64,000 nt of DNA, from the NCBI RefSeq assembly GCF_003008515.1, contig NZ_CP027668.1:3203001-3267000 (forward strand). Direction: 5' to 3'. Position 1 is the stretch's first letter. The number at the start of each line of letters is the position of its first letter. This DNA is from Phreatobacter cathodiphilus (lineage in GTDB: Bacteria > Pseudomonadota > Alphaproteobacteria > Rhizobiales > Phreatobacteraceae). Under the pieces are notes generated by a model. The model did no database searches. It saw nothing but the letters and a program-made list of their open reading frames with translations, and was not told where the DNA came from. A program made the translations under genes and the position numbers. Positions 1 through 64,000 of the stretch are shown here, in pieces.

Positions 1-570
1 CGCCAGCGGCTGGTCGGCATGGTGCTCGGCGCCGGCGTCGCCATCGCGCTGCGGGTGGTCTTCACGCTCTTCGTCGCGGCGCTGCTCGACATGCCCTTCC
101 TGCGCCTGGCTGGTGGCCTGCTGCTGTTCTGGATCGCGGTGAAGCTGGTCACCGACGAGGGCGACGGCGAAGGCCACGTCCAGGCCTCCGACAAGCTGTT
201 CCACGCGGTCCGCACCGTCGCCATCGCCGACGCGGTGATGAGCCTCGACAACGTGCTCGCCATCGCCGCCGTGGCGCGCGACAGCAAGACGATGCTGGTC
301 ATCGGCCTCGTCATCTCCATCCCGCTGATCGTCGCCGGCGCCTCGCTCATCATGAAGATGCTGGAGCGCCTGCCGATCCTCGTCTGGGCCGGTGCCGGTC
401 TGCTCGGCTGGCTCGCCGGCGACATGATGCTGAACGACCCCTTCGTCCGCGGCCAGATCGGCGGTGAGGCGGTGCACCGGCTCGAGCTGCCGGCCGAAGT
501 CGTCGGCGCGGTGATCGTCATCGCCCTCGCCTACGGGATCAGGAGGATGCGCGCTGCCGCGGCCGCCTGA
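1..570 (+). CDS. TerC-family integral membrane protein, 5'-truncated by window edge
   Basis: This is the C-terminal part (about 189 residues) of a TerC/YjbE-type membrane protein. The reading frame is open from base 1, and the first in-frame ATG, at 19, aligns inside the paralogue at 677-1420, so the true start lies outside the window. Aligned with that paralogue, roughly 45 N-terminal residues are missing. The second family signature is visible (IADAVMSLDNVLAIAAV), with acidic residues inside a transmembrane helix, and several hydrophobic segments follow. TerC proteins are linked to metal (manganese) efflux or tellurite resistance. The substrate here cannot be read from sequence. The tandem arrangement suggests gene duplication. 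Confidence 0.88.
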   Translation, partial: RQRLVGMVLGAGVAIALRVVFTLFVAALLDMPFLRLAGGLLLFWIAVKLVTDEGDGEGHVQASDKLFHAVRTVAIADAVMSLDNVLAIAAVARDSKTMLVIGLVISIPLIVAGASLIMKMLERLPILVWAGAGLLGWLAGDMMLNDPFVRGQIGGEAVHRLELPAEVVGAVIVIALAYGIRRMRAAAAA

Positions 571-614
571 GGGCCGGCGGAAAAAGTTCGAAGAAGCCTG
601 CTGACATCTGCACA

Positions 615-659
615 ATTACGTAATATGTCGCACCACCCCCGGCTGCCCTGCGGCAGCCG
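615..659 (+). promoter_or_regulatory. Palindrome and hairpin between the two TerC genes
   Basis: The 106-bp gap holds a perfect 10-bp palindrome ATTACGTAAT at 615-624 and a perfect 8-bp stem, CGGCTGCC/GGCAGCCG, at 640-647 and 652-659 with loop CTGC. The stem has no T-run, so it looks more like a leader structure or weak terminator than a strong intrinsic terminator. The AT-rich palindrome could be an operator. No known manganese riboswitch core was recognised. The function is inferred only from position. Confidence 0.35.
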
Positions 660-676
660 CATCGGACGGACGCGGC

Positions 677-1420
677 ATGGACAATCAATTCTGGATCGGC
701 CTTCTCCAGATCATCTGGATCGACCTTCTGCTCTCCGGCGACAACGCGGTCGTCATCGCGCTGGCCTGCCGCGGCCTGCCCGAGAAGCAGCGCAAATGGG
801 GCATCCTGCTGGGCGCCGGCGCGGCGGTCGGCCTGCGCATCATCTTCGCGCTGATCATCACCTATCTCCTCGCCGTGCCCTTCCTGAAGCTGGTCGGCGG
901 CATCCTGCTGTTCTGGATCGCCACCAAGCTGGTGGTGGGCGAGGAGGGCGGCGACCACGGCAACATCCAGGAGAGCGACAATCTCTGGAAGGCCGTGCGC
1001 ACGGTCGCCATCGCCGACGCCGTCATGAGCCTCGACAACGTCATCGCCATCGCCGCCGCCTCGCACGGCAACGTCTGGCTCTTCATCTTCGGCCTCGCCC
1101 TCACCATCCCGCTGATCATCTTCGGCTCGACGCTGATCCTCGGCATCATCGAGCGCTTCCCGATCTTCGTCTGGGCGGGCGCGGCCCTGCTCGGCTGGAT
1201 CGCCGGCGAGATGCTGCTGAGCGACCCCGTCGTGCTGCGCCAGCTCTTGGCCTGGGGCACCGGCCTCGTCACCCCGGTGGACGTCAGCCAGGTCTATCCC
1301 GCCGGGTTGAAGCCGACCGCCATCGCGCATTACGGCTCGGCCGTCGTCGGCGCGGTGATCGTCCTGATCCTCGGCTATGTCCTGCGCAAGCGCCGCGAGG
1401 AAGCCGCCGCGACGCATTGA
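677..1420 (+). CDS. TerC-family integral membrane protein (YjbE type)
   Basis: A complete 247-residue TerC-family protein that starts with MDNQFWIGLLQ. It shows the two internally duplicated signatures of the family: DLLLSGDNAVVIALA near residue 15 and ADAVMSLDNVIAIAAA near residue 115. Each carries an acidic residue within a membrane helix. Five to seven hydrophobic segments can be seen. It is a close paralogue of the truncated gene just upstream. Family members export manganese or other divalent metals, or affect tellurite resistance. The specific substrate is unknown. It is followed by a minus-strand recF, so transcription is convergent. Confidence 0.9.
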   Translation: MDNQFWIGLLQIIWIDLLLSGDNAVVIALACRGLPEKQRKWGILLGAGAAVGLRIIFALIITYLLAVPFLKLVGGILLFWIATKLVVGEEGGDHGNIQESDNLWKAVRTVAIADAVMSLDNVIAIAAASHGNVWLFIFGLALTIPLIIFGSTLILGIIERFPIFVWAGAALLGWIAGEMLLSDPVVLRQLLAWGTGLVTPVDVSQVYPAGLKPTAIAHYGSAVVGAVIVLILGYVLRKRREEAAATH

Positions 1421-1483
1421 GCCGCAAACGCCGAACGCACCCAATGCCCGCCCCCGTGGCGGGCATCGTCGTTTCAGGGAGCG

Positions 1484-2668
1484 TCAGGCGCGGGTGACGG
1501 TGCCGGCAGCCACCGTGAAGAGGTCGGCGCGTCCGCCGAGGCCGGCGAAGGCGTGCGGGTCGGCCCCCGTCATCCAGACCTGCGCGCCGAGCGCCTCCAG
1601 CGCGTCGTAGAGCGCTCCCCGCCGTTCGGGGTCGAGATGGGCCGCCACCTCGTCCAGCAGCACGACGGGGGTGAACCCCGCCATCTCCGCCACCAGCCGG
1701 GCATGGGCCAGCACCAGCCCGATGAGCAGCGCCTTCTGCTGGCCGGTCGAGCAGCGCTCCGCCGGCGCGCCGGAGGGGCCGTGCACGGCGAGGAGGTCGG
1801 TGAGATGCGGGCCGATCGTGGTGCGGCCGGCGGCACGGTCGCGATGGCGGTTGTCGCGCAGCACGGTGCGATAGTCGTCCTCGACCGCCAGCGCCGGCCG
1901 CTCCAGCACGCCGGCCTCGAGCGTGCCGTCCAGGGCGAGCAGCGCCCAGGGAAAGGGCGAGGCCGGATCCTTGGTGGCGGCGATCAGACCGGCGAGGCGG
2001 CGCACCGCCTCCGCCCGCGCCGCGGCCACGGCCACGGCAAGCTCCGCCGTCTCGTGCTCGACCGCGTCGAGCCAGGCGGGATCGGGGGCGTGGTCCTCCA
2101 GCAGCCGGTTGCGCGAGCGCAGCGACCGCTCCAGCGCATTGACGCGGCTGCCGTGCTCGGCATCCACCGCCAGCACCAGGCGGTCGAGGAAGCGCCGCCG
2201 CTCGCCGGCCGAACCGAGGAACAGCCCGTCCATGGCGGGGGTGAGCCAGACCACCCGCACATGATCGGCGAAGGCGGTGGCCGAGCCCACCGACACGCGG
2301 TCGATGCGGCACTGTCGCGAGCGCACGTCCGGGTCGCCGCCGTCGATGCCGGTGCCGAGCAGGGCCTCGTCATAGGGTCCCTCGACCACGGCGCTCACCG
2401 CCCAGCCGCCGTCGCCCTGGTCGAAGGCCGCCTCGGCGAGAGTGGCGCGGCGAAGGCCGCGACCGGGCGTCAGGAAGGACAGGGCCTCGAGGATGTTGGT
2501 CTTGCCGGCGCCGTTCTGGCCGACGAGGGCGACGAGCCTTCCCTCCGGCTCCAGCGTCGCCGCGCGGTAGCTACGGAAGCGCGACAGCGCCAGCCGGGTG
2601 ACGCGGCCGCACAGCGTCGCCGCTCCCTCGTCCGCCAGCCGCCCCGGCTCCTGAATCGTCTCCGCCAT
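1484..2668 (-). CDS. recF: DNA replication and repair protein RecF
   Basis: A 394-residue RecF, an SMC-like ABC ATPase that helps load RecA at single-stranded gaps. Walker A is GQNGAGKT at residues 50-57. The ABC signature region has the form STGQQKALLIGLVLAHARL, and Walker B is VVLLDEVAAHLD near the C-terminus. The start at 2668 (MAETIQEPG) is chosen because the frame upstream of it is low-complexity and lacks family similarity. The N-terminus is about 20 residues longer than the usual RecF start. recF often sits beside dnaA-dnaN, but here it stands alone, convergent with the TerC gene. Confidence 0.93.
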   Translation of the reverse strand: MAETIQEPGRLADEGAATLCGRVTRLALSRFRSYRAATLEPEGRLVALVGQNGAGKTNILEALSFLTPGRGLRRATLAEAAFDQGDGGWAVSAVVEGPYDEALLGTGIDGGDPDVRSRQCRIDRVSVGSATAFADHVRVVWLTPAMDGLFLGSAGERRRFLDRLVLAVDAEHGSRVNALERSLRSRNRLLEDHAPDPAWLDAVEHETAELAVAVAAARAEAVRRLAGLIAATKDPASPFPWALLALDGTLEAGVLERPALAVEDDYRTVLRDNRHRDRAAGRTTIGPHLTDLLAVHGPSGAPAERCSTGQQKALLIGLVLAHARLVAEMAGFTPVVLLDEVAAHLDPERRGALYDALEALGAQVWMTGADPHAFAGLGGRADLFTVAAGTVTRA

Positions 2669-2996
2669 GGGGTCCTTATGGCGATGCCGCGGATTCGACG
2701 CCACCCCGGATATGGCGGCAGCGTGTGTGGCCGCCGTGGTGGGCAAGACGCACCGCCCCTCCCAGCACGCTGAAACGTTGACCGGCGTGGGAAGGATGCC
2801 GGGCACTCCTCCGTCATCCCCGGCCGAGCGAAGCGAGGGGAAGGGGATCCAGGGGTTGCAGGTCGGGGCCTCATGGCCGGGTTCCGGAGCCGGCGGGCCT
2901 AGCCCCCCTTCCCTCGGCCTTCGGCCTCGCCGGGGGTGAGGGCGAGCGGTGGCGGCACGGGCGATGCGTCGCCCTTGAGGGTTATTTTCATGCCCC
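2669..2996. other. Intergenic region with GC-rich palindromic fragments
   Basis: This 328-bp gap lies upstream of recF. Around 2815-2860 it contains a sequence beginning CATCCCCGGCCGAGCGAAGC and running on to GGGGATCCAG, typical of short dispersed alphaproteobacterial intergenic repeats. Around 2908-2945 lies a G/C-rich self-complementary patch (CGGCCTTCGGCC). No open frame with family similarity and no convincing terminator T-run was seen. Confidence 0.4.
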
Positions 2997-3506
2997 TCAC
3001 GCCGCCGACGTGTCGGCCTCGTAGGTGAAGCGGAAGTCGCAATGCGAGGCACCCTGCATGATGGTCTGGGTGCGCTCGAGCTTCAGCTTGGGGTCGTAGC
3101 CCTCGCAGAAGGTGCCGTCGCGCTGGCAGGAGAGCAGCGCGCCGATCTCGCCGAGACCCATGGCCTTGTACATCTCCGAATAGCGGCAGCGCACCACGTT
3201 GAAGGCATAGGTGGTCTCGGTGCGCCCGATCTCCTCGACGGTGAGCGCGCCTTCCGCCGTCCACAGCGGCTGCATGTCGATGAACCCCTGCAGCGAGGGG
3301 CCCTCGGGCGACTGGGCGGCGAAGCGCGCGGCCTGTTCGAGCGCCGAGCGGCGAACCGCCTCGCCGATGGTGGAGCGCGCGACCTCGACGCCGTGGCTCT
3401 CCTTCAGCTGCTCATAGACGTGCTTGAGGATCTCCGCCTCGATCCGCCGCTTCTCGATCATGGACAGGCCGGCGGGATGGGCCGGTGCGGTGCTGGCGGC
3501 GGTCAT
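2997..3506 (-). CDS. L-2-amino-thiazoline-4-carboxylate (ATC) hydrolase-like protein
   Basis: A 169-residue protein whose C-terminal half fits the ATC-hydrolase-like family: CRYSEMYKAMGLGEIGALLSC around residues 107-127, then ERTQTIMQGASHCDF around 144-158. Conserved cysteines lie at 107, 127 and 156. Family founders open the thiazoline ring in the bacterial route from ATC to L-cysteine, but most members have no tested substrate. The start MTAASTAPAH is supported by an AAGGAG ribosome-binding site about 7 bases upstream. That site lies inside a 23-bp palindrome (separate entry). The neighbours are recF and a response regulator, and neither indicates a pathway. Confidence 0.75.
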   Translation of the reverse strand: MTAASTAPAHPAGLSMIEKRRIEAEILKHVYEQLKESHGVEVARSTIGEAVRRSALEQAARFAAQSPEGPSLQGFIDMQPLWTAEGALTVEEIGRTETTYAFNVVRCRYSEMYKAMGLGEIGALLSCQRDGTFCEGYDPKLKLERTQTIMQGASHCDFRFTYEADTSAA

Positions 3507-3513
3507 GGATAGG

Positions 3514-3536
3514 CTCCTTCGAACGGTTCGAAGGAG
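3514..3536 (-). promoter_or_regulatory. Perfect palindrome containing the Shine-Dalgarno of the ATC-hydrolase-like gene
   Basis: Two perfect 11-bp arms, CTCCTTCGAAC (3514-3524) and GTTCGAAGGAG (3526-3536), flank a single base. In the minus-strand transcript the 3' arm contains the AAGGAG ribosome-binding site, 7 bases before the ATG at 3506. The element could be a dimeric repressor operator, since a GAACnGTTC core resembles TetR-type sites. It could instead be an RNA hairpin that hides the ribosome-binding site. The sequence shows the symmetry; the mechanism is inferred. Confidence 0.6.
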
Positions 3537-3595
3537 ACAGGGAAGCCGGATCGGCGGCGGCTGGCAAGAGGCGCGGCCGCGACCCTCCTGCGCCG

Positions 3596-4135
3596 TCAGG
3601 CGACGTTGGCGGGCGGCACGATGCCGCGGGCCCTGAGGCGCGGCTCGACCAGGAGCTTGCGCGGCTCGGGGCCGTAATAGCCGTCGATCTGGACCATCGG
3701 CCGCGGCTTGACGATGATGGAGATGATGCGCTCCAGCAGCGCCTTGCCGGAAATCGGCTTGGCGACGAATTCGTGGACGCCGAGGCGCGTCGCCTCCATC
3801 ACCCGCCAGCGCTCGAGATGCGAGGTGAGCATGATGATCGGCACGTCCGGCACCGGGAAGCTCTTGGGGTTGCGCACGATGCGCAGCATCTCCGCGCCGT
3901 TGAGCATCGGCATTTCCCAATCGAGGATGACGATGTCGGGCGCATGGACGCGGATGTGCTCGAGGCCGGCGAGACCGTCGGCGGCCTCGTGCACGGTCTT
4001 GATCCCGATGTTCATCAGGATGTTGCGCACGACCTTCCGCATGAACTGGTTGTCGTCGACGATCAGCACGTCGACGCTCGACAAGAGCTGCTCCGCCTTT
4101 TTCGAGATGAGGCCGTTCATCGACTTGCCACCCAC
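3596..4135 (-). CDS. Single-domain response regulator (CheY-like receiver)
   Basis: A 179-residue receiver protein. The acidic pocket is in VLIVDDNQ (residues 24-30), the phosphoacceptor is D72 in IVILDWEMP, the conserved Thr/Ser is in IIMLTSH (T104), and the switch lysine is K126 in FVAKPI. After about 135 residues of receiver, the C-terminal 45 residues match no recognisable output domain, so it probably signals by protein interaction like stand-alone CheY or DivK-like regulators. A second ATG (MNGLISKK) five codons in is also possible. No histidine kinase is adjacent. It follows nadD on the same strand after a 61-bp gap. Confidence 0.85.
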   Translation of the reverse strand: MGGKSMNGLISKKAEQLLSSVDVLIVDDNQFMRKVVRNILMNIGIKTVHEAADGLAGLEHIRVHAPDIVILDWEMPMLNGAEMLRIVRNPKSFPVPDVPIIMLTSHLERWRVMEATRLGVHEFVAKPISGKALLERIISIIVKPRPMVQIDGYYGPEPRKLLVEPRLRARGIVPPANVA

Positions 4136-4196
4136 CCTGTCTCCACTGCGGGGGACATTAGGCGGCCCGCCTTGAACCGCGGCTAAGCCAATCGAG

Positions 4197-4793
4197 TCAA
4201 TTTGAGTGAATTTGCATTTTTGCGCGCAGCGCCGTCGAGGACAGCGGCGACTTGATGCCGTGCAGGAAGATCCAGGCGGGCGGCGGGGCCTTGGCGAGGA
4301 GTCGTCCGTCGCCCTCGCCGAGGCGGTGGCGGGCGAGGCTCTGCGCCGCGACGCCGGCGGCGGCCTTCAGGCTCGCGCCCGGCCGGTCCACCACGGCGAT
4401 CGGCAGGAGATCGGCGATGCCGCGCCAGTTCTGCCAGAGATGGAACTGGGCGAGGTTGTCGGCGCCCATGATCCAGACGAAGCGCACGCCGCGGCAGCGC
4501 GCCTTAAGCTGGGCGATGGTGTCGAAGGTGTAGCGGGTGCCGAGAGCGGCCTCGATGCCGGTGACGTGGATGCGCGGATGGCCGGCGAGCCGGCGGGCCG
4601 CCGCGATCCGCTCGTCGAGAGGGGCGAGGCCGTGGCCGACCTTCAGCGGGTTGCCGGGGCTGACCAGCCACCAGACGGCATCGAGCCCCAGCCGCTTCAG
4701 CGCCGTGAGCGCCACCAGCCGGTGCGCCTCGTGCGGCGGGTTGAAGGAGCCGCCGAACAGGCCGACCTTCATGCCGGGCGCGTGCGGCGGCAT
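4197..4793 (-). CDS. nadD: Nicotinate-nucleotide adenylyltransferase
   Basis: A 198-residue NadD that makes deamido-NAD from nicotinate mononucleotide and ATP. The nucleotidyltransferase motif [14 protein letters not shown] is near the N-terminus, and the second motif region, with a terminal SPLSSTALR, is near the C-terminus. [17 protein letters not shown] is a hallmark of the family. The start at 4793 ([11 protein letters not shown]) is chosen because many rhizobial NadD proteins carry a similar PPHAPGM prefix; an internal ATG at 4772 is an alternative. It lies 56 bp downstream of proA on the same strand, the usual proA-nadD order. The rsfS-rlmH pair that usually follows is absent. Confidence 0.9.
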
Positions 4794-4849
4794 GACGAGG
4801 CGCAGCCCGGCGCGCGGCCGGCGGCGCGCGATGCGGCTGCCGGCAGGCC

Positions 4850-6142
4850 TCACGGGCGGGTCTGTCCCGTGCCGCGCACGCGATATTTGAAGGTCGTCAG
4901 CTGCTCGACGCCGACCGGCCCGCGGGCATGCATGCGGCCCGTGGCGATGCCGATCTCCGCACCGAAGCCGAACTCGCCGCCGTCGGCGAACTGGGTGGAG
5001 GCGTTGTGCAGGACGATGGCGCTGTCGACCTCCGCCAGGAACCGGTCGGCCGCCGCCTGGTCGGTGGTGACGATGGCGTCGGTATGGTGCGAACCGTAGC
5101 GCTCGACATGGGCGATGGCCTCGCCGAGGCCGCCGACCACCTTCACGGCGATGATGGCCTCGCCGAACTCGGTGCTCCAGTCCTCCTCGCTCGCCGGCCT
5201 GACGCGCGGATCGACGATGCGGGTGAGGCTGTCGCCGCGCACCTCGCAACCGGCGTCGAGCAGGGCCGCGACGAGGGGCCTCAGATGCGTGCCGGCGCAG
5301 GCCTCGTCCACCAGCAGCGTCTCCGCCGCCCCGCAGACGCTGGTGCGCCGCATCTTGGCGTTGAGGACGATCTCCTTCGCCATGGCGAGCGGCGCCGCGC
5401 CATGGACGTAGACGTGGCAGTTGCCGTCGAGATGGGCGAAGACCGGCACACGCGCCTCGGCATGGACGCGGGCGACGAGGCTCCTGCCGCCGCGCGGAAT
5501 GATGACGTCGAGATTGCCGCCGAGGCCCTGCAGCATGCAGCCCACTGCGGCGCGGTCGCGGGTCGGTACGAGGCCGATGGCGGCCGTCGGCAGGCCCGCC
5601 TGGTCGAGCCCGAGGGCGATGGCCTGGTGCAGGGCGCGGGAGGAGCGGAAGCTGTCGGAGCCGCCGCGCAGGATGGCGGCGTTGCCGGATTTGATGCAGA
5701 GCGCCGCGGCATCCACCGTGACGTTGGGGCGGCTCTCGTAGATGACGCCGATGACCCCGAGCGGCACGCGGACCCGCTCAATCCTGAGACCATTCGGCCG
5801 GTCCCAGGCCTCCGTCACCGCGCCGACGGGGTCGGCGAGGTCGCGCACCAGCTCGACGCCCGCGGCGATGGCCGCGACACGGGCCGGGTCGAGCGCCAGC
5901 CGGTCGACGAAGGAGGCGCTCATCCCCTCCTGCCGGGCCGCCGCCACGTCCTCGGCATTGGCCTCGCAGATGAGGGCGGTGCGGGCGCGGATCGCCTGGG
6001 CCATGGCGGTCAGCGCGGCGTTCTTCTGGGCCGGGGTGGCAAGGGCGAGGCGGCGCGCCGCCGCCTTGGCGCGGCCGCCCATCTCCAGCATCACCTCTTC
6101 GGTGCTGGCCTCGTCGCCGATCGCGCTGTGAGCAGCGGACAT
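4850..6142 (-). CDS. proA: Gamma-glutamyl phosphate reductase (proline biosynthesis)
   Basis: A 430-residue ProA, an aldehyde-dehydrogenase-fold enzyme that reduces gamma-glutamyl phosphate to glutamate semialdehyde with NADPH. The catalytic cysteine is C270 in [14 protein letters not shown]. The conserved [17 protein letters not shown] segment and the [12 protein letters not shown]-type motif are present. The start [10 protein letters not shown] at 6142 has a strong GGAGGAAACG ribosome-binding site; an in-frame ATG 30 bases upstream lacks one. proB, often just upstream, is not in the window. The gene is instead divergent from the polysaccharide deacetylase at 6305. Confidence 0.95.
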
Positions 6143-6235
6143 CGTTTCCTCCCGGGCCGACTTGCCTAGCACGATGGCCCGAACAGGTAAAATCGAGCGG
6201 ATCGGGCGCCGTCCTCCGGCATTTCGCGGGTTTGG

Positions 6236-6250
6236 TTAACCGCGGTTTAA
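6236..6250 (+). promoter_or_regulatory. Candidate CtrA binding site
   Basis: The sequence TTAA-CCGCGGT-TTAA matches the alphaproteobacterial cell-cycle regulator consensus TTAA-N7-TTAA exactly. It is followed by C, as in many sites. It lies in the 162-bp divergent region between proA and the polysaccharide deacetylase gene, 55 bp before the deacetylase start. The position suits regulation of the deacetylase gene. A single site can occur by chance, though it is less likely in GC-rich DNA. Confidence 0.5.
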
Positions 6251-6304
6251 CGGTTCCCGCCTGATCTAGAGGGGCGGTATCCGGACCGCGCCAGCGCAGG
6301 CGCC

Positions 6305-7471
6305 ATGACCGACGATCTCAACGCCCCGCTCGGGGTGGACAGCCAGCAGGAGAAGAAGCGGCGGCTGCCGGCCCTGCCGCTGCTGCCGACCGCCGCCGGC
6401 GTGGTCGGCGCCCTCGTCCTCGGCATCGCCGGCGCCATCGCCTTCATCCACAATCCGCTCGGCGGCGAGCCGCGCGTCGTCACCGCCATCGCCATGCCGC
6501 CGCCGCGGACCGCCGAGCCGGTGACGCAGGCCCCCGCACCCACGGCCCCGGCCGCCACGCCGGGCGAAGGCGAGGGCGGCAACACCATCAACATCATCGA
6601 CGGCATGTCGGGCGCCGCCCGCGCCGTCCGCGTCGCCCCGGCGACGCCGGAAGCCTCCGCCGGCCTCGACCCGCGTCTCGGCGAGCGCACGCCCCTCGGC
6701 GTTCTGCCGCGCGTCGCCCCCGACGGCTCCAAGCCGCGTGACGTCTATGCCCGCACCTTCCGCCTGCCCGCCGGCGCCGACGCCGCCGCGCCGCGCATCG
6801 CCGTCCTGATCGGCGGGCTCGGCATCAGCCAGCAGAGTACGATGGAGGCGATGGCCAAGCTGCCCGGCGCCGTCTCCTTCGCCTTCGCCCCCTATGCCAG
6901 CGACCTTGAGCGCATCGTCGCCAGGGCCCGGGCCGAGGGACACGAGGCCTTTCTGCAGATCCCCATGGAGCCGATGGACTATCCGGAGAACGACCCCGGC
7001 CCCAAGACGCTGCTGACCACGCTCTCCGCCGAGCGCAACACCGAGCGGCTGCACTGGTCGATGGCGCGGTTCCAGGGCTATGCCGGCCTCGTCAACTACA
7101 TGGGCGCCAAGTTCACCGCCTCGGAGAGCGCCGTGGCGCCGATCCTGCGCGAGGCCAACCGCCGCGGCCTGATGATGGTCGACGACGGCACAAGCGCCCG
7201 CAGCCTCATCCCGCAGATCGCCACGACCCTGCAGCAGCCGGTGGTGCGCGGCGACGTCCACCTCGACCGCGTGCCGACCCCGACCGAGGTCGATGCCCAG
7301 CTCGCCCGGCTGGAGGCGAGGGCCCGCGAGCGCGGCTTCGCCCTCGGCGTCGGATCGGCGCTGCCGGTGACCATCGACCGGGTCGCCCGCTGGGCCCGTG
7401 CGCTGGAGGGGCGCGGCTTCGTTCTCGTCCCGGTATCGAACGGAGTCGCGCGGCGCCAGCCGTCCGGCTAA
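6305..7471 (+). CDS. Divergent polysaccharide deacetylase family protein (YibQ/DUF610)
   Basis: A 388-residue protein with a short cytoplasmic N-terminus, one transmembrane segment near residues 22-45, and a Pro/Ala/Thr-rich linker to about residue 125. A divergent polysaccharide-deacetylase domain follows, with [42 protein letters not shown] and [10 protein letters not shown] segments. The periplasmic domain has the NodB-like barrel fold but lacks the classical catalytic set in full, so catalytic activity is uncertain. Family members sit with cell-envelope genes such as ctpA and envC. Here rppH follows 28 bp downstream, the common pairing. A candidate CtrA site lies upstream. Confidence 0.87.
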
Positions 7472-7499
7472 CCTGGCCCCCTCGCCCCGGATCTGCCCC

Positions 7500-8009
7500 A
7501 TGCCCCGCTTCGAAGACCTGCCCTACCGGCCCTGTGTCGGCGTCGCCCTGTTCAACCGCCAGGGTCTCGTCTTCGTCGGCCGCCGCAAGGGCCCGGCGCC
7601 CGAACATGTCGACGCCGTCCACGCCTGGCAGATGCCGCAGGGCGGTATCGACCCCGGCGAGGACCCGCTCGCCACCGCCCGGCGCGAACTCTACGAGGAG
7701 ACCAACATCCGCTCGATCTCGCTCCTTGCCGAGGCGCCGGAATGGTTCGCCTACGACCTGCCGCAGGACGTCGCCGGCCAGGCGTGGAAGGGGAAGTACC
7801 GCGGCCAGACCCAGAAGTGGTTCGCCTTCCGCTTCGATGGCGTGGAGAGCGAGATCGACGTCGCCAATCCCGGCGGCGGCCACAAGCCGGAATTCGACGC
7901 CTGGCGCTGGGAGCCGCTGGCGGCGACCCCCGGCCTGATCATCCCGTTCAAGCGCGGCGTCTATCACAAGGTCGTCGAGGCCTTCGCGCCCTTCGCCCAT
8001 CCGGTCTGA
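7500..8009 (+). CDS. rppH: RNA pyrophosphohydrolase (Nudix)
   Basis: A 169-residue Nudix hydrolase of the RppH type, which removes pyrophosphate from 5'-triphosphate RNA ends to trigger decay, or acts on dinucleoside polyphosphates. The Nudix box spans residues 48-70, with GGIDPGEDP followed by [11 protein letters not shown]. An N replaces the usual Gly at the penultimate position, as is common in this subfamily. The N-terminus [14 protein letters not shown] and the [12 protein letters not shown] segment are typical. The start is the ATG at 7500, 28 bp after the deacetylase stop. The two genes probably form one transcript. Confidence 0.93.
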
Positions 8010-8088
8010 CGCGCCGGCATCCGCACTCTTCCGCATCGCACAATCCGCGCAGCGGCGTAGCCTCGGCCCCGTCCCAACGGAGGCTGCC

Positions 8089-8826
8089 ATGACCGACCGC
8101 TTCGCCACCGACCGTTTCTCCATCGACCGCCGGGCCGCCATCGCCGGCGCCACCCTGTTCACCGCAGCGGCCGCCCGCGGTGCCGCGGCCCAGGGCCGGC
8201 CCGCCATCGACGCGCAGACCGCGCTGATCGTCGTCGACGTGCAGAACGACTTCTGCCCCGGCGGCCGGCTGGCGGTGCCGAAGGGCGACGAGATCGTCGC
8301 CGTCTGCAACGCCATCGGCAAGCGCTTCCAGAACGTCGTCTTCACCCAGGACTGGCACCCCGAGGGCCATTCCTCCTTCGCCTCCAGCCATGCCGGCAAG
8401 AAGCCCTTCGACGTGGTGCAGATGCCCTATGGCGCGCAGGTGCTCTGGCCCGACCACTGCACCTGGGATTCGGCCGGCGCTGAGTTCCACGAGGCTCTCG
8501 ACATCCCCCATGCCCAGACCATCGTCCGCAAGGGCTACCGCAAGGAAGTCGACAGCTATTCCGGATTCCTCGAGGCCGACCGGAAGACCCCGACCGGCCT
8601 CGGCGGCTACCTCAAGGAGCGCGGCGTCACCCGTGCCGTCGTCGTCGGCCTCGCGACCGACTTCTGCGTCAACTGGACGGCCCAGGATGCCGCCAAGGCG
8701 GGGCTCGAAACCTTCGTGGTGGAGGAGGCCTGCCGCGCCATCGACCTCGGCGGCTCGCTGGACAAGGCCTGGGCCGATATGGCGGCGCTGGGGGTGAAAA
8801 AGATCAAGACCGCCGATCTCGGCTGA
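8089..8826 (+). CDS. Nicotinamidase-type isochorismatase-fold hydrolase with export signal
   Basis: A 245-residue protein of the nicotinamidase/pyrazinamidase family, which hydrolyses nicotinamide to nicotinate. The catalytic set is visible: D50 in VVDVQNDF, K148 in IVRKGY and C193 in LATDFCVNW. The metal-binding residues D88, H90 and H94 lie in TQDWHPEGHSSF. The N-terminal 35 residues are unlike cytoplasmic PncA. They contain DRRAAIAGATLFTAAAARGAAAQG, a twin-arginine followed by a hydrophobic stretch and an Ala-rich cleavage region, suggesting export. It is preceded by rppH with a 79-bp gap. An internal cytoplasmic start is not obvious. Confidence 0.85.
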   Translation: MTDRFATDRFSIDRRAAIAGATLFTAAAARGAAAQGRPAIDAQTALIVVDVQNDFCPGGRLAVPKGDEIVAVCNAIGKRFQNVVFTQDWHPEGHSSFASSHAGKKPFDVVQMPYGAQVLWPDHCTWDSAGAEFHEALDIPHAQTIVRKGYRKEVDSYSGFLEADRKTPTGLGGYLKERGVTRAVVVGLATDFCVNWTAQDAAKAGLETFVVEEACRAIDLGGSLDKAWADMAALGVKKIKTADLG

Positions 8827-8931
8827 GGGTCAGGACGCTGGCAATAGTCGGAATAGGATTTTTGTCCTTGACCAGCGTGACGCTCCGTGGTAGGTCTTCA
8901 GGCAGGTTCCGGTGCTGCGCCCACTGGTCCG

Positions 8932-8979
8932 CTGCATCGCAGAAGTGCGTCCTTCGAGGCTCGCCGCCGGACGATGCAG
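8932..8979. repeat. Dispersed palindromic repeat (GTGCGTCCTTCGAGGCTCGC family)
   Basis: This copy carries GTGCGTCCTTCGAGGCTCGC, the same 20-mer that occurs at 61541-61560. It is flanked by inverted arms CTGCATCG (8932-8939) and CGATGCAG (8972-8979). It lies in the 255-bp gap between the nicotinamidase gene and the ATPase operon terminator, in which no other gene was seen. Short elements of this kind are common between genes in Hyphomicrobiales. Confidence 0.65.
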
Positions 8980-9030
8980 TTTGCCCCCGACGGTTTCACG
9001 CACCACCACAGTTGCAAGCCACACCAACGC

Positions 9031-9054
9031 AAAAGGCCGCCCGGAGGCGGCCTT
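9031..9054 (-). terminator. Intrinsic terminator of the F1 ATPase operon
   Basis: A perfect 9-bp stem, AAGGCCGCC (9033-9041) and GGCGGCCTT (9046-9054), encloses loop CGGA. Read on the minus strand, the stem is followed directly by a short T-tract (A-run at 9031-9034 on the plus strand). It lies 27 bp beyond the atpC stop codon. Confidence 0.85.
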
Positions 9055-9081
9055 CGCCAAAAGTGAGGAACGAGACGCGGC

Positions 9082-9495
9082 TCAGTGCGTGGTGGCGATG
9101 GTGCCCAGCGCCGCCTTGACGCCCTGCAACTGGTCGAGCCGCTCCGAGGCCTTGATCTTCAGCGCGTCGTCCTTGGCGTCGGCGAGATCCTCCTGCGCCT
9201 CGCGGATCTCCCGGTCGATCTGCTCGACCTGGAGGTCCTCGACGGGCGTCGCGCGCTCGGCGAGCACGGTGAGGCCGCCGGAGGAGACCTCGGCGAAGCC
9301 GCCGCGGACGTAGAGCCGCTTCGGCTGGCCGCCGCCGTGGATGGTCAGGATGCCCGGGCGCAGCGTCGAGACGAAGGGAGCGTGACCGGCGAGAACGCCG
9401 AAGTCACCCTCCGAGCCCGGCACCACCACCTGCTCGACGGCTCCGGAGAAGAGCTGCCGCTCGGGCGAGACCAGTTCGAAATGGAAGGTCGCCAT
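9082..9495 (-). CDS. atpC: F1 ATP synthase epsilon subunit
   Basis: A 137-residue epsilon subunit, part of the central rotor stalk and an inhibitor of ATP hydrolysis. The N-terminal beta-sandwich starts FHFELVSPERQLFSG and continues with GSEGDFGVLAGHAPFVSTLRPG, the family signature. The C-terminal helical hairpin (about residues 90-135) is rich in Asp, Glu and Lys. It is the last gene of the operon, 27 bp after atpD, with the terminator immediately downstream. Confidence 0.97.
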   Translation of the reverse strand: MATFHFELVSPERQLFSGAVEQVVVPGSEGDFGVLAGHAPFVSTLRPGILTIHGGGQPKRLYVRGGFAEVSSGGLTVLAERATPVEDLQVEQIDREIREAQEDLADAKDDALKIKASERLDQLQGVKAALGTIATTH

Positions 9496-9522
9496 GTCGT
9501 GCGATCCCCTCTGTCAGGCCGA

Positions 9523-11868
<2,346 letters not shown>

Positions 11869-11869
<1 letters not shown>

Positions 11870-12321
11870 CAGCCGACGTCCCTTCTGGCTTCGATGGCCT
11901 GTTCCACCTTGCGGCGGAAGGCCAGCGGATCCGCAATCATCTTGATGGGCGTGGCGTTGATGCCCGTCCCATGCACGGTCACGTTCCCGAAATTGAGAAC
12001 GCGGCCGAGGAAAGTCTGGTCGACGGCGACCGAGTCGACCTTTTCGAGCCGCTGCTCGATGGTGGAGCGGGCGATGAAGCCCCACTTCGCCACCACCTTG
12101 CGCGACGTCACCGCCAGTTCGGTCGTCCGGCTCATGAACCAGGCGACCAGGAGCCAGAGCGACGCCAGGCCCAGAACCGCGGCCCCGTAGGGCCACACCA
12201 GAACGGTTGCGGCGAGGCCGACGACGACGGCGACCATGGGCCAGAAGTAGACGACCCAGTGGATCGTCGCTTCGTGGATGATCTCCTCACCCGGGCCCAG
12301 GCTGTCGCTGACGTAGCTCAC
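11869..12321 (-). CDS. PH-domain (bPH) membrane protein inserted in the ATPase operon
   Basis: A 150-residue protein with two adjacent transmembrane segments (about residues 22-40 and 44-63), then a soluble domain of the bacterial pleckstrin-homology type. The segments are [50 protein letters not shown] and [17 protein letters not shown]. Similar domains occur in YdbT/YdbS-like proteins of unknown role. It sits 11 bp after atpA and overlaps the atpG start by one base, so it belongs to the transcript between core subunit genes. This suggests, but does not prove, a role in ATP synthase assembly or membrane homeostasis. Confidence 0.88.
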
Positions 12322-12331
12322 CGCGCCCCGA

Positions 12332-14421
<2,090 letters not shown>

Positions 14422-14679
14422 CGCGTCTCTCGCGCTTCACGTGTCGAGGCCTTCGGGTCCCGCTGGCTGCCCCGCTTTCGCCCGGCAGCAACAAACCTTT
14501 GTCTCGACTGGGAAATTGGTCATCGGAGGAATGTCGCCGATGTGACTTCCCCCCGAAGTCGGCTGTCCGGTAGCACACGTATTCTCATGGTGCAACGCCA
14601 TGAAAGCCTGTGGCCCGTGCACCAAAGGTCGCGGCGACCGGGCTTTCCACCGTTTTGGCGGGAATGGGGCGTGCCGCGG

Positions 14680-15180
14680 TCACTCCCGGAGCGAGGCTGC
14701 GATGGCCGGGATGCTGCGAAAGAGGATGAATGGGTCGTCCCTGGAGGGAAGAAAGCCGCGTCGTCGCCAGAAATCGGCAGCCTCATCGTCGACCGCATGG
14801 ACCAGCAGCGCCCGTCCGCCCACGAGGGTTGCCGCATCGACGCAGCGGGACAGCGCATGCTTGAGCAGGCCCGTGCCGATTCCCCGGCCGGCCCACGCGC
14901 GATCCGTGGCGAGTTGGCCCAGCACCAGGCATGGCACGGGGTCAGGCGGCTGTCCGGTCCTGATGGAGCGCGGCATGGTGCCGGGGATCACCGCGGTCGG
15001 GGCAAGGCCGTAATAGCCGACGACCCGGCCGGCCTCATGGACGACCAGCACGGCCGTGAAGCCCTTCTCCTGGTTGGAAAGGGCTCGCGTTCTGATCCAA
15101 TTGTCGAGTGCGGGCTTTCCGCAGGAAAAAGCGGCGACGTCGTGGGCGGCCGTGAGGATTTCCGGGGCCGACAGGGCCAC
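14680..15180 (-). CDS. GNAT acetyltransferase toxin (TacT/AtaT-like)
   Basis: A 166-residue GNAT acetyltransferase of the toxin class that acetylates aminoacyl-tRNA and stops translation. Features include FSCGKPALDNWIRTRAL near the N-terminus, CLVLGQLATDRAWAGRGIGTGLL with the acetyl-CoA-binding RGIGTG loop at about residues 98-104, and FWRRRGFLPS near the C-terminus. It starts three bases after the stop of a DUF1778-type antitoxin gene on the same strand. That is the standard tacA-tacT arrangement. The tRNA target cannot be read from sequence. Confidence 0.9.
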   Translation of the reverse strand: MALSAPEILTAAHDVAAFSCGKPALDNWIRTRALSNQEKGFTAVLVVHEAGRVVGYYGLAPTAVIPGTMPRSIRTGQPPDPVPCLVLGQLATDRAWAGRGIGTGLLKHALSRCVDAATLVGGRALLVHAVDDEAADFWRRRGFLPSRDDPFILFRSIPAIAASLRE

Positions 15181-15183
15181 GGT

Positions 15184-15483
15184 TCAGCTTTCGGAAGCTG
15201 GGATTGCTTCCCAGGGAGCGCGCCTCTTCACCAGATCAACCATCTCCGGAACGGGCGCGGCCGGCGTCTCGAGCACGGCCAGAAAAGCGGTGAAGCCCTC
15301 GGGGCTCATGCGGATAAGGTGCTGTTCCATCAGCACGTCCTCGGCTGCACGAACAGCCGCCTCGCGCACGAAATCCGTACGGCTTCTCCCGCGCAGCCCG
15401 GCGGCGCGGTCGATCATCGCGATATCGGCCTCGGGCAGGCGCATCGAAATGGGGTGGTCGCTACGGGCGCTCTTGGCGGTCAT
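15184..15483 (-). CDS. DUF1778 ribbon-helix-helix antitoxin (TacA-like)
   Basis: A 99-residue antitoxin. The N-terminal ribbon-helix-helix segment ISMRLPEADIAMIDRAAGLRGRSRTDFV binds operator DNA as a dimer. The C-terminal tail binds and neutralises the GNAT toxin. The start MTAKSARSD at 15483 is preferred over an upstream in-frame ATG because it has a GGAGG-type ribosome-binding site and fits the family length. The upstream promoter overlaps an inverted repeat, which fits autoregulation by the antitoxin-toxin complex. Confidence 0.9.
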   Translation of the reverse strand: MTAKSARSDHPISMRLPEADIAMIDRAAGLRGRSRTDFVREAAVRAAEDVLMEQHLIRMSPEGFTAFLAVLETPAAPVPEMVDLVKRRAPWEAIPASES

Positions 15484-15505
15484 GGCGCGATCCTCCAGCA
15501 GACCA

Positions 15506-15535
15506 ACTCTAATGAATTGTACTGCGATCTGCAAT
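15506..15535 (-). promoter_or_regulatory. Promoter with overlapping inverted repeat for the toxin-antitoxin pair
   Basis: Read on the minus strand there is a -35 TTGCAG (15529-15534), a 17-bp spacer and a -10 TAGAGT (15506-15511), 22 bases before the antitoxin start. Arms ATTGTA (15516-15521) and TGCAAT (15530-15535), 5 of 6 bases complementary, overlap the -35. They form a plausible operator for the ribbon-helix-helix antitoxin. Confidence 0.55.
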
Positions 15536-15557
15536 ACGACGGTGACGCCCCCAACGC

Positions 15558-15584
15558 AAACGGGCGGCCCCGAAGGACCGCCCG
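15558..15584 (-). terminator. Intrinsic terminator of the beta-oxidation operon
   Basis: A 10-bp stem with one G-U pair, arms CGGGCGGCCC (15561-15570) and GGACCGCCCG (15575-15584), has a TTCG loop when read on the minus strand. A short T-run follows (AAA at 15558-15560 on the plus strand). It lies 28 bp beyond the stop of the FadJ-like gene and insulates it from the toxin-antitoxin pair. Confidence 0.75.
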
Positions 15585-15611
15585 CTTCGTCTCATGCGAT
15601 GATCGGAAGCC

Positions 15612-17819
15612 TCAGGCCGCGGCCTTCTTGGCCGTCATGCGGCCGTAGAAAGTCTCGCCCTTGTCCGCCATTTCGCGCAGCAGCTTGTTGGGCGTGAAGC
15701 GGTCGCCGTATTTGGCGGCCAGCGCGTCGCACTTCTTCACGAAGGCCCTGGTGCCGATCATGTCGATGTAGCTCAGCGTGCCGCCCGACCAGGGCGCGAA
15801 GCCGAAGCCGAGGATGGAGCCGACATCCGCCTCGCGGGGATCGGTGACGACCCCTTCCTCGACGCAGCGCGAGGCCTCCAGCGCCGTCGTCACCAGCAGC
15901 CGGTCGATGATCTCCTGGCGGTCGATCGTGTCCGGGTCCTGCTGCGTGCCGACGAGGGCCTTGATCCCCTGCCACGCCGTCTTCTTGCCCGTGTCGGGAT
16001 AGTCGTAGAAGCCCTTCTTGGCCTTCTTGCCGATGCGGCCCTCCTGCTCGACCATGAAGGTCAGCAGCTTCTCCTGCTGCGGGTCCACCGCCTGGGTGCC
16101 GACCTGCGCCTTGGTGGCCTTCAGGATCTTCAGGCCGAGGTCGATGGCCACCTCGTCGTTGAGGGTCAGCGGCCCCACGGGCATGCCCGCCTGCTTGGCG
16201 AGATTGTCGATCATGACGGTGGGCACGCCCTCCATCACCATCAGATGGGCTTCCTTGATGTAGTTGCCGACGCAGCGGTTCACGTAGAAGCCGCGGGTGT
16301 CGTTGACGACGATCGGCGTCTTCTTGATCGCCTTGACGTAGTCGAGGGCGACCGCGAGGGCCTTGTCGCCGGTCTTCTCGGCGAGAATCGTCTCCACCAG
16401 CATCATCTTGTCGACCGGCGAGAAGAAGTGGATGCCGATGAACTGCTCCGGCCGCACCGAGGCCTTGGCGAGTCCGGTGATCGGCAGGGTGGAGGTGTTG
16501 GAGGCGAAGACGACGTCGGGCCGGATGGCGGCCTCCGCCTTCTTGATCACGTCGGCCTTCACCGCCGGATCCTCGAACACCGCCTCGATGACGAGGTCGA
16601 CGTCCTTCAGGTCGGCATAGTCGGCGCTCGCCTTGATCTTGGCGAGCAGCGCCTCGCGCTGGGCCGAGGTGGCGCGGCCCTTGTTGACCTGGTCGGTCAT
16701 CAGCTTGTGCGAATAGGCCTTGCCCTTCTCGGCCGCCTCCACGTCGCGGTCGATCAGCACCACGTCCATGCCGGCCTGGGCCGAGACATAGGCGATGCCG
16801 GCGCCCATGAAGCCGGCGCCGATGACGCCGATGCTCTTCAGCTGCGTCGCCGGCACGCCGGCCGGACGGCGCAGGCCCTTGCCGAGGGCGCCCATGGAGA
16901 CGAAGAGCGAGCGGATCATCGCCTGCGCCTGCGGGGTGCGCAGGACGGAGGCGAAATAGCGCGACTCGATGCGCAGCGCCGTGTCCATCGGCACGAGCAG
17001 GCCCTCGTAGACCGCGCTCATGATGGCGCGGGCGCCCGGATAATTGTCGTAGGTCTCCTTGCGGTAGAGGGCGTTGGCGGGCGGCCAGACCATCATGCCG
17101 CCGGCCGAATAGACCGGACCGGAGGGCAGCTTGAACTTCGGCTTGTCCCAGGGCTTCACCGGGTCGACGCCGGCCTTGAGCCGCGCCTTGGCCGCTTCGA
17201 TGAGCTTGTCGGCGGGGACGATCTCGTCGATCAGGTTCATCGCCTTGGCGCGGTCGGCCTTGAGCTGGTCGCCCTTCAGGAGCATCTGCAGCGCCGACTG
17301 GATGTCGGCCATGCGCGGCACGCGCTGGGTGCCGCCGGCGCCGGGGAACAGGCCGACCTTCACCTCCGGCAGGCCGACGCGCAGCTTCGGATTGTCCGAG
17401 GCGACGCGGGCGTGGCAGGCGAGCGCGATCTCGAAGGCACCGCCCAGGCACATGCCGTTGATGGCGCAGACGAAGGGCTTGCCGCAGGTCTCGATCTTGC
17501 GCAGCACCAGCGAATAGGCGCGGCTCTGCTCGAAGAAATCGGCCATGGCCGCCTCGGGGCCCTTGGCCTTGATGGCGTCCTTGAAGGTCTGGCCGAGGCG
17601 CTCGAGCATGGTGAGGTCGGCGCCGCCCGAGAAGGTGTCCTTGCCGGAGGTGATGACGACGCCCTTGACGGCGGCATCGGCCACGGCCGCGTCCACCGCG
17701 GCGTTGAGGTCGTGGCCGACCGACTCGTCGATGACGTTCATCGACTTGCCCGGCATGTCCCAGGTCAGGAGGGCGATGCCGTCCGAATCGACGGACCAGG
17801 TGAAGTTCTTGAGATCCAT
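15612..17819 (-). CDS. Bifunctional enoyl-CoA hydratase / 3-hydroxyacyl-CoA dehydrogenase (FadJ/FadB-like)
   Basis: A 735-residue multifunctional beta-oxidation enzyme. The N-terminal crotonase domain has both catalytic glutamates: E130 in CLGGAFEIAL and E152 in LPEVKVGLFPGAGGT. A linker leads to the NAD-binding domain with the Rossmann motif GVIGAGFMGAGIA (about 331-343). The dehydrogenase C-terminal domains follow. The start MDLKNFTWSV is chosen because upstream in-frame sequence overlaps the thiolase 3' end and is non-conserved. It lies 14 bp after the thiolase gene and completes the hydration and oxidation steps of the operon's cycle. Confidence 0.93.
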   Translation of the reverse strand: MDLKNFTWSVDSDGIALLTWDMPGKSMNVIDESVGHDLNAAVDAAVADAAVKGVVITSGKDTFSGGADLTMLERLGQTFKDAIKAKGPEAAMADFFEQSRAYSLVLRKIETCGKPFVCAINGMCLGGAFEIALACHARVASDNPKLRVGLPEVKVGLFPGAGGTQRVPRMADIQSALQMLLKGDQLKADRAKAMNLIDEIVPADKLIEAAKARLKAGVDPVKPWDKPKFKLPSGPVYSAGGMMVWPPANALYRKETYDNYPGARAIMSAVYEGLLVPMDTALRIESRYFASVLRTPQAQAMIRSLFVSMGALGKGLRRPAGVPATQLKSIGVIGAGFMGAGIAYVSAQAGMDVVLIDRDVEAAEKGKAYSHKLMTDQVNKGRATSAQREALLAKIKASADYADLKDVDLVIEAVFEDPAVKADVIKKAEAAIRPDVVFASNTSTLPITGLAKASVRPEQFIGIHFFSPVDKMMLVETILAEKTGDKALAVALDYVKAIKKTPIVVNDTRGFYVNRCVGNYIKEAHLMVMEGVPTVMIDNLAKQAGMPVGPLTLNDEVAIDLGLKILKATKAQVGTQAVDPQQEKLLTFMVEQEGRIGKKAKKGFYDYPDTGKKTAWQGIKALVGTQQDPDTIDRQEIIDRLLVTTALEASRCVEEGVVTDPREADVGSILGFGFAPWSGGTLSYIDMIGTRAFVKKCDALAAKYGDRFTPNKLLREMADKGETFYGRMTAKKAAA

Positions 17820-17833
17820 GGTCGTCTCTCCTC

Positions 17834-19042
17834 TCACACGCGCTCGATGATGGTGGCGGTGCCCATGCCGGCGCCGATGCACAGCGTCACGAGGGCGGTG
17901 GACTTGCCGGTGCGCTCCAGCTCGTCGAGCACCGTGCCGAGGATCATGGCGCCGGTGGCGCCGAGCGGATGGCCCATGGCGATGGCGCCGCCGCAGACGT
18001 TGATCTTGTCGTGCGGGATGTCGAACGCCTGCATGTAGCGCAGCACGACCGAGGCGAAGGCCTCGTTGAGCTCGAACAGGTCGATGTCGCCGATCGACAT
18101 GCCGGCCTTCTTCAGCAGCTTCCTGGTGACGTCCACCGGGCCGGTGAGCATCAGCGCAGGCTCCGAGCCGATGTTGGCGAAGGCCCGGATGCGGGCGCGC
18201 GGCTTCAGACCCGAGGCCTTGCCGGCCTCGGCCGAGCCGAGCAGCACGGCGGCGGCGCCGTCGACGATGCCGGAGGAATTGCCGGCATGGTGGACGTGGT
18301 TGACGCCCTCGAGTTCGGGATGGGCCTGGATCGCCACGGCGTCGAACCCGCCCGCCTCGCCCATCATGACGAAGGAGGCGTTGAGGCTCGCCAGCGACTG
18401 CATCGTGGTCGTGGGACGCATGTGCTCGTCGCGGTCGAGGATGGTGAGGCCGTTCATGTCCTTCACCGGGATGACCGAATTCTTGAAGCGCCCCTCCTCC
18501 CAGGACTTCGCGGCGCGCTTCTGGCTCTCCACCGCATAGGCGTCGACGTCGTCGCGGGAGAAGCCGTACTTGGTGGCGATGAGATCCGCCGAGATGCCCT
18601 GCGGCATGAAGTAGCTCTTCACCGCGATGGACGGGTCCACCGGCCAGGCGCCGCCCGAGGCGCCCATGCCGACGCGCGACATGCTCTCCACGCCGCCGCC
18701 GACGACCAGGTCGTGCTGGCCGGCCATGACCTGCGCCGCGGCGAAGTTCACCGCGTCGAGGCCGGAGGCGCAGAAGCGGTTGATCTGAATGCCGGGGACG
18801 ACGTCGCCGTAGTCGGCCTTGAGGGCGGCGACGCGGGCGATGTCGCTGCCCGCCTCGCCGACGGGATCGACGCAGCCGAGGATGACGTCGTCCACGAGGC
18901 TGGTGTCGAGGCCGTTGCGGTCCCTGAGCGCGCGCAGGGTCGTGGTGGCGAGCTCGAGGGCGGTGACCTCGTGCAGGGCCCCGTCGGACTTGCCCTTGCC
19001 GCGCGGCGTGCGGACATGGTCGTAGACGAAGACGTCGGTCAT
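17834..19042 (-). CDS. Acetyl-CoA C-acyltransferase (thiolase)
   Basis: A 402-residue thiolase. The nucleophile is C91 in [16 protein letters not shown], the histidine lies in [15 protein letters not shown], and the second cysteine lies in [11 protein letters not shown] near the C-terminus. It cleaves 3-ketoacyl-CoA to acetyl-CoA and a shortened acyl-CoA. Placed between an acyl-CoA dehydrogenase and the FadJ-like multifunctional enzyme on one strand, it acts as the beta subunit equivalent (FadA/FadI role) of this operon. Chain-length preference is not evident from sequence. Confidence 0.94.
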
Positions 19043-19112
19043 GGCGGGTTCCTCTCCCCGGTTGATGGCTGGGCGCAGCGCGCAGGCCGGAGACCGGCCT
19101 GCGCCGCTCGGG

Positions 19113-20270
19113 TCAGAGCGTGCGCGCGATGAGAATCTTCATGATCTCGTTGGTGCCGCCGTAGATGCGCTGGATGCGCGCGTCCCGGTACATCCGCGAG
19201 ATCGGGTACTCGTCCATGAAGCCGTAGCCGCCGAAGAGCTGGAGACAACGGTCGACGATGGTGTTCTGCAGGTCGGAGAGCTTGTACTTCGCCATGGAGG
19301 CCATGGCCGTGTCGCACTTGCCCTCGATGTGGAGCCCGACGCAGGTCTCGTAGAAGACCTTGGCGATCGTCGCCTCGGTCTTCATGTCGGCGAGTTCGAA
19401 CTGGGTGTTCTGGAAGTCGATGACCTTCTTGCCGAAGGCGCCGCGCTCCTTGACGTAGTCGATGGTCAGGGTGAGCGCCCGCTCGATCATGCCGACGGCG
19501 GCGCCCGCGATGGTCAGGCGCTCCTGTGGCAGGGCCCGCATCATCTGGTAGAAGCCCTGGTTCGGCTCCGGGCCGAGCAGCGCCTCGGCCGGCAGCTTCA
19601 TGTCGTCGAAGAACAGCTCGGAGGTGTCGGCCCAGTCGAGGCCCAGCTTCTTCAGCTTGCGGCCGCGGCGGAAGCCCGGCGCATTCTCGGTCTCGACGAC
19701 GAAGAGCGAGGTGCCCTTGGCACCGGCCGACGGGTCGGTCTTGGCGGCGACCACGACCATGTTGGCGTGCTGGCCGTTGGTGATGAAGGTCTTCGAGCCG
19801 TTCAACACCCAGCCGTTGCCGGAGCGTTCGGCCTTGGTGCGGATACCCTGCACGTCGGAGCCGGCGCCCGGCTCGGTCATGGCCAGCGCCGCGATGAGCT
19901 CGCCGGTCACCATCTTCGGCAGCCAGGCCTTCTTCTGCTCCTCGGTGCCGTAGTGGAGGATGTAGGGCGCGACGATCGGCCCGTGGATCGCCCAGCCCCA
20001 GGAATCCGCGCCGGCCATGGCGATCTCGTGGGCGATGACCGCCTCGTGGCTGTAGTCGCCGCCGGCCCCGCCATACTCCTCCGGGATCGAGGCGGAGAGC
20101 AGGCCCGCATCCGCCGCCTTGATCCAGGCGTCGCGGTCCATGACGCCCTCTTCCGACCAGCGGTCGAGGTTCGGCACGAATTCCTTGGCGAGGAAGGCCC
20201 GCGCGCTCTCCGCGAGCATGTCGTGCTCTTCGGTACGCCACGCGGGCTTCGGCAGGTTGAGGGCGCTCAT
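19113..20270 (-). CDS. Acyl-CoA dehydrogenase, LCAD-like
   Basis: A 385-residue flavoprotein that forms trans-2-enoyl-CoA. The FAD/substrate-binding signature is [18 protein letters not shown] (residues 128-145). Near the C-terminus it has [10 protein letters not shown], lacking the MCAD-type Glu after the Tyr. The catalytic base is probably E263 in [10 protein letters not shown], the position used by long-chain and isovaleryl-CoA dehydrogenases. It lies 70 bp upstream of the thiolase gene. Electrons would pass to ETF, not encoded here. Substrate preference (long or branched chain) is inferred from the Glu position only. Confidence 0.92.
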
Positions 20271-20399
20271 GTCAGTCTCCCAGATGTTCCGTCGGCCGCT
20301 TCAGGCTCGAGGGTGCAGTTACACCATCGACCGGCGCGGCTCTGAAGACGGCCTTACGGGGGAGCCGGCCACGCCGGCTCCCGGATGCGTTCAGAAACA

Positions 20400-22196
20400 T
20401 CAGAACGCGTCGGCGGCGAGCGCCATCATCGAGTCGGCGCCGGCCTGGATGCGGGCGAGATGGGCGCCCGTCTCCGGCATCATCTGCTCGAAGAAGAAGC
20501 GCGCCGTCACCAGCTTGGCGTTCATGCGGTCGGCGGAGCCATCAGCGTCCCCGGCGAGCTTCTCCGAGGCCACCTTGGCCATCTTCGCCCACATGTAGCC
20601 CATGGCGACGAGGCCGAACATGTGCATGTAGGGCGTCGAGCCGGCGCCCGCATTGTCGGGCTTGGCCATGGCGTTCTGCATGAACCACATGGTGGCCGCC
20701 TGCAGGTCCTTCAGGCCCTTGGACAGCGAGCCGACATAGGCGCCCACTGCCGCGTCGTCCTTGTTCTGCGAGCAGAAGGTGCCGACCTCGTTGAAGAAGC
20801 TCATCACGGCACGGCCACCGTTGGCGGCGAGCTTGCGTCCCACGAGGTCGAGCGCCTGGATGCCGTTGGCGCCCTCGTAGATCATGGTGATGCGGGCGTC
20901 GCGGACGAACTGGCCCATGCCCCATTCGGTGATGTAGCCGTGGCCGCCGTACATCTGCTGGGCCTTGACCGCGTTGTCGAAGCCGAGATCGGTCAGCACG
21001 CCCTTCACGATGGGCGTCATCAGGCCGAGATGGTCCTCCGCCTTCTGCCGCTCGGCGGCGTCCTCGGAGCGGTGCGAGACGTCGGCCATCAGCGCGGTCC
21101 ACAGGATGAGCGCGCGGCCGGCCTCGTTGACGGCACGCAGCGTCATCAGCGTGCGGCGCACGTCGGGATGGACGATGATCGGGTCGGCGGCCTTCTCCGG
21201 CGCCTTGGGGCCGGAGAGCGAGCGGCCCTGGATGCGGTCCTTCGCATAGGCGACCGCGTTCTGGTAGGCGACCTCCGACTGCGACAGGCCCTGGACGCCG
21301 ACCGACAGACGCGCCTCGTTCATCATGACGAACATGGCGTTGAGGCCCTTGTTCTCCTGGCCGACGAGCCAGCCCTTGGCCTCGTCGTAGTTCATGACGC
21401 AGGTGGCGTTGCCGTGGATGCCCATCTTCTCCTCGATCTTGCCGCAGGAGACGCCGTTGCGCTCACCCGGCATGTTGTCGGGCGTCGGCAGGAACTTCGG
21501 CACGACGAAGAGCGAGATGCCCTTGGTGCCGGCAGGCGCCCCTTCGATGCGGGCGAGGACGAGGTGGATGATGTTCTCGGCCATGTCGTGCTCGCCGGCC
21601 GAGATGAAGATCTTCTGGCCGGTGAGGCGGTAGGAGCCGTCGCCGTTCGGCACGGCCTTGGTGCGCAGCATGCCGAGGTCCGTGCCGCAATGCGGCTCGG
21701 TGAGGTTCATGGTACCGGTCCACTCGCCGGAGGTCATCTTCGGCAGGTAGATCTGCTTGATCTCGTCGCTGGCATGGACGTTGAGCGCCGCCATGGCGCC
21801 CTGGGTCAGGCCCGGATACATGCCCCAGGCGAGATTGGCGGAGGACATGAACTCGCCGACGACGGTGTTGACGGTCGCCGGCAGGCCCTGGCCACCATAG
21901 TCGGGCGAGAAGGCGAGGCCCATCCAGCCGCCCTCCTGATACTGCTTGTAGGCTTCTTTGAAGCCCGGCGGCGTCGTCACCGTGCCGTCGTCGTTGCGGC
22001 GGCAGCCGACCGTGTCGCCCACCGCATTGAGGGGCTGCAGCACCTCCTCGCAGAACTTGGCGCCCTCGCTGACGATCGCCTCGACCAGGTCGCGCGGCGC
22101 GTCGGAAAAGCCCGGCAGGTTGCCGTAGCCGTCCAGCTTCAGGACGTCGTAGAGGACGAACATCGTGTCTTCGATGGGAGCCTTGTAGATCGGCAT
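20400..22196 (-). CDS. Acyl-CoA dehydrogenase, large (about 600 aa) DmdC-like class
   Basis: A 598-residue acyl-CoA dehydrogenase of the long class with an extra C-terminal domain. The core has TGTMNLTEPHCGTDLGMLRT and the IYEGANGIQALDLVGRK segment carrying the MCAD-type catalytic Glu. The family includes DmdC, 3-methylmercaptopropionyl-CoA dehydrogenase, and many uncharacterised beta-oxidation enzymes; no dmdB or dmdD lies nearby, so DMSP breakdown is not supported. It is the second gene of the operon, 69 bp after the MerR regulator. A 10-bp GC hairpin without a T-run (20360-20382) lies downstream. Confidence 0.92.
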   Translation of the reverse strand: MPIYKAPIEDTMFVLYDVLKLDGYGNLPGFSDAPRDLVEAIVSEGAKFCEEVLQPLNAVGDTVGCRRNDDGTVTTPPGFKEAYKQYQEGGWMGLAFSPDYGGQGLPATVNTVVGEFMSSANLAWGMYPGLTQGAMAALNVHASDEIKQIYLPKMTSGEWTGTMNLTEPHCGTDLGMLRTKAVPNGDGSYRLTGQKIFISAGEHDMAENIIHLVLARIEGAPAGTKGISLFVVPKFLPTPDNMPGERNGVSCGKIEEKMGIHGNATCVMNYDEAKGWLVGQENKGLNAMFVMMNEARLSVGVQGLSQSEVAYQNAVAYAKDRIQGRSLSGPKAPEKAADPIIVHPDVRRTLMTLRAVNEAGRALILWTALMADVSHRSEDAAERQKAEDHLGLMTPIVKGVLTDLGFDNAVKAQQMYGGHGYITEWGMGQFVRDARITMIYEGANGIQALDLVGRKLAANGGRAVMSFFNEVGTFCSQNKDDAAVGAYVGSLSKGLKDLQAATMWFMQNAMAKPDNAGAGSTPYMHMFGLVAMGYMWAKMAKVASEKLAGDADGSADRMNAKLVTARFFFEQMMPETGAHLARIQAGADSMMALAADAF

Positions 22197-22265
22197 GTCT
22201 CATCTCCTCCGGGAGGGGACGCCCGTTCGGACGCCGGTTTCGCAAAGCCGCGGGGGGCGGCGGGA

Positions 22266-22751
22266 TCAGTCCTTCGACGCCGAGGCGCCGATGCCGGCGA
22301 GCCGCCCGTCGATGACGGTGATCGCCCGTTCGAGTTCGTTGATGGCCGTGTCGATGTCGCTCTTCTGCGCCTGGAGCCGGCCGATCTGCTCGCGATATTT
22401 GGTCCGCGCCACCTTCATCTGTGTGACGCCGCCGTCGCCGAGGTCGTAGAGGTCGAGCATGGCCTTGACCTCCTCGAGCGAGAAGCCGACGCACTTGCCC
22501 ATCAGGACGAGGCGTAGGCGCGAGCGGTCGCGGCGCGAATAGATGCGGTCCTGGCCCTGCCGCTCCGGCGCCAGCAGGCCCTTCTCCTCGTAGAAGCGCA
22601 GCGCGCGGGCGGTGACCCCGAACTCGCGCGTCATCTCGCGGATGGAGAAGGTGTCCTTGCCGGCGGAGGCGCCGGTCCGCGCCAGGAGTTCGGCGAGGGT
22701 GACGCCCCCGTTTCGGGCGAGATCCTGATCGGCCATGGCACTCACCGGCAT
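22266..22751 (-). CDS. MerR-family regulator of the beta-oxidation operon (LiuR-like)
   Basis: A 161-residue MerR regulator. The winged helix-turn-helix contains FSIREMTREFGVTARALRFYEEKGLL at residues 35-60, and a dimerisation coiled coil runs from about residue 110 to 155. There is no cysteine cluster of the metal-sensing type, which fits acyl-CoA or other metabolite sensing as in LiuR. The start at 22751 has a GGGAG ribosome-binding site; an ATG at 22736 is the alternative. It heads the operon, and its promoter carries a perfect 16-bp palindrome, so autoregulation and control of all downstream genes is likely. Confidence 0.87.
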   Translation of the reverse strand: MPVSAMADQDLARNGGVTLAELLARTGASAGKDTFSIREMTREFGVTARALRFYEEKGLLAPERQGQDRIYSRRDRSRLRLVLMGKCVGFSLEEVKAMLDLYDLGDGGVTQMKVARTKYREQIGRLQAQKSDIDTAINELERAITVIDGRLAGIGASASKD

Positions 22752-22816
22752 CGGGCTCCCGGGACGGAGGGGCGGGTCGGGACGGCGGCCGGGGGAGCGG
22801 CGCCATCTTGGCCTTT

Positions 22817-22845
22817 CGTCTAACTCACGTTTACGTAAACGTCAA
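22817..22845 (-). promoter_or_regulatory. Promoter of the MerR/beta-oxidation operon with operator palindrome in the spacer
   Basis: On the minus strand -35 TTGACG (22840-22845) and -10 TAGACG (22817-22822) are 17 bp apart. A perfect 16-bp palindrome, ACGTTTACGTAAACGT (22827-22842), fills the spacer and overlaps the -35. This placement is typical of MerR-family sites, and the core resembles reported LiuR-type operators. The rest of the gap to the sulfite-oxidase gene (22846-23106) shows no gene. Confidence 0.7.
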
Positions 22846-23106
22846 GATCGGGAGATGTGCGGAAGGGCGTCGGCTCCCGCGGCGGGTGGCCGCAGGTCGA
22901 CTGCGCACGCAGCGCCGTTCTGCCGGTGCTCGCGGTGGGGGCGGCCGGATGCCGAGAGGTTTCACGCAGGTCAACCGGACGCATGAAGCGGCCCGCCGAC
23001 GGCGCAATCGCCGACCGCATCGGACGTCTCGCACCCGCGAGGGACCGGCCTGGCCCGCGCCGCGTCGCGACGGGTGGGTTCCGGCAGAGCCTCGGCCGCT
23101 CGCCGG

Positions 23107-24207
23107 TCACGCCATCTGGCCGGTGATCCGATGGACCGCGTTGTTGCAATAGCCACGGGGGTTCCAGGGCCCCTGGTCGACCGGCTGGCAGGCCCCTGCA
23201 ACGTCGAAGGCCTGCGCCATCAGGGTGACAGGGCCGCGGGCGAGCGTCAGGACCACGGAAAAGCGCCGCCAGGCATAGGGCTCGCCGGGCGCGGCGAGCC
23301 CGGCCTGCGTCCACGTGACGCCGCCGTCGGCTGAGACCCGCACCCCCGCGACCGGTGTCGCGCCGCTCCAGGCCCAGCCCTCCACCGTCAGCGCTTCGGC
23401 CGCCGGCGCCACGAAGCCTGCGGCAGGGCGGGTGATCAGCGACTTGACCGGCATGTCGGTGATCACCGCGAAGGACGCAGCGTCGAACGCGTCCCCCGGC
23501 CTCACCGGCCGGGCCGGCAGCCGGTAATCCGTGCCGGTCATCTTCTCACCGTCGTGCTCGCGGTCGCGGACGTCGAGGCGATCGAGCCATTTCTGCCAGG
23601 CGGAGCCGGGATAGCCGGGGACGACGACCCGGAGCGGGCCCCCGTGCAGCCGCGGCAGCGGCTCATCGTTCATGGCGAAGGCGACGAGCGTCTCGGGGGC
23701 TATGGCCTTGGCGATGGGAATGCCGCGCGACAAGGCCGGACGGTCCGGGCTCGTCAGGCTGCGGTCGGGGCTGTGATGGCCGGTATAGACGGCGGAGGGC
23801 TTCACGCCGGCTCTCTCCAGGAGGTCCCGCATCCTGACCCCCGTCCACCGCGCGCAGCCCACGGCGCCGTTGCGCCACTGCGCGCCGGAGACGGGCGGAT
23901 CGAGGAAGGCGCGGCCGTTGCCTGCGCATTCGATCACGGCGGTCACCGACACGACGGAGAAGGACTCCCGCAACTCCCGCAGGGTGAAGGAAAGGGGTCG
24001 TTCGACCTCGCCGGTGATGTCGAGGCGCCACTGCCCGGCATCGACCGCCGGGGGCATGTCGCCGTTGTTGCGCACGAAGAAGGCCTCGGCCGGGGTGAGC
24101 GGCGGGTCGAGGGCCTCGGCCGGAGGCTCGCCGTTGGCGGCGGAGTCGTCCAGCCAGCGAAGGCGGGTCTTCGCCGCCAGTGCGGGATCGGGCGCCTGAT
24201 GCGGCAT
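23107..24207 (-). CDS. Sulfite-oxidase-family molybdopterin enzyme
   Basis: A 366-residue enzyme of the sulfite oxidase family. The molybdopterin-binding domain carries the metal-ligating cysteine C94 in VIECAGNGRAF. The segment LHGGPLRVVVPGYPGSAWQKWLDRL is typical. A C-terminal Mo-co dimerisation domain starts near residue 250 (PVKSLITRPAAG). No Tat or Sec signal is visible with this start; a GTG six codons upstream adds none. No cytochrome partner gene is adjacent, so the physiological electron acceptor is unknown. True sulfite oxidation is inferred from family only. It is separately transcribed from the MerR operon. Confidence 0.85.
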   Translation of the reverse strand: MPHQAPDPALAAKTRLRWLDDSAANGEPPAEALDPPLTPAEAFFVRNNGDMPPAVDAGQWRLDITGEVERPLSFTLRELRESFSVVSVTAVIECAGNGRAFLDPPVSGAQWRNGAVGCARWTGVRMRDLLERAGVKPSAVYTGHHSPDRSLTSPDRPALSRGIPIAKAIAPETLVAFAMNDEPLPRLHGGPLRVVVPGYPGSAWQKWLDRLDVRDREHDGEKMTGTDYRLPARPVRPGDAFDAASFAVITDMPVKSLITRPAAGFVAPAAEALTVEGWAWSGATPVAGVRVSADGGVTWTQAGLAAPGEPYAWRRFSVVLTLARGPVTLMAQAFDVAGACQPVDQGPWNPRGYCNNAVHRITGQMA

Positions 24208-24289
24208 GCGGGGGGTCTCGGTCACGGGTGCCGACTCTAACGGGCGGGGCGCGAGGCCGCCAGCGGGATCCGGACGAGCGCCCGGCGGG

Positions 24290-25147
24290 TCAGGCCAGCA
24301 TGTCGAGGATCGGGATCGCCGCGGGCACTGTCCCCGCCGCATCCGGCGCGGACAGGTCCTCCACCGCTCGGGTCATGGAGCGGCTGACCGCCTCGATGTC
24401 CTCGATTTCCGCCGGGTCGGCCTCCTCCTGCTTGAGCCGGCGCGCCGCCTCCTCGAGGAGCTGGCGGGCCTGCCGCGCGGCGTCCTTGAACTGCTCGATC
24501 TCCTCCCGCTCCGCCTGGCTCTTCGCGCCGCGCGAGGCGATGTCGTGGGCGGCGGCGCGATAGGCGTCGGCCGCCTTCTGGCGCTCCTCCTCGGCCGTCG
24601 GCTGGCGGGTTTCGCCGGGGGAATCTTCCGCTGCGGCCGCCGTCCCGGTGCCTCCGGCCTGCGATCCGGACGCCTTCGCCGCGTCCGTCGGCGTCTCGGT
24701 GCCCGCCTGCCCCGCCGTCGCCTCACCCGCACCGCCCGCTCCCGCCTCGCCGCCCGCGCTGGTCTCGGAGGAGGTTGGCTCCGCCGGGGCTTCTGCGGCG
24801 CCGGCGGCACCATAGGCGCGGGCGGCCTCGCGGATCTCCTGGGCGATCTGCTTGGCCTGCCGCGCCATCGCCTTGGGATCGCCGGCGAACATGCGGAGCA
24901 TCTGCAGCCTCGCCTTGGCCTGGTCGAGCTTCTGCTTGGCCGCCGCCTTGCGGTCGGAGACCATGGATCGCTGTGCCGCCTGAAGCTGGAGAAGGGTGCC
25001 TTCACCCTCGCGGCGGCGGTCGACGACGTCTTGCGGCAGCCCGAGGGTTGCGAGCGGCCGCTCTGGCCGGCTCCGGGCGGCGAGGCCGCCGTCCCTGGCG
25101 GACGGAACCAGCAGGACCGACGACGCCCCGTTCAGGTTGACGTTCAT
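24290..25147 (-). CDS. Hypothetical coiled-coil protein, Ala/Glu-rich
   Basis: A 285-residue protein not assigned to a family. It begins MNVNLNGASSVLLVPSA with a GGGAG ribosome-binding site. Residues 50-110 are helical and charged (ERSMVSDRKAAAKQK-like region followed by QMLRMFAGDPKAMARQAKQIAQEI). A disordered Ala/Gly/Thr/Glu stretch covers about 115-190. A second helical region (about 190-270) is rich in Lys, Glu and Arg with FKDAARQARQLLEEAARRLKQEE. There is no signal peptide or membrane segment. The charged helices with a low-complexity middle resemble flagellar or structural accessory proteins only loosely. Function is unknown. Confidence 0.7.
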   Translation of the reverse strand: MNVNLNGASSVLLVPSARDGGLAARSRPERPLATLGLPQDVVDRRREGEGTLLQLQAAQRSMVSDRKAAAKQKLDQAKARLQMLRMFAGDPKAMARQAKQIAQEIREAARAYGAAGAAEAPAEPTSSETSAGGEAGAGGAGEATAGQAGTETPTDAAKASGSQAGGTGTAAAAEDSPGETRQPTAEEERQKAADAYRAAAHDIASRGAKSQAEREEIEQFKDAARQARQLLEEAARRLKQEEADPAEIEDIEAVSRSMTRAVEDLSAPDAAGTVPAAIPILDMLA

Positions 25148-25406
25148 GTCGCTCCCGCGCCCCCGATGGATCACGCTCCACCGAACCACCGAACCGGAAA
25201 CAAACTGTTAACCTTAACGAATCCCTGCGACCCTTTTGCGCAGGCGCGGTCGGACCGCCGGACCTCTGACGATCGGCGGTCCTACCTCGCAATCCCTTGA
25301 AAGACCGGCATCGACCCCATGCCTCCTGACGCTGCGTCGCCCGCTCCGCATCGGCCCCGCCCAGGGCGGCGAGCGCCGCGGCCGCGCCCTCCGGGACGCG
25401 TCCGGC

Positions 25407-25434
25407 TGGACGCGGCGGGGCGGCCCCCTATAGT
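25407..25434 (+). promoter_or_regulatory. Putative promoter of the TRAP transporter operon
   Basis: A -10 TATAGT (25429-25434) is preceded by TGGACG (25407-25412) with a 16-bp spacer, 58 bp before the TAXI gene. It is the only good -10 in the 345-bp divergent gap (25148-25492). The same gap holds TTAACCTTAAC near 25208 and otherwise no gene or repeat that could be recognised. Confidence 0.4.
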
Positions 25435-25492
25435 GCCCGCCCAAGAGCCGATCACGGCCGCCGTCTCTCAAGACCCTTCCGGAGGAAACACC

Positions 25493-26479
25493 ATGACCCT
25501 GTCCCGCCGCCATCTCCTCGCCTCGGCCGCCGCCCTGCCGGCCCTGTCCTCGCTCGCCCTCGCCCAGACGCGGGACCCGAGCTGGCCCGCCAACGTGACC
25601 CTCGGCACCGCCTCGGTTGGCGGCACCTATTTCGTCTATGGCCAGGCCTGGGCGAGCCTCGTCGGCGAGAAGATCGGCCTGCAGATCAACACCCAGCAGA
25701 CCCAGGGACCGAACCAGAACATCCTGCTCGTCCAGGACAAGCGGATCGATCTCGGCATGACCACCATGGGCGTCGCGCTGCAGGCCTGGAACGGCACGGG
25801 CGAATGGACCCGCGGCCGCAAGATGCAGGACGTGCGCGCCCTCTTCCCCATGTACGACACGCCCTTCCACTTCGCGGTGCTGAAGCGCTCGGGCATCACC
25901 AGCGTCCAGCAGCTCGCCGGCAAGCGCGTCGGCGTCGGCCCGCGCGCCGGCACGCCCGGCACCTATTTCCCGCTGATGTTCCAGGCCCTCGGCGTGGAGA
26001 ACGTCACCATCCGCAACGGCCAGGCCTCCGACATGGGCTCCCAGCTCGGCGACGGCCTGATCGACTGCTTCGCCTTCGCCGCCGGCCTGCCCATCGCCGC
26101 CTACAGCGAGCTCTCCAACACCCAAGACGTCGTCTTCTTCGGCTTCTCCGACGCCGACCTCGCCAAGATGCAGGCCGCCCTGCCGGAGCTCTCGCCCTCC
26201 ACCATTCCGAAGGGCACCTACAAGCAGATGACCGAGGACCAGAAGACCGTCGGGCTCTTCAACTTCGCCATCACCAACAAGGCGATCCCGGATTCCCTCG
26301 CCTATGCCATCGTCAAGGCGGTCCACGAGAACCACGAGGCCATGGTGAAGGGCCACGCGGCGGCGGCCGAGACGATCCCGCAGAACGTCTCCAAGAACAC
26401 CTTCCTGCCGTTCCATCCGGGCGCCGCGAAATATTACCGCGAGAAGGGCATCACCATAGCCGACAAGCTGGTCGGCTGA
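25493..26479 (+). CDS. TAXI-type TRAP transporter solute-binding protein
   Basis: A 328-residue periplasmic binding protein of the TAXI class. A twin-arginine-like signal, MTLSRRHLLASAAALPALSSLALAQ, covers the first 25 residues. The mature part begins with GTASVGGTYFVYGQAWA, the family hallmark, and contains VGVGPRAGTPGTYFPLMFQALG. The start is supported by GGAGGAAACACC. It delivers an unknown substrate, in the family often a dicarboxylate or amino acid such as glutamate. The fused permease is encoded 143 bp downstream on the same strand, after a strong intercistronic hairpin. Confidence 0.92.
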   Translation: MTLSRRHLLASAAALPALSSLALAQTRDPSWPANVTLGTASVGGTYFVYGQAWASLVGEKIGLQINTQQTQGPNQNILLVQDKRIDLGMTTMGVALQAWNGTGEWTRGRKMQDVRALFPMYDTPFHFAVLKRSGITSVQQLAGKRVGVGPRAGTPGTYFPLMFQALGVENVTIRNGQASDMGSQLGDGLIDCFAFAAGLPIAAYSELSNTQDVVFFGFSDADLAKMQAALPELSPSTIPKGTYKQMTEDQKTVGLFNFAITNKAIPDSLAYAIVKAVHENHEAMVKGHAAAAETIPQNVSKNTFLPFHPGAAKYYREKGITIADKLVG

Positions 26480-26490
26480 GCCGGCACGAG

Positions 26491-26545
26491 GCGACCCCCT
26501 GAGCGCGATCCCTGCCGCCCTCCCGCAAGGGGCGGCGGGGGTCGC
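26491..26545 (+). repeat. Intercistronic hairpin within the TRAP operon
   Basis: Outer arms GCGACCCCC (26491-26499) and GGGGGTCGC (26537-26545) are perfectly complementary. A competing inner stem, CCCTGCCGCCC (26510-26520) with GGGCGGCGGGG (about 26530-26540), overlaps the outer arm. A short A-rich tail but no T-run follows. Such a structure may protect the upstream mRNA or attenuate permease expression relative to the binding protein. Confidence 0.5.
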
Positions 26546-26622
26546 GCGCAAAATAACGGGGGGCGCCGAAACAGGTCCGTGCCGTCCTGCGAAGGGATGG
26601 CGTGAGGGGCGGGGGAACCGGC

Positions 26623-28554
26623 ATGTCCAAAACCGAAGTGCGCATCGACGACGCCGACGACAAGCCCGTCGTGGTGTCGGAGGAGGAATTCGCCGGCCTG
26701 AAGCGCACGCTCGCCGGCATCGAGCGGCACCTCTTCGTCATCGCCGCCGCCGGCTTCACGCTCTACCACATCGTCGTGCTGAACCTCTTTCCGCAGGAGG
26801 CGCTGCTCTTCCGCGCCACCCACGTCGCCTGGGCGGCGGTGCTCGGCTTCGCGCTCTACCGGCCCTTCGCCGCCGCGCGCACCGACCGCATCCCCTGGTA
26901 CGACTGGATCCTGATCGTCCTGTCGATCCTGTGCTGCGCCTATATCTACTGGGAGCTCGACGGGCTTCTGTTCCGCGCCGGCGCCCTGCCCGACCCGCTC
27001 GACATCTGGGTCGGCCTCGTCGGCACGCTGATCGTGCTGGAATTCTCCCGCCGCACCGCCGGCCTCGCCCTGCCGATCATCGCGGGGCTGTTCATCCTCT
27101 ACGTCTTCATCGGCCCCTGGCTTCCCGGCGTGCTCAACCACCGCGGCTTCGAATGGGGGCGCTTCTTTGCCTACATCTACTCCGACCTCGGCATCTTCGG
27201 CACGACGACGGAGGCCTCCTCCAACTTCATCGTGCTCTTCGTCGCCTTCGGCGCCTTCCTGCAGGTCTCGAAGGTGGGCGACTATTTCAACGACCTGGCC
27301 CTCTCGCTCTTCGGCCACCTGCGCGGCGGTCCGGCCAAGGCGACCATCGCCTCCGGCGTGCTCTTCGGCGCCATTTCCGGCTCGTCGGTGGCCAACGTCG
27401 CGGCCTCCGGCGCCATCACCATCCCGATGATGCGGCGCGTCGGCTATGACCGCGCCACGGCGGGCGCGGTGGAGGCCACCTCATCGACCGGCGGCCAGAT
27501 CACCCCGCCCATCCTCGGGGCCGGCGCCTTCCTCATGGCCGAGATCACCGGCATCGCCTATTCCGAGATCGCCTATGCGGCGATCATCCCCTGCGTCCTC
27601 TTCTACGTCGCCTGTTTCGCACACGTGGAGCTGCACGCCCGGCTCCACAGCCTGCACGGCCTGCCGCGCAGCGAACTGCCGCCGCTTCTCGGCCTCCTGA
27701 AGAAGGCCTATCTCTTCGCCCCCCTCGTCATCATGGTCTGGCTGCTGGTCTCCGGTTACTCGGCCTTCCGCGCCGGTTCCCTCGCCATCGTCTCGGCCAT
27801 CGTGGTGAGCTGGCTCGACCGGCAGAACGCCATGGGCCCGAAGCGCGCGCTCGAGGCGCTCAACATGGCGGCCCGCGATTCGCTCCAGCTCATCTCGGTC
27901 TGCGCCGCGGCCGGCATCATCGTCGGCGTCATCGCGCTCACCGGCATCGGCGGCCGCTTCGCCCAGCTTCTCCTCCAGCTCGCCGGCGAGAACGTGCTTC
28001 TCGCCATGCTCTTCACCATGGTGGTGGCGCTCATCCTCGGCATGGGCATGCCCACCACCGCCGCCTATGCCATCGGTGCGGCGGTGCTGGCACCGGGGCT
28101 GCAGAGGCTCGGCGTCGCGCCGCTGGTCGCCCACATGTTCATCTTCTACTTCGCGGTGGTCTCCGCCATCACGCCCCCCGTGGCGCTCGCCTCCTTCGCC
28201 GCCGCCGCCATCGCCAGGGCCGACCCGTGGAAGACCGCCTTCATCTCGGTGAAGATGGGCCTCGCGGTCTTCATCGTGCCCTTCATGTTCTTCTATTCGC
28301 CGCTGCTGCTCGGCCAGGGCACGCTCGTGCAGATCCTGCCGGTTCTCGCCACGGCGCTGATCGGCGTGATCCTGCTCGCCTGCGCAACCGAGGGATGGTT
28401 CGGACGGCCCATCGGCTGGGCGCTGCGTGCGCCGCTCCTGGCGGCGGCGATCCTGCTCATCGTGCCGGAAGGCATCACCGACCTGATCGGCCTCGCCATC
28501 GCCGCGGCGACCTTCCTCTTCGCCAGGATGACCCGCGGCGTCGCGCCGGCCTGA
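26623..28554 (+). CDS. Fused TRAP transporter permease (DctQ-DctM, 4TM/12TM)
   Basis: A 643-residue membrane protein that fuses the small (DctQ-like, about residues 35-175) and large (DctM-like) TRAP subunits, as is usual for TAXI systems. Conserved segments include ASGVLFGAISGSSVANVAASGAITIPMMRR, SSTGGQITPPILGAGAFLMAE, GMGMPTTAAYAIGAA and ITPPVALASFAAAAIA. These are typical of the ion-coupled transport domain, driven by sodium or proton gradients. The start MSKTEVRIDD has a G-rich ribosome-binding site. The last C-terminal 40 residues are hydrophobic. A GC hairpin without a T-run follows at 28573-28592. Confidence 0.93.
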   Translation: MSKTEVRIDDADDKPVVVSEEEFAGLKRTLAGIERHLFVIAAAGFTLYHIVVLNLFPQEALLFRATHVAWAAVLGFALYRPFAAARTDRIPWYDWILIVLSILCCAYIYWELDGLLFRAGALPDPLDIWVGLVGTLIVLEFSRRTAGLALPIIAGLFILYVFIGPWLPGVLNHRGFEWGRFFAYIYSDLGIFGTTTEASSNFIVLFVAFGAFLQVSKVGDYFNDLALSLFGHLRGGPAKATIASGVLFGAISGSSVANVAASGAITIPMMRRVGYDRATAGAVEATSSTGGQITPPILGAGAFLMAEITGIAYSEIAYAAIIPCVLFYVACFAHVELHARLHSLHGLPRSELPPLLGLLKKAYLFAPLVIMVWLLVSGYSAFRAGSLAIVSAIVVSWLDRQNAMGPKRALEALNMAARDSLQLISVCAAAGIIVGVIALTGIGGRFAQLLLQLAGENVLLAMLFTMVVALILGMGMPTTAAYAIGAAVLAPGLQRLGVAPLVAHMFIFYFAVVSAITPPVALASFAAAAIARADPWKTAFISVKMGLAVFIVPFMFFYSPLLLGQGTLVQILPVLATALIGVILLACATEGWFGRPIGWALRAPLLAAAILLIVPEGITDLIGLAIAAATFLFARMTRGVAPA

Positions 28555-28635
28555 GACGGAGCGCGGAATTCGGGCGGTGGCGCACCACCGCCGGATAGGG
28601 CAGGCTCGGCCTCGCCGTCGCCGATGGGACGGCGC

Positions 28636-28662
28636 TGTAACACCCGCCCGCTCTCCCGCGTA
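28636..28662 (+). promoter_or_regulatory. ECF-type promoter of the sigma/anti-sigma operon
   Basis: TGTAAC (28636-28641), 17 bp, then CGTA (28659-28662) matches the GTAAC/CGTA pattern recognised by ECF sigma factors of the NrsF-linked class. It lies 21 bp before the sigma factor start, so the transcript would have a very short leader. This supports autoregulation. Confidence 0.6.
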
Positions 28663-28682
28663 TCGATCCCATAGGCCCGCCG

Positions 28683-29231
28683 TTGAAAGACCGGAACGAC
28701 GACTGGAATGCCTGGATGCGGGCGGGGCTCGCCGGCGACGAGGGCGCCTATGCGCGCCTGCTGCGCGAGCTGACGCCCTTCCTGCGGACCCTCGCCCGCT
28801 CCGGCCTCGCCCGGGCCGGACGCTCGACCGCCGAAGCGGAGGACATCGTGCAGGACGTGCTCATCGCGATCCATACCCGGCGGAGCAGCTGGATTCCGAC
28901 CGAGCCGCTGGTGCCCTGGGTGCGCGCCATCCTGAAGCACAAGCTGATCGACTTCCTGCGCCGCCGCGGCACGGCGGGGCACGTCGACGTCGACAGCCTC
29001 GCCGAGGTCATCGCAACACCTGCCGACGAGCCGGGCATCGCCACGCGCGACGTGGTCAAGCTCGCCGAAAACCTGCCCGCCGGCCAGAAGGCGGTGATCC
29101 GCGCCATGTTCGTCGACGGCCACAACACGCAGGAAACGGCCTCTGCGCTCCAGATGAGCGAGGGCGCCGTCCGTGTTTCCCTTCACCGGGGCCTCGCCGG
29201 CCTCGCAAAGATGCTCCGCGGGAGCATATGA
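28683..29231 (+). CDS. ECF sigma factor (NrsF-associated)
   Basis: A 182-residue sigma-70-family factor of the ECF type. Region 2 contains the AEAEDIVQDVLIAIH segment near residues 50-64 and the WVRAILKHKLIDFLRRR segment that binds -10 DNA. Region 4 has ETASALQMSEGAVRVSLHRGLAGL near the C-terminus. The start is a TTG at 28683 (MKDRNDDWNA); an internal ATG exists but would remove part of region 2. The next gene overlaps its stop codon and encodes the likely membrane anti-sigma factor. The signal sensed is unknown; Caulobacter SigF-NrsF responds to redox stress. Confidence 0.9.
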   Translation: MKDRNDDWNAWMRAGLAGDEGAYARLLRELTPFLRTLARSGLARAGRSTAEAEDIVQDVLIAIHTRRSSWIPTEPLVPWVRAILKHKLIDFLRRRGTAGHVDVDSLAEVIATPADEPGIATRDVVKLAENLPAGQKAVIRAMFVDGHNTQETASALQMSEGAVRVSLHRGLAGLAKMLRGSI

Positions 29232-29869
29232 GAGCCATGAAGACCGAAGACCTGATCTCCGCCCTGTCCCGCGACGCCAGGCGCACCGGCCCGTCCGTGC
29301 ACGGCCGTCTTGCCGTCGCCCTCGCCCTCGGCGCCGTGGTGGCCTTCGCGCTGCTGACGGCCAGCATCGGCATCCGGCCCGACATCTTCGCCGCCAGCCG
29401 CACCATGCTCTTCGACCTGAAGATGCTGCTGGTTGCGACCCTCGCCATCGCCGCGATCGCCCTCGTCAGGGCCGCCGCCCGTCCCGAGGCCGCGCTGCCG
29501 AAGGCGGTACTGGTCGTCCCGGTCCTGCTGGTCATCTTCGGCATCGGCCACGAGGTCGCGACCCAGCTTCCCTCCGCCCTGCCCACCCGGCTCGTGGGAA
29601 AGAACTGGGGCGTCTGCCTCATCGCCATTCCCCTCCTCGGCGCCCTGCCGCTCGCGGCCATCCTCACCGCCATGACGGCCGCGGCCCCGCGCGACGCCAC
29701 GCTCGCCGGCGCCTTGTCGGGCCTTGCCGCCGGCGCCATTGCGGCGACCGTCTACGGCCTGCACTGCACCGACGATTCGCCGCTCTTCGTCGCCACCTGG
29801 TATTCGATCGCCATTGCCATGCTCGCTGGCGCCGGTGCCGGCATCGGACGCCGCGTGCTCGCATGGTGA
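29228..29869 (+). CDS. nrsF: NrsF-type anti-sigma factor (DUF1109)
   Basis: A 213-residue membrane protein with six predicted transmembrane segments. The short cytoplasmic N-terminus, MRAMKTEDLISALSRDA, matches the family. Two cysteines lie in later segments (NWGVCLIAIPL and GLHCTDDSP), which are the sensing residues in characterised NrsF. The start at 29228 overlaps the sigma stop (ATGA), showing translational coupling; MKTED at 29237 is an alternative. NrsF holds its partner ECF factor at the membrane until dichromate, cadmium or similar stress modifies the cysteines. That inducer is inferred from relatives. Confidence 0.88.
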   Translation: MRAMKTEDLISALSRDARRTGPSVHGRLAVALALGAVVAFALLTASIGIRPDIFAASRTMLFDLKMLLVATLAIAAIALVRAAARPEAALPKAVLVVPVLLVIFGIGHEVATQLPSALPTRLVGKNWGVCLIAIPLLGALPLAAILTAMTAAAPRDATLAGALSGLAAGAIAATVYGLHCTDDSPLFVATWYSIAIAMLAGAGAGIGRRVLAW

Positions 29870-29873
29870 GGCC

Positions 29874-30698
29874 TCAGGCGGCGGCGAGACCCGCCGCCGC
29901 GACACCCTCGCGCCAGGCCAGGAGCGCGGCGCGCTCCTCCGCGGTGAAGCCGACGATCGACAGCGGCATGTCGAGCAGCATGACCTGATCGCCCGCCGCG
30001 TCGGTCACGGCGAGCGCCGTCCGCGCCTCTCCGTCGAGCACGAAGGGAAAGGTGCCGACCGGCAGCGCCTGCGAAAAGGACGGCGGCGTGGCCGGACCGT
30101 TCCGACGCGGCTGAAAGCCCCAGGTCCAGCTCGTCTTGTCCTGGCTCTCGACGCCCCGCAGATCGACGAGGACGGGGCGCAGCAACCGCCCCGACAGCGC
30201 GCGGAAGCGGGCGTTCGGGTCGGGCCTGCCGCGCATGGCCCGGCCGAACAGGACGAGGCCTCCGCCGCCGAACAGGAGGATGAACAGGCCCGCCGTGGCG
30301 ACCCGGTTCCAGTACATGTCGAGCGCGATGTCGCTGGAGACCCGCGAAGGGTCGCCCTTCTGCTGCATCAGCCGCACCGACCGCGAGCCGACATGGACCT
30401 CGAAGAAGCCGATGTGGCTCTCCTCGCGCACGGTGCCGGCCGGCCCGCGCCTCTCGTAGGTGATGTCGCAGAAGTGGAGGACGAGTTTGCCCTTGCAGCG
30501 GCCGCTGACGAATCGCGCCTGGGTCGCCGGCTCGGCATTGCCGACGAGAGGCCAGTCGGCGACGAGCCCGGGCACCGCCAGCCAGCCGATGCCGCCGGCG
30601 AGCACCATCGCGCCGAGAAAGAGGAAGAAGGCCGAGAGGCGGCTTTCCGGCTTCGGAAGCTTGACCTCGAGGGGCCGGTTGGGGAAGGGCGGGTTCAT
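29874..30698 (-). CDS. Hypothetical membrane protein with two TM segments
   Basis: A 274-residue protein of unknown family. It starts MNPPFPNRPLEVKLPKPESR. One transmembrane segment lies near residues 22-42 and a second near 138-155 (TAGLFILLFGGGGLVLFG). Between them is a likely periplasmic domain containing two cysteines (RFVSGRCKGKLVLHFCDITYE). The C-terminal 100 residues are cytoplasmic, with PVLVDLRGVESQDK and MPLSIVGFTAEERAALLAW. The topology suggests a membrane-anchored sensor or accessory protein, but nothing specific is supported. It is convergent with nrsF (4-bp gap) and divergent from polA. Confidence 0.75.
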   Translation of the reverse strand: MNPPFPNRPLEVKLPKPESRLSAFFLFLGAMVLAGGIGWLAVPGLVADWPLVGNAEPATQARFVSGRCKGKLVLHFCDITYERRGPAGTVREESHIGFFEVHVGSRSVRLMQQKGDPSRVSSDIALDMYWNRVATAGLFILLFGGGGLVLFGRAMRGRPDPNARFRALSGRLLRPVLVDLRGVESQDKTSWTWGFQPRRNGPATPPSFSQALPVGTFPFVLDGEARTALAVTDAAGDQVMLLDMPLSIVGFTAEERAALLAWREGVAAAGLAAA

Positions 30699-30857
30699 GG
30701 GACGCCTTGCTCTGACGGGATCGGCGCCATCAGCACCGCCCAACGTTGCAGCAATGTTCCACGGGGAGTCAGCAGCGGTTTCCGCAGGGGCCTGCGGGGC
30801 ATGACGCGGCCCGCGTCCCCGTCCATAATGGCGCCTCACCGCAGAGGCCCCGAGTTC

Positions 30858-33800
30858 ATGCATACCGAGCACCACCGCCCCGTCGGCAAGGGCGACCGCG
30901 TCTTCCTCGTCGACGCGTCCTCCTTCGTCTTCCGCGCCTATTTCCAGTCGATGAACCAGGACCGGAAGTACAATGCGCGCTCGGACGGCCTGCCGACCGG
31001 GGCCGTGCGCCTGTTCTCGACCAAGGTGCTGCAGTTCGTCGAGGACGGTGCCCTCGGCGTGAAGCCGACCCACCTCGCCATGATCCTCGACAAGAGCGAG
31101 AACTCCTTCCGCAAGGAGCTCTACCCGCTCTACAAGGCGCAGCGCCCGCCGCCGCCGGAAGACCTGGTGCCGCAGTTTCCGCTGATGCGCGCCGCCATCC
31201 GCGCCTTCGGCCTGCACGCCATCGAGCAGGACCGCTACGAGGCCGACGACCTCATCGCCACCTATTGCGACATGGCCTGCTCGCGCGGCGCCGACGTGCT
31301 GATCATCTCCGCCGACAAGGACCTGATGCAGCTCGTGCGCCCCTGCGTCGCCTTCTACGATCCCGAGAGCGGCATCAAGGGCAAGCCCGGCTATCGTCCC
31401 GAGCGCCTGCTCACCCACGGCGACCGCTTCGAGCGCTGGAACGTGCCGGCCGACAAGATCGGCGACGTCACCGAGTACTGGGAGGGCATGCCGCCGGAGA
31501 AGATCGTCGACATCCAGTCGCTCGAAGGCGACACCTCCGACAACGTGCCCGGCGCGCCCGGCATCGGTCGCAAGACGGCCGCCCAGCTCATCGCCGAATA
31601 CGGCGACCTCGACACGCTGCTCGCCCGCGCCGGCGAGATCAAGCAGCCGAAACGCCGGGAGACCCTGACCGACCCCGCGGTGATCGAGAAGGTGCGCATC
31701 TCGAAGCAGCTCGTCCAGCTCGTTCGCAACGTCGAGGTCGAGGTGCCGCTCGACGAGACCGGCCTGGTGAAGCCCGACGGCCACCGGCTGATTTCCTTCT
31801 TCAAGGCGCTGGAATTCACCACCATCACCAAGAAGGTCGGCGAACTCTACGGCGTCGATCCGGCCAAGGTCGACCCCGACCCGACCCTCGCGGCAGGCCC
31901 GAAGCCGGCCGCCGTCGCCGCCGCCGTGGCGGCCGAGGGCGGGGAGGCCACGCCGCCCGCCGCCGCGGATGCGGGAGCGCCGACGCCGCAGACCCTCGCC
32001 GCCCGCACCGCCGAGCGGCTGCGCGCCTCCGCGATCGACCGCACGCGCTACCGCTGTATCACGACGCTGGAGGCGCTCGACGCCTTCATCGCCGGCGCGC
32101 GGGAGGCGGGCGTCGTCGGCATCGACACCGAGACCAATTCGCTGGACCCCATGTCGGCCGACCTCGTCGGCTTCTCCCTCGCCTATGGGCCGGACGAGGC
32201 TTGTTACGTGCCGCTGGCCCACCGCGCCGGCGAGGCGGGCCTGTTCGATTCCGGCCTCGTCGAGGGGCAGGTCCCGATGCGCGAGGCGCTCGAGCGGCTG
32301 AAGAGCCTCACCGAGGATCCCGGCGTGCTGAAGGTCGGGCAGAACCTCAAGTTCGACATGCTCGTCCTCTCCCGCTACGGCCTTGGCCTCGGCCCTTACG
32401 ACGACACCATGCTGATGTCCTATGCGCTCGATGCCGGCCGCGGCCAGAACGGCATGGACGCGCTGTCGCTGAAACATCTCGGTCACGAGGCCATCAGCTA
32501 CGATTCCGTCACCGGCACCGGCAAGGGCCGCGTCACCTTCGATCGCGTCGATCTCGACCGCGCCACCGCCTATGCCGCCGAGGACGCCGACGTGACGCTG
32601 CGGCTCTGGCGGGTGCTCAAGCCCCGTCTCGCCGCCGAGGCCAAGGCGACGGTCTACGAGACGCTGGAGCGCCCGCTCGTCGATGTGCTCGCCCGCATGG
32701 AGCGGCGCGGCATCCTCATCGACCGGCAGGTGCTCTCCCGCCTGTCGGGCGATTTCGCGCAGGTCGCAGCCCGCGTCGAGGCCGAGATCCAGGAGCTCGC
32801 CGGCGAGCCGCTCAACCCCGGCTCGCCCAAGCAGCTCGGCGACATCCTGTTCGGAAAAATGGGCCTGCCCGGCGGCACGAAGACCAAGACGGGGGCCTGG
32901 TCGACCGCGGCCGGCGTGCTGGAGGACCTCGCGGAGGAGGGCCACGCGCTGCCCCGCAAGATCATCGACTGGCGCACGGTGACGAAGCTCAAGTCGACCT
33001 ATACCGACGCGCTGCCGACCTACATCAACGCCACGACGGGCAGGGTTCACACCTCCTTCGCCCTCGCGGCGACGACCACAGGCCGGCTCTCCTCCTCCGA
33101 GCCGAACATCCAGAACATTCCTGTCCGCACCGAGGAGGGGCGCAAGATCCGCACGGCCTTCATCGCCCCGCCGGGCGCCAAGCTCGTCTCGGCCGACTAT
33201 TCGCAGATCGAGCTGCGCATCCTCGCCCACATGGCCGATATCCCGCAGCTCCGGCAGGCCTTCGCCGACGGCATCGACATCCACGCCATGACGGCCTCGG
33301 AAATGTTCGGCGTGCCCGTGCAGGGCATGGACCCGCTGGTGCGCCGTCGGGCCAAGGCCATCAACTTCGGCATCATCTACGGCATCTCGGCCTTCGGCCT
33401 CGCCAACCAGCTCTCCATCCCGCGCGACGAGGCCGGCGCCTATATCAGGCGCTATTTCGAGCGTTTCCCCGGCATCCGCGACTACATGGACGCCACCAAG
33501 GCCTTCGTCCGAGAACACGGCTATGTCGAGACGATCTTCGGCCGGCGCTGCCATTTCCCGGCGATCCGCTCGGGCAACCCGTCGGAGCGCGCCTTCGTCG
33601 AGCGGCAGGCCATCAACGCCCCGATCCAGGGCTCGGCCGCCGACATCATCCGCCGCGCCATGACGCGTATGGACGCGGCCCTGGAGGCCGCCGGCCTCGA
33701 CGCGCTGATGCTGCTGCAGGTGCACGACGAACTGGTCTTCGAGGTGCCGGACGACCAGGTCGACCGTACGCTCCCCGTCATCAAGCGGGTGATGGAGGAG

Positions 33801-33881
33801 GCGACGCACCCGGCGCTGCAGCTCAAGGTGCCGCTGGCGGTGGATGCCCGCGCCGCGGTGAACTGGGAAGAGGCGCATTAG
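30858..33881 (+). CDS. polA: DNA polymerase I
   Basis: A 1007-residue Pol I with all three activities. The 5'-3' exonuclease domain is about residues 15-330. The 3'-5' exonuclease motifs are intact: IDTETNSLD (Exo I), VGQNLKFDMLVL (Exo II) and YAAEDADVTLRLW (Exo III). Polymerase motifs are SADYSQIELRILAHMA (A), RRRAKAINFGIIYGIS (B) and LLQVHDELVFEVP (C). It is slightly longer than E. coli Pol I because of a Pro/Ala-rich linker near residues 340-385 and extra sequence in the 5' nuclease domain (HGDRFERWNVPADKIGDVTEYW). The start ATG at 30858 precedes the conserved VFLVDASSFVFRAYF. Confidence 0.97.
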   Translation: MHTEHHRPVGKGDRVFLVDASSFVFRAYFQSMNQDRKYNARSDGLPTGAVRLFSTKVLQFVEDGALGVKPTHLAMILDKSENSFRKELYPLYKAQRPPPPEDLVPQFPLMRAAIRAFGLHAIEQDRYEADDLIATYCDMACSRGADVLIISADKDLMQLVRPCVAFYDPESGIKGKPGYRPERLLTHGDRFERWNVPADKIGDVTEYWEGMPPEKIVDIQSLEGDTSDNVPGAPGIGRKTAAQLIAEYGDLDTLLARAGEIKQPKRRETLTDPAVIEKVRISKQLVQLVRNVEVEVPLDETGLVKPDGHRLISFFKALEFTTITKKVGELYGVDPAKVDPDPTLAAGPKPAAVAAAVAAEGGEATPPAAADAGAPTPQTLAARTAERLRASAIDRTRYRCITTLEALDAFIAGAREAGVVGIDTETNSLDPMSADLVGFSLAYGPDEACYVPLAHRAGEAGLFDSGLVEGQVPMREALERLKSLTEDPGVLKVGQNLKFDMLVLSRYGLGLGPYDDTMLMSYALDAGRGQNGMDALSLKHLGHEAISYDSVTGTGKGRVTFDRVDLDRATAYAAEDADVTLRLWRVLKPRLAAEAKATVYETLERPLVDVLARMERRGILIDRQVLSRLSGDFAQVAARVEAEIQELAGEPLNPGSPKQLGDILFGKMGLPGGTKTKTGAWSTAAGVLEDLAEEGHALPRKIIDWRTVTKLKSTYTDALPTYINATTGRVHTSFALAATTTGRLSSSEPNIQNIPVRTEEGRKIRTAFIAPPGAKLVSADYSQIELRILAHMADIPQLRQAFADGIDIHAMTASEMFGVPVQGMDPLVRRRAKAINFGIIYGISAFGLANQLSIPRDEAGAYIRRYFERFPGIRDYMDATKAFVREHGYVETIFGRRCHFPAIRSGNPSERAFVERQAINAPIQGSAADIIRRAMTRMDAALEAAGLDALMLLQVHDELVFEVPDDQVDRTLPVIKRVMEEATHPALQLKVPLAVDARAAVNWEEAH

Positions 33882-33934
33882 GCCCTGGAGAAGAGCGCCG
33901 CTCCCTAGCTGCCGTCTGTTTAAAACACAGGACG

Positions 33935-34081
33935 CCCCCCACCCCTGACCCCTCCCCGCCGCAAGCGGGGGGAGGGGAAAGGAGCAAGCTTCGCGGCTGC
34001 GCCATCGAGGACGCGGCGGTGATCAAGGAGGCGCCATTCCCCTCCCCCCGCTTGCGGCGGGGAGGGGTCAGGGGTGGGGGG
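33935..34081. repeat. Perfect 45-bp inverted repeat between polA and an ABC transporter operon
   Basis: Arms 33935-33979 and 34037-34081 are exact reverse complements over 45 bp, separated by 57 bp. Each arm begins or ends with the CCCCCCACCCCTGACCCCTC motif and contains CCGCAAGCGGGGGGAGGGG. The same repeat family occurs inside the DNA ligase gene at 47722-47978. Lying between convergent genes, the cruciform-capable element could act as a bidirectional transcription stop, though it lacks T-runs. The rest of the 277-bp gap holds no gene. Confidence 0.9.
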
Positions 34082-34158
34082 TCTGAGGAGCCGCGACAGC
34101 AAGAAGTGCCGGCGCTCGCGCCGGGGCTCCCAAGGCTTCGCGAATGTCGGAAGGCCTC

Positions 34159-35199
34159 TCACCCCACCGTCGTTCCCGCCTTCTGGGCGAAGCGCGGCTC
34201 GAAGCTCTTGCCGATGATGTCGGCAGAGACGCTCTCCATCTCCTTGTCGAGCGCCTTCAGCATGTCGAAGACCGACTTCATGCCGTCCTGCGCCATCACG
34301 CCGGTCTTCGAATAGGCGTCCTTCGAGGCCTGCACGGCCTTGATGTAGAGCGCCTTGTCGCCGAGGTGATACTGCTCCGGCACGGCGTCGGCGACCTCGG
34401 CGGGAGACGCCTTGTCGATCCAGCGCAGCGCCTTGTAGAGGCCATTCACCGCCGCCTGGGTGGTGTTCGGGTTCTTCTCGATGAAGTCCTGGCGGAGATA
34501 GAGGCAAGCCGCCGGGTTGGAGGCGCCGAACAGCGCCTTGGTGCCGGCCTCGGTGCGGGTGTCGATGAGCGTCACCACGTCGCCGTCGGTCTCCAGCTTG
34601 GCGATGACCGGGTCGAGATGCGAGATCACGTCGATCTCGCCGCGCTTCATGGCCGCGACCGCGCTGGCGCCGCCGCCCACCCCGATGAAGCTCGCGTCGG
34701 TGGCCTTCAGCCCGACCTTCGCCATGGCATGGACCACGGTGATGTAGGTCGAGGAGCCTGGCGCGGTGACGCCGATCTTCAGGCCCTTGAAGTCCGCCGC
34801 CGACTTCACCTTGTCGGCCACCGCCTTGCGCACCGCCACGACGATTGTCGGGAAGCGCAGCAGCTCGATGGTGGAGCGGATGTCCTGCCCCTTGGCCTGC
34901 ATGCGCAGCGTGTGCTCATAGGCGCCGGTCACCATGTCGACCGACCCGCCGACCAGAGCCTGCAGCGAGCGGGCGCCGCCGGCGAAATCGTTAATGGTCA
35001 TCTCGAGCCCGAAATCCTTGAAGAAGCCCTTCCGCTCGGCCACCGTCAGCGGCAGGTAGTAGAGCAGCGACTTGCCGCCGACGCCCAGCGTCACCTGCTT
35101 CTTCTCCAGCGCGCCCTGCGCGAAGGCGGGCAGCGGCAGGGCGAGGCTGGCGCCCGCGCCCATCAGCGACAGCATCTGCCGGCGGTCCATGGTGGTCAT
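34159..35199 (-). CDS. ABC transporter substrate-binding protein (SsuA/NMT1-like)
   Basis: A 346-residue periplasmic binding protein with a twin-arginine-like signal, MDRRQMLSLMGAGASLALPLPAFAQG, in the first 30 residues. The mature protein has AERKGFFKDFGLEMTINDFAGGARSLQALVGGSVDM, KIGVTAPGSSTYITVVHAM and GVGGGASAVAAMKRGEIDVISHLDP, typical of the NMT1/SsuA/TauA class. Substrates in this class include sulfonates, nitrate, taurine and pyrimidine precursors; none can be chosen here. The start has GGAGGACGAC. It is the third gene of an operon with ATPase and permease, 47 bp after the permease gene. Confidence 0.9.
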   Translation of the reverse strand: MTTMDRRQMLSLMGAGASLALPLPAFAQGALEKKQVTLGVGGKSLLYYLPLTVAERKGFFKDFGLEMTINDFAGGARSLQALVGGSVDMVTGAYEHTLRMQAKGQDIRSTIELLRFPTIVVAVRKAVADKVKSAADFKGLKIGVTAPGSSTYITVVHAMAKVGLKATDASFIGVGGGASAVAAMKRGEIDVISHLDPVIAKLETDGDVVTLIDTRTEAGTKALFGASNPAACLYLRQDFIEKNPNTTQAAVNGLYKALRWIDKASPAEVADAVPEQYHLGDKALYIKAVQASKDAYSKTGVMAQDGMKSVFDMLKALDKEMESVSADIIGKSFEPRFAQKAGTTVG

Positions 35200-35246
35200 G
35201 TCGTCCTCCCTTGTGGTGTTAGCCGCGCCCTTGCCGGCGCGGTCGG

Positions 35247-36038
35247 TCATACGGTCCGCGTCTCGCCCGGCTTCCAGACGAGCAGCGGTTTCTCGACCAG
35301 CGTCACGATGCCGTCGATGAGCATCACGAAGCCCATCAGGATCACCATGCCGGCGAAGACGCCGGTGACGTCGAAGACGCCCTCGGCCTGGTGGATGAGG
35401 TAGCCGAGGCCGGCCGCCGAGCCGAGATATTCGCCCACCACCGCGCCGACCACGGCGAAACCGACCGAGGTGTGCAGCGAGGAGAAGACCCAGGCCAGCG
35501 CCGCCGGCCAGTAGACGTGGCGCAGGAGCTGGCGCTCGTTCATGCCGAGCATGCGGGCGTTGGCCAGCACGACCTGCGGCACCTCGCGCACGCCCTGGTA
35601 GACGTTGAAGAAGACGATGAAGAAGACCAGCGTCACGCCGAGCCAGACCTTCGACCAGATGCCGAGGCCGAACCACAGCGCGAAGATCGGCGCCAGCACG
35701 ACGCGCGGCAGGGCGTTCATCATCTTCACATAGGGGTCGAAGACGGCGGCGACGATGGGTTTGCGCGCGAACCAGAAGCCGATGACGATGCCCAGGCTGG
35801 CGCCGATGACGAAGGCGAGGATGGTCTCCACCAGCGTGATCCACAGGTGGCGGTAGACCGACCCCTCCAGGAACATCGTGAAGACGCGCTTGAACACGTC
35901 CACCGGCGTCGAGAAGAAGAAGCGCATGGTCTTCACGTCGGCGACGATCGACCAGGTAGTGACCACGTGCCAGGCGAGGAAGACCGCGACGGCGACGAGG
36001 ATCTGCAGGGCGAGGAGCTTTCCGCGGGAAATGGGCAT
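35247..36038 (-). CDS. ABC transporter permease (SsuC/TauC-like)
   Basis: A 263-residue permease with six predicted membrane segments. The cytoplasmic coupling helix matches the EAA-loop pattern around NARMLGMNERQLLRHVYWPAALAWVFSSL. Other segments include MNALPRVVLAPIFALWFGLGIWSK, which is typical of the SsuC/TauC/NrtB group. Its start overlaps the ATPase stop codon by one base, so the two are translationally coupled. It works with the adjacent ATPase and binding protein as an importer of an unidentified small anion or aromatic compound. Confidence 0.92.
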   Translation of the reverse strand: MPISRGKLLALQILVAVAVFLAWHVVTTWSIVADVKTMRFFFSTPVDVFKRVFTMFLEGSVYRHLWITLVETILAFVIGASLGIVIGFWFARKPIVAAVFDPYVKMMNALPRVVLAPIFALWFGLGIWSKVWLGVTLVFFIVFFNVYQGVREVPQVVLANARMLGMNERQLLRHVYWPAALAWVFSSLHTSVGFAVVGAVVGEYLGSAAGLGYLIHQAEGVFDVTGVFAGMVILMGFVMLIDGIVTLVEKPLLVWKPGETRTV

Positions 36039-36844
36039 CAGGCCGCTCCCTTGTTGGTGAGGCCGTAGGTCTTGCGCACCTCGTCGCGCAGACAGGACCA
36101 GATCTCGGAATGGAGGCGGTGGAAGGCCGGCTCCGACCGCACCTCGGCGATGTCGCGCGGCCGCGGCAGGTCGACGGCGAATTCCCCGATGAAGCGGGAG
36201 CTCGGTCCAGCCGACATCACCACCACGCGGTCCGACAGGGCGATGGCCTCGTCGAGGTCGTGGGTGACGAACATCACCGCCTTGCGGTCCTGCTGCCAGA
36301 GGTCGAGCAGCAATTCGCTCATGATCAGGCGGGTCTGTGCGTCGAGCGGCCCGAAGGGCTCGTCCATGAGCAGGATCTTCGGCTCGCGCACCAGCACCTG
36401 GGCGAGCGCCACGCGCTTCTTCTGGCCGCCGGAGAGCTGGTGCGGATAGCGCTCGCCGAAGGCGGCGAGCCCGACCTCGGCGAGCATGGCCCGCGCCCGC
36501 TCCAGCGCCTCGGCGCGCCTGACGCCGCCGACCTCGAGGCCGATGGCGACGTTGTCCTCCGCCGTCTTCCACGGCATCAGCGCGTCCTGCTGGAAGAGAT
36601 AGCCGGCCTTGCCGCAGAGGCCCGAGAGGCGCTCGCCGAAAATCTCGCAGGTTCCGGAGGAGGGCGGCATCAGCCCGGCGGCGATGTTGAGCAGGGTCGA
36701 CTTGCCGCAGCCCGTGGGCCCGAGCAGCGCGACGAACTCGCCGTCGCGCACCGACAGATCGACGGGCTGGACCGCTTCGTATTTTCCGCCGCCCGCCAAA
36801 GCGTATGCGACCGAAACACCCTTCAGGTGCACGGCAATGGTCAC
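36038..36844 (-). CDS. ABC transporter ATP-binding protein (SsuB/TauB-like)
   Basis: A 268-residue ATPase. Walker A is LLGPTGCGKST near residue 41, the ABC signature is LSGGQKKRVALAQVLV near residue 138, and Walker B is ILLMDEPFGPLDAQTR near residue 158, followed by the H-loop in MFVTHDLDEAIAL. It heads the three-gene importer operon. The upstream region (36845-36994) holds an inverted repeat, listed separately, that could be an operator. The family class is nitrate/sulfonate/taurine import. Confidence 0.93.
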   Translation of the reverse strand: MTIAVHLKGVSVAYALAGGGKYEAVQPVDLSVRDGEFVALLGPTGCGKSTLLNIAAGLMPPSSGTCEIFGERLSGLCGKAGYLFQQDALMPWKTAEDNVAIGLEVGGVRRAEALERARAMLAEVGLAAFGERYPHQLSGGQKKRVALAQVLVREPKILLMDEPFGPLDAQTRLIMSELLLDLWQQDRKAVMFVTHDLDEAIALSDRVVVMSAGPSSRFIGEFAVDLPRPRDIAEVRSEPAFHRLHSEIWSCLRDEVRKTYGLTNKGAA

Positions 36845-36900
36845 GTCGCCTCCCTGGCGCTTGTGGACTGGCGCGCCCGTCAGGGGGCGCTGGCCGCGGG

Positions 36901-36925
36901 ATTGTCTCCCGGCTGGGGGGACAAT
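36901..36925 (-). promoter_or_regulatory. Candidate operator upstream of the ABC importer operon
   Basis: Arms ATTGTC (36901-36906) and GACAAT (36920-36925) are exact reverse complements around a 13-bp centre. The element lies 57 bp before the start of the ATPase gene. The arms are the right size and spacing for a dimeric regulator. No regulator gene is adjacent, so the factor is unknown. Confidence 0.4.
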
Positions 36926-36994
36926 ATCGGCCGGGAGCCGGCTTGAGAAGGCCGGGCGAAAGGCGTTCGGCTCTCGGGGAAGACAGGCGCCCGC

Positions 36995-37645
36995 TCAGGC
37001 CCGCTCGGCCGCCACCTGCGCGATGGCCGCGCGAAGCTCGGGAATGCCCTCGCCCTTGCGGCTGGAGGTGGCGATCACCTCCGGAAAGGCCGCGGCGCGT
37101 GTCTTGAGGAAATCCAGCGTCGCCGCCATGAGCTTTTCGAGGGCGGGAAGAGTGATCTGGTCGGCCTTTGTCAGCACCACCTGATAGGACACCGCCGACT
37201 TGCCGAGCTCGTCCAGCACCTCGATGTCCACGGGCTTGATACCGTGCCGGGCGTCGATGAGCACATAGACGCGGGCGAGGTTCTGCCGTCCCCGCAGATA
37301 GTCGTGGATGACCTTGGTCCAGGCCTTCACCTTGGCCTCGGGCGCCGCGGCGAAGCCGTAGCCGGGCATGTCGACGACCACGAGGCCGAGGCCCGGTCCC
37401 TCGTCCGAGGGCACGTGGAAGAAGTTGAGCTCCTGGGTGCGGCCCGGCGTGTTCGACGTGCGCGCGAGCGCGTTCTGGCCGACGAGCGCGTTGATCAGGC
37501 TCGACTTGCCGACGTTGGAGCGGCCGGCGAAGGCGATCTCCACCCCCGACATCGGGGGCAGGTGCTTCATGTCCGGCGTGCCGCGCCAGAAGGTCCAGGG
37601 CCGGGCGAAGAGCTTGCGCCCGGCCTCGATGGCGTCGGCGGTCAT
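36995..37645 (-). CDS. engB: Ribosome biogenesis GTPase EngB/YihA
   Basis: A 216-residue GTPase needed for large-subunit assembly and division. The G motifs are [10 protein letters not shown] (G1), the switch in NTPGRTQ (G2), DMPGYG (G3), LTKAD (G4) and TSSRKG (G5). It lies 4 bp downstream of yidC in the usual rpmH-rnpA-yidC-engB order. In Hyphomicrobiales argB and a HAD hydrolase often follow. Here those genes appear about 18 kb away at 55110-57701. Confidence 0.95.
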
Positions 37646-37649
37646 GGCG

Positions 37650-39539
37650 TCAGCCGGCGGGCTTGGCCGGCCCGCCTCCGAACATCGCGCGCATGTTGTC
37701 CCACAGTTCGATCTTCACGCCGTACTTGCGCATGATCAGGCCCTGCTGGAGCACCGACAGGAGGTTGTTCCAGGCCCAGTAGATGACGAGGCCGGCGGGG
37801 AACGAGGCCAGCATGAAGGTGAAGAGGATCGGCATCCACTTGAAGAACGCGGCCTGGATCGGGTCCGTCGGGGCCGGGTTCATCTGCATCTGGATCCACA
37901 TCGTGATGCCCATGATAATCGGCCAGACGCCGATCAGGAGGAACGCGGGCACGGCGAAGGGCAGCAGGCCGAACAGGTTGAAGATCGAGGTCGGGTCGGG
38001 CGCCGAGAGGTCCTGGATCCAGCCGAAGAAGGGCGCATGCCGCATCTCGATGGTGATGAACAGCACCTTGTAGAGCGCGAAGAACACCGGGATCTGGATC
38101 ATGATCGGCCAGCAGCCGGCCAGCGGATTGATCTTCTCCCGCTTGTAGAGCGCCATCAGCTCCTGCTGCTGCTTCATCTTGTCGTCGGCATAGCGCTCGC
38201 GCAGCGCCATCATTTCCGGCTGCACCTTCTTCATCATGGTGATGGACGCGTAGCTCTTGTTGGCGAGCGGGAAGAACAGCGCCTTGATCAGCAGCGTGAC
38301 GAGCAGGATGGCGATGCCGAAGTTGCCGGTCTGGATGAAGATCCAGTCCATCACCACGAAGAGCGGCTTGGTGATGAAATAGAACCAGCCCCAGTCGATC
38401 AGCCGGTCGAAGCGGTCGATCTTGAGCCCGTCGGAATAGCCGTCGACGAGGCGGACCTCCTTGGCGCCAGCGAAGAGGCGCGTGGTGGTCTCGGACGATG
38501 CGCCCGGCGCGACGGTGACGGCGGGCGAGAGGAAGTCGGTCTGGAACGACTTGGTCGTGCCCGACTGGAAGAACTTGAAGCTCGAGTCGGTCTCGACGGT
38601 CTGGTCCGGGATCAGCGCCGCCGCCCAGTACTTGTCGGTGATGCCGAGCCAGGCGCCGCGCGCCTTGAAGCTCTGGGTGCGGGCGGTCTCGATGGCCGAA
38701 TAGCCGACCTCCTGCAGCCCCTTGTCGCCGAACACGCCGATCAGGCCCTCATGCAGGATGTAGTAGCCCGAGGTCTGCGGCAGGCCGTGGCGCGAGATGA
38801 GGCCGAAGGGATGCAGCGTGACGGGAGCAGCACCGGAATTGGTGACGCCGTCCTTCACCGTGATCATGTAGTTGGCGTCGATCTCGAAGGTGCGGCGGAA
38901 GGTCAGGCCCTGTCCGTTGTCCCAGGTGATGGTGACGGGGGTGGAGGGCGTCAGCGTGCCCGAGCCCTGCTGGGTCCATACCGTCTGGGCATTCGGCACC
39001 GCTGCGGTCTGGCCGGCGCCCGCCACGTAGCCGAACTCGGCGTAGAAGGGGTGCCTGTGGTGCACGGCGTCGATCGGCGAACCGGCGGGGGCGAAGAGCA
39101 CGACGTTCGGGCTGTTGCGCTGGATGGTCTCGCGATAGGTCGCCAGGACGAGATCGTCCACCCGGCCGCCGGCGAGGTTGATCGAGCCCCTGAGGCGCGG
39201 CGTCTCGATGCCGATGCGCGGCGTCGCGGCGAGGACGGCCTCGCGGCTCAGGCCCTGGGTCGCAACGGGCGCGGTGGTGCCCGGCGCGGCCGGAGCGGTT
39301 GAACCGGGGGTCGCGGCCGGCTGGCCCGGGGCCGGCGGCGCGCCGGGGGCGGGCGTTGTGCCCGGAGCCGGCGTCGTCGCGGGCGCCTGCCCGGCGGCCT
39401 GCTGCTGTTGCTGGAGCTGCTGCTGGCGCTGCGCCTCCCGCTGGCGCTCGACCTGCGGCATGCCGACGAAATACTGCCAGCCGACCAGAACGAGGATCGA
39501 AAGAACGATCGCGAGAATGTAGTTGCGGTTGTCGGCCAT
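37650..39539 (-). CDS. yidC: Membrane protein insertase YidC
   Basis: A 629-residue YidC, which inserts proteins such as F0 subunit c into the inner membrane. The first transmembrane segment is [17 protein letters not shown] (about 8-24). A Gln-rich tract (residues 36-48) and an Ala/Pro/Gly/Thr-rich linker run to about 93. A large periplasmic beta domain spans about 95-365. The C-terminal five-helix core contains [40 protein letters not shown], and the [19 protein letters not shown] segment. It follows rnpA by 14 bp and precedes engB by 4 bp. Confidence 0.96.
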
Positions 39540-39553
39540 CGGTCCGTCGGTGA

Positions 39554-39931
39554 TCAGGGATTGGGGCGGCCCGCGGAGCGGGCTGGGCGGGGGGCGGCTG
39601 CGCGCCGGAGCGCGTCGGCGAGATCGGTCTTCAGCACGTCGAAGGGCCGGTCGAGCGCGTTGCGGTTGAGCACCAAGACATAGTCCGACCCGGGCCTCGC
39701 CCCGTCGTGGGCACCGAGCCGCACCACCTCGCGCAGGCGGCGGCGCATCCGGTTGCGCTCCACCGCGCCCCCGGTCTTGTTGGTGACCGTGAAGCCGAAG
39801 CGCGGCGGCGCCTCGTCGCCGCGCGTGCGTTCCTGCAACACGAAAGCCGCCGTTGTGACACGGCGGCCCTTGGAGCAGGCGATGAAATCGGCCCGGCGAA
39901 CGAGACGGGCGGGCGGTGTCGAACTCGTCAT
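39554..39931 (-). CDS. rnpA: Ribonuclease P protein component
   Basis: A 125-residue RNase P protein that assists the RNA subunit in removing tRNA 5' leaders. The family signature is [15 protein letters not shown], with [13 protein letters not shown] before it and the [12 protein letters not shown] strand after. The N-terminus has the usual [15 protein letters not shown]. The C-terminal 20 residues are Arg/Pro/Ala-rich. It lies 48 bp downstream of rpmH, the standard arrangement. Confidence 0.94.
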
Positions 39932-39979
39932 TCGCGCCCTCCCGTCGTTCGGCTCAGCCGAAATCGCGGCCGTGGCAGA

Positions 39980-40114
39980 TCACGCGGACAGGCGCTTGCG
40001 ACCGCGGGCGCGGCGGGCGGCGAGGACGCGCTGGCCGCCCTTGGTGGCCATGCGGGCACGGAAGCCGTGGCGGCGCTTGCGGACGAGCTTCGAGGGCTGG
40101 TAGGTGCGTTTCAC
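39980..40114 (-). CDS. rpmH: 50S ribosomal protein L34
   Basis: A 44-residue L34, starting at a GTG (40112-40114) and ending at 39980-39982. It reads [18 protein letters not shown], then [20 protein letters not shown] and RKRLSA, a near-consensus L34. The GTG start is preceded by GGAG seven bases upstream. Nearly every residue of the family core is present. It heads the rnpA-yidC-engB cluster and has a strong promoter upstream. Confidence 0.97.
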
Positions 40115-40234
40115 GGGACGTCTCCGCGCGGGTCGGGTTCAAACGATCGAATGGGGATTGGACCGGCTCGCAAAGGCGCTGGCCCGTCGAACGGGCCAAG
40201 CACTCGGGCGCGAGCCGCTCCCAAGTCGGCGCGG

Positions 40235-40264
40235 GTTATAGGCCGCACCATCCGGAAAAGTCAA
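40235..40264 (-). promoter_or_regulatory. Sigma-70 type promoter of rpmH
   Basis: On the minus strand -35 TTGACT (40259-40264), an 18-bp spacer and -10 TATAAC (40235-40240) match the housekeeping consensus at 5 of 6 bases each. The -10 lies about 120 bp before the rpmH start, leaving a long leader. The leader contains GGCCCGTTCGACGGGCC, a small hairpin. Confidence 0.75.
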
Positions 40265-40316
40265 CGCGACACGGTGGACCGCGCGACATGAGGGTGCGCG
40301 AGGGGGTCGTACCCCC

Positions 40317-40934
40317 TCAGTTTAGCGGGATCGCGGAGACGTGCTGGGCGAAAGCGGGGCGCGCCTGTATCGACGTGTACCAGCGCTCGACATTCGCATA
40401 GGCCGGGCTCTCGGGGATCAGCGCCTTGTAGCGGAAGACCATGATGCCGATCGGGATGTCCGCCACCGTGAAGGTGTTGCCGACCACGAAGAGATGGTTG
40501 CCCAGCTCGGCGTCGAGGATCGCCATGGAGGCGATGGCGGACTGCTTCGCCTTCTCGATGGCGGCCATGTCCCGCTGCTCGGCCGGCGTGCGCACCAGGC
40601 CGATGAAGACCGGGCCGACGCCCTGGCCGAGCTCGGTCTGCTGCCAGTCCATCCACATGTCGACGCGCGCCTGGTCGGCCTCGCCGCGTGGCATCAGTCG
40701 GCCGTGCTTGCGGGCGAGATGGCGGCAGATGGCGTTCGATTCCCACAGCACCACCCCGTCGTCCTCGACGGTGGGGACCTTGGCGTTGGGGTTCTTCGCC
40801 TTGTAGGCGGGCTCGTTGACGATGCCGAACTGGCGGCCGGCATCCACCCGCTCATGCGGCAGGCCGAGTTCGCCGATGCACCACATCACCTTCTGCACAT
40901 TCGAGGAGTTGTTCCGTCCCCAGACCTTCAGCAT
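40317..40934 (-). CDS. Glutathione S-transferase family protein
   Basis: A 205-residue GST. The N-terminal thioredoxin-like domain has WGRNNSSNVQKVMWC with a Ser at the theta/beta-type active-site position (about S10-S11), cis-Pro in NAKVPTVEDDG, and the glutathione-binding WESNAICRHLA. The C-terminal helical domain contains FTVADIPIGIMVFR, with the N-capping box. The substrate is unknown. It lies 12 bp downstream of mutM on the same strand and may be co-transcribed. A 7-bp hairpin (AGGGGGT/ACCCCCT, 40301-40317) overlaps the stop codon. Confidence 0.92.
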   Translation of the reverse strand: MLKVWGRNNSSNVQKVMWCIGELGLPHERVDAGRQFGIVNEPAYKAKNPNAKVPTVEDDGVVLWESNAICRHLARKHGRLMPRGEADQARVDMWMDWQQTELGQGVGPVFIGLVRTPAEQRDMAAIEKAKQSAIASMAILDAELGNHLFVVGNTFTVADIPIGIMVFRYKALIPESPAYANVERWYTSIQARPAFAQHVSAIPLN

Positions 40935-40946
40935 GCGTCTCGTTCC

Positions 40947-41831
40947 TCAGCGCTGGCAGGCCGCGCAGTAGAAGGTGGAGCGGCCGGATTGCACGATGCG
41001 CCGCACTCTGTGCTGTTCGCCGCACCGCCGGCAAGCCTCCCCTTCACGATCGTAGACATGGAAGCTGTGCTGGAAATAGCCGAGCTCGCCGGAGGGCTGG
41101 GCGTGGTCGCGCAAGGAGGAGCCGCCCGCCGCGATCGCCTCGGCGATGACCTCGCGGATCACCGGCACCAGCCGCTCGAGCCGGACGGTCGCATCGCCGC
41201 CCTTGGTGACGAGGGTTCCGGCGGCCCGCTGAGGCGACAGCCCTGCCCGGTGCAGCGCCTCGCAGACATAGATGTTGCCGAGGCCGGCGACGATGGACTG
41301 GTCGAGAAGCGCGGCCTTCAGGGGCGCCGCCTTGCCCCGGAAGGCCTTGGCGAGATGGGCGGCGGAGAGGTCGTTGCCGGTCGGCTCGACGCCGAGCCGG
41401 GCGAAGAAGGGGTGCTCGGCCAGCGCCTCCCGCGGGCTCATCAGCATGAAACCGAAGCGGCGGGGGTCGTTGTAGGTCACAGTCGCGCCGGAGGAGAGCG
41501 TGAGCACCACGTGGTCGTGGGCGGCGTCGCGCGAGCGCTCGTGGTGGAAATCGCCGACCACGTGGCCCGCAGGCCCCTCGCGCGCGATCCGGAACGAGCC
41601 GGACATGCCGAGATGCATGATGACCACGGCGCCGTCGTCGAGGTCGGCGAGGAGATATTTCGCCCGCCGGCCGAGGCTCGCGACGGTGCGGCCGGCGAGC
41701 CGGGCCGCGAAGCCCTCGGGAAAGGGAAAGCGCAGGTCGGCGCGCCGGATCTCGGCGGAGAGGATGGTCGCGCCCTCCATGACGGGCTGGAGCCCGCGAC
41801 GGACGGTCTCGACCTCGGGAAGTTCGGGCAT
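40947..41831 (-). CDS. mutM: Formamidopyrimidine-DNA glycosylase
   Basis: A 294-residue bifunctional glycosylase/AP lyase that removes 8-oxoguanine. The catalytic N-terminus, [13 protein letters not shown], provides Pro1 and Glu2 after Met removal. The conserved lysine lies in RRAKYLL. The helix-two-turn-helix contains [16 protein letters not shown], and the C-terminal zinc finger has CRRC and YCAAC with RSTFYC. The gene is divergent from ubiE with a 92-bp gap, the arrangement seen near the origin in many alphaproteobacteria. Confidence 0.96.
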
Positions 41832-41923
41832 GGCGCCAGGGCCTTGGGCGGGGAGGTTCGCACCCCACATAGCGCCCACCGGATCGTTCCGCTATGGTCC
41901 GGCCAAATTCCCAGGACCCGGCC

Positions 41924-42679
41924 ATGTCAGCAGCCACCGCCCAGACCGATTTCGGCTTCCGCCGCGTCGACCTCGACGCCAAGCAGGAGCTGGTGGACGA
42001 CGTCTTCCACAAGGTGGCGGGTCGCTACGACCTGATGAACGACCTGATGTCCGCGGGCCTGCACCGGGTCTGGAAGGACGTCATGGTGACGCGGCTCGGC
42101 GTGCCCAAGGCGCGTCCCTTCCGCCATCTCGACGTCGCCGGCGGCACCGGCGACGTCGCCTTCAAGGTGGTGGGTGCCGGCGCTTCCGCCGAGGCGACCG
42201 TCTGTGACATCAACGGCGAGATGCTGAAGGTCGGCCGCGCCCGCGCCGACCAGCGCGGCCTCGCGAGCCGGGTCGAATTCGTCCAGGGCAATGCCGAGGC
42301 TCTGCCCTTCCCCTCCGCGCATTTCGACGGCTACACCATCGCCTTCGGCATCCGCAACGTGCCGCGCATCCAGGTGGCGCTGGAGGAGGCTTTCCGCGTG
42401 CTGCGCCCCGGCGGGCGGCTCCTGGTGCTGGAATTCTCGCCCGACGTCGTCCCCGGCCTCGACCGCATCTACGACGCCTATTCCTTCTCGGTGATCCCGC
42501 CCATGGGCCGCATGGTCACCGGCGATGCCGAGCCCTACCAGTATCTCGTCGAATCCATCCGCAAGTTCCCCCGCGACGAGGTCTTCGCCGGCATGATCGC
42601 CAAGGCCGGATTCTCCCGCGTCGAGGTCACGCCCATGACCGGCGGCATCGCCTGCCTTTCCGGCGGCTGGAAGATCTGA
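41924..42679 (+). CDS. ubiE: Ubiquinone/menaquinone C-methyltransferase
   Basis: A 251-residue SAM-dependent methyltransferase for the C-methylation step of ubiquinone synthesis. The SAM motif I is [14 protein letters not shown], and the family signatures are [24 protein letters not shown] and [28 protein letters not shown]. The start [12 protein letters not shown] is preferred over an ATG 30 bases upstream because it matches homologue length. ubiB follows after 4 bp, so the two genes share a transcript. Confidence 0.95.
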
Positions 42680-42683
42680 CGCC

Positions 42684-44252
42684 GTGATCGCCGGCACCAT
42701 CCATCTCCTCCGCCTGGCGCGGGCGGGCTTCGTTTTCGCCCGCGAGGGCGTCTTCGGCCTCGTCGACCCGGAAGCCCTGCCGCCGCCGGCGCGCCTCGGC
42801 CTGCGCCTCGCCCGCCTCGTCGAGCGCCGCAGCACGGGCACGCGATCGGACCGGCTGACGGCCGCCCTCACCCGCCTCGGTCCAACCTATGTGAAGCTCG
42901 GCCAGTTCCTCTCGACCCGGCCCGACGTGGTCGGGCCGCTGATCGCCCGCGATCTCGAGAGCCTCCAGGACAAGGTGCCGCCCTTCGACCAGAAGCTCGC
43001 CGAGCAGATCGTCGTGGAGACGCTCGGCATGCCCATCGCCGAGGCCTATGCGAGCTTCGGCCCGCCGATCGCCGCCGCCTCCATTGCCCAGGTGCACAAG
43101 GCGAGCGTGCGCGACGGCGAGGTGCTGCGCGACGTCGCCGTCAAGATCCTCCGGCCCCACGTGGCCGACCGTTTCCGCGCCGATCTCTCCGACTACTATT
43201 TCGCCGCGCGGCTCGCCGAGAAACTGGTGCCGGAATCGCGTCGCCTGAAGCCGATCGGCATCGTCGACACCCTCGCCCGCTCCATGGCCATCGAGCTCGA
43301 CCTGCGCCTCGAGGCCGCCGCCGCTTCCGAGATGGCGGAGCGGACCCGCGACGATCCCGGCTTCCGCGTGCCCTCGGTCGACTGGAACCGCACGGGGCGC
43401 AACGTCCTCACCACCGAATGGATCGACGGCCTGAAGGTCGGCGACCGCGCCGGGCTCGACGCCGCCGGCATCGACCCGCGGGCGCTCGGCCAGATCGTCA
43501 TCCAGAGCTTCCTGCGCCATGCCCTGCGCGACGGCTTCTTCCATGCCGACATGCACCAGGGGAACCTCTTCGCCGACCGCGCCGGCAATCTCGTCGCCGT
43601 CGATTTCGGCATCATGGGCCGCATCGGCCCGAAGGAGCGGCGCTTCCTCGCGGAGATTCTGCTCGGCTTCATCACCAAGCAGTATCGCCGCGTCGCCGAG
43701 GTCCATTTCGAGGCCGGCTATGTGCCCGGCCACCATTCCGTCGACGAATTCGCCCAGGCCATCCGCGCCATCGGCGAGCCGATCCATTCGCGCACCGCCG
43801 ACCAGATCTCGATGGCAAAGCTCCTGTCGCTGCTCTTCGAGGTCACCGCCATCTTCGACATGAAGACACGCACCGAGCTGATCCTGCTGCAGAAGACCAT
43901 GGTCGTGGTGGAGGGCGTCGCCCGCTCGCTCGATCCCCGCCTCGACATCTGGACGAGCTCCGAGCCGGTGGTGCGCGAGTGGATCACCCGCAATCTCGGG
44001 CCGGTCGGCCGCATCGAGGAGGTGGGTGCCGGCGCCAAGCTCGTCGGCCGGATCGTCGGCGAGGCCCCGGCCCTGCTTGGCCGCGCCGCCATGCTGTCGG
44101 AGCGCATCGACGACCTGACGAAGGACGGCTTCGTGCTCTCGCCCGATTCGCTGCGGGGCATCGGCGAGGCCGAGGCCCGCCGCAACCGCTCCTCCACGGT
44201 GGCGCTCTGGATCATCGCCGCGCTGCTGGCGGCGAACCTCATCTGGGGATAA
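42684..44252 (+). CDS. ubiB: UbiB/ABC1/ADCK family ATPase for ubiquinone synthesis
   Basis: A 522-residue atypical kinase-like protein required for ubiquinone biosynthesis. Features are the KxGQ motif at K71-Q74 (YVKLGQFLSTRPD), the Ala-rich loop in PPIAAASIAQVHKA, a lysine in VAVKIL, HADMHQGNLFAD and VDFGIMGRI as the catalytic and metal loops, and a C-terminal membrane anchor around residues 504-521. Translation starts at GTG (MIAGTIHLLR). It is coupled to ubiE. It ends 4 bp from the convergent rmuC gene. Confidence 0.94.
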   Translation: MIAGTIHLLRLARAGFVFAREGVFGLVDPEALPPPARLGLRLARLVERRSTGTRSDRLTAALTRLGPTYVKLGQFLSTRPDVVGPLIARDLESLQDKVPPFDQKLAEQIVVETLGMPIAEAYASFGPPIAAASIAQVHKASVRDGEVLRDVAVKILRPHVADRFRADLSDYYFAARLAEKLVPESRRLKPIGIVDTLARSMAIELDLRLEAAAASEMAERTRDDPGFRVPSVDWNRTGRNVLTTEWIDGLKVGDRAGLDAAGIDPRALGQIVIQSFLRHALRDGFFHADMHQGNLFADRAGNLVAVDFGIMGRIGPKERRFLAEILLGFITKQYRRVAEVHFEAGYVPGHHSVDEFAQAIRAIGEPIHSRTADQISMAKLLSLLFEVTAIFDMKTRTELILLQKTMVVVEGVARSLDPRLDIWTSSEPVVREWITRNLGPVGRIEEVGAGAKLVGRIVGEAPALLGRAAMLSERIDDLTKDGFVLSPDSLRGIGEAEARRNRSSTVALWIIAALLAANLIWG

Positions 44253-44256
44253 AGCC

Positions 44257-45441
44257 TCACTCCGCAGCGAGCGAGGAGCCCTTCAGCGGCAGCTTAGCGA
44301 GTGGCGGCGGCGCGGTCGCCTCGTCGAACTCCAGCGCCTCGATGCGCCCGCCGCGCTTGGCGATCTTCTCCGCCGAGGTGAGGATCTGCCCCAGATCCTC
44401 GTTCGCCTGGCCGAAATGCTTCTGCAGGGCGAGGACCCGGTCGGTCAGCCGCGACACGTCGTCGAGGAGGTGGGACACCTCCTTCTGGATGACGCGGGCC
44501 TCCTCGCGCATCCGCTCGTCCTTCAAGAGCCCCTGCACCACCTGCACCGCCAGCATCAGCAGCGAGGGCGAGACGATGATGACCCGCGCCCGGAAGGCCT
44601 TCTGCACCACGTCGTCGAAATGCTCGTTGAGGTCGGCATAGATGCCCTCGGACGGCACGAAGAGCAGCGCCATGTCCTGCGTTTCGCCGGGGATCAGGTA
44701 CTTGTCCGCGATGTCCTTGATGTGGACCGCGATGTCCTGGCGGAGCCGTTGCGCCGCCAGGCGCTTGACCTCCTCGGCATGGGCCTCGCGCCACATGGTC
44801 ACCGCCTCCAGCGGGAACTTGGCGTCGACCACGAGGCCGCGGCTGTCGCCGGCGAGTCGGATCACCGCGTCAGGCCGCTTGCCGTTGGTGAGCGTCGGCT
44901 GGAAGGTGAAGCCGGTGCGCGGCAGGCCGTCCGACAGGATCGCCTCCATCCGCCCCTGGCCGAAGGCGCCGCGCGCCTGCTTGTTGGCGAGCACGTCCTT
45001 CAGCGTCACCACCTGTCCGGCAAGGTCGGTGATGTTCTTCTGGGCGCTGTCGATGACGGCGAGTCGCTCGTTGAGCTTGCCGAGATTGTCCATCGTCGTC
45101 TTCGTCTGCCCCTCGAGCGACTGGCCGATGCGGGTCGACATGCCGTCGAGCCGGTCGCCGAGCTGGCGGGCGAGGTCGTTCTGCCGGGCTCCCAAGCCTT
45201 CGGCCATGGCCTGGAGGCGGCCGGTGAGTTCGGCCTGGATGCGCGCCATCTCGCCCATCCGCTCCTCGATCTCCTGGGCGTGGATCACGGCGCGCTCCGC
45301 CTCCATGGCGCGGGCGGCCGCCTGCCGGCGCAGCGCCACGAACAGCACGACGAGCATCAGGACGGCGAGGCCGATCAGGGAGAGGGTGAGTTCGCCGGCC
45401 GTGACCGCACGGCCGCCGACGACGAGGACGATATCGGACAT
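44257..45441 (-). CDS. rmuC: DNA recombination protein RmuC
   Basis: A 394-residue RmuC. An N-terminal membrane segment (about residues 16-38) is followed by a long coiled coil to about residue 135, then the nuclease-like RmuC domain. Its segments are GAFGQGRMEAILSDGLPRTGF, VVDAKFPLEAVTMW, MALLFVPSEGIYADL and VSPSLLMLAVQVV. Family members limit recombination between inverted repeats. That is of interest here because repeats are abundant, though the link is only suggestive. It is convergent with ubiB. Confidence 0.92.
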   Translation of the reverse strand: MSDIVLVVGGRAVTAGELTLSLIGLAVLMLVVLFVALRRQAAARAMEAERAVIHAQEIEERMGEMARIQAELTGRLQAMAEGLGARQNDLARQLGDRLDGMSTRIGQSLEGQTKTTMDNLGKLNERLAVIDSAQKNITDLAGQVVTLKDVLANKQARGAFGQGRMEAILSDGLPRTGFTFQPTLTNGKRPDAVIRLAGDSRGLVVDAKFPLEAVTMWREAHAEEVKRLAAQRLRQDIAVHIKDIADKYLIPGETQDMALLFVPSEGIYADLNEHFDDVVQKAFRARVIIVSPSLLMLAVQVVQGLLKDERMREEARVIQKEVSHLLDDVSRLTDRVLALQKHFGQANEDLGQILTSAEKIAKRGGRIEALEFDEATAPPPLAKLPLKGSSLAAE

Positions 45442-45506
45442 GGGAGGAGACTAGGCGATTCGCGCGGCCCTGCCGAACGAAGAGGGAACGGTACCGGGCG
45501 CCGCCG

Positions 45507-46136
45507 TCAGAGGTAGCGGCGCAGGTCCGCCGCGGCCTTGGCCGGCTCGCGGGCGACGTCGAAGGTCGAGACGAACTGGCCCTGCCGGTCCATCAGGTAG
45601 ACGAAGGTGGTGTGGTCCATGGTGTAGCCGCCGCCGTCCAGCGGCACCTTGCGGCCATAGGCGCGATAGGCCCGCATCGCCTGGGTCACCTGCTCCTCGG
45701 TGCCCGTGAGGCCGCGAATGGAGGCGTGGAAGCTGCCGAGATAGGTCGACAGCAGCTCGGTGGTGTCGCGGGCGGGGTCGACCGTGACGAAGACGACGTT
45801 CACCTTCGCGGCATCGGCCCCCAGCGTGTCGAGGAGCTGGGTGATCTCGAACAGCTTGGTCGGGCAGATGTCCGGGCAGTGGGTGAAGCCGAAGAAGACG
45901 AGGCTTGGCTTGCCCTGCAGGTCCTTTTCGGTGAAGGGCTTGCCCGTCTGGTCGACGAGATTGAAGGCGCCGCCGATCGCCGAGGCGCTGGAGGCGAGTT
46001 GGCCGCCGCGCGGCATGGTGAAGTGAACGACGGCCGCCAGCACGCCGAGGCCGCCCACCAGCAGGGCGAGCGACAGGATGAGGGCCACGGAGCGCGGGCC
46101 CTTGCGCGGGGATGCGGGCTTGTTGGTCTGGGTCAT
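45507..46136 (-). CDS. SCO1/SenC family copper chaperone
   Basis: A 209-residue membrane-anchored thioredoxin-fold protein. One transmembrane segment lies near residues 17-38. The copper-binding motif is C87-P-D-I-C91 in GFTHCPDICPTKL, with the third ligand H175 in YTMDHTTFVY. SCO proteins help deliver copper to the CuA site of cytochrome oxidase. It lies 7 bp downstream of a small membrane-protein gene on the same strand. No oxidase genes lie nearby. A RegB-type kinase gene is at the window end, and SenC/PrrC is often linked to RegB, but here they are separated. Confidence 0.92.
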   Translation of the reverse strand: MTQTNKPASPRKGPRSVALILSLALLVGGLGVLAAVVHFTMPRGGQLASSASAIGGAFNLVDQTGKPFTEKDLQGKPSLVFFGFTHCPDICPTKLFEITQLLDTLGADAAKVNVVFVTVDPARDTTELLSTYLGSFHASIRGLTGTEEQVTQAMRAYRAYGRKVPLDGGGYTMDHTTFVYLMDRQGQFVSTFDVAREPAKAAADLRRYL

Positions 46137-46143
46137 GGACGTC

Positions 46144-46314
46144 TCAGAAACACCAGGCGAGGCCGGCGGCGAGCGTGTCGAGGAACACCTTGGAGCCCTG
46201 CGTCCACCACAGCACGCCGGAAGCCGCCATCAACGCGGCGACGCCGATCCCCGCCGCCCAGCGCGCCAGGCGCGGCGTTTCGGAGGAAGGCTGCTGAACC
46301 GTCTCGGTCGACAT
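46144..46314 (-). CDS. Small single-TM membrane protein upstream of SCO
   Basis: A 56-residue protein starting MSTETVQQPSSETPRLARW, with one hydrophobic helix (about residues 20-36, AAGIGVAALMAASGVLW) and a second short hydrophobic C-terminus ending LAAGLAWCF. The alternative TTG start at 46332 adds six residues. It lies 7 bp upstream of the SCO gene and probably forms an operon with it. Small proteins in such positions can belong to copper or oxidase assembly, but no family was recognised. Function is unknown. Confidence 0.6.
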   Translation of the reverse strand: MSTETVQQPSSETPRLARWAAGIGVAALMAASGVLWWTQGSKVFLDTLAAGLAWCF

Positions 46315-46412
46315 GGCGTTTATGTAGTCCAAGATGGGGCCCGAGGCAAAAGCGCCGAGCGGATGGCCCCATCCCCTTTTCGTGAAGACGGCCGATGCCG
46401 ACTAAGGTCCCG

Positions 46413-47447
46413 ATGCGTCCAGACGACCTTCTCCAGCCGACCCCGCGGGGCCTCTACTGCCCGCCGGCGGACGTCCATATCGACCCTGTCCGGCCCGTGC
46501 CGCGGGCGCTGATCACCCACGGCCATTCCGACCACGCCCGCGCCGGCCACGACCATGTGCTGGCCACCGAGGCCACCCTGAAGATCATGGCGATCCGCTA
46601 CGGCGAGGATTTCGCCGGCACGACCCAGGTCGCCGCCTGGGGCGAGCCCATCGCGATCAACGGCGTGACCTTCGCCTTCCACCCCGCCGGCCACATTCTC
46701 GGCTCGGCCCAGATCGCGGTCAGCCATCGCGGCCTCACCATCGTCGCCTCGGGCGACTACAAGCGCGCCGCCGACCCCACCGCCGAGCGCTTCGAGGTTG
46801 TGCCCTGCGACGTCTTCATCACCGAGGCGACCTTCGGCCTGCCGGTCTTTCGCCATCCCGACACGGCGGCCGAGGTGGACAAGCTGCTCGCCTCCGTCCG
46901 CCTGTTCCCGGACCGTGCCCATCTCGTCGGCGCCTATTCCCTCGGCAAGGCGCAGCGCGTCATGGCGCTGATCCGCGCCGCCGGCTGGGACGCGCCGATC
47001 TATCTCCATGGCGCGGTGGAGAAGCTGACGCGCTTCTACCAGGCCGAGGGCTTCGACCTCGGCGACGTGCGTCTGGCCAAGGAGGCCGACAAGAAGGCGC
47101 TCGGCGGCGCCGTCGTCATCTGCCCGCCCGGCGCCATGAAGGACCTCTGGGCACGGCGTTTCCCCGATCCGGTCACCGCCTTCGCCTCGGGCTGGATGCG
47201 CATCCGCGCCCGCGCCAAGCAGGGCGGGATCGAACTGCCGCTCATCGTCTCCGACCATTCCGACTGGGACGAGTTGCAGCAGACCATCCGCGACACCGGT
47301 GCCGGCGAGATCTGGGTCACCCACGGCCAGGAAGACGCCCTCGTCCACTGGTGCGGCACGCAGGGGCTGAAGGCACGGCCGCTAAGGCTGGTGGGCTATG
47401 GCGACGAGGGCGAGGGTGAAGCCGCTGCCGCCGAGGCGGTCGCATGA
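46413..47447 (+). CDS. Ligase-associated DNA exonuclease (metallo-beta-lactamase fold)
   Basis: A 344-residue metallo-beta-lactamase/beta-CASP-type nuclease of the ligase-associated class. The metal-binding motif is THGHSDHARAGHD near residue 35, followed by HPAGHILGSAQI and SGDYKRAADPT. The later SDHSDW and HGQEDALVHW motifs complete the site. The start MRPDDLLQPTPRGLYCPP at 46413 matches the usual family start; an ATG at 46395 is possible. It overlaps the ligase gene by 4 bases (ATGA), so they are translationally coupled. The pair is part of the bacterial LHR DNA-repair cluster. Confidence 0.93.
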   Translation: MRPDDLLQPTPRGLYCPPADVHIDPVRPVPRALITHGHSDHARAGHDHVLATEATLKIMAIRYGEDFAGTTQVAAWGEPIAINGVTFAFHPAGHILGSAQIAVSHRGLTIVASGDYKRAADPTAERFEVVPCDVFITEATFGLPVFRHPDTAAEVDKLLASVRLFPDRAHLVGAYSLGKAQRVMALIRAAGWDAPIYLHGAVEKLTRFYQAEGFDLGDVRLAKEADKKALGGAVVICPPGAMKDLWARRFPDPVTAFASGWMRIRARAKQGGIELPLIVSDHSDWDELQQTIRDTGAGEIWVTHGQEDALVHWCGTQGLKARPLRLVGYGDEGEGEAAAAEAVA

Positions 47448-49372
47448 ACCGCTTCGCCGCCCTCCTCGACCGCCTCGCCTACGAACCGCGCCGCAACGCC
47501 AAGCTGGCGCTGATCACCGACTATTTCCGGACCACGCCCGATCCCGAGCGCGGCTGGGCCCTCGCCGCCATGACCGGGGCGCTCACGTTCCGCAACGCCA
47601 AGGCGGGGCTCATCCGCGGCCTCATCGCCGAGCGCACGGACCCGGTGCTCTTCGCGCTGTCCTACGACTATGTCGGCGACCTCTCGGAGACGGTGGCGCT
47701 GATGTGGCCGACGCCCGAGGCTCCCCTCCCCCCGCGGAGCGGCGGGGAGGGTGGCCCGAGCGCCAGCGGAGGGCCGGGTGGGGGGAAGTCTGCGCCCGGT
47801 CTCAACGCCCCCCCACCCCTGACCCCTCCCCTCCGCGAGCGGGGGGAGGGGAATGCGCCTTTCGCGGCGAGCGGGGCGACGGCAGCCCATGACGATGCCG
47901 GCGCGACGCCGGAGGATCCCCTCCCCCCGCGGAGCGGAGGGGAGGGTGGCCCGAGCGCCAGCGGAGGGCCCGATGGGGAGCGCCTAGGAGACGTTCCCGC
48001 GCCCTCCCCCATCGGCCACAACCGCCCGCCGCCCCCGGCCCTCTCGGAGGTGGTCGCAGGCCTCGGCACGACGTCGAAGACCGCCCTGCCGAAACTCCTC
48101 GCCGGCTGGCTCGACCATCTCGACGAGACCGGCCGCTGGGCGCTGCTCAAGCTGATCACCGGCTCGCTGCGCATCGGCGTCTCGGCCCGCCTCGCCAAGA
48201 CCGCCGTCGCCGCCCTCGGCCCCCGCGACCCCGACGAGATCGAGCTGGTATGGCCCGGCCTGACGCCGCCCTATGAATCCCTCTTCGCCTGGGTCGAGGG
48301 CCGCGGCGAGCGCCCCGAGAGCGTCGACCCCGCCCCCTTCCGCCCACCCATGCTCGCCCACGGCATCGAGGAGGCCGATTTCGGCAAGCTGGACCCCGCC
48401 GATTTCGCCGCCGAATGGAAATGGGACGGCATCCGCGTCCAGGCCGCCGCCGGCCCCCTCCCCGACGGGCGCCGAGTGGCCAGGCTCTATTCGCGCACCG
48501 GCGAGGACATATCCGGTGCATTTCCCGACCTCGTCGAGACCCTCGCCTTCGACGGCGCCATCGACGGCGAACTGCTGGTGCTGCGCGAGAACCGCGTGCA
48601 GAGCTTCAACGTCCTGCAGCAACGCCTCAACCGCAAACAGGTGACGGTGCCGCTGCTGGCCGAGTTTCCTGCCCATATCCGCGCCTACGACCTGCTCTTC
48701 GCCGGGGGAGAGGATCTGCGCGACCGGCCCTTCGCCGCCCGGCGGGCGATCCTCGAGCAGATGGTGTCGCAGATGGCGAATCCGCGCATCGACATCTCGC
48801 CCCTCGTGCCCTTCGAGACCTGGGAGGGCCTCGCCGCCATCCGCCTCGACCCGTCCTCGGCGGATGCCGGCGAGGACGCCGAGGCCATCGAGGGGCTGAT
48901 GATCAAGCGGCGTGATTCGCCCTACCTGCCCGGCCGGCCCAAGGGCCCGTGGTGGAAGTGGAAGCGCGACCCCATGGTGGTCGACTGCGTGCTGATGTAC
49001 GCCCAGCGGGGCCACGGCAAGCGCTCGAGCTTCTATTCCGATTTCACCTTCGGCGTCTGGCGCGACGGCGCCGAGGGCGACGAACTGGTGCCCGTCGGCA
49101 AGGCCTATTTCGGCTTCACCGACGAGGAGCTCGGCCAGCTCGACCGCTTCGTGCGCAACCACACGACCAACCGCTTCGGCCCCGTGCGCGAGGTGACCCA
49201 TACGGCGCGAGAGGGACTGGTGCTGGAAATCGCCTTCGAGGGGCTGCAGCGCTCCACCCGCCACAAGTCCGGCATCGCCATGCGCTTCCCGCGCATATCG
49301 CGCATCCGCTGGGACAAGCCGCCCGGCGAGGCGGACCGCATCGAGGCCCTGGAGCTGCGGCTGAAGGGCTGA
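47444..49372 (+). CDS. ATP-dependent DNA ligase with in-frame repeat insertion
   Basis: A 642-residue ATP-dependent ligase of the ligase-associated class. The N-terminal helical domain (1-91 and about 200-260) is split by residues 92-199. That insert encodes PLPPRSGGEGGPSASGGP twice, near residues 94-111 and 159-176, plus a region from an inverted repeat copy. The catalytic lysine is K326 in EWKWDGIRVQ. The adenylation domain continues with LYSRTGEDIS, IDGELLVLR, and IEGLMIKRRDSPYLPGRPKGPWWKWK. The C-terminal OB-fold ends near residue 640. The core looks intact, so the inserted segment is probably tolerated. Confidence 0.94.
   Translation: MNRFAALLDRLAYEPRRNAKLALITDYFRTTPDPERGWALAAMTGALTFRNAKAGLIRGLIAERTDPVLFALSYDYVGDLSETVALMWPTPEAPLPPRSGGEGGPSASGGPGGGKSAPGLNAPPPLTPPLRERGEGNAPFAASGATAAHDDAGATPEDPLPPRSGGEGGPSASGGPDGERLGDVPAPSPIGHNRPPPPALSEVVAGLGTTSKTALPKLLAGWLDHLDETGRWALLKLITGSLRIGVSARLAKTAVAALGPRDPDEIELVWPGLTPPYESLFAWVEGRGERPESVDPAPFRPPMLAHGIEEADFGKLDPADFAAEWKWDGIRVQAAAGPLPDGRRVARLYSRTGEDISGAFPDLVETLAFDGAIDGELLVLRENRVQSFNVLQQRLNRKQVTVPLLAEFPAHIRAYDLLFAGGEDLRDRPFAARRAILEQMVSQMANPRIDISPLVPFETWEGLAAIRLDPSSADAGEDAEAIEGLMIKRRDSPYLPGRPKGPWWKWKRDPMVVDCVLMYAQRGHGKRSSFYSDFTFGVWRDGAEGDELVPVGKAYFGFTDEELGQLDRFVRNHTTNRFGPVREVTHTAREGLVLEIAFEGLQRSTRHKSGIAMRFPRISRIRWDKPPGEADRIEALELRLKG
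47722..47783 (+). repeat. GC-rich palindromic repeat, copy A, inside the ligase gene
   Basis: This 62-bp unit begins TCCCCTCCCCCCGCGGAGCG and ends GGTGGGG. It matches copy B at 47917-47978 at 59 of 62 positions. Both are read in the same frame (195 bp apart, 65 codons) and encode PLPPRSGGEGGPSASGGP. Confidence 0.9.
47808..47853 (-). repeat. Inverted relative of the same repeat inside the ligase gene
   Basis: The sequence begins CCCCCCCACCCCTGACCCCT and ends GGGGGGAGGGGAA. It is close to the arm of the perfect inverted repeat at 33935-33979 and lies in opposite orientation to copies A and B. Translated here as APPPLTPPLRERGEGN. Confidence 0.85.
47917..47978 (+). repeat. GC-rich palindromic repeat, copy B, inside the ligase gene
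   Basis: Second direct copy of the 62-bp unit, differing from copy A at three positions. It encodes PLPPRSGGEGGPSASGGP followed by DG in place of GG. The ligase-like sequence resumes about 20 codons later (SEVVAGLGTT). Confidence 0.9.
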
Positions 49373-49445
49373 GGCGCCGCCGCGGAGCGGCAGGCATGCT
49401 CCCGTGGCTTTGCCTGCCGGCCCGCTTCATGCGAAGCGGAGCGCC

Positions 49446-50504
49446 ATGCCCCGCCTCGCTTGTCTCCCCGACCTCGTGAAGACCTTCGTCTGGCCCTGCC
49501 TCGTCGGCGCCGCGGGCGGCTATGCCTTCCACCGCCTCGGCATGCCCGCCGCCTGGATGTCGGGCTCGCTGGTGGTGGCCACCGTCCTCGCCCTCGGCGG
49601 CGCCAGGGTGGTGGTCCCCGGCCCCGTCGCCACAGCCACCTTCCTGCTGCTCGGCACGGTGATGGGTTCGGCGGTGACGCCGCAGACGCTCCGCCTGATG
49701 ATGTCCTGGCCCATCTCCATGGCGGGCCTCGCCGTGCTGGTGCCGGCCATCGTCGCGGCCATCACGCTCTATCTCGCCCGCGTCGAGCGGCTGGACCGCC
49801 AGACCGCCTTCTTCGCCTCCATTCCCGGCGCGCTGAGCTACGTCATGGCCATGACGCTGGCCTCGCGCGCCGATGCGCGCCAGGTGGCGGTCATCCAGAG
49901 TTTCCGCCTCGTCCTGCTGGTGGCAGCGCTGCCGGGTCTCCTGTCGCTGGCGCGGATCGGCGGCACGCAGGCGCCGGCCGCGGCGACCGGGCTCGGCCCC
50001 TGGCCGGAACTCCTGCTGCTCGTCGCCGTCTCCTCCGGCTTCGGTCTCGCCATGGAGCGGCTTAAGGTGCCGGGCGGCGCCACCGTCGGCGCCATGCTGG
50101 CGAGCGCGGTCCTGCACGGCACCGGGCTCGTCACGGCGCTGATCCCGGAGCCGGTGATGATCGTCGGCTTCGTCGTCATCGGAGTCCTCATCGCCGCCCG
50201 CTTCGCCGGCACCTCGCTCGCTGAGCTGCGCCACCTGCTGCGCGCCTCCGTCGGCGCCTTCCTCGCCGGTATCGCCGTCACCGTGGTCGTGGCGGCGGCT
50301 GTCGCCTGGATCGCCGGCCTGCCGCTCGGCAAGGTCATCCTCGCCTATGCGCCGGGGGGCATCGAGGCCATGGCGATCCTCGCCTTCGTCCTCGACATGG
50401 ATCCCGCCTTCGTCGGCGCCCACCACATCGTTCGCTTCGTCGGTATCGCGCTGCTGCTGCCGCTGGCGGCGCGCCTCGTCCTCGGCCCCGACCGCGGCGC
50501 CTGA
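49446..50504 (+). CDS. AbrB-family (AbrB duplication) membrane protein
   Basis: A 352-residue integral membrane protein with about ten hydrophobic segments in two similar halves, as in the AbrB duplication family (PF05145). Recognisable parts are PAAWMSGSLVVATVLAL, IPGALSYVMAMTLASRADAR, RLKVPGGATVGAMLASAVLH and YAPGGIEAMAILAFVLDMDPAFVGAHH. It is related to ammonia-monooxygenase-annotated permeases, although that name is misleading. The transport substrate is unknown. The start MPRLACLPDL is chosen by homologue length. It follows the ligase by 73 bp in place of the DEXH helicase that often completes the ligase cluster. Confidence 0.87.
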   Translation: MPRLACLPDLVKTFVWPCLVGAAGGYAFHRLGMPAAWMSGSLVVATVLALGGARVVVPGPVATATFLLLGTVMGSAVTPQTLRLMMSWPISMAGLAVLVPAIVAAITLYLARVERLDRQTAFFASIPGALSYVMAMTLASRADARQVAVIQSFRLVLLVAALPGLLSLARIGGTQAPAAATGLGPWPELLLLVAVSSGFGLAMERLKVPGGATVGAMLASAVLHGTGLVTALIPEPVMIVGFVVIGVLIAARFAGTSLAELRHLLRASVGAFLAGIAVTVVVAAAVAWIAGLPLGKVILAYAPGGIEAMAILAFVLDMDPAFVGAHHIVRFVGIALLLPLAARLVLGPDRGA

Positions 50505-50576
50505 GGCGGCGCAGGCGTTGCAAAAAGCCGTTTTCTTCCGCTATCCATAGGGCGCCAGCGATCCCGAGGACCGTGC

Positions 50577-51323
50577 ATGCTCCCCCTTCGCCTTCCGCAT
50601 GCCGCAGCCGTCGCCCTCTCTGCGGCGCTCGCGTTCACCCCCTTCTCGTCCTCAGCCCTCGCGCGCTGCACTGTCCCCGCCCTGGCGGAGGCGACTCCCG
50701 GCGGCGCCCTGCCGCGCACCTCCGCGCGGCTGAAGACGCAGGAGCCCGTGCGCATTCTCGCCATCGGCTCCTCGACCACGGCCGGGGTCGGCAGCGGCGG
50801 CGCCGGCTTCGCCCATCGCCTCGGCCCGATGATCAAGGCCCGCTGGCAGGACAAGACCATCGAGGTCGTCGTCTCCGGCGTTTCCGGTGAGACCGCCTCG
50901 GGCGCGGCCGGCCGCCTCGCCCGCGAACTCGCCCAGCACAAGCCGACCCTCGTGGTCTGGCAGCTCGGCACCAACGACGCCAATTTCGGCGTCTCGGCGG
51001 AGTCCTTCCGCGGGACCGTCGCCGCAGGTCTCGCCACCATCCGCGCCGCCGGCGCCGACGCCATGCTGGTCGATCCGCAATATTCGCGCTGGGCCGAGGG
51101 AAGCACGCGCACCGCCGAATTCGCCGGCATCATCGCCAGCGAGGGCGCCCGCGCCGGCGTGCCGGTGGTTCGCCGCTTCCAGGCGATGTTCCAGCTCGCC
51201 AATTCCGACCGCAGCGCCTTCAACGGGCTCATCTCCTTCGACGGCCTGCACCTGACCGCCGCCGGTCACGACTGCATGGCGCAGCAGGTGGCGGGCACCA
51301 TCCTGCGCATGGCCCGGCGCTGA
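50577..51323 (+). CDS. Exported SGNH/GDSL-type esterase or lipase
   Basis: A 248-residue SGNH hydrolase. A signal peptide of about 29 residues ends SSSALA-R. Block I is AIGSSTTAG, with the probable nucleophile S66 (G-S-S replaces the usual G-D-S). Block III is WQLGTNDANFG, and block V is SFDGLHLTAAGHDCMAQQ with the Asp-His pair. It probably acts in the periplasm on ester or acetyl groups of lipids or polysaccharides. The substrate is unknown. It is followed by three uncharacterised genes on the same strand after 88 bp. Confidence 0.88.
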   Translation: MLPLRLPHAAAVALSAALAFTPFSSSALARCTVPALAEATPGGALPRTSARLKTQEPVRILAIGSSTTAGVGSGGAGFAHRLGPMIKARWQDKTIEVVVSGVSGETASGAAGRLARELAQHKPTLVVWQLGTNDANFGVSAESFRGTVAAGLATIRAAGADAMLVDPQYSRWAEGSTRTAEFAGIIASEGARAGVPVVRRFQAMFQLANSDRSAFNGLISFDGLHLTAAGHDCMAQQVAGTILRMARR

Positions 51324-51411
51324 GGCGCCGCCGCCGTCTTGCCTTTGGGGCATGTGGCCACCACATTGACGGCGCCGGCGGCGGGCCGGTTCTGGCCACA
51401 AGAGCGTAGCG

Positions 51412-52608
51412 ATGAACACCACCACCACGCCGACGACCACCACCACCGTCGTGCCCTCGCCGATGCAGTATCTCGACCGCGCCACCGGCGTGCTCCGGGA
51501 CCTCGGGCTGATGCCGGCCAAGATCGACGAGCAGCCGATCATCCCGCTGCTGCAGAAGATTTCCGACCTCGACCAGGACCGGGTGACGATGATCGCCCGC
51601 ACCCTCAATCAGGTCGGCGTGTTCAACGAGGTGGTGCGCAATCAGGTCGCCGGCATGGAGGTGGGTGAGCGCTACGAGCAGATCACCCAGGGCTTCAACT
51701 CTATCCGCGACGACGCCAAGCGCATGGTCGAGCAGCTCTCCGACGGCAAGCTCTCCACCTTCGAGCGGCTGGAGAACGTCTGGACCAAGGTGCGCCGCGG
51801 CGACATCGCGACCCGCTTCGACGCCATCCGCACGACCTATCTCGACGTCGCCCGCGCCACCAAGGACCAGATCCAGCGCGAGGTCACCATCCTCGACGCC
51901 TACCGCGACTTCCGCGGCGCGCTGAAGCAGGCCGAGGTTCAGGCTCTCGAGGTGCTGGAGAAGGCGAACGACAAGCTGCAGGCCAAGCAGGCCGAGCTGA
52001 AGGCCGCCTCGGAAGCGGTGGCCGCCTACACCGGCACGGTGCCGGCCGAGCGCGCCAACCTCGAACTCATCCGCGACACCAAGCTGCGCGAGATGCAGGA
52101 CGAGGAGAAGCGCTTCCAGATCGCCAAGGACCTCTCCGACAATCTGACCATCGGCTACAACACGTCCGAGGTCATCATGGCCCGCCTGATGCAGACGACC
52201 AACGCCAAGGAGCGGGTCTATGCGCAGGCGATCTCCTTCTTCTCCACCAACGACGCCGTGCTGACCGCGCTGAAGGCCTCCTTCACCGGCCTGCAGGGCC
52301 TGCACGAGTCGACCCGCACGCTCAACGAGATGAAGGAGGGCGTGTCGAAGTCCCTCGAGACCCTCTCCGAGATCGGCGACAAGGTGCAGGAGGAGGCGCT
52401 GCGCGCCGGCTACGGCCCGACCATCCGCGCCGACGCCGTGAAGAAGCTGGTCGAGAGCGTCGTCTCCTTCCAGGAGAAGTCGGGCGAGATCATCTACGAG
52501 ATGCGCAAGCTCTCGACGGAAAACTCGCGGGAGATCCGCGACGCGGTGGAGGACGGCAAGAAGCGCCTCGCCGCCCTCGCCGAGAAGGGTGCCGCCCTCG
52601 GCATGTGA
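51412..52608 (+). CDS. Hypothetical long helical protein, first gene of a three-gene unit
   Basis: A 398-residue protein not assigned to a characterised family. A Thr-rich N-terminus (MNTTTTPTTTTTVV) precedes an almost entirely helical sequence with extended coiled coils at about residues 100-145, 165-225 and 330-390. Segments such as IPLLQKISDLDQDRVTMIARTLNQ and GVSKSLETLSEIGDKVQEEALRAG are heptad-like. It has no transmembrane segment and no signal peptide. TelA-like toxic-anion proteins have a similar helical build, but no specific motif supports that name. Two more conserved-looking genes follow at 58 and 9 bp, suggesting one complex. Confidence 0.8.
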   Translation: MNTTTTPTTTTTVVPSPMQYLDRATGVLRDLGLMPAKIDEQPIIPLLQKISDLDQDRVTMIARTLNQVGVFNEVVRNQVAGMEVGERYEQITQGFNSIRDDAKRMVEQLSDGKLSTFERLENVWTKVRRGDIATRFDAIRTTYLDVARATKDQIQREVTILDAYRDFRGALKQAEVQALEVLEKANDKLQAKQAELKAASEAVAAYTGTVPAERANLELIRDTKLREMQDEEKRFQIAKDLSDNLTIGYNTSEVIMARLMQTTNAKERVYAQAISFFSTNDAVLTALKASFTGLQGLHESTRTLNEMKEGVSKSLETLSEIGDKVQEEALRAGYGPTIRADAVKKLVESVVSFQEKSGEIIYEMRKLSTENSREIRDAVEDGKKRLAALAEKGAALGM

Positions 52609-52666
52609 GGGCTTCGCCCCCCGTGACCACCGCGCGCCTCTCGCATCCTGACCGGAGGGTCATCCG

Positions 52667-53611
52667 ATGACCGATACCGCCGTCGCCGCCCCTCCGGCCG
52701 CTCCCCCCGCCGAGGCGCAGTCCGCCAAGCTCGACGACATCATGCTCGCCATGGACGTCGTCGACACGCTGCGCCACGACCGCAAGATCACCGAGCGCGA
52801 ACTCGCCGAGGGCGACCGCGAGGAGGACCTGATCGAGCGGCTGCGGGTCATCTACCGCAACCAGGGCATCGACGTGCCCGACGAGATCCTGCGCCAGGGC
52901 GTCAAGGCCCTGCGCGAGGAGCGCTTCGTCTACAAGCCGCCGCGCGAAAGCCTGTCGGTGAAGCTGGCGCGGATCTACGTCACCCGCGGCCGTTGGGGCA
53001 AATGGGCGCTGGCCGCCGTTGCGGCGCTCGCCATCGGCGCCGGCACGCTCGCCTGGCAGGGCTATTCCCGGCAGGTCGAGCTGACCCAGACCATTCCCGC
53101 CGCCATCGAGCGCCTCTCGGGCGACATCACCCGCGAGGCGACCGCCGATGCGGTGCGCACCCGCGTCGCCGCCCTCGCCTCCGACGGGCGGATCGCCGCC
53201 CGTGACGGCAAGGCGGAGGCCGCGCGCGCCGCCGTTGCCGACCTCGAGCGGCTGCGCGACGACATCCGCACCGAATATGACGTCCGCATCGTCTCGCGGC
53301 CCGGTCAGTCCACCGGCGTCTGGCGACGCCCGCGGCGCAATCCCAACGCCATGAACTATTACCTCATCGTCGAGGCCATCGGCCGCGATGGCCGGCCAAT
53401 GTCCCGCTCCATCACCTCCGAGGAGGACGGCTCGACGAAGGTCGTCACCCAGTGGGGCGTGCGCGTGCCGGAGAGCCTCTACCGCGTCGTCGAGGCCGAC
53501 AAGCGCGACGACGGCATCGTCCAGAACGCCATCCTCGGCCGCAAGCAGCGCGGCCAGCTCGACCCGACCTGGCGCGAGGCGCTGCCGGGCGGCGCCATCA
53601 CGAGCTGGTAG
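52667..53611 (+). CDS. DUF6384-like single-TM protein, second gene of the unit
   Basis: A 314-residue protein. Residues 15-100 form a helical cytoplasmic domain with KLDDIMLAMDVVDTLRHDRK and RLRVIYRNQGIDVPDEILRQG. A transmembrane helix, WALAAVAALAIGAGTLAW, lies at about residues 109-126. A C-terminal domain, probably periplasmic, contains NAMNYYLIVEAIGRDG and ITSEEDGSTKVVTQWGVRVPES. The pattern fits the DUF6384 family, whose function is unknown. The start has GGAGGGTCATCCG. The third gene begins 9 bp after its stop codon, so coupling is likely. Confidence 0.82.
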   Translation: MTDTAVAAPPAAPPAEAQSAKLDDIMLAMDVVDTLRHDRKITERELAEGDREEDLIERLRVIYRNQGIDVPDEILRQGVKALREERFVYKPPRESLSVKLARIYVTRGRWGKWALAAVAALAIGAGTLAWQGYSRQVELTQTIPAAIERLSGDITREATADAVRTRVAALASDGRIAARDGKAEAARAAVADLERLRDDIRTEYDVRIVSRPGQSTGVWRRPRRNPNAMNYYLIVEAIGRDGRPMSRSITSEEDGSTKVVTQWGVRVPESLYRVVEADKRDDGIVQNAILGRKQRGQLDPTWREALPGGAITSW

Positions 53612-53620
53612 GAGCATCGC

Positions 53621-55099
53621 ATGATCCCCGGACATTCCGCTCTCGGCGGCATCGAGGGTGCCCTCGCCGAGATCCGTCAGGCCGAGAACGAGGTCAACCG
53701 GCGGCTGGACCAGGCCAACCGCAGCCAGGCCGAGGCGCGCGCCGCGGAGGCCGAGGGCTTCCGCGACCTCGCCGCCTTCCGCCTGAAATCCGAGAGCGGG
53801 CTGGGCGGTCGCCTGACCCAGGTGGCGACCGAGGTGCGCGCGCTTCTCGCGCTCCGCCTCAACGACCGCAACCGACTGGACGAGGACGTCGCCGCGATCG
53901 AGTCCGAGATCGCCCGCATCGCCGCCGAGCGGCAGGATTTCGCCCGCCGGCTGGAGGAGGCCGAGGAACGCCGCGACGCGGTGGCGAACGAGGCGCAGAT
54001 CGGCCTCGCCGCCCGGCCCGACTACGGCGCCGCCAGGACCTCGGCGGACGACGCCGTCCGTGTCGCCCAGGAATCGGAGAAGAAGGCGGCCCTCGCCGAG
54101 CAGGAGCTGGAGGAGAAGCGCAAACCTTATGAGGACGATGCGCTGTTCATGTATCTGTGGAGCCGCGGCTACGCGACCCAGGCCTATGAAGCGGGCAACG
54201 TGGCGCGCCTCCTCGACGGCTGGGTGGCCCGCCTCGTCCGCTATGCCGACGCCCGCCCGAACTATGCCCGCCTGACCGAAATCCCCAAGCGCCTGCGCGA
54301 ACATGCCAACCGCAGCGCCGCCCTGGCGGTGGATGCGGTGGAGAAGGTGAAGGCGCTGGAGAAGGGCGCCTTCCTCGGCACCGGTGGCGACGCCGCCGAC
54401 GCCGAGGTCGCCGGCTACCGCGGCCGGCTCGCCGAACTCGACGCCGCCCGCGCCGCGGCCGAGGACCGGCACCGGGATCTCGACTCCCGCGCCGCCGCCT
54501 TCGCGCGTGGCGAGGACGACAGGTTCCGCCAGGCTGTGGCCCTGCTCGCCGAGACCCTGCGGCGCGAGGACATCGAGAGGCTCTATGCCGAAGCCCTGAA
54601 GACGCCGGCCCCCGACGACGAGGCGATCGTCGGCCGCATCCGCGGCCTGCGCGACGCCCAGGAACGCGCGGAGCTCGACCTGCGGCGCCTGCGCGGCGAG
54701 CTGGCGGAACTTTCGCGCCGCCGGTCCGAGGTGTCGCAGGTCGCCACCGGCTTCCGCCAGCGCCGCTACGACGCCGACGGCTCGGTCTTCTCCAACGACG
54801 TGGTCGGCGCCCTGTTGCGCGGCCTCGTCACCGGCGTCATCACCGGGGCCGACTACTGGTCGCGCATGGAACAGGGCCGGCGCAGCAGCCGCTCCGACGA
54901 GGGCTCCTGGGGCGGTGGCGGCGGCGGTTCCTGGGGCGGCGGCGGCTCGTGGGGCGGAGGCGGTTCCTGGGGTGGAGGCTCGTCCGGCGGCGGCTGGAGT
55001 GGCGGATCGTCAGGCGGTGGCTGGAGCGGCGGTGGCGGATCGTCTGGCGGCGGAACGTCCGGCGGTGGCGACGGCTTCGATACCGGTGGCAGGTTCTAG
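53621..55099 (+). CDS. Hypothetical coiled-coil protein with Gly/Ser/Trp-rich tail, third gene of the unit
   Basis: A 492-residue protein. Residues 1-160 are coiled coil rich in Glu, Arg and Ala. Residues 165-205 include ALFMYLWSRGYATQAYEAGNVARLLDGWV, and more coiled coil runs from about 235 to 375. A conserved-looking segment, YDADGSVFSNDVVGALLRGLV, lies near residue 385. The last 65 residues are a low-complexity tail of SWGGGG and SGGGWSGG units. Such tails occur on TPM-type membrane proteins, but no TPM domain is seen. The start has GGAG seven bases upstream. It is convergent with the HAD phosphatase gene (10-bp gap). Confidence 0.82.
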   Translation: MIPGHSALGGIEGALAEIRQAENEVNRRLDQANRSQAEARAAEAEGFRDLAAFRLKSESGLGGRLTQVATEVRALLALRLNDRNRLDEDVAAIESEIARIAAERQDFARRLEEAEERRDAVANEAQIGLAARPDYGAARTSADDAVRVAQESEKKAALAEQELEEKRKPYEDDALFMYLWSRGYATQAYEAGNVARLLDGWVARLVRYADARPNYARLTEIPKRLREHANRSAALAVDAVEKVKALEKGAFLGTGGDAADAEVAGYRGRLAELDAARAAAEDRHRDLDSRAAAFARGEDDRFRQAVALLAETLRREDIERLYAEALKTPAPDDEAIVGRIRGLRDAQERAELDLRRLRGELAELSRRRSEVSQVATGFRQRRYDADGSVFSNDVVGALLRGLVTGVITGADYWSRMEQGRRSSRSDEGSWGGGGGGSWGGGGSWGGGGSWGGGSSGGGWSGGSSGGGWSGGGGSSGGGTSGGGDGFDTGGRF

Positions 55100-55109
55100 G
55101 CGGCCCGCC

Positions 55110-55811
55110 TCACAGCCGCAGCATCACCAGGAAGGCGGTCAGGTCGTCGGTGACGAAGTCGACGTGGTCGTCCTCGCGCCCCTCGAACTCCCAGGCCTCG
55201 CGGAACACCTCGCGGGTGCGCTCCGGCACCACCAGCACGGTCTTCATGCCGAGCGCATGGGGCGCCTCGAGATTGCGCGCGAGGTCCTCGAACATGGCGG
55301 CGCGGGCCGGGTCGACCCCGTGGTCGGCGAGGAACTTCTCGTAGGTCTCCCGGTGCGGCTTCGGGAGGAGCCCCGCATCGACGATGTCGAAGACGCCGTC
55401 GAAATGGTTCTCGATCCCGAGCCGGCGCGTCACGGCCGCGACATGCGAGTGGGTGCCCGAGGTGAAGACGAACTTGCGGCCCGGCAGGGCGGCGATCGCC
55501 GCGCCGAGCTCGGGGTTCGCCTGCAGCGGCGAATGGTCGATGTCGTGCACATAGCTGAGGAAATCGTCCGGGCTCATGCCGTGCTCGATCATCAGCCCGC
55601 GCATGGAGGTGCCGTAGCGCCGGTAATAGTCCTTCTGCAGGACGAAGGCCTCGTCGATCGAGATGTCGAGGAGCTTCGCCACATAGGATTTGATCCGCCC
55701 GTCGATCTGCTCCCACAGCGACAGGTGCGCCGGGTAGAGCGTGTTGTCGAGGTCGAAGATCCAGGCCTCCACCGCGGAGAAGGCTTTGCGGATATTGGCG
55801 GTGTCGGTCAT
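55110..55811 (-). CDS. HAD-family pyrimidine 5'-nucleotidase (PPA/YjjG-like)
   Basis: A 233-residue HAD phosphatase. Motif I is FDLDNTLYP (nucleophile D20, with D22), motif II is FVFTSGTHSH, motif III is the Lys in GLLPKPHRETYEKF, and motif IV is AAMFEDLARNLEAP. The family is annotated as pyrimidine 5'-nucleotidase and often accompanies argB in Hyphomicrobiales, as here. Its start overlaps the DUF1036 gene stop by 4 bases (ATGA). The physiological substrate is not known from sequence. Confidence 0.9.
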   Translation of the reverse strand: MTDTANIRKAFSAVEAWIFDLDNTLYPAHLSLWEQIDGRIKSYVAKLLDISIDEAFVLQKDYYRRYGTSMRGLMIEHGMSPDDFLSYVHDIDHSPLQANPELGAAIAALPGRKFVFTSGTHSHVAAVTRRLGIENHFDGVFDIVDAGLLPKPHRETYEKFLADHGVDPARAAMFEDLARNLEAPHALGMKTVLVVPERTREVFREAWEFEGREDDHVDFVTDDLTAFLVMLRL

Positions 55812-56815
55812 CGGGGCTCCCGGAAACGCAGGGACGCGCGGCGGCGCCCGTCGAAGGTGATGGCGGCGAAGCCCACCGCGGTGCCGCCGTGGGCGGCGCA
55901 ATCGCCCGCCCCTGTTATCTCGAACTCGCTGGTCCGGATACAGGCCTGGACATCGCCGCCGAAGACGAGCGGGCCGCCCGCCCGCGTCACGGGGCGCCCT
56001 TCCGCATCGACCGCCTCGGCGAAGGAGAGCACCCGCGCCGGCTGGCCCTCCAGCGGCGGCTTCAGGCAGGCGCCGGGTTCGATGCGGAACCAGCCGCGCG
56101 TCGCGATCTGCCGGCCCTCCTCGATACCGAGCGCCGCCATGATCCGGTGGCCCGTCTCGTTGCACCAGGCGAAGCCGGGGCCCTCGCCAGCCCTCAGCGC
56201 CGCCAGCAGGCGGTCGAAGATGTCGGGGAGCACGGCGGCGTCGGCGGGCAGGTTCAGGTCGGTGAGGAAGGCGCGCAGCGCCGCGTCGGTCTTCGGCCCC
56301 TCCAGCCCATCGATGGGGCCGGGGTCGTAGCCCATGCGGGTGAGCAGGCGCTGGATACCGGCCTTGCGCGCCTGCGGCAGGTCGTAATCGGCCTCCTCCG
56401 ACAGGAACAGGACGCCGATGCCCTCCACCACCGTCGGCTTGACCTCGACGAAGGAGGCGAGGCGCGTGTTCGCCTGACGACAGGACTGGGCAGCGGGTAC
56501 GAGGAAGTCGCCCTCGCCGATGCACAGCTGCACGTGCTCCGGCTGGCCGAGGCTCGCGCCGGGCGCCTCACCGAGGGGGCGGGTATGCAGGAACAGGCGG
56601 CCCGGAGCCTCGGCCGATTGCAGGATGGCCCGGCACTGGCCCGGATCGAGTCGGAACCAGCCGCGCGTCGCCGCCGTATCGCCGACGACGACACCGATCG
56701 CCGCCTCCGTCACCACACTCGTGCGATTGCACAGGCGCGTCTCGGCCGAGGCGGGGGCGGCGAGCCACACCACGACGCAGAACGCCGCGACGAGGCCCGC
56801 CAGAGCCTCACGCAT
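55808..56815 (-). CDS. Exported DUF1036 protein with an internal peptidoglycan-binding domain
   Basis: A 335-residue protein with a signal peptide ([20 protein letters not shown], cleavage near PASA-E). Two DUF1036 domains are visible. The first begins [18 protein letters not shown] near residue 26 and the second begins [20 protein letters not shown] near residue 190. Each has the GWFR(L/I)(D/E)PGxC motif and paired cysteines. Between them a PG_binding_1-like segment reads [19 protein letters not shown]. The domain order DUF1036-PGB-DUF1036 suggests a periplasmic cell-wall-associated role. It overlaps argB by 8 bases and the HAD gene by 4. Confidence 0.87.
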
Positions 56816-57701
56816 GGATGAGCGTGCCGGCACCGCCATCGGTGAGAAGCTCCACGAGGACGGCGTGCGGGGTCTTGCCGTCGAGGATCACGACGCCTTC
56901 GACGCCGCGCTCGATGGCGTAGATGCAGGTCTCGATCTTCGGGATCATGCCCCCCGTCGCCGTGCCGTCGGCGATCAGGCGGCGGCAATCCTCCACCGAC
57001 AGCGACTTGATGAGGTTCTTGTTCTTGTCGAGGACCCCGGGCACGTCGGTGAGCAGAAGGAGACGCTTGGCCTTCAGCGCGCCGGCGATGGCGCCCGCGA
57101 AGGTGTCGGCGTTGACGTTGTAGGTGTCGCCCTCGACCGAGGTCGCCACCGGCGCCAGGACCGGGACGAGGTCCTTGCCCAGAACCGTGTCCAGCACCTT
57201 GGTGTCGACCTTGTCGGGTTCGCCGACATAGCCGAGGTCGACGACCCGCTCGATGTTGGAATCCGGATCGCGGGTGACGCGGCTGACCTTGGCCGCCTTC
57301 ACCATGTCGCCGTCCTTGCCGCACAGGCCGATGGCCTTGCCGCCGGCGGCGTTGATGAAGCCGACGATCTGCTTGTTGATCGAGCCGGCGAGGATCATCT
57401 CGACGATCTCCACCGTCTGCTTGTCGGTGACGCGCAGGCCGTCGACGAACTCGCTCTTGATGCCGAGTTTGGCGAGCATCTGGCCGATCTGCGGCCCGCC
57501 GCCGTGCACCACCACCGGATTGATGCCCGACTGCTCCAGCATGACGATGTCGCGGGCGAAGGACCGGGCGCCGCCCTCGTCGCCCATGGCGTGGCCGCCA
57601 TATTTCACCACGACGATCTCGTCGTCGTATTTCTGCATGTAGGGCAGCGCCTCGTTGAGGACGCGGCCGATGTCCTGGGCGTCGAGAGGGGTATGCGACA
57701 T
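56808..57701 (-). CDS. argB: N-acetylglutamate kinase
   Basis: A 297-residue acetylglutamate kinase, step two of arginine synthesis. The motifs are [12 protein letters not shown] (substrate/ATP-binding lysine and Gly), [14 protein letters not shown], and INADTFAG-type ([13 protein letters not shown]), with [16 protein letters not shown] and [11 protein letters not shown] near the C-terminus. The start [11 protein letters not shown] at 57701 fits homologues; upstream in-frame sequence is not conserved. It is the first gene of a tightly overlapping trio with the DUF1036 and HAD genes. The 5' side faces the thiamine riboswitch. Confidence 0.96.
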
Positions 57702-57850
57702 GGCGGCTCCGGCGGGTCGGGTCCTCGAGGGATCGCGTTTGGCGTCTTCGCGTTCGGGCGCGCGAGTGGGCCGGGTCTTAGCCGATTTGGACCGGAGGGT
57801 GAAGAAACCTTCGCGCCTTGACATCCATGTCCGAATGCCCACAGTCCACC

Positions 57851-57945
57851 CCGCCCGAGGGGAGCCCCGACGAGGGGGCTGAGAGGCTGCGCGATCCGCG
57901 GCGACCCTTGAACCTGATCCGGGTCATGCCGGCGGAGGAATGGGG
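57851..57945 (+). ncRNA. Thiamine pyrophosphate (TPP) riboswitch
   Basis: The thi-box core is clear: GGGGCTGAGAGG at about 57875-57886, ACCCTTGAACCTGATCCGGG at 57904-57923, and TCATGCCGGCGGAGGAATGG to 57943. These match the pyrimidine-sensing CUGAGA and pyrophosphate-sensing ACCUGAUCCGG elements. The 3' end contains the GGAGGAA ribosome-binding site of thiO. Ligand binding should therefore block translation initiation directly, the usual mode in Gram-negative bacteria. Confidence 0.95.
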
Positions 57946-58944
57946 ATGCACGGACAAGACGCCGCGCGGCGCGTCGACATCATTGGAGCGGGCATTACCG
58001 GGCTCTGGCAGGCCCTGTGCTTCGCCGAGGCGGGCTTCGCCGTCACCCTGCACGAGCGCGGCGGGGAAACGCAGGCGAGGTCTGCGAGCCGCTGGGCCGG
58101 CGGCATGCTCGCGCCGTGGTGCGAGGCGGAAGGGACGGAGGAGCTGGTCGTGCGCCTCGGCCGCCGCTCGCTGGACCTCTGGCGGCAGGCGGTGCCCGAG
58201 GCGGCCTTCGACGGCACGCTCGTCGTCGCCCATCCGCGCGACCGCGCCGATTTCGACCGCTTCGCCCGCATGACGACGGACCACCGCCGGCTCGATGCCG
58301 ACGGCATCGCCGGCCTGGAGCCGGCCCTGGCCGGACGCTTCCCGCAGGCGCTGTTCTATCCGCGGGAAGGGCATGTCGAGCCGCGCGTGGTCATGGAGGC
58401 CCTGCTGCGGCGGCTGGCCGAACGCGGGGTGACCGTCCGCGCAGCCGACGGCGATTGTCTGCCCGCTTCCGGCCTGACCGTGGACTGCCGGGGACTTGCG
58501 GCGCGCGACCGGGAGCCCCTGCGCGGCGTCAAGGGCGAGACCCTGCTGGTCGAGACCGGGGCGATCAGCCTGTCGCGGCCGGTGCGCGTCCTCCATCCGC
58601 GCTGGCCGCTCTACGTCATCCCGCGCGCCGGCCATCGTTTCCTTCTCGGCGCGACCACGGTCGAAACCGAGAGCGAGGGCGTATCCGTCCGGTCGGCGCT
58701 GGAGCTTCTGTCGGCAGCCTATGCGCTGCACCCGGCCTTCGCCGAGGCGCGCATCGTCGAGCATGGATCGGCCCTTCGACCGGCCTATGCGGACAACCTG
58801 CCGCGGATCGTCGTGTCGGACGGCAGGCTCACCGTCAACGGGCTCTATCGGCACGGCTTCCTGGTCGCCCCGGCGCTCGCCGAAATCGCCGTCGCCCATG
58901 TCACGCGCGGCATCCACGACAACGAGGTGATGCAATGGTCCTGA
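57946..58944 (+). CDS. thiO: Glycine oxidase / FAD-dependent thiamine biosynthesis protein ThiO
   Basis: A 332-residue flavoprotein oxidase that makes iminoglycine for the thiazole ring. The FAD dinucleotide motif is VDIIGAGITGLWQAL near residue 11, followed by AGGMLAPWCEAE. The C-terminal region has GLYRHGFLVAPALAEIAV with the typical Arg and Gly. The ATG at 57946 is preferred to the ATG two codons earlier because the GGAGGAA site lies 5-6 bases upstream. It is the first gene controlled by the TPP riboswitch and overlaps thiS by 10 bases. Confidence 0.93.
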   Translation: MHGQDAARRVDIIGAGITGLWQALCFAEAGFAVTLHERGGETQARSASRWAGGMLAPWCEAEGTEELVVRLGRRSLDLWRQAVPEAAFDGTLVVAHPRDRADFDRFARMTTDHRRLDADGIAGLEPALAGRFPQALFYPREGHVEPRVVMEALLRRLAERGVTVRAADGDCLPASGLTVDCRGLAARDREPLRGVKGETLLVETGAISLSRPVRVLHPRWPLYVIPRAGHRFLLGATTVETESEGVSVRSALELLSAAYALHPAFAEARIVEHGSALRPAYADNLPRIVVSDGRLTVNGLYRHGFLVAPALAEIAVAHVTRGIHDNEVMQWS

Positions 58945-59132
58945 CCGTCAACGGAGAGACGACCGAGAGCGCCGCCACCACCGTCGCCGAGCTCCTGCGC
59001 GAGCGCGACCTCGACGGCGGGCATGTGGCCGTCGCCGTGAATTTCGAGGTCGTGCCGCGCCGCCGCTGGGCCAGCGCGGCGCTGGCGGCCGGCGACGCGG
59101 TCGAGATCATCAGCCCCCGGCAGGGAGGCTGA
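58935..59132 (+). CDS. thiS: Sulfur carrier protein ThiS
   Basis: A 65-residue ubiquitin-fold protein that carries sulfur as a thiocarboxylate. It begins [20 protein letters not shown] and ends EIISPRQGG, with the essential C-terminal Gly-Gly. The start overlaps the 3' end of thiO by 10 bases, and thiG starts 1 base after its stop, so the three are translated together. Adenylation needs ThiF or MoeB encoded elsewhere. Confidence 0.95.
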
Positions 59133-59133
59133 C

Positions 59134-59940
59134 ATGGACCACGCCTCCTCCCGCGATCCCGTCACCTTCTACGGCCGCAGCTTCGCCTCGCGGATGATGA
59201 TCGGCACGGCGCTCTACCCCTCGCCCGCCGTCATGCAGAAGGCAATCGCCGCTTCCGGCGCGGGCATCGTCACCGTTTCGCTCCGGCGCGAGAGCGCGGG
59301 CGGGCGGACCGGCGCGGCCTTCTGGGATCTGGTGCGCGAGACCGGCGCCGCCGTCCTGCCGAACACCGCAGGCTGCCGCTCCGTCAAGGAGGCCGTCACC
59401 ACGGCTGAGCTCGCCCGCGACCTCTTCGACACGCCCTGGATCAAGCTGGAGGTCATCGCCGACGACGAAACCCTGCAGCCGGATGTCGTCGGCCTGGTCG
59501 AGGCCGCAACCGTCCTGATGCGCGACGGTTTCGAGGTCTTCCCCTACACGACCGAGGATCTCGGCGTCGCCATGCGCCTCGTCGATGCCGGCTGCCGGGT
59601 GGTCATGCCCTGGGCCGCGCCCATCGGCAGCGCCCGCGGCATCATCCATGCCGATGCCCTGAAGCTGATGCGCGAGCGCCTGCCGGATGTCGCACTTGTG
59701 GTCGATGCCGGCCTCGGCGCGCCGTCCCATGCGGCCGAGGCGATGGAGCTGGGTTTCGACGCGGTGCTCTTGAATACGGCGGTGGCGAAGGCCGCCGATC
59801 CCGTCGCCATGGCCACCGCCTTCCGCCTGGCCGTCGAAGCCGGGCGTACCGGCTATGGCGCCGGTCTCATGGGGCCGCGCGATTTCGCCTCGCCCTCGAC
59901 CCCCGTTGTGGGCAGACCGTTCTGGCATGGCCTCACCTGA
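59134..59940 (+). CDS. thiG: Thiazole synthase ThiG
   Basis: A 268-residue TIM-barrel enzyme that builds the thiazole phosphate from DXP, iminoglycine and ThiS thiocarboxylate. The Schiff-base lysine is K104 in TPWIKLEVI. Other hallmarks are [27 protein letters not shown] and [30 protein letters not shown]. It completes the thiO-thiS-thiG set. The next thiamine gene, thiE, is separated by an acyltransferase gene, and thiC is not present here. Confidence 0.96.
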
Positions 59941-60098
59941 CCGCCTCGGATCATCGCGGGGGCATCGCGCCGCGCGCCATGAGGTCGACACGATCGGCGG
60001 CGATGATCGCCGCGGGTGACAGGGGCGAAGACACGGCCTATGGCTCGCCCGCAGGCCGGCTCGCGGAGCCTTGGCCACAGATGCTGCGATCGGAGATC

Positions 60099-60800
60099 AT
60101 GACCGCACTCCGTTCCAGGACATTCGACCTGCTTCTCGGCGGTTGGACCGCCCTGTTCGGCGCACTCATCCCGGCCCTCGCTTGGGCCGACGGCAGGCGG
60201 CTGCGCGGCGTCTCGCGGCTCTGGGTCGCCGGCGTCATGGGGCTGCTGCGCACGGTGATCGGCCTCGACCATGTGGAGATCGGCAGCGACAACCGCCCCG
60301 CCGGCCCCTGCCTGATCGTCTGCAACCACCAGTCCACCTGGGAGACCATCGCCTTCATCCGCCTGTTTCCGGACGTGGCCATCGTCGCCAAGGAGGAACT
60401 GCTGAAGGTCCCGGTCTTCGGCTGGTACCTGCGCCGCTCCCCGATGATCACCATCGACCGCGAGTCCGGCACCCAGGCGCTTCGGCGCATGGTGGAAGGC
60501 GCCAAGACGGCTCTCGCCGAGGGCCGCCCCGTCCTGCTCTTCCCCGAGGGCACCCGCAAGGACCCCGACGCCCCCATCGATTTCAAGCGTGGCGTCGAAC
60601 TGCTCTACGGCCGGCTCGACGTTCCCGTCCTGCCCGTCGTCGTCAATTCCGGCCGATTCTGGGGCGTCGGCCGGCCCTTCAAGCGTCGCGGCACCATCAC
60701 CGTGTCCTGCCTGCCGCTGATCCCCGCCGGCCTCAAGGCCGGAGAGATGATGGCGCGGGCCGAACGGGTGATGGAGGAAGAGCGGCGCAGGATAGGCTAG
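60099..60800 (+). CDS. 1-acyl-sn-glycerol-3-phosphate acyltransferase (PlsC-like)
   Basis: A 233-residue lysophosphatidate acyltransferase-type enzyme. An N-terminal hydrophobic segment is at about residues 8-28. The catalytic block is VCNHQSTWETI, with HX4E in place of HX4D, a variant common in alphaproteobacteria. The second block is LLFPEGTRKDPDAP, and PVLPVVVNSGRFWG follows. The start at 60099 has a GGAG nearby; an ATG at 60081 is possible. It interrupts the thiamine cluster between thiG and thiE. Nothing in the sequence ties it to thiamine metabolism. Confidence 0.88.
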   Translation: MTALRSRTFDLLLGGWTALFGALIPALAWADGRRLRGVSRLWVAGVMGLLRTVIGLDHVEIGSDNRPAGPCLIVCNHQSTWETIAFIRLFPDVAIVAKEELLKVPVFGWYLRRSPMITIDRESGTQALRRMVEGAKTALAEGRPVLLFPEGTRKDPDAPIDFKRGVELLYGRLDVPVLPVVVNSGRFWGVGRPFKRRGTITVSCLPLIPAGLKAGEMMARAERVMEEERRRIG

Positions 60801-60893
60801 CGGCCGGGCGCCTTGACTTCGCCGGGTCGGCGGTCACTCTCCGCCCGCCCCCGGGGCCCGCGAGGCCGCACATCCCCTTCAGGAGCATCAGCC

Positions 60894-61508
60894 ATGACGC
60901 GCGCCTATCCCGACCGCTTCTACCCCGTCGTCGACAGCATCCGCACCCTCATGGACCTGGCGGCGCTGGGAGTCGGCACGATTCAGCTCAGGGTCAAGGA
61001 TCTCGGCGAGGCCCAGGCGGCGGCACTGGTGGGGGAAGCGGTCGAATCGGTCCAGGGATCGCCGGTTCGGCTCGTCATCAACGACTACTGGCGCGCCGCC
61101 ATCGTCGGCGGCGCCAGCCATCTCCATCTCGGCCAGGAAGATCTCGCCACCGCCGATGTCCCGGCGATCCGCGCGGCGGGACTGACGCTCGGCATTTCCA
61201 CCCATGACGAGGCGGAGCTCGAAACCGCCCTCGCCCATCGTCCCGACTATATCGCCCTCGGCCCGATCTATCCGACGACGATCAAGCCCATGCGCTTCGG
61301 CCCCCAGGGCCTCGACCGCATCGGGGTGTGGAAGAAGCGCATCGGCGCCATCCCGCTGGTCGCCATCGGCGGCATCACGCTGGAGCGCGCCCCCTCCGTC
61401 TATGCGGCCGGCGCCGATTCCATCGCCGTCGTCTCCGACATCGCCAATGCCGACGATCCCGACACGCGGGTGCGCGAATGGCTGGCGCTCGAGCCGGCGG
61501 GCGACTGA
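60894..61508 (+). CDS. thiE: Thiamine-phosphate synthase
   Basis: A 204-residue ThiE that joins HMP-PP and thiazole phosphate. Motifs are GVGTIQLRVKDL (pyrophosphate-side), VINDYWRAAIVGGASHLHLGQEDL (with the Asp ligands), GISTHDEAEL, and IALGPIYPTTIKPMRFGPQGL. VAIGGITLERAP is the phosphate loop. The start MTRAYPDRFYP has AGGAG ten bases upstream. It lies 93 bp after the acyltransferase gene. No second TPP riboswitch is seen in that gap, so it either shares the thiO transcript or has a separate promoter. Confidence 0.93.
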   Translation: MTRAYPDRFYPVVDSIRTLMDLAALGVGTIQLRVKDLGEAQAAALVGEAVESVQGSPVRLVINDYWRAAIVGGASHLHLGQEDLATADVPAIRAAGLTLGISTHDEAELETALAHRPDYIALGPIYPTTIKPMRFGPQGLDRIGVWKKRIGAIPLVAIGGITLERAPSVYAAGADSIAVVSDIANADDPDTRVREWLALEPAGD

Positions 61509-61540
61509 GGGCTGGATTCCGCGCGCCTTGCATCAGCGAA

Positions 61541-61728
61541 GTGCGTCCTTCGAGGCTCGCTGCCGCTCGCACCTCAGGATGAGGGAGGTCGTGAGCTGCA
61601 TCCGGGGCGTCCGCCACGCTGACGTCGCGGCCAAGGCCACCGTTGTGCCCATCGCCATCATCCTCATCCTGAGGTGCGAGCCCCGGCGATGCGCCAGCAT
61701 CGTCGGTGGGAGCCTCGAAGGATGCACT
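61541..61728. repeat. Paired inverted copies of the dispersed palindromic repeat
   Basis: The left copy begins GTGCGTCCTTCGAGGCTCGC (61541-61560) and continues GCTCGCACCTCAGGATGAGG (to about 61584). The right copy, about 61662-61726, is its reverse complement in parts: CTCATCCTGAGGTGCGAGC and GAGCCTCGAAGGATGCAC. The 20-mer also occurs at 8945-8964. The pair fills most of the 325-bp gap between thiE and hemW and could fold into a long hairpin. No gene was seen in the gap. Confidence 0.8.
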
Positions 61729-61833
61729 CCGGTTCTGCAGCTCCACGCTCCTGCCCCCTAGCCATCCGGCCCCGCGACCGCTACCTCACGGCCTGAGCCG
61801 CCGGACCTCCGCCCGGCGTCGAGACCCTGGCCG

Positions 61834-63018
61834 ATGACAACCGCCCCGCCCGGCACCGGGGGCCCGGACGATCCCGGCTTCGGGATCTACGTCCACTGGC
61901 CCTTCTGCGCCTCCAAGTGCCCCTATTGCGACTTCAACAGCCATGTGCGGCACGTCGCGCCCGATCAGGCGCGCTATGTGGCCGCCTTCGGCCGTGAACT
62001 GGCCACCGCAGCGCGGCGCACCCCCGGTCGCACCGTGTCCTCCATCTTCCTCGGCGGCGGCACGCCCTCGCTCATGGAACCGGCGACCGTCGGCGCCATC
62101 CTCGACGCCCTCGCGCGGCTCTGGACGGTCACACCCGACTGCGAGGTGACGCTGGAGGCCAATCCCACCAGCGTCGAGGCGGAGCGCTTCCGCGGCTTCC
62201 GCGCCGCCGGCGTCAACCGCGTCTCGCTCGGCGTCCAGGCGCTGAACGACGCCGACCTGAAGAGCCTCGGCCGCACCCATTCCGCCGACGAGGCGCTGCG
62301 CGCGGTGGACGTCGCGCGCCGCCATTTCGACCGCTATTCCTTCGACCTCATCTACGCCCGTCCCGGCCAGACCGAGGCGGGGTGGGAAGCCGAACTCCGC
62401 CGCGCCATCGCGGAGGCCGCCGAGCACCTGTCGCTCTACCAGCTCACCATCGAGCCCGGCACCATGTTCGAGGCGCTGCACCGCGCCGGCAAGCTCGCCA
62501 TGCCAGACGACGACATGGGTCGCGTCCTCTACGACCTGACGCAAGACGTCTGTGCCGAGGCTGGCCTGCCCGCCTACGAGATTTCCAACCATGCGCGGCC
62601 CGGCGCCGAATGCCGCCACAACCTCATCTACTGGCGTTCCGGCGACTTCGTCGGCGCCGGCCCCGGCGCCCACGGCCGCCTCACCCTCGGCAACGGCCGA
62701 ATCGCCACCGCCACCGAGAAACACCCCGAGACCTGGCTGAAGCGGGTCGAGGAGCAGGGCTCGGGCATCGTCTCCGAGGAGCACCTCGTGCAGATCGAGA
62801 ACGCCGACGAATTCCTCGTCATGGGGCTGCGCCTTGCCGAGGGCATCGACCTCGCCCGCTACGAGGCGTTGTCGGGCCGCCCGCTCGACCCGGACCGCAT
62901 CGCCTTCCTGGAGGGTGAGGGCTTCGTCCGACGCCTGCCCGGCGGCCGGCTGAAGGTCACGCCCGAGGGCTTCCCCGTGCTCAACGCCGTGGTGGCCGAC
63001 CTCGCGCAGGCGGACTAG
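61834..63018 (+). CDS. hemW: Radical SAM heme chaperone HemW
   Basis: A 394-residue HemW (formerly called anaerobic coproporphyrinogen oxidase-like). The 4Fe-4S cysteines are C25, C29 and C32 in WPFCASKCPYCDF, the CxxxCxxC radical SAM motif. IFLGGGTPSL binds SAM. The HemW-specific CRHNLIYW (HNxxYW) and GVQALNDADLKSLGRTHS segments separate it from HemN. It is thought to deliver heme to membrane respiratory enzymes. It is usually beside rdgB in alphaproteobacteria, but here it follows the thiamine genes. Its stop codon shares the CTAG with the convergent gene. Confidence 0.94.
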   Translation: MTTAPPGTGGPDDPGFGIYVHWPFCASKCPYCDFNSHVRHVAPDQARYVAAFGRELATAARRTPGRTVSSIFLGGGTPSLMEPATVGAILDALARLWTVTPDCEVTLEANPTSVEAERFRGFRAAGVNRVSLGVQALNDADLKSLGRTHSADEALRAVDVARRHFDRYSFDLIYARPGQTEAGWEAELRRAIAEAAEHLSLYQLTIEPGTMFEALHRAGKLAMPDDDMGRVLYDLTQDVCAEAGLPAYEISNHARPGAECRHNLIYWRSGDFVGAGPGAHGRLTLGNGRIATATEKHPETWLKRVEEQGSGIVSEEHLVQIENADEFLVMGLRLAEGIDLARYEALSGRPLDPDRIAFLEGEGFVRRLPGGRLKVTPEGFPVLNAVVADLAQAD

Positions 63019-63728
63019 CGGCAGGCCCGCCCGCCGCCGACGTCCAGATGGAAATGGTCGTAGTGCAGCGGGTTGTAATCCGGCGACAGGGTGACGTCGA
63101 ACCAGCGGCAGGCAGCGTCCCGCACCGCCCGCAGGAAGGCGGCCCGGCCCGGCTCGGCCGACGACCAGTCGGCGGTAAGCGTCAGCCGCCGCCCGTCGGC
63201 GAGCTGGAATCCGGAGATGTCGATGGCGTCGGCCGTGGCGTGGCGGCTGCGGCGGCCCGAGGCGGCGTGGTTGATGTTGCGGCAGGCATAGGTGCCGAGA
63301 TGCTCGACGCGGGTCACCGGCGCGCCGAGATGGGTCCGGGCAGCCGCGCCCAGCGCGTGGCGCTCGACCATGGCGAGGGAGAGCGCCGCCCGGCAGGTCA
63401 GCACCACCGGCGAGGACAGGCGTGTCGCCCCGGCCGTCGCGGTCCGCCCGGCATCAGTGAAGCCGCAGCCCTCCCCGGTGGCGCGGTCCGGCACCCGCTC
63501 GAAGGCGATCCCACTCCGGGCAAGCGCCGCGCGGCAGAGGTCGCCGTCGCCGCGGGCGCGGGCGAACTTGAAGCGCGTCAGGAAGCCCGGCTCCTCCGCG
63601 AGGTCGAAGGGGGCGAAGGGATCCCAGCGCGGCGGCAGCACGATCTGCCCCGACGCGATCAGCGCGCCGGCGAAGAGGAGACCGAGAACCAGCGGCAGGA
63701 CGAGGAGGCGGGCGATGCGGGCGGCCAT
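63015..63728 (-). CDS. Extensin-like C-terminal domain protein, membrane-anchored
   Basis: A 237-residue protein with an N-terminal signal anchor (ARIARLLVLPLVLGLLFAGALIA, about residues 3-25). The extensin-like C-terminal domain has GEGCGFTDAGRTA, YACRNINHAASGRRSRHATADAIDISGF and HYDHFHLDVGGG. The spaced His and Asp residues (HATADAID, HYDHFH) resemble zinc peptidases of the M15/LD-carboxypeptidase type, which suggests a peptidoglycan substrate. That activity is inferred, not shown. Paired cysteines occur along the domain. It overlaps the hemW stop tail-to-tail. Confidence 0.86.
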   Translation of the reverse strand: MAARIARLLVLPLVLGLLFAGALIASGQIVLPPRWDPFAPFDLAEEPGFLTRFKFARARGDGDLCRAALARSGIAFERVPDRATGEGCGFTDAGRTATAGATRLSSPVVLTCRAALSLAMVERHALGAAARTHLGAPVTRVEHLGTYACRNINHAASGRRSRHATADAIDISGFQLADGRRLTLTADWSSAEPGRAAFLRAVRDAACRWFDVTLSPDYNPLHYDHFHLDVGGGRACR

Positions 63729-63840
63729 GCGCCAGCCTAACGGGAGAGCCGGTGCCGGGTTCCGCAGGAGGGGCGCGGCACGCCGCCGCTGGCCGCTCCC
63801 GTCCATGGCCTTTGGCCGCGGGACCGCCTAGTTTCGGCGC

Positions 63841-64000
63841 ATGGCGAATGCTCTGCTCCCCTCCCTGTTCGACACGGCCCCGGCCCTGCGCAGCCTGCGC
63901 CTCGAGACGCTGATCCGGCTGCGCTGGTTCGCCGTGGTCGGCCAGACCGCCGCCATCGTCGCGGTCTACTGGGGGCTGAACGCCGACCTGCCGCTCGACC
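63841..64000 (+). CDS. RegB/ActS/PrrB-type sensor histidine kinase, 3'-truncated by window edge
   Basis: The frame opens at the ATG at 63841 and runs to the window end without a stop. The first 53 residues include TLIRLRWFAVVGQTAAIVAVYWG, matching the N-terminal membrane-embedded start of the ActS/PrrB/RegB redox-sensing kinases. The catalytic domains lie outside the window. RegB kinases respond to the quinone pool and control respiration and photosynthesis genes. The identification rests on this N-terminal similarity only. Confidence 0.7.
   Translation, partial: MANALLPSLFDTAPALRSLRLETLIRLRWFAVVGQTAAIVAVYWGLNADLPLD

Follow-up and report, generated by a model that had tools for sequence, protein, structure and literature searches.

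A dispersed palindromic repeat apparently captured in frame by the linker of a LigB-type accessory DNA ligase

An ATP-dependent DNA ligase gene in a 64,000-nucleotide stretch of Phreatobacter cathodiphilus DNA (the window) is interrupted, in the part encoding its N-terminal domain, by an in-frame run of palindromic repeats. This raises the question of where such an insert came from and how the enzyme came to carry it. A preliminary description of the window proposed that a mobile repeat had entered an "essential-looking" domain in the manner of the Rickettsia palindromic elements. The insert was examined in its own genome, in the genus, and in other genera of the order. The features are listed in Table 1.

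Table 1. Positions in the window of the ligase, its insert and related features
Feature	Position	Strand	Support
Ligase-associated exonuclease (TIGR04122), partner directly upstream of the ligase	46395..47447	+	E 1.6e-143
LigB-type ATP-dependent DNA ligase (TIGR04120), 642 aa, insert-bearing	47444..49372	+	NCBIfam E 2.4e-245, residues 3-637
Inferred unit of a probable local 195-bp duplication	47709..47903	+	75-nt direct repeat, spacing 195
B arm (long variant, 62-64 nt), copy 1, read as PLPPRSGGEGGPSASGGPGGG	47722..47785	+	93.75% to the B arm from other copies in this genome
Residues 102-191, predicted disordered, between helices 80-87 and 200-209	47747..48016	+	pLDDT < 50
A arm (45 nt), inverted	47809..47853	-	95.6%; 43/45 identical to the consensus arm
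B arm, copy 2	47917..47978	+	59/62 identical to copy 1
Complete intergenic element from this repeat family; its two 45-nt A arms are perfect inverted copies separated by 57 bp	33935..34081	.	DNA fold z -14.5

The ligase and its insert

The ligase scores 815.5 bits against TIGR04120 (curated cut-off 400), the "cisplatin damage response" ATP-dependent ligase family, and its partner exonuclease adjoins it. The adenylation lysine, K326, is intact as first described; it is the lysine of EWKWDG (KxDG) in an open 642-aa frame. The enzyme is a LigB-type accessory repair enzyme. "Essential-looking", if taken to mean an essential enzyme, is not supported, as an NAD-dependent ligase (LigA) was found in the same genome. 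We infer that the LigB-type ligase is dispensable and that the insert-bearing enzyme retains its activity. The available part of PMC10140301, in which ligases of this layout are called LigB, describes operon ligases; the window's genome differs in that its Lhr-type helicase (3776784-3779279) lies about 0.5 Mb from the ligase.

The repeat copies reported earlier within the ligase were all recovered. The two 62-bp copies (47722-47783 and 47917-47978) lie in one frame, 195 nt or 65 codons apart, and re-measurement returned the same 59 identities. The inverted third copy is an A arm, which the covariance model matches with 74.5 bits (G000:C1:3250809-3250853, where G000 is this genome). Together with the first B arm it forms a B-A' pair like the one at G000:C1:3193613-3193746 (87% by BLAST over query positions 70-204). 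The repeat copies do fall within residues 92-199, which had been called non-ligase-like as a whole, but a native-looking linker (GHNRPPPP) is also included in that span.

The likeness between the B copies extends 13 nt upstream of them, giving a direct repeat of 75 nt at 93%. A local 195-bp duplication is suggested because 11 of these 13 bases upstream of the second copy match those upstream of the first, which are ligase-like (TPEA). Judging from this, the second B copy probably arose by local duplication. A clear match between the copies was sought downstream of the two B arms and none was found; the second duplication unit would be truncated or diverged past its B arm. The preliminary description saw neither this likely duplication nor the recurrence at the linker across the order that is described below.

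A structural model of the ligase built with 44 sequences (mean pLDDT 83.8, with 91-97 in blocks 71-90 and 201-240) predicts a disordered loop for the insert, flanked by two helices of the N-terminal domain, in agreement with the earlier suggestion that a loop was hit. In archaeal ligases, a profile alignment locates the corresponding position between GDLGESVAL and LTIKRV, which gives its place in their sequence only. Folding of the insert mRNA is more stable than that of shuffled sequences (z -3.9). Five of six reading frames are open in the A arm and six of six in the B arm.

A repeat family dispersed in the genome

The A arm (45 nt) and the longer B arm (about 62 nt) were defined from the other copies in this genome. 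The consensus arm has the form TTCCCC..GGGGGG, and the A arm folds into a 12-bp stem with one bulge, a 4-nt loop and a 14-nt tail 3' of the stem. For single arms, the advantage over shuffled sequences is modest (z -0.5 to -1.8). The perfect inverted repeat elsewhere in the window belongs to the same family, as had been noticed: its two arms (33935-33979 and 34037-34081) are exact reverse complements and are the same 45-nt arm as in the ligase. At Rfam gathering thresholds, only a TPP riboswitch is found in the window (RF00059, 57848-57957, + strand, 61.3 bits), which rules out an Rfam family for the repeat.

The unit is not confined to the ligase. In this 4.49-Mb genome, a BLAST search with the insert gave at least 34 matches (40 of 129 candidates scored) and the covariance model of the A arm at least 46 (150 of 4070 scored); the likeness between copies is not a chance one. 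The 43 model matches listed represent 27 sites. Two matches are present at 16 of these, all 16 being inverted pairs, and among the matches listed 14 of the 16 have 52-71 bp between the arms. At some of the sites with a single match, the arms form a B-A' pair of the kind seen in the ligase. In the congeners, the A-arm model found 47, 34 and 32 matches in three genomes, 1-4 in five and 0 in three; these counts are lower bounds with 150 candidates scored per genome, and 9 of the 12 genus genomes have at least one match.

Like REPs and REPINs, the repeat is a short imperfect palindrome, dispersed, found as inverted pairs with a short spacer, and mostly intergenic. From its sequence, the insert appears to be an element of REP type that was captured from a dispersed family, its imperfect palindromic arms forming an inverted pair like that of a REPIN. 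GTAG or CGTC was sought at the ends of the consensus arm and was absent, so the arm does not fit the GTAG/CGTC superfamily. RAYTs belong to the Y1 transposase family. A Y1_Tnp transposase (PF01797) is present in one of the 12 genus genomes and had no match in this genome, so the element does not classify as a RAYT-mobilised REPIN. The proposal that the repeat was mobile thus stands on its dispersal and the empty sites, but not on a transposase of this kind in the genome. As described in the available part of PMC3116915, REPINs mobilised by RAYT transposases have two inverted palindromes with a short spacer and are dispersed between genes. The anatomy is alike here, whereas the window's genome has no PF01797 match and its arm has the 14-nt 3' tail.

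Codon-position GC was used to detect a coding signal in one frame on both sides of an element. The ligase copy was positive, compared with 0 of the 18 other elements from this genome (one, L013, testable on one side only) and 0 of 21 model-match loci from the genus, three of them from this genome. The test gives false negatives, having missed the ligase insert of Methylobacterium haplocladii (L299) and a helicase insert in G180 (L395); it flagged 0 of 11 M. haplocladii loci, L309 being dropped for length, and gene counts that depend on it are minima. Excerpts of two papers describe Rickettsia palindromic elements as about 105-150 bp long, inserted in frame in conserved genes and tolerated by the protein (PMC10969869, PMC2229807). 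Compared by description alone, the present insert is likewise in frame and tolerated, and the idea of a similar capture in another family is supported by the dispersed palindromic repeat in the ligase loop. Those elements are reported in many genes, whereas the ligase copy is the only intragenic one among the 19 elements tested in this genome.

Recurrence of inserts at the same linker

The genus comparison set contains 12 genomes, from the sole genus of its family in the collection. Between the conserved WP and LSEV, 8 of the 12 have 13-22 residues compared with 110 here. The lack of a long insert in these eight at the place of residues 92-199 rules out a conserved ligase domain of equal length. 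An assembly artefact is also ruled out, since this same insert begins in the nearest relative of this genome (G003), whose contig ends within the repeat. A different insert sequence of 86 residues is found in G007, whose nearest relative, G004, has 22 residues, and the G008 linker is 37 residues long with a B-like remnant. On a ligase tree calculated without the linker columns, the insert-free G010 and G006 fall between this genome and G008, which requires either a second gain or losses after a single gain.

Many ligases of named relatives and congeners have other repeat-like peptides between WP and the next helix, often directly before a (G)HNNPPP motif. In Bradyrhizobium, the ligase was found in 106 of 107 evenly drawn genomes, as one contiguous match in 49 and split at the linker in 57. 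Of the 53 split linkers fetched, 52 keep an open frame and one (L289, the G162 ligase) has a broken one. Linkers measured between anchors (n=51) span 36-120 residues. In an even sample of the order, the ligase occurs in 88 of 150 genomes and long inserts are few: the match was split by a long gap in G000, G008, G125 and G138 and split with no gap in G039, and G107 has about 17 extra residues.

The inserts of more than 36 residues from the Bradyrhizobium, named and genus sets number 75 once three duplicate records (L061/L252, L071/L264, L064/L278) are removed from 78. They form 12 clusters. Representatives of seven fold at z <= -4 (the big cluster, L032, L062, L066, L067, L070, L135); folding clearly better than shuffles was absent in the representatives of the other five (L033, L091, L099, L111, L113/L123). 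Dispersal in the own genome was covered for three inserts, and all three are dispersed: the window's; that of M. haplocladii, a CGTC-type palindrome pair with CGTC at the palindrome start (75 matches in its genome); and that of L284 (38, 40, 50 and 21 matches in four Bradyrhizobium genomes). Hairpin cores (C-rich/G-rich) were counted in 80 named loci, a set that over-represents inserts because it was ranked by an insert-holding query and two of its six search patterns were insert-derived; the frequency of split ligases given above is therefore the one from the evenly drawn Bradyrhizobium genomes. There were 29 in the ligase linker (25 binned, 4 by inspection) and 0 in the rest of the ligase gene. 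Elsewhere in these loci there were 4 in 273 kb called coding, 2 of them no more than 150 nt upstream of the ligase, and 8 in 78 kb called intergenic. Comparison of these sequences shows that different repeats have settled time and again in the ligase linker across the order.

Three further linkers have features of their own. In L284, one repeat arm contains a further small palindrome without loss of the open frame. In L275/L076, a conserved pre-linker segment (SYDYVGDLSETVALMWP) is missing beside the repeat, with the ligase frame open. The linker of Hyphomicrobium facile (L135), about 134 residues long, has repeat peptides together with an internal HTSPLDAxGGQ repetition.

Recurrence at one site could also be produced by a single old insertion if dispersed copies later replaced one repeat family by another through recombination or gene conversion. 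Linkers composed of halves of two families (L274, L276, L284, L291) would be expected from such swapping, and the local duplication in the window and the placement of 60 of the 75 distinct inserts, including the window's, in one loose cluster also fit it. However, the clusters number twelve, including a CGTC-type dimer unlinked to the others, and insert-free species stand among insert-bearing ones on well-supported branches. Insert presence changes state 13 times on the ligase tree, 12 of these changes being forced by starred branches; after re-scoring of L076 and omission of L110, L117, L082 and L129, there are 12 changes over 87 rows. In these counts the state is set by a length cut-off of 36 residues, supports are FastTree local supports, and gains and losses are pooled. 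We therefore give an old insertion with later swapping little credence.

Another possible explanation is that a captured Pro/Gly/Ser-rich disordered linker has acquired a use, by tuning ligase flexibility, contacts with partners or the structure of the mRNA, and is maintained by selection. Among 81 close pairs of the 51 Bradyrhizobium sequences, which are not independent, dN/dS was 0.72 for the insert compared with 0.086 for its flanks. The flank value, with the open frame and intact KxDG of the window's ligase, rules out a pseudogene. By this measure of substitution, the insert peptide in Bradyrhizobium evolves under weak constraint. A useful linker would agree with a dN/dS below 1, which makes some weak constraint on the peptide possible, with the open frame in all but one of the fetched Bradyrhizobium linkers, and with the folding of the insert mRNA. 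It would also agree with the preference for one phase, the A of GGGAGGG being the middle of GAG in 101 of 151 cases, but this count is inflated by shared descent and the three duplicate records. Against it, 0.72 is near neutral, the sequences differ between lineages, the ligase is not split in the 49 genomes with a contiguous match, and short linkers have been kept in L251 (51 residues), L261 (48) and L272 (36). Selection for a useful linker is thus unlikely.

Other repair genes and the proposed explanation

Intragenic copies make up at least 10 of the 110 repeat loci examined in Bradyrhizobium; the 110 (30 and 80 fetched) represent 109 separate places, with about 19 further G224 matches and unlisted ones outside the set. 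Codon-position GC flagged eight: four in the ligase, one in the Lhr-type, ligase-associated DEXH helicase (TIGR04121), one in DnaE2 and two in HrpB. Reading the loci revealed two further helicase copies, one in frame in G180 (L395) and one out of frame in G182 (L379), so the helicase has three copies in total, one of them out of frame. The Lhr-type helicase was found in 97 of 98 Bradyrhizobium genomes, in 21 of which it matches an insert-bearing query in one piece. Of 20 helicase loci fetched, 15 were readable, with at least four different repeat peptides at one site. A long helicase insert is found in 0 of the 12 genomes of the window's genus (27-43 residues there).

Individual loci in these genes show some further detail. 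The in-frame helicase inserts follow FLPTLVELS (L328 1501-1536; L395; L421-L440). DnaE2 has a repeat-like in-frame insert in L339 (1501-1549), and HrpB of two genomes (L367, L411) has an in-frame SPSPLVG-type repeat peptide. The frame is lost within the repeat insert in two genes, the G162 ligase and the G182 helicase.

Intragenic REPs, often in repair genes, are already known as a class. The available sections of a 2013 survey report GTAG/CGTC REPs and REP dimers inside ORFs, many of them DNA synthesis or repair genes, among which are DnaE2 and an Opitutus terrae DNA ligase, as well as different REPs at about the same recB site in two Xanthomonas species and CGTC REPs apparently without a dedicated transposase (PMC3733652). 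The Opitutus ligase may be a relative of the one studied here. The likeness to those sections lies in REPs within the ORFs of repair genes. The window's arm differs in having no GTAG/CGTC ends, and the present case differs in that one ligase linker is filled in several genera, by inserts of 12 clusters, with a second site in the partner helicase. In the open-access literature, we found no report of LigB or Lhr-type helicase linkers as recurrent repeat sites.

The clustering of intragenic copies in repair genes is not explained by tolerance alone. It could reflect insertion or retention that favors repair genes, if the enzymes that make or seal REPs act near the site of their own translation. 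This would account for intragenic copies in the ligase, the partner helicase, DnaE2 and HrpB, for same-site hot spots in each of two partner genes of one repair cassette, and for the large number of REPs that other bacteria carry inside synthesis and repair genes (PMC3733652, sections available). However, the position of all 29 ligase hairpin cores of the 80 named loci in the linker fits a survival filter, only four genes are involved, and the queries came from one repeat superfamily. We consider a bias of this type quite unlikely. A stronger version, in which the linkers of LigB and the Lhr-type helicase are true capture sites, with different REP families drawn to or fixed in genes for DNA-end and hairpin processing and so recording the repair machinery acting on its own expressed genes, seems to us highly improbable.

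The explanation that we favor, and regard as probable, is the capture of a REP-type pair followed by local duplication, with the insert kept by stop-poor arms, a tolerant linker and an accessory enzyme, under a filter that acts repeatedly across genera. It starts from what was observed: the dispersal of the family, the short linker in most congeners, the recurrence at one site, the weakly constrained peptide in Bradyrhizobium and the predicted disorder. In this sequence of events, a transposase acting in trans would move the element, and one B-A' pair would settle in a short flexible linker of the N-terminal domain, beside the codons GAG-GCT. Local duplication would then add the second B arm. 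Nearly all frames of the G+C-rich arms lack stop codons, so that an insert whose length is divisible by three would leave the protein open. The linker would tolerate a long disordered peptide, and the insert would be carried because of the stop-free arms, the tolerant linker and the accessory role of the ligase in repair. The same survival filter would act repeatedly, on the ligase linkers of other genera and on one helicase linker in Bradyrhizobium. Points that weigh against this explanation are the concentration of intragenic copies in repair genes, the missing PF01797 match in this genome, a dN/dS below 1 in the peptide, the five insert clusters that do not clearly outfold shuffled sequences, dispersal covered for three inserts, gains and losses pooled on the tree, and the two genes that have lost their frame.

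These loci provide many natural replicates of a palindromic repeat entering one enzyme loop, with empty-site relatives nearby. The replicates make it possible to test passive tolerance against the evolution of a useful linker and against a bias toward repair genes, a pattern that was noted in 2013 and is left unexplained in the section concerned (PMC3733652). They also serve as a warning that, in these ligases and helicases, a block as long as about 100 residues may come from repeats and not be a domain.
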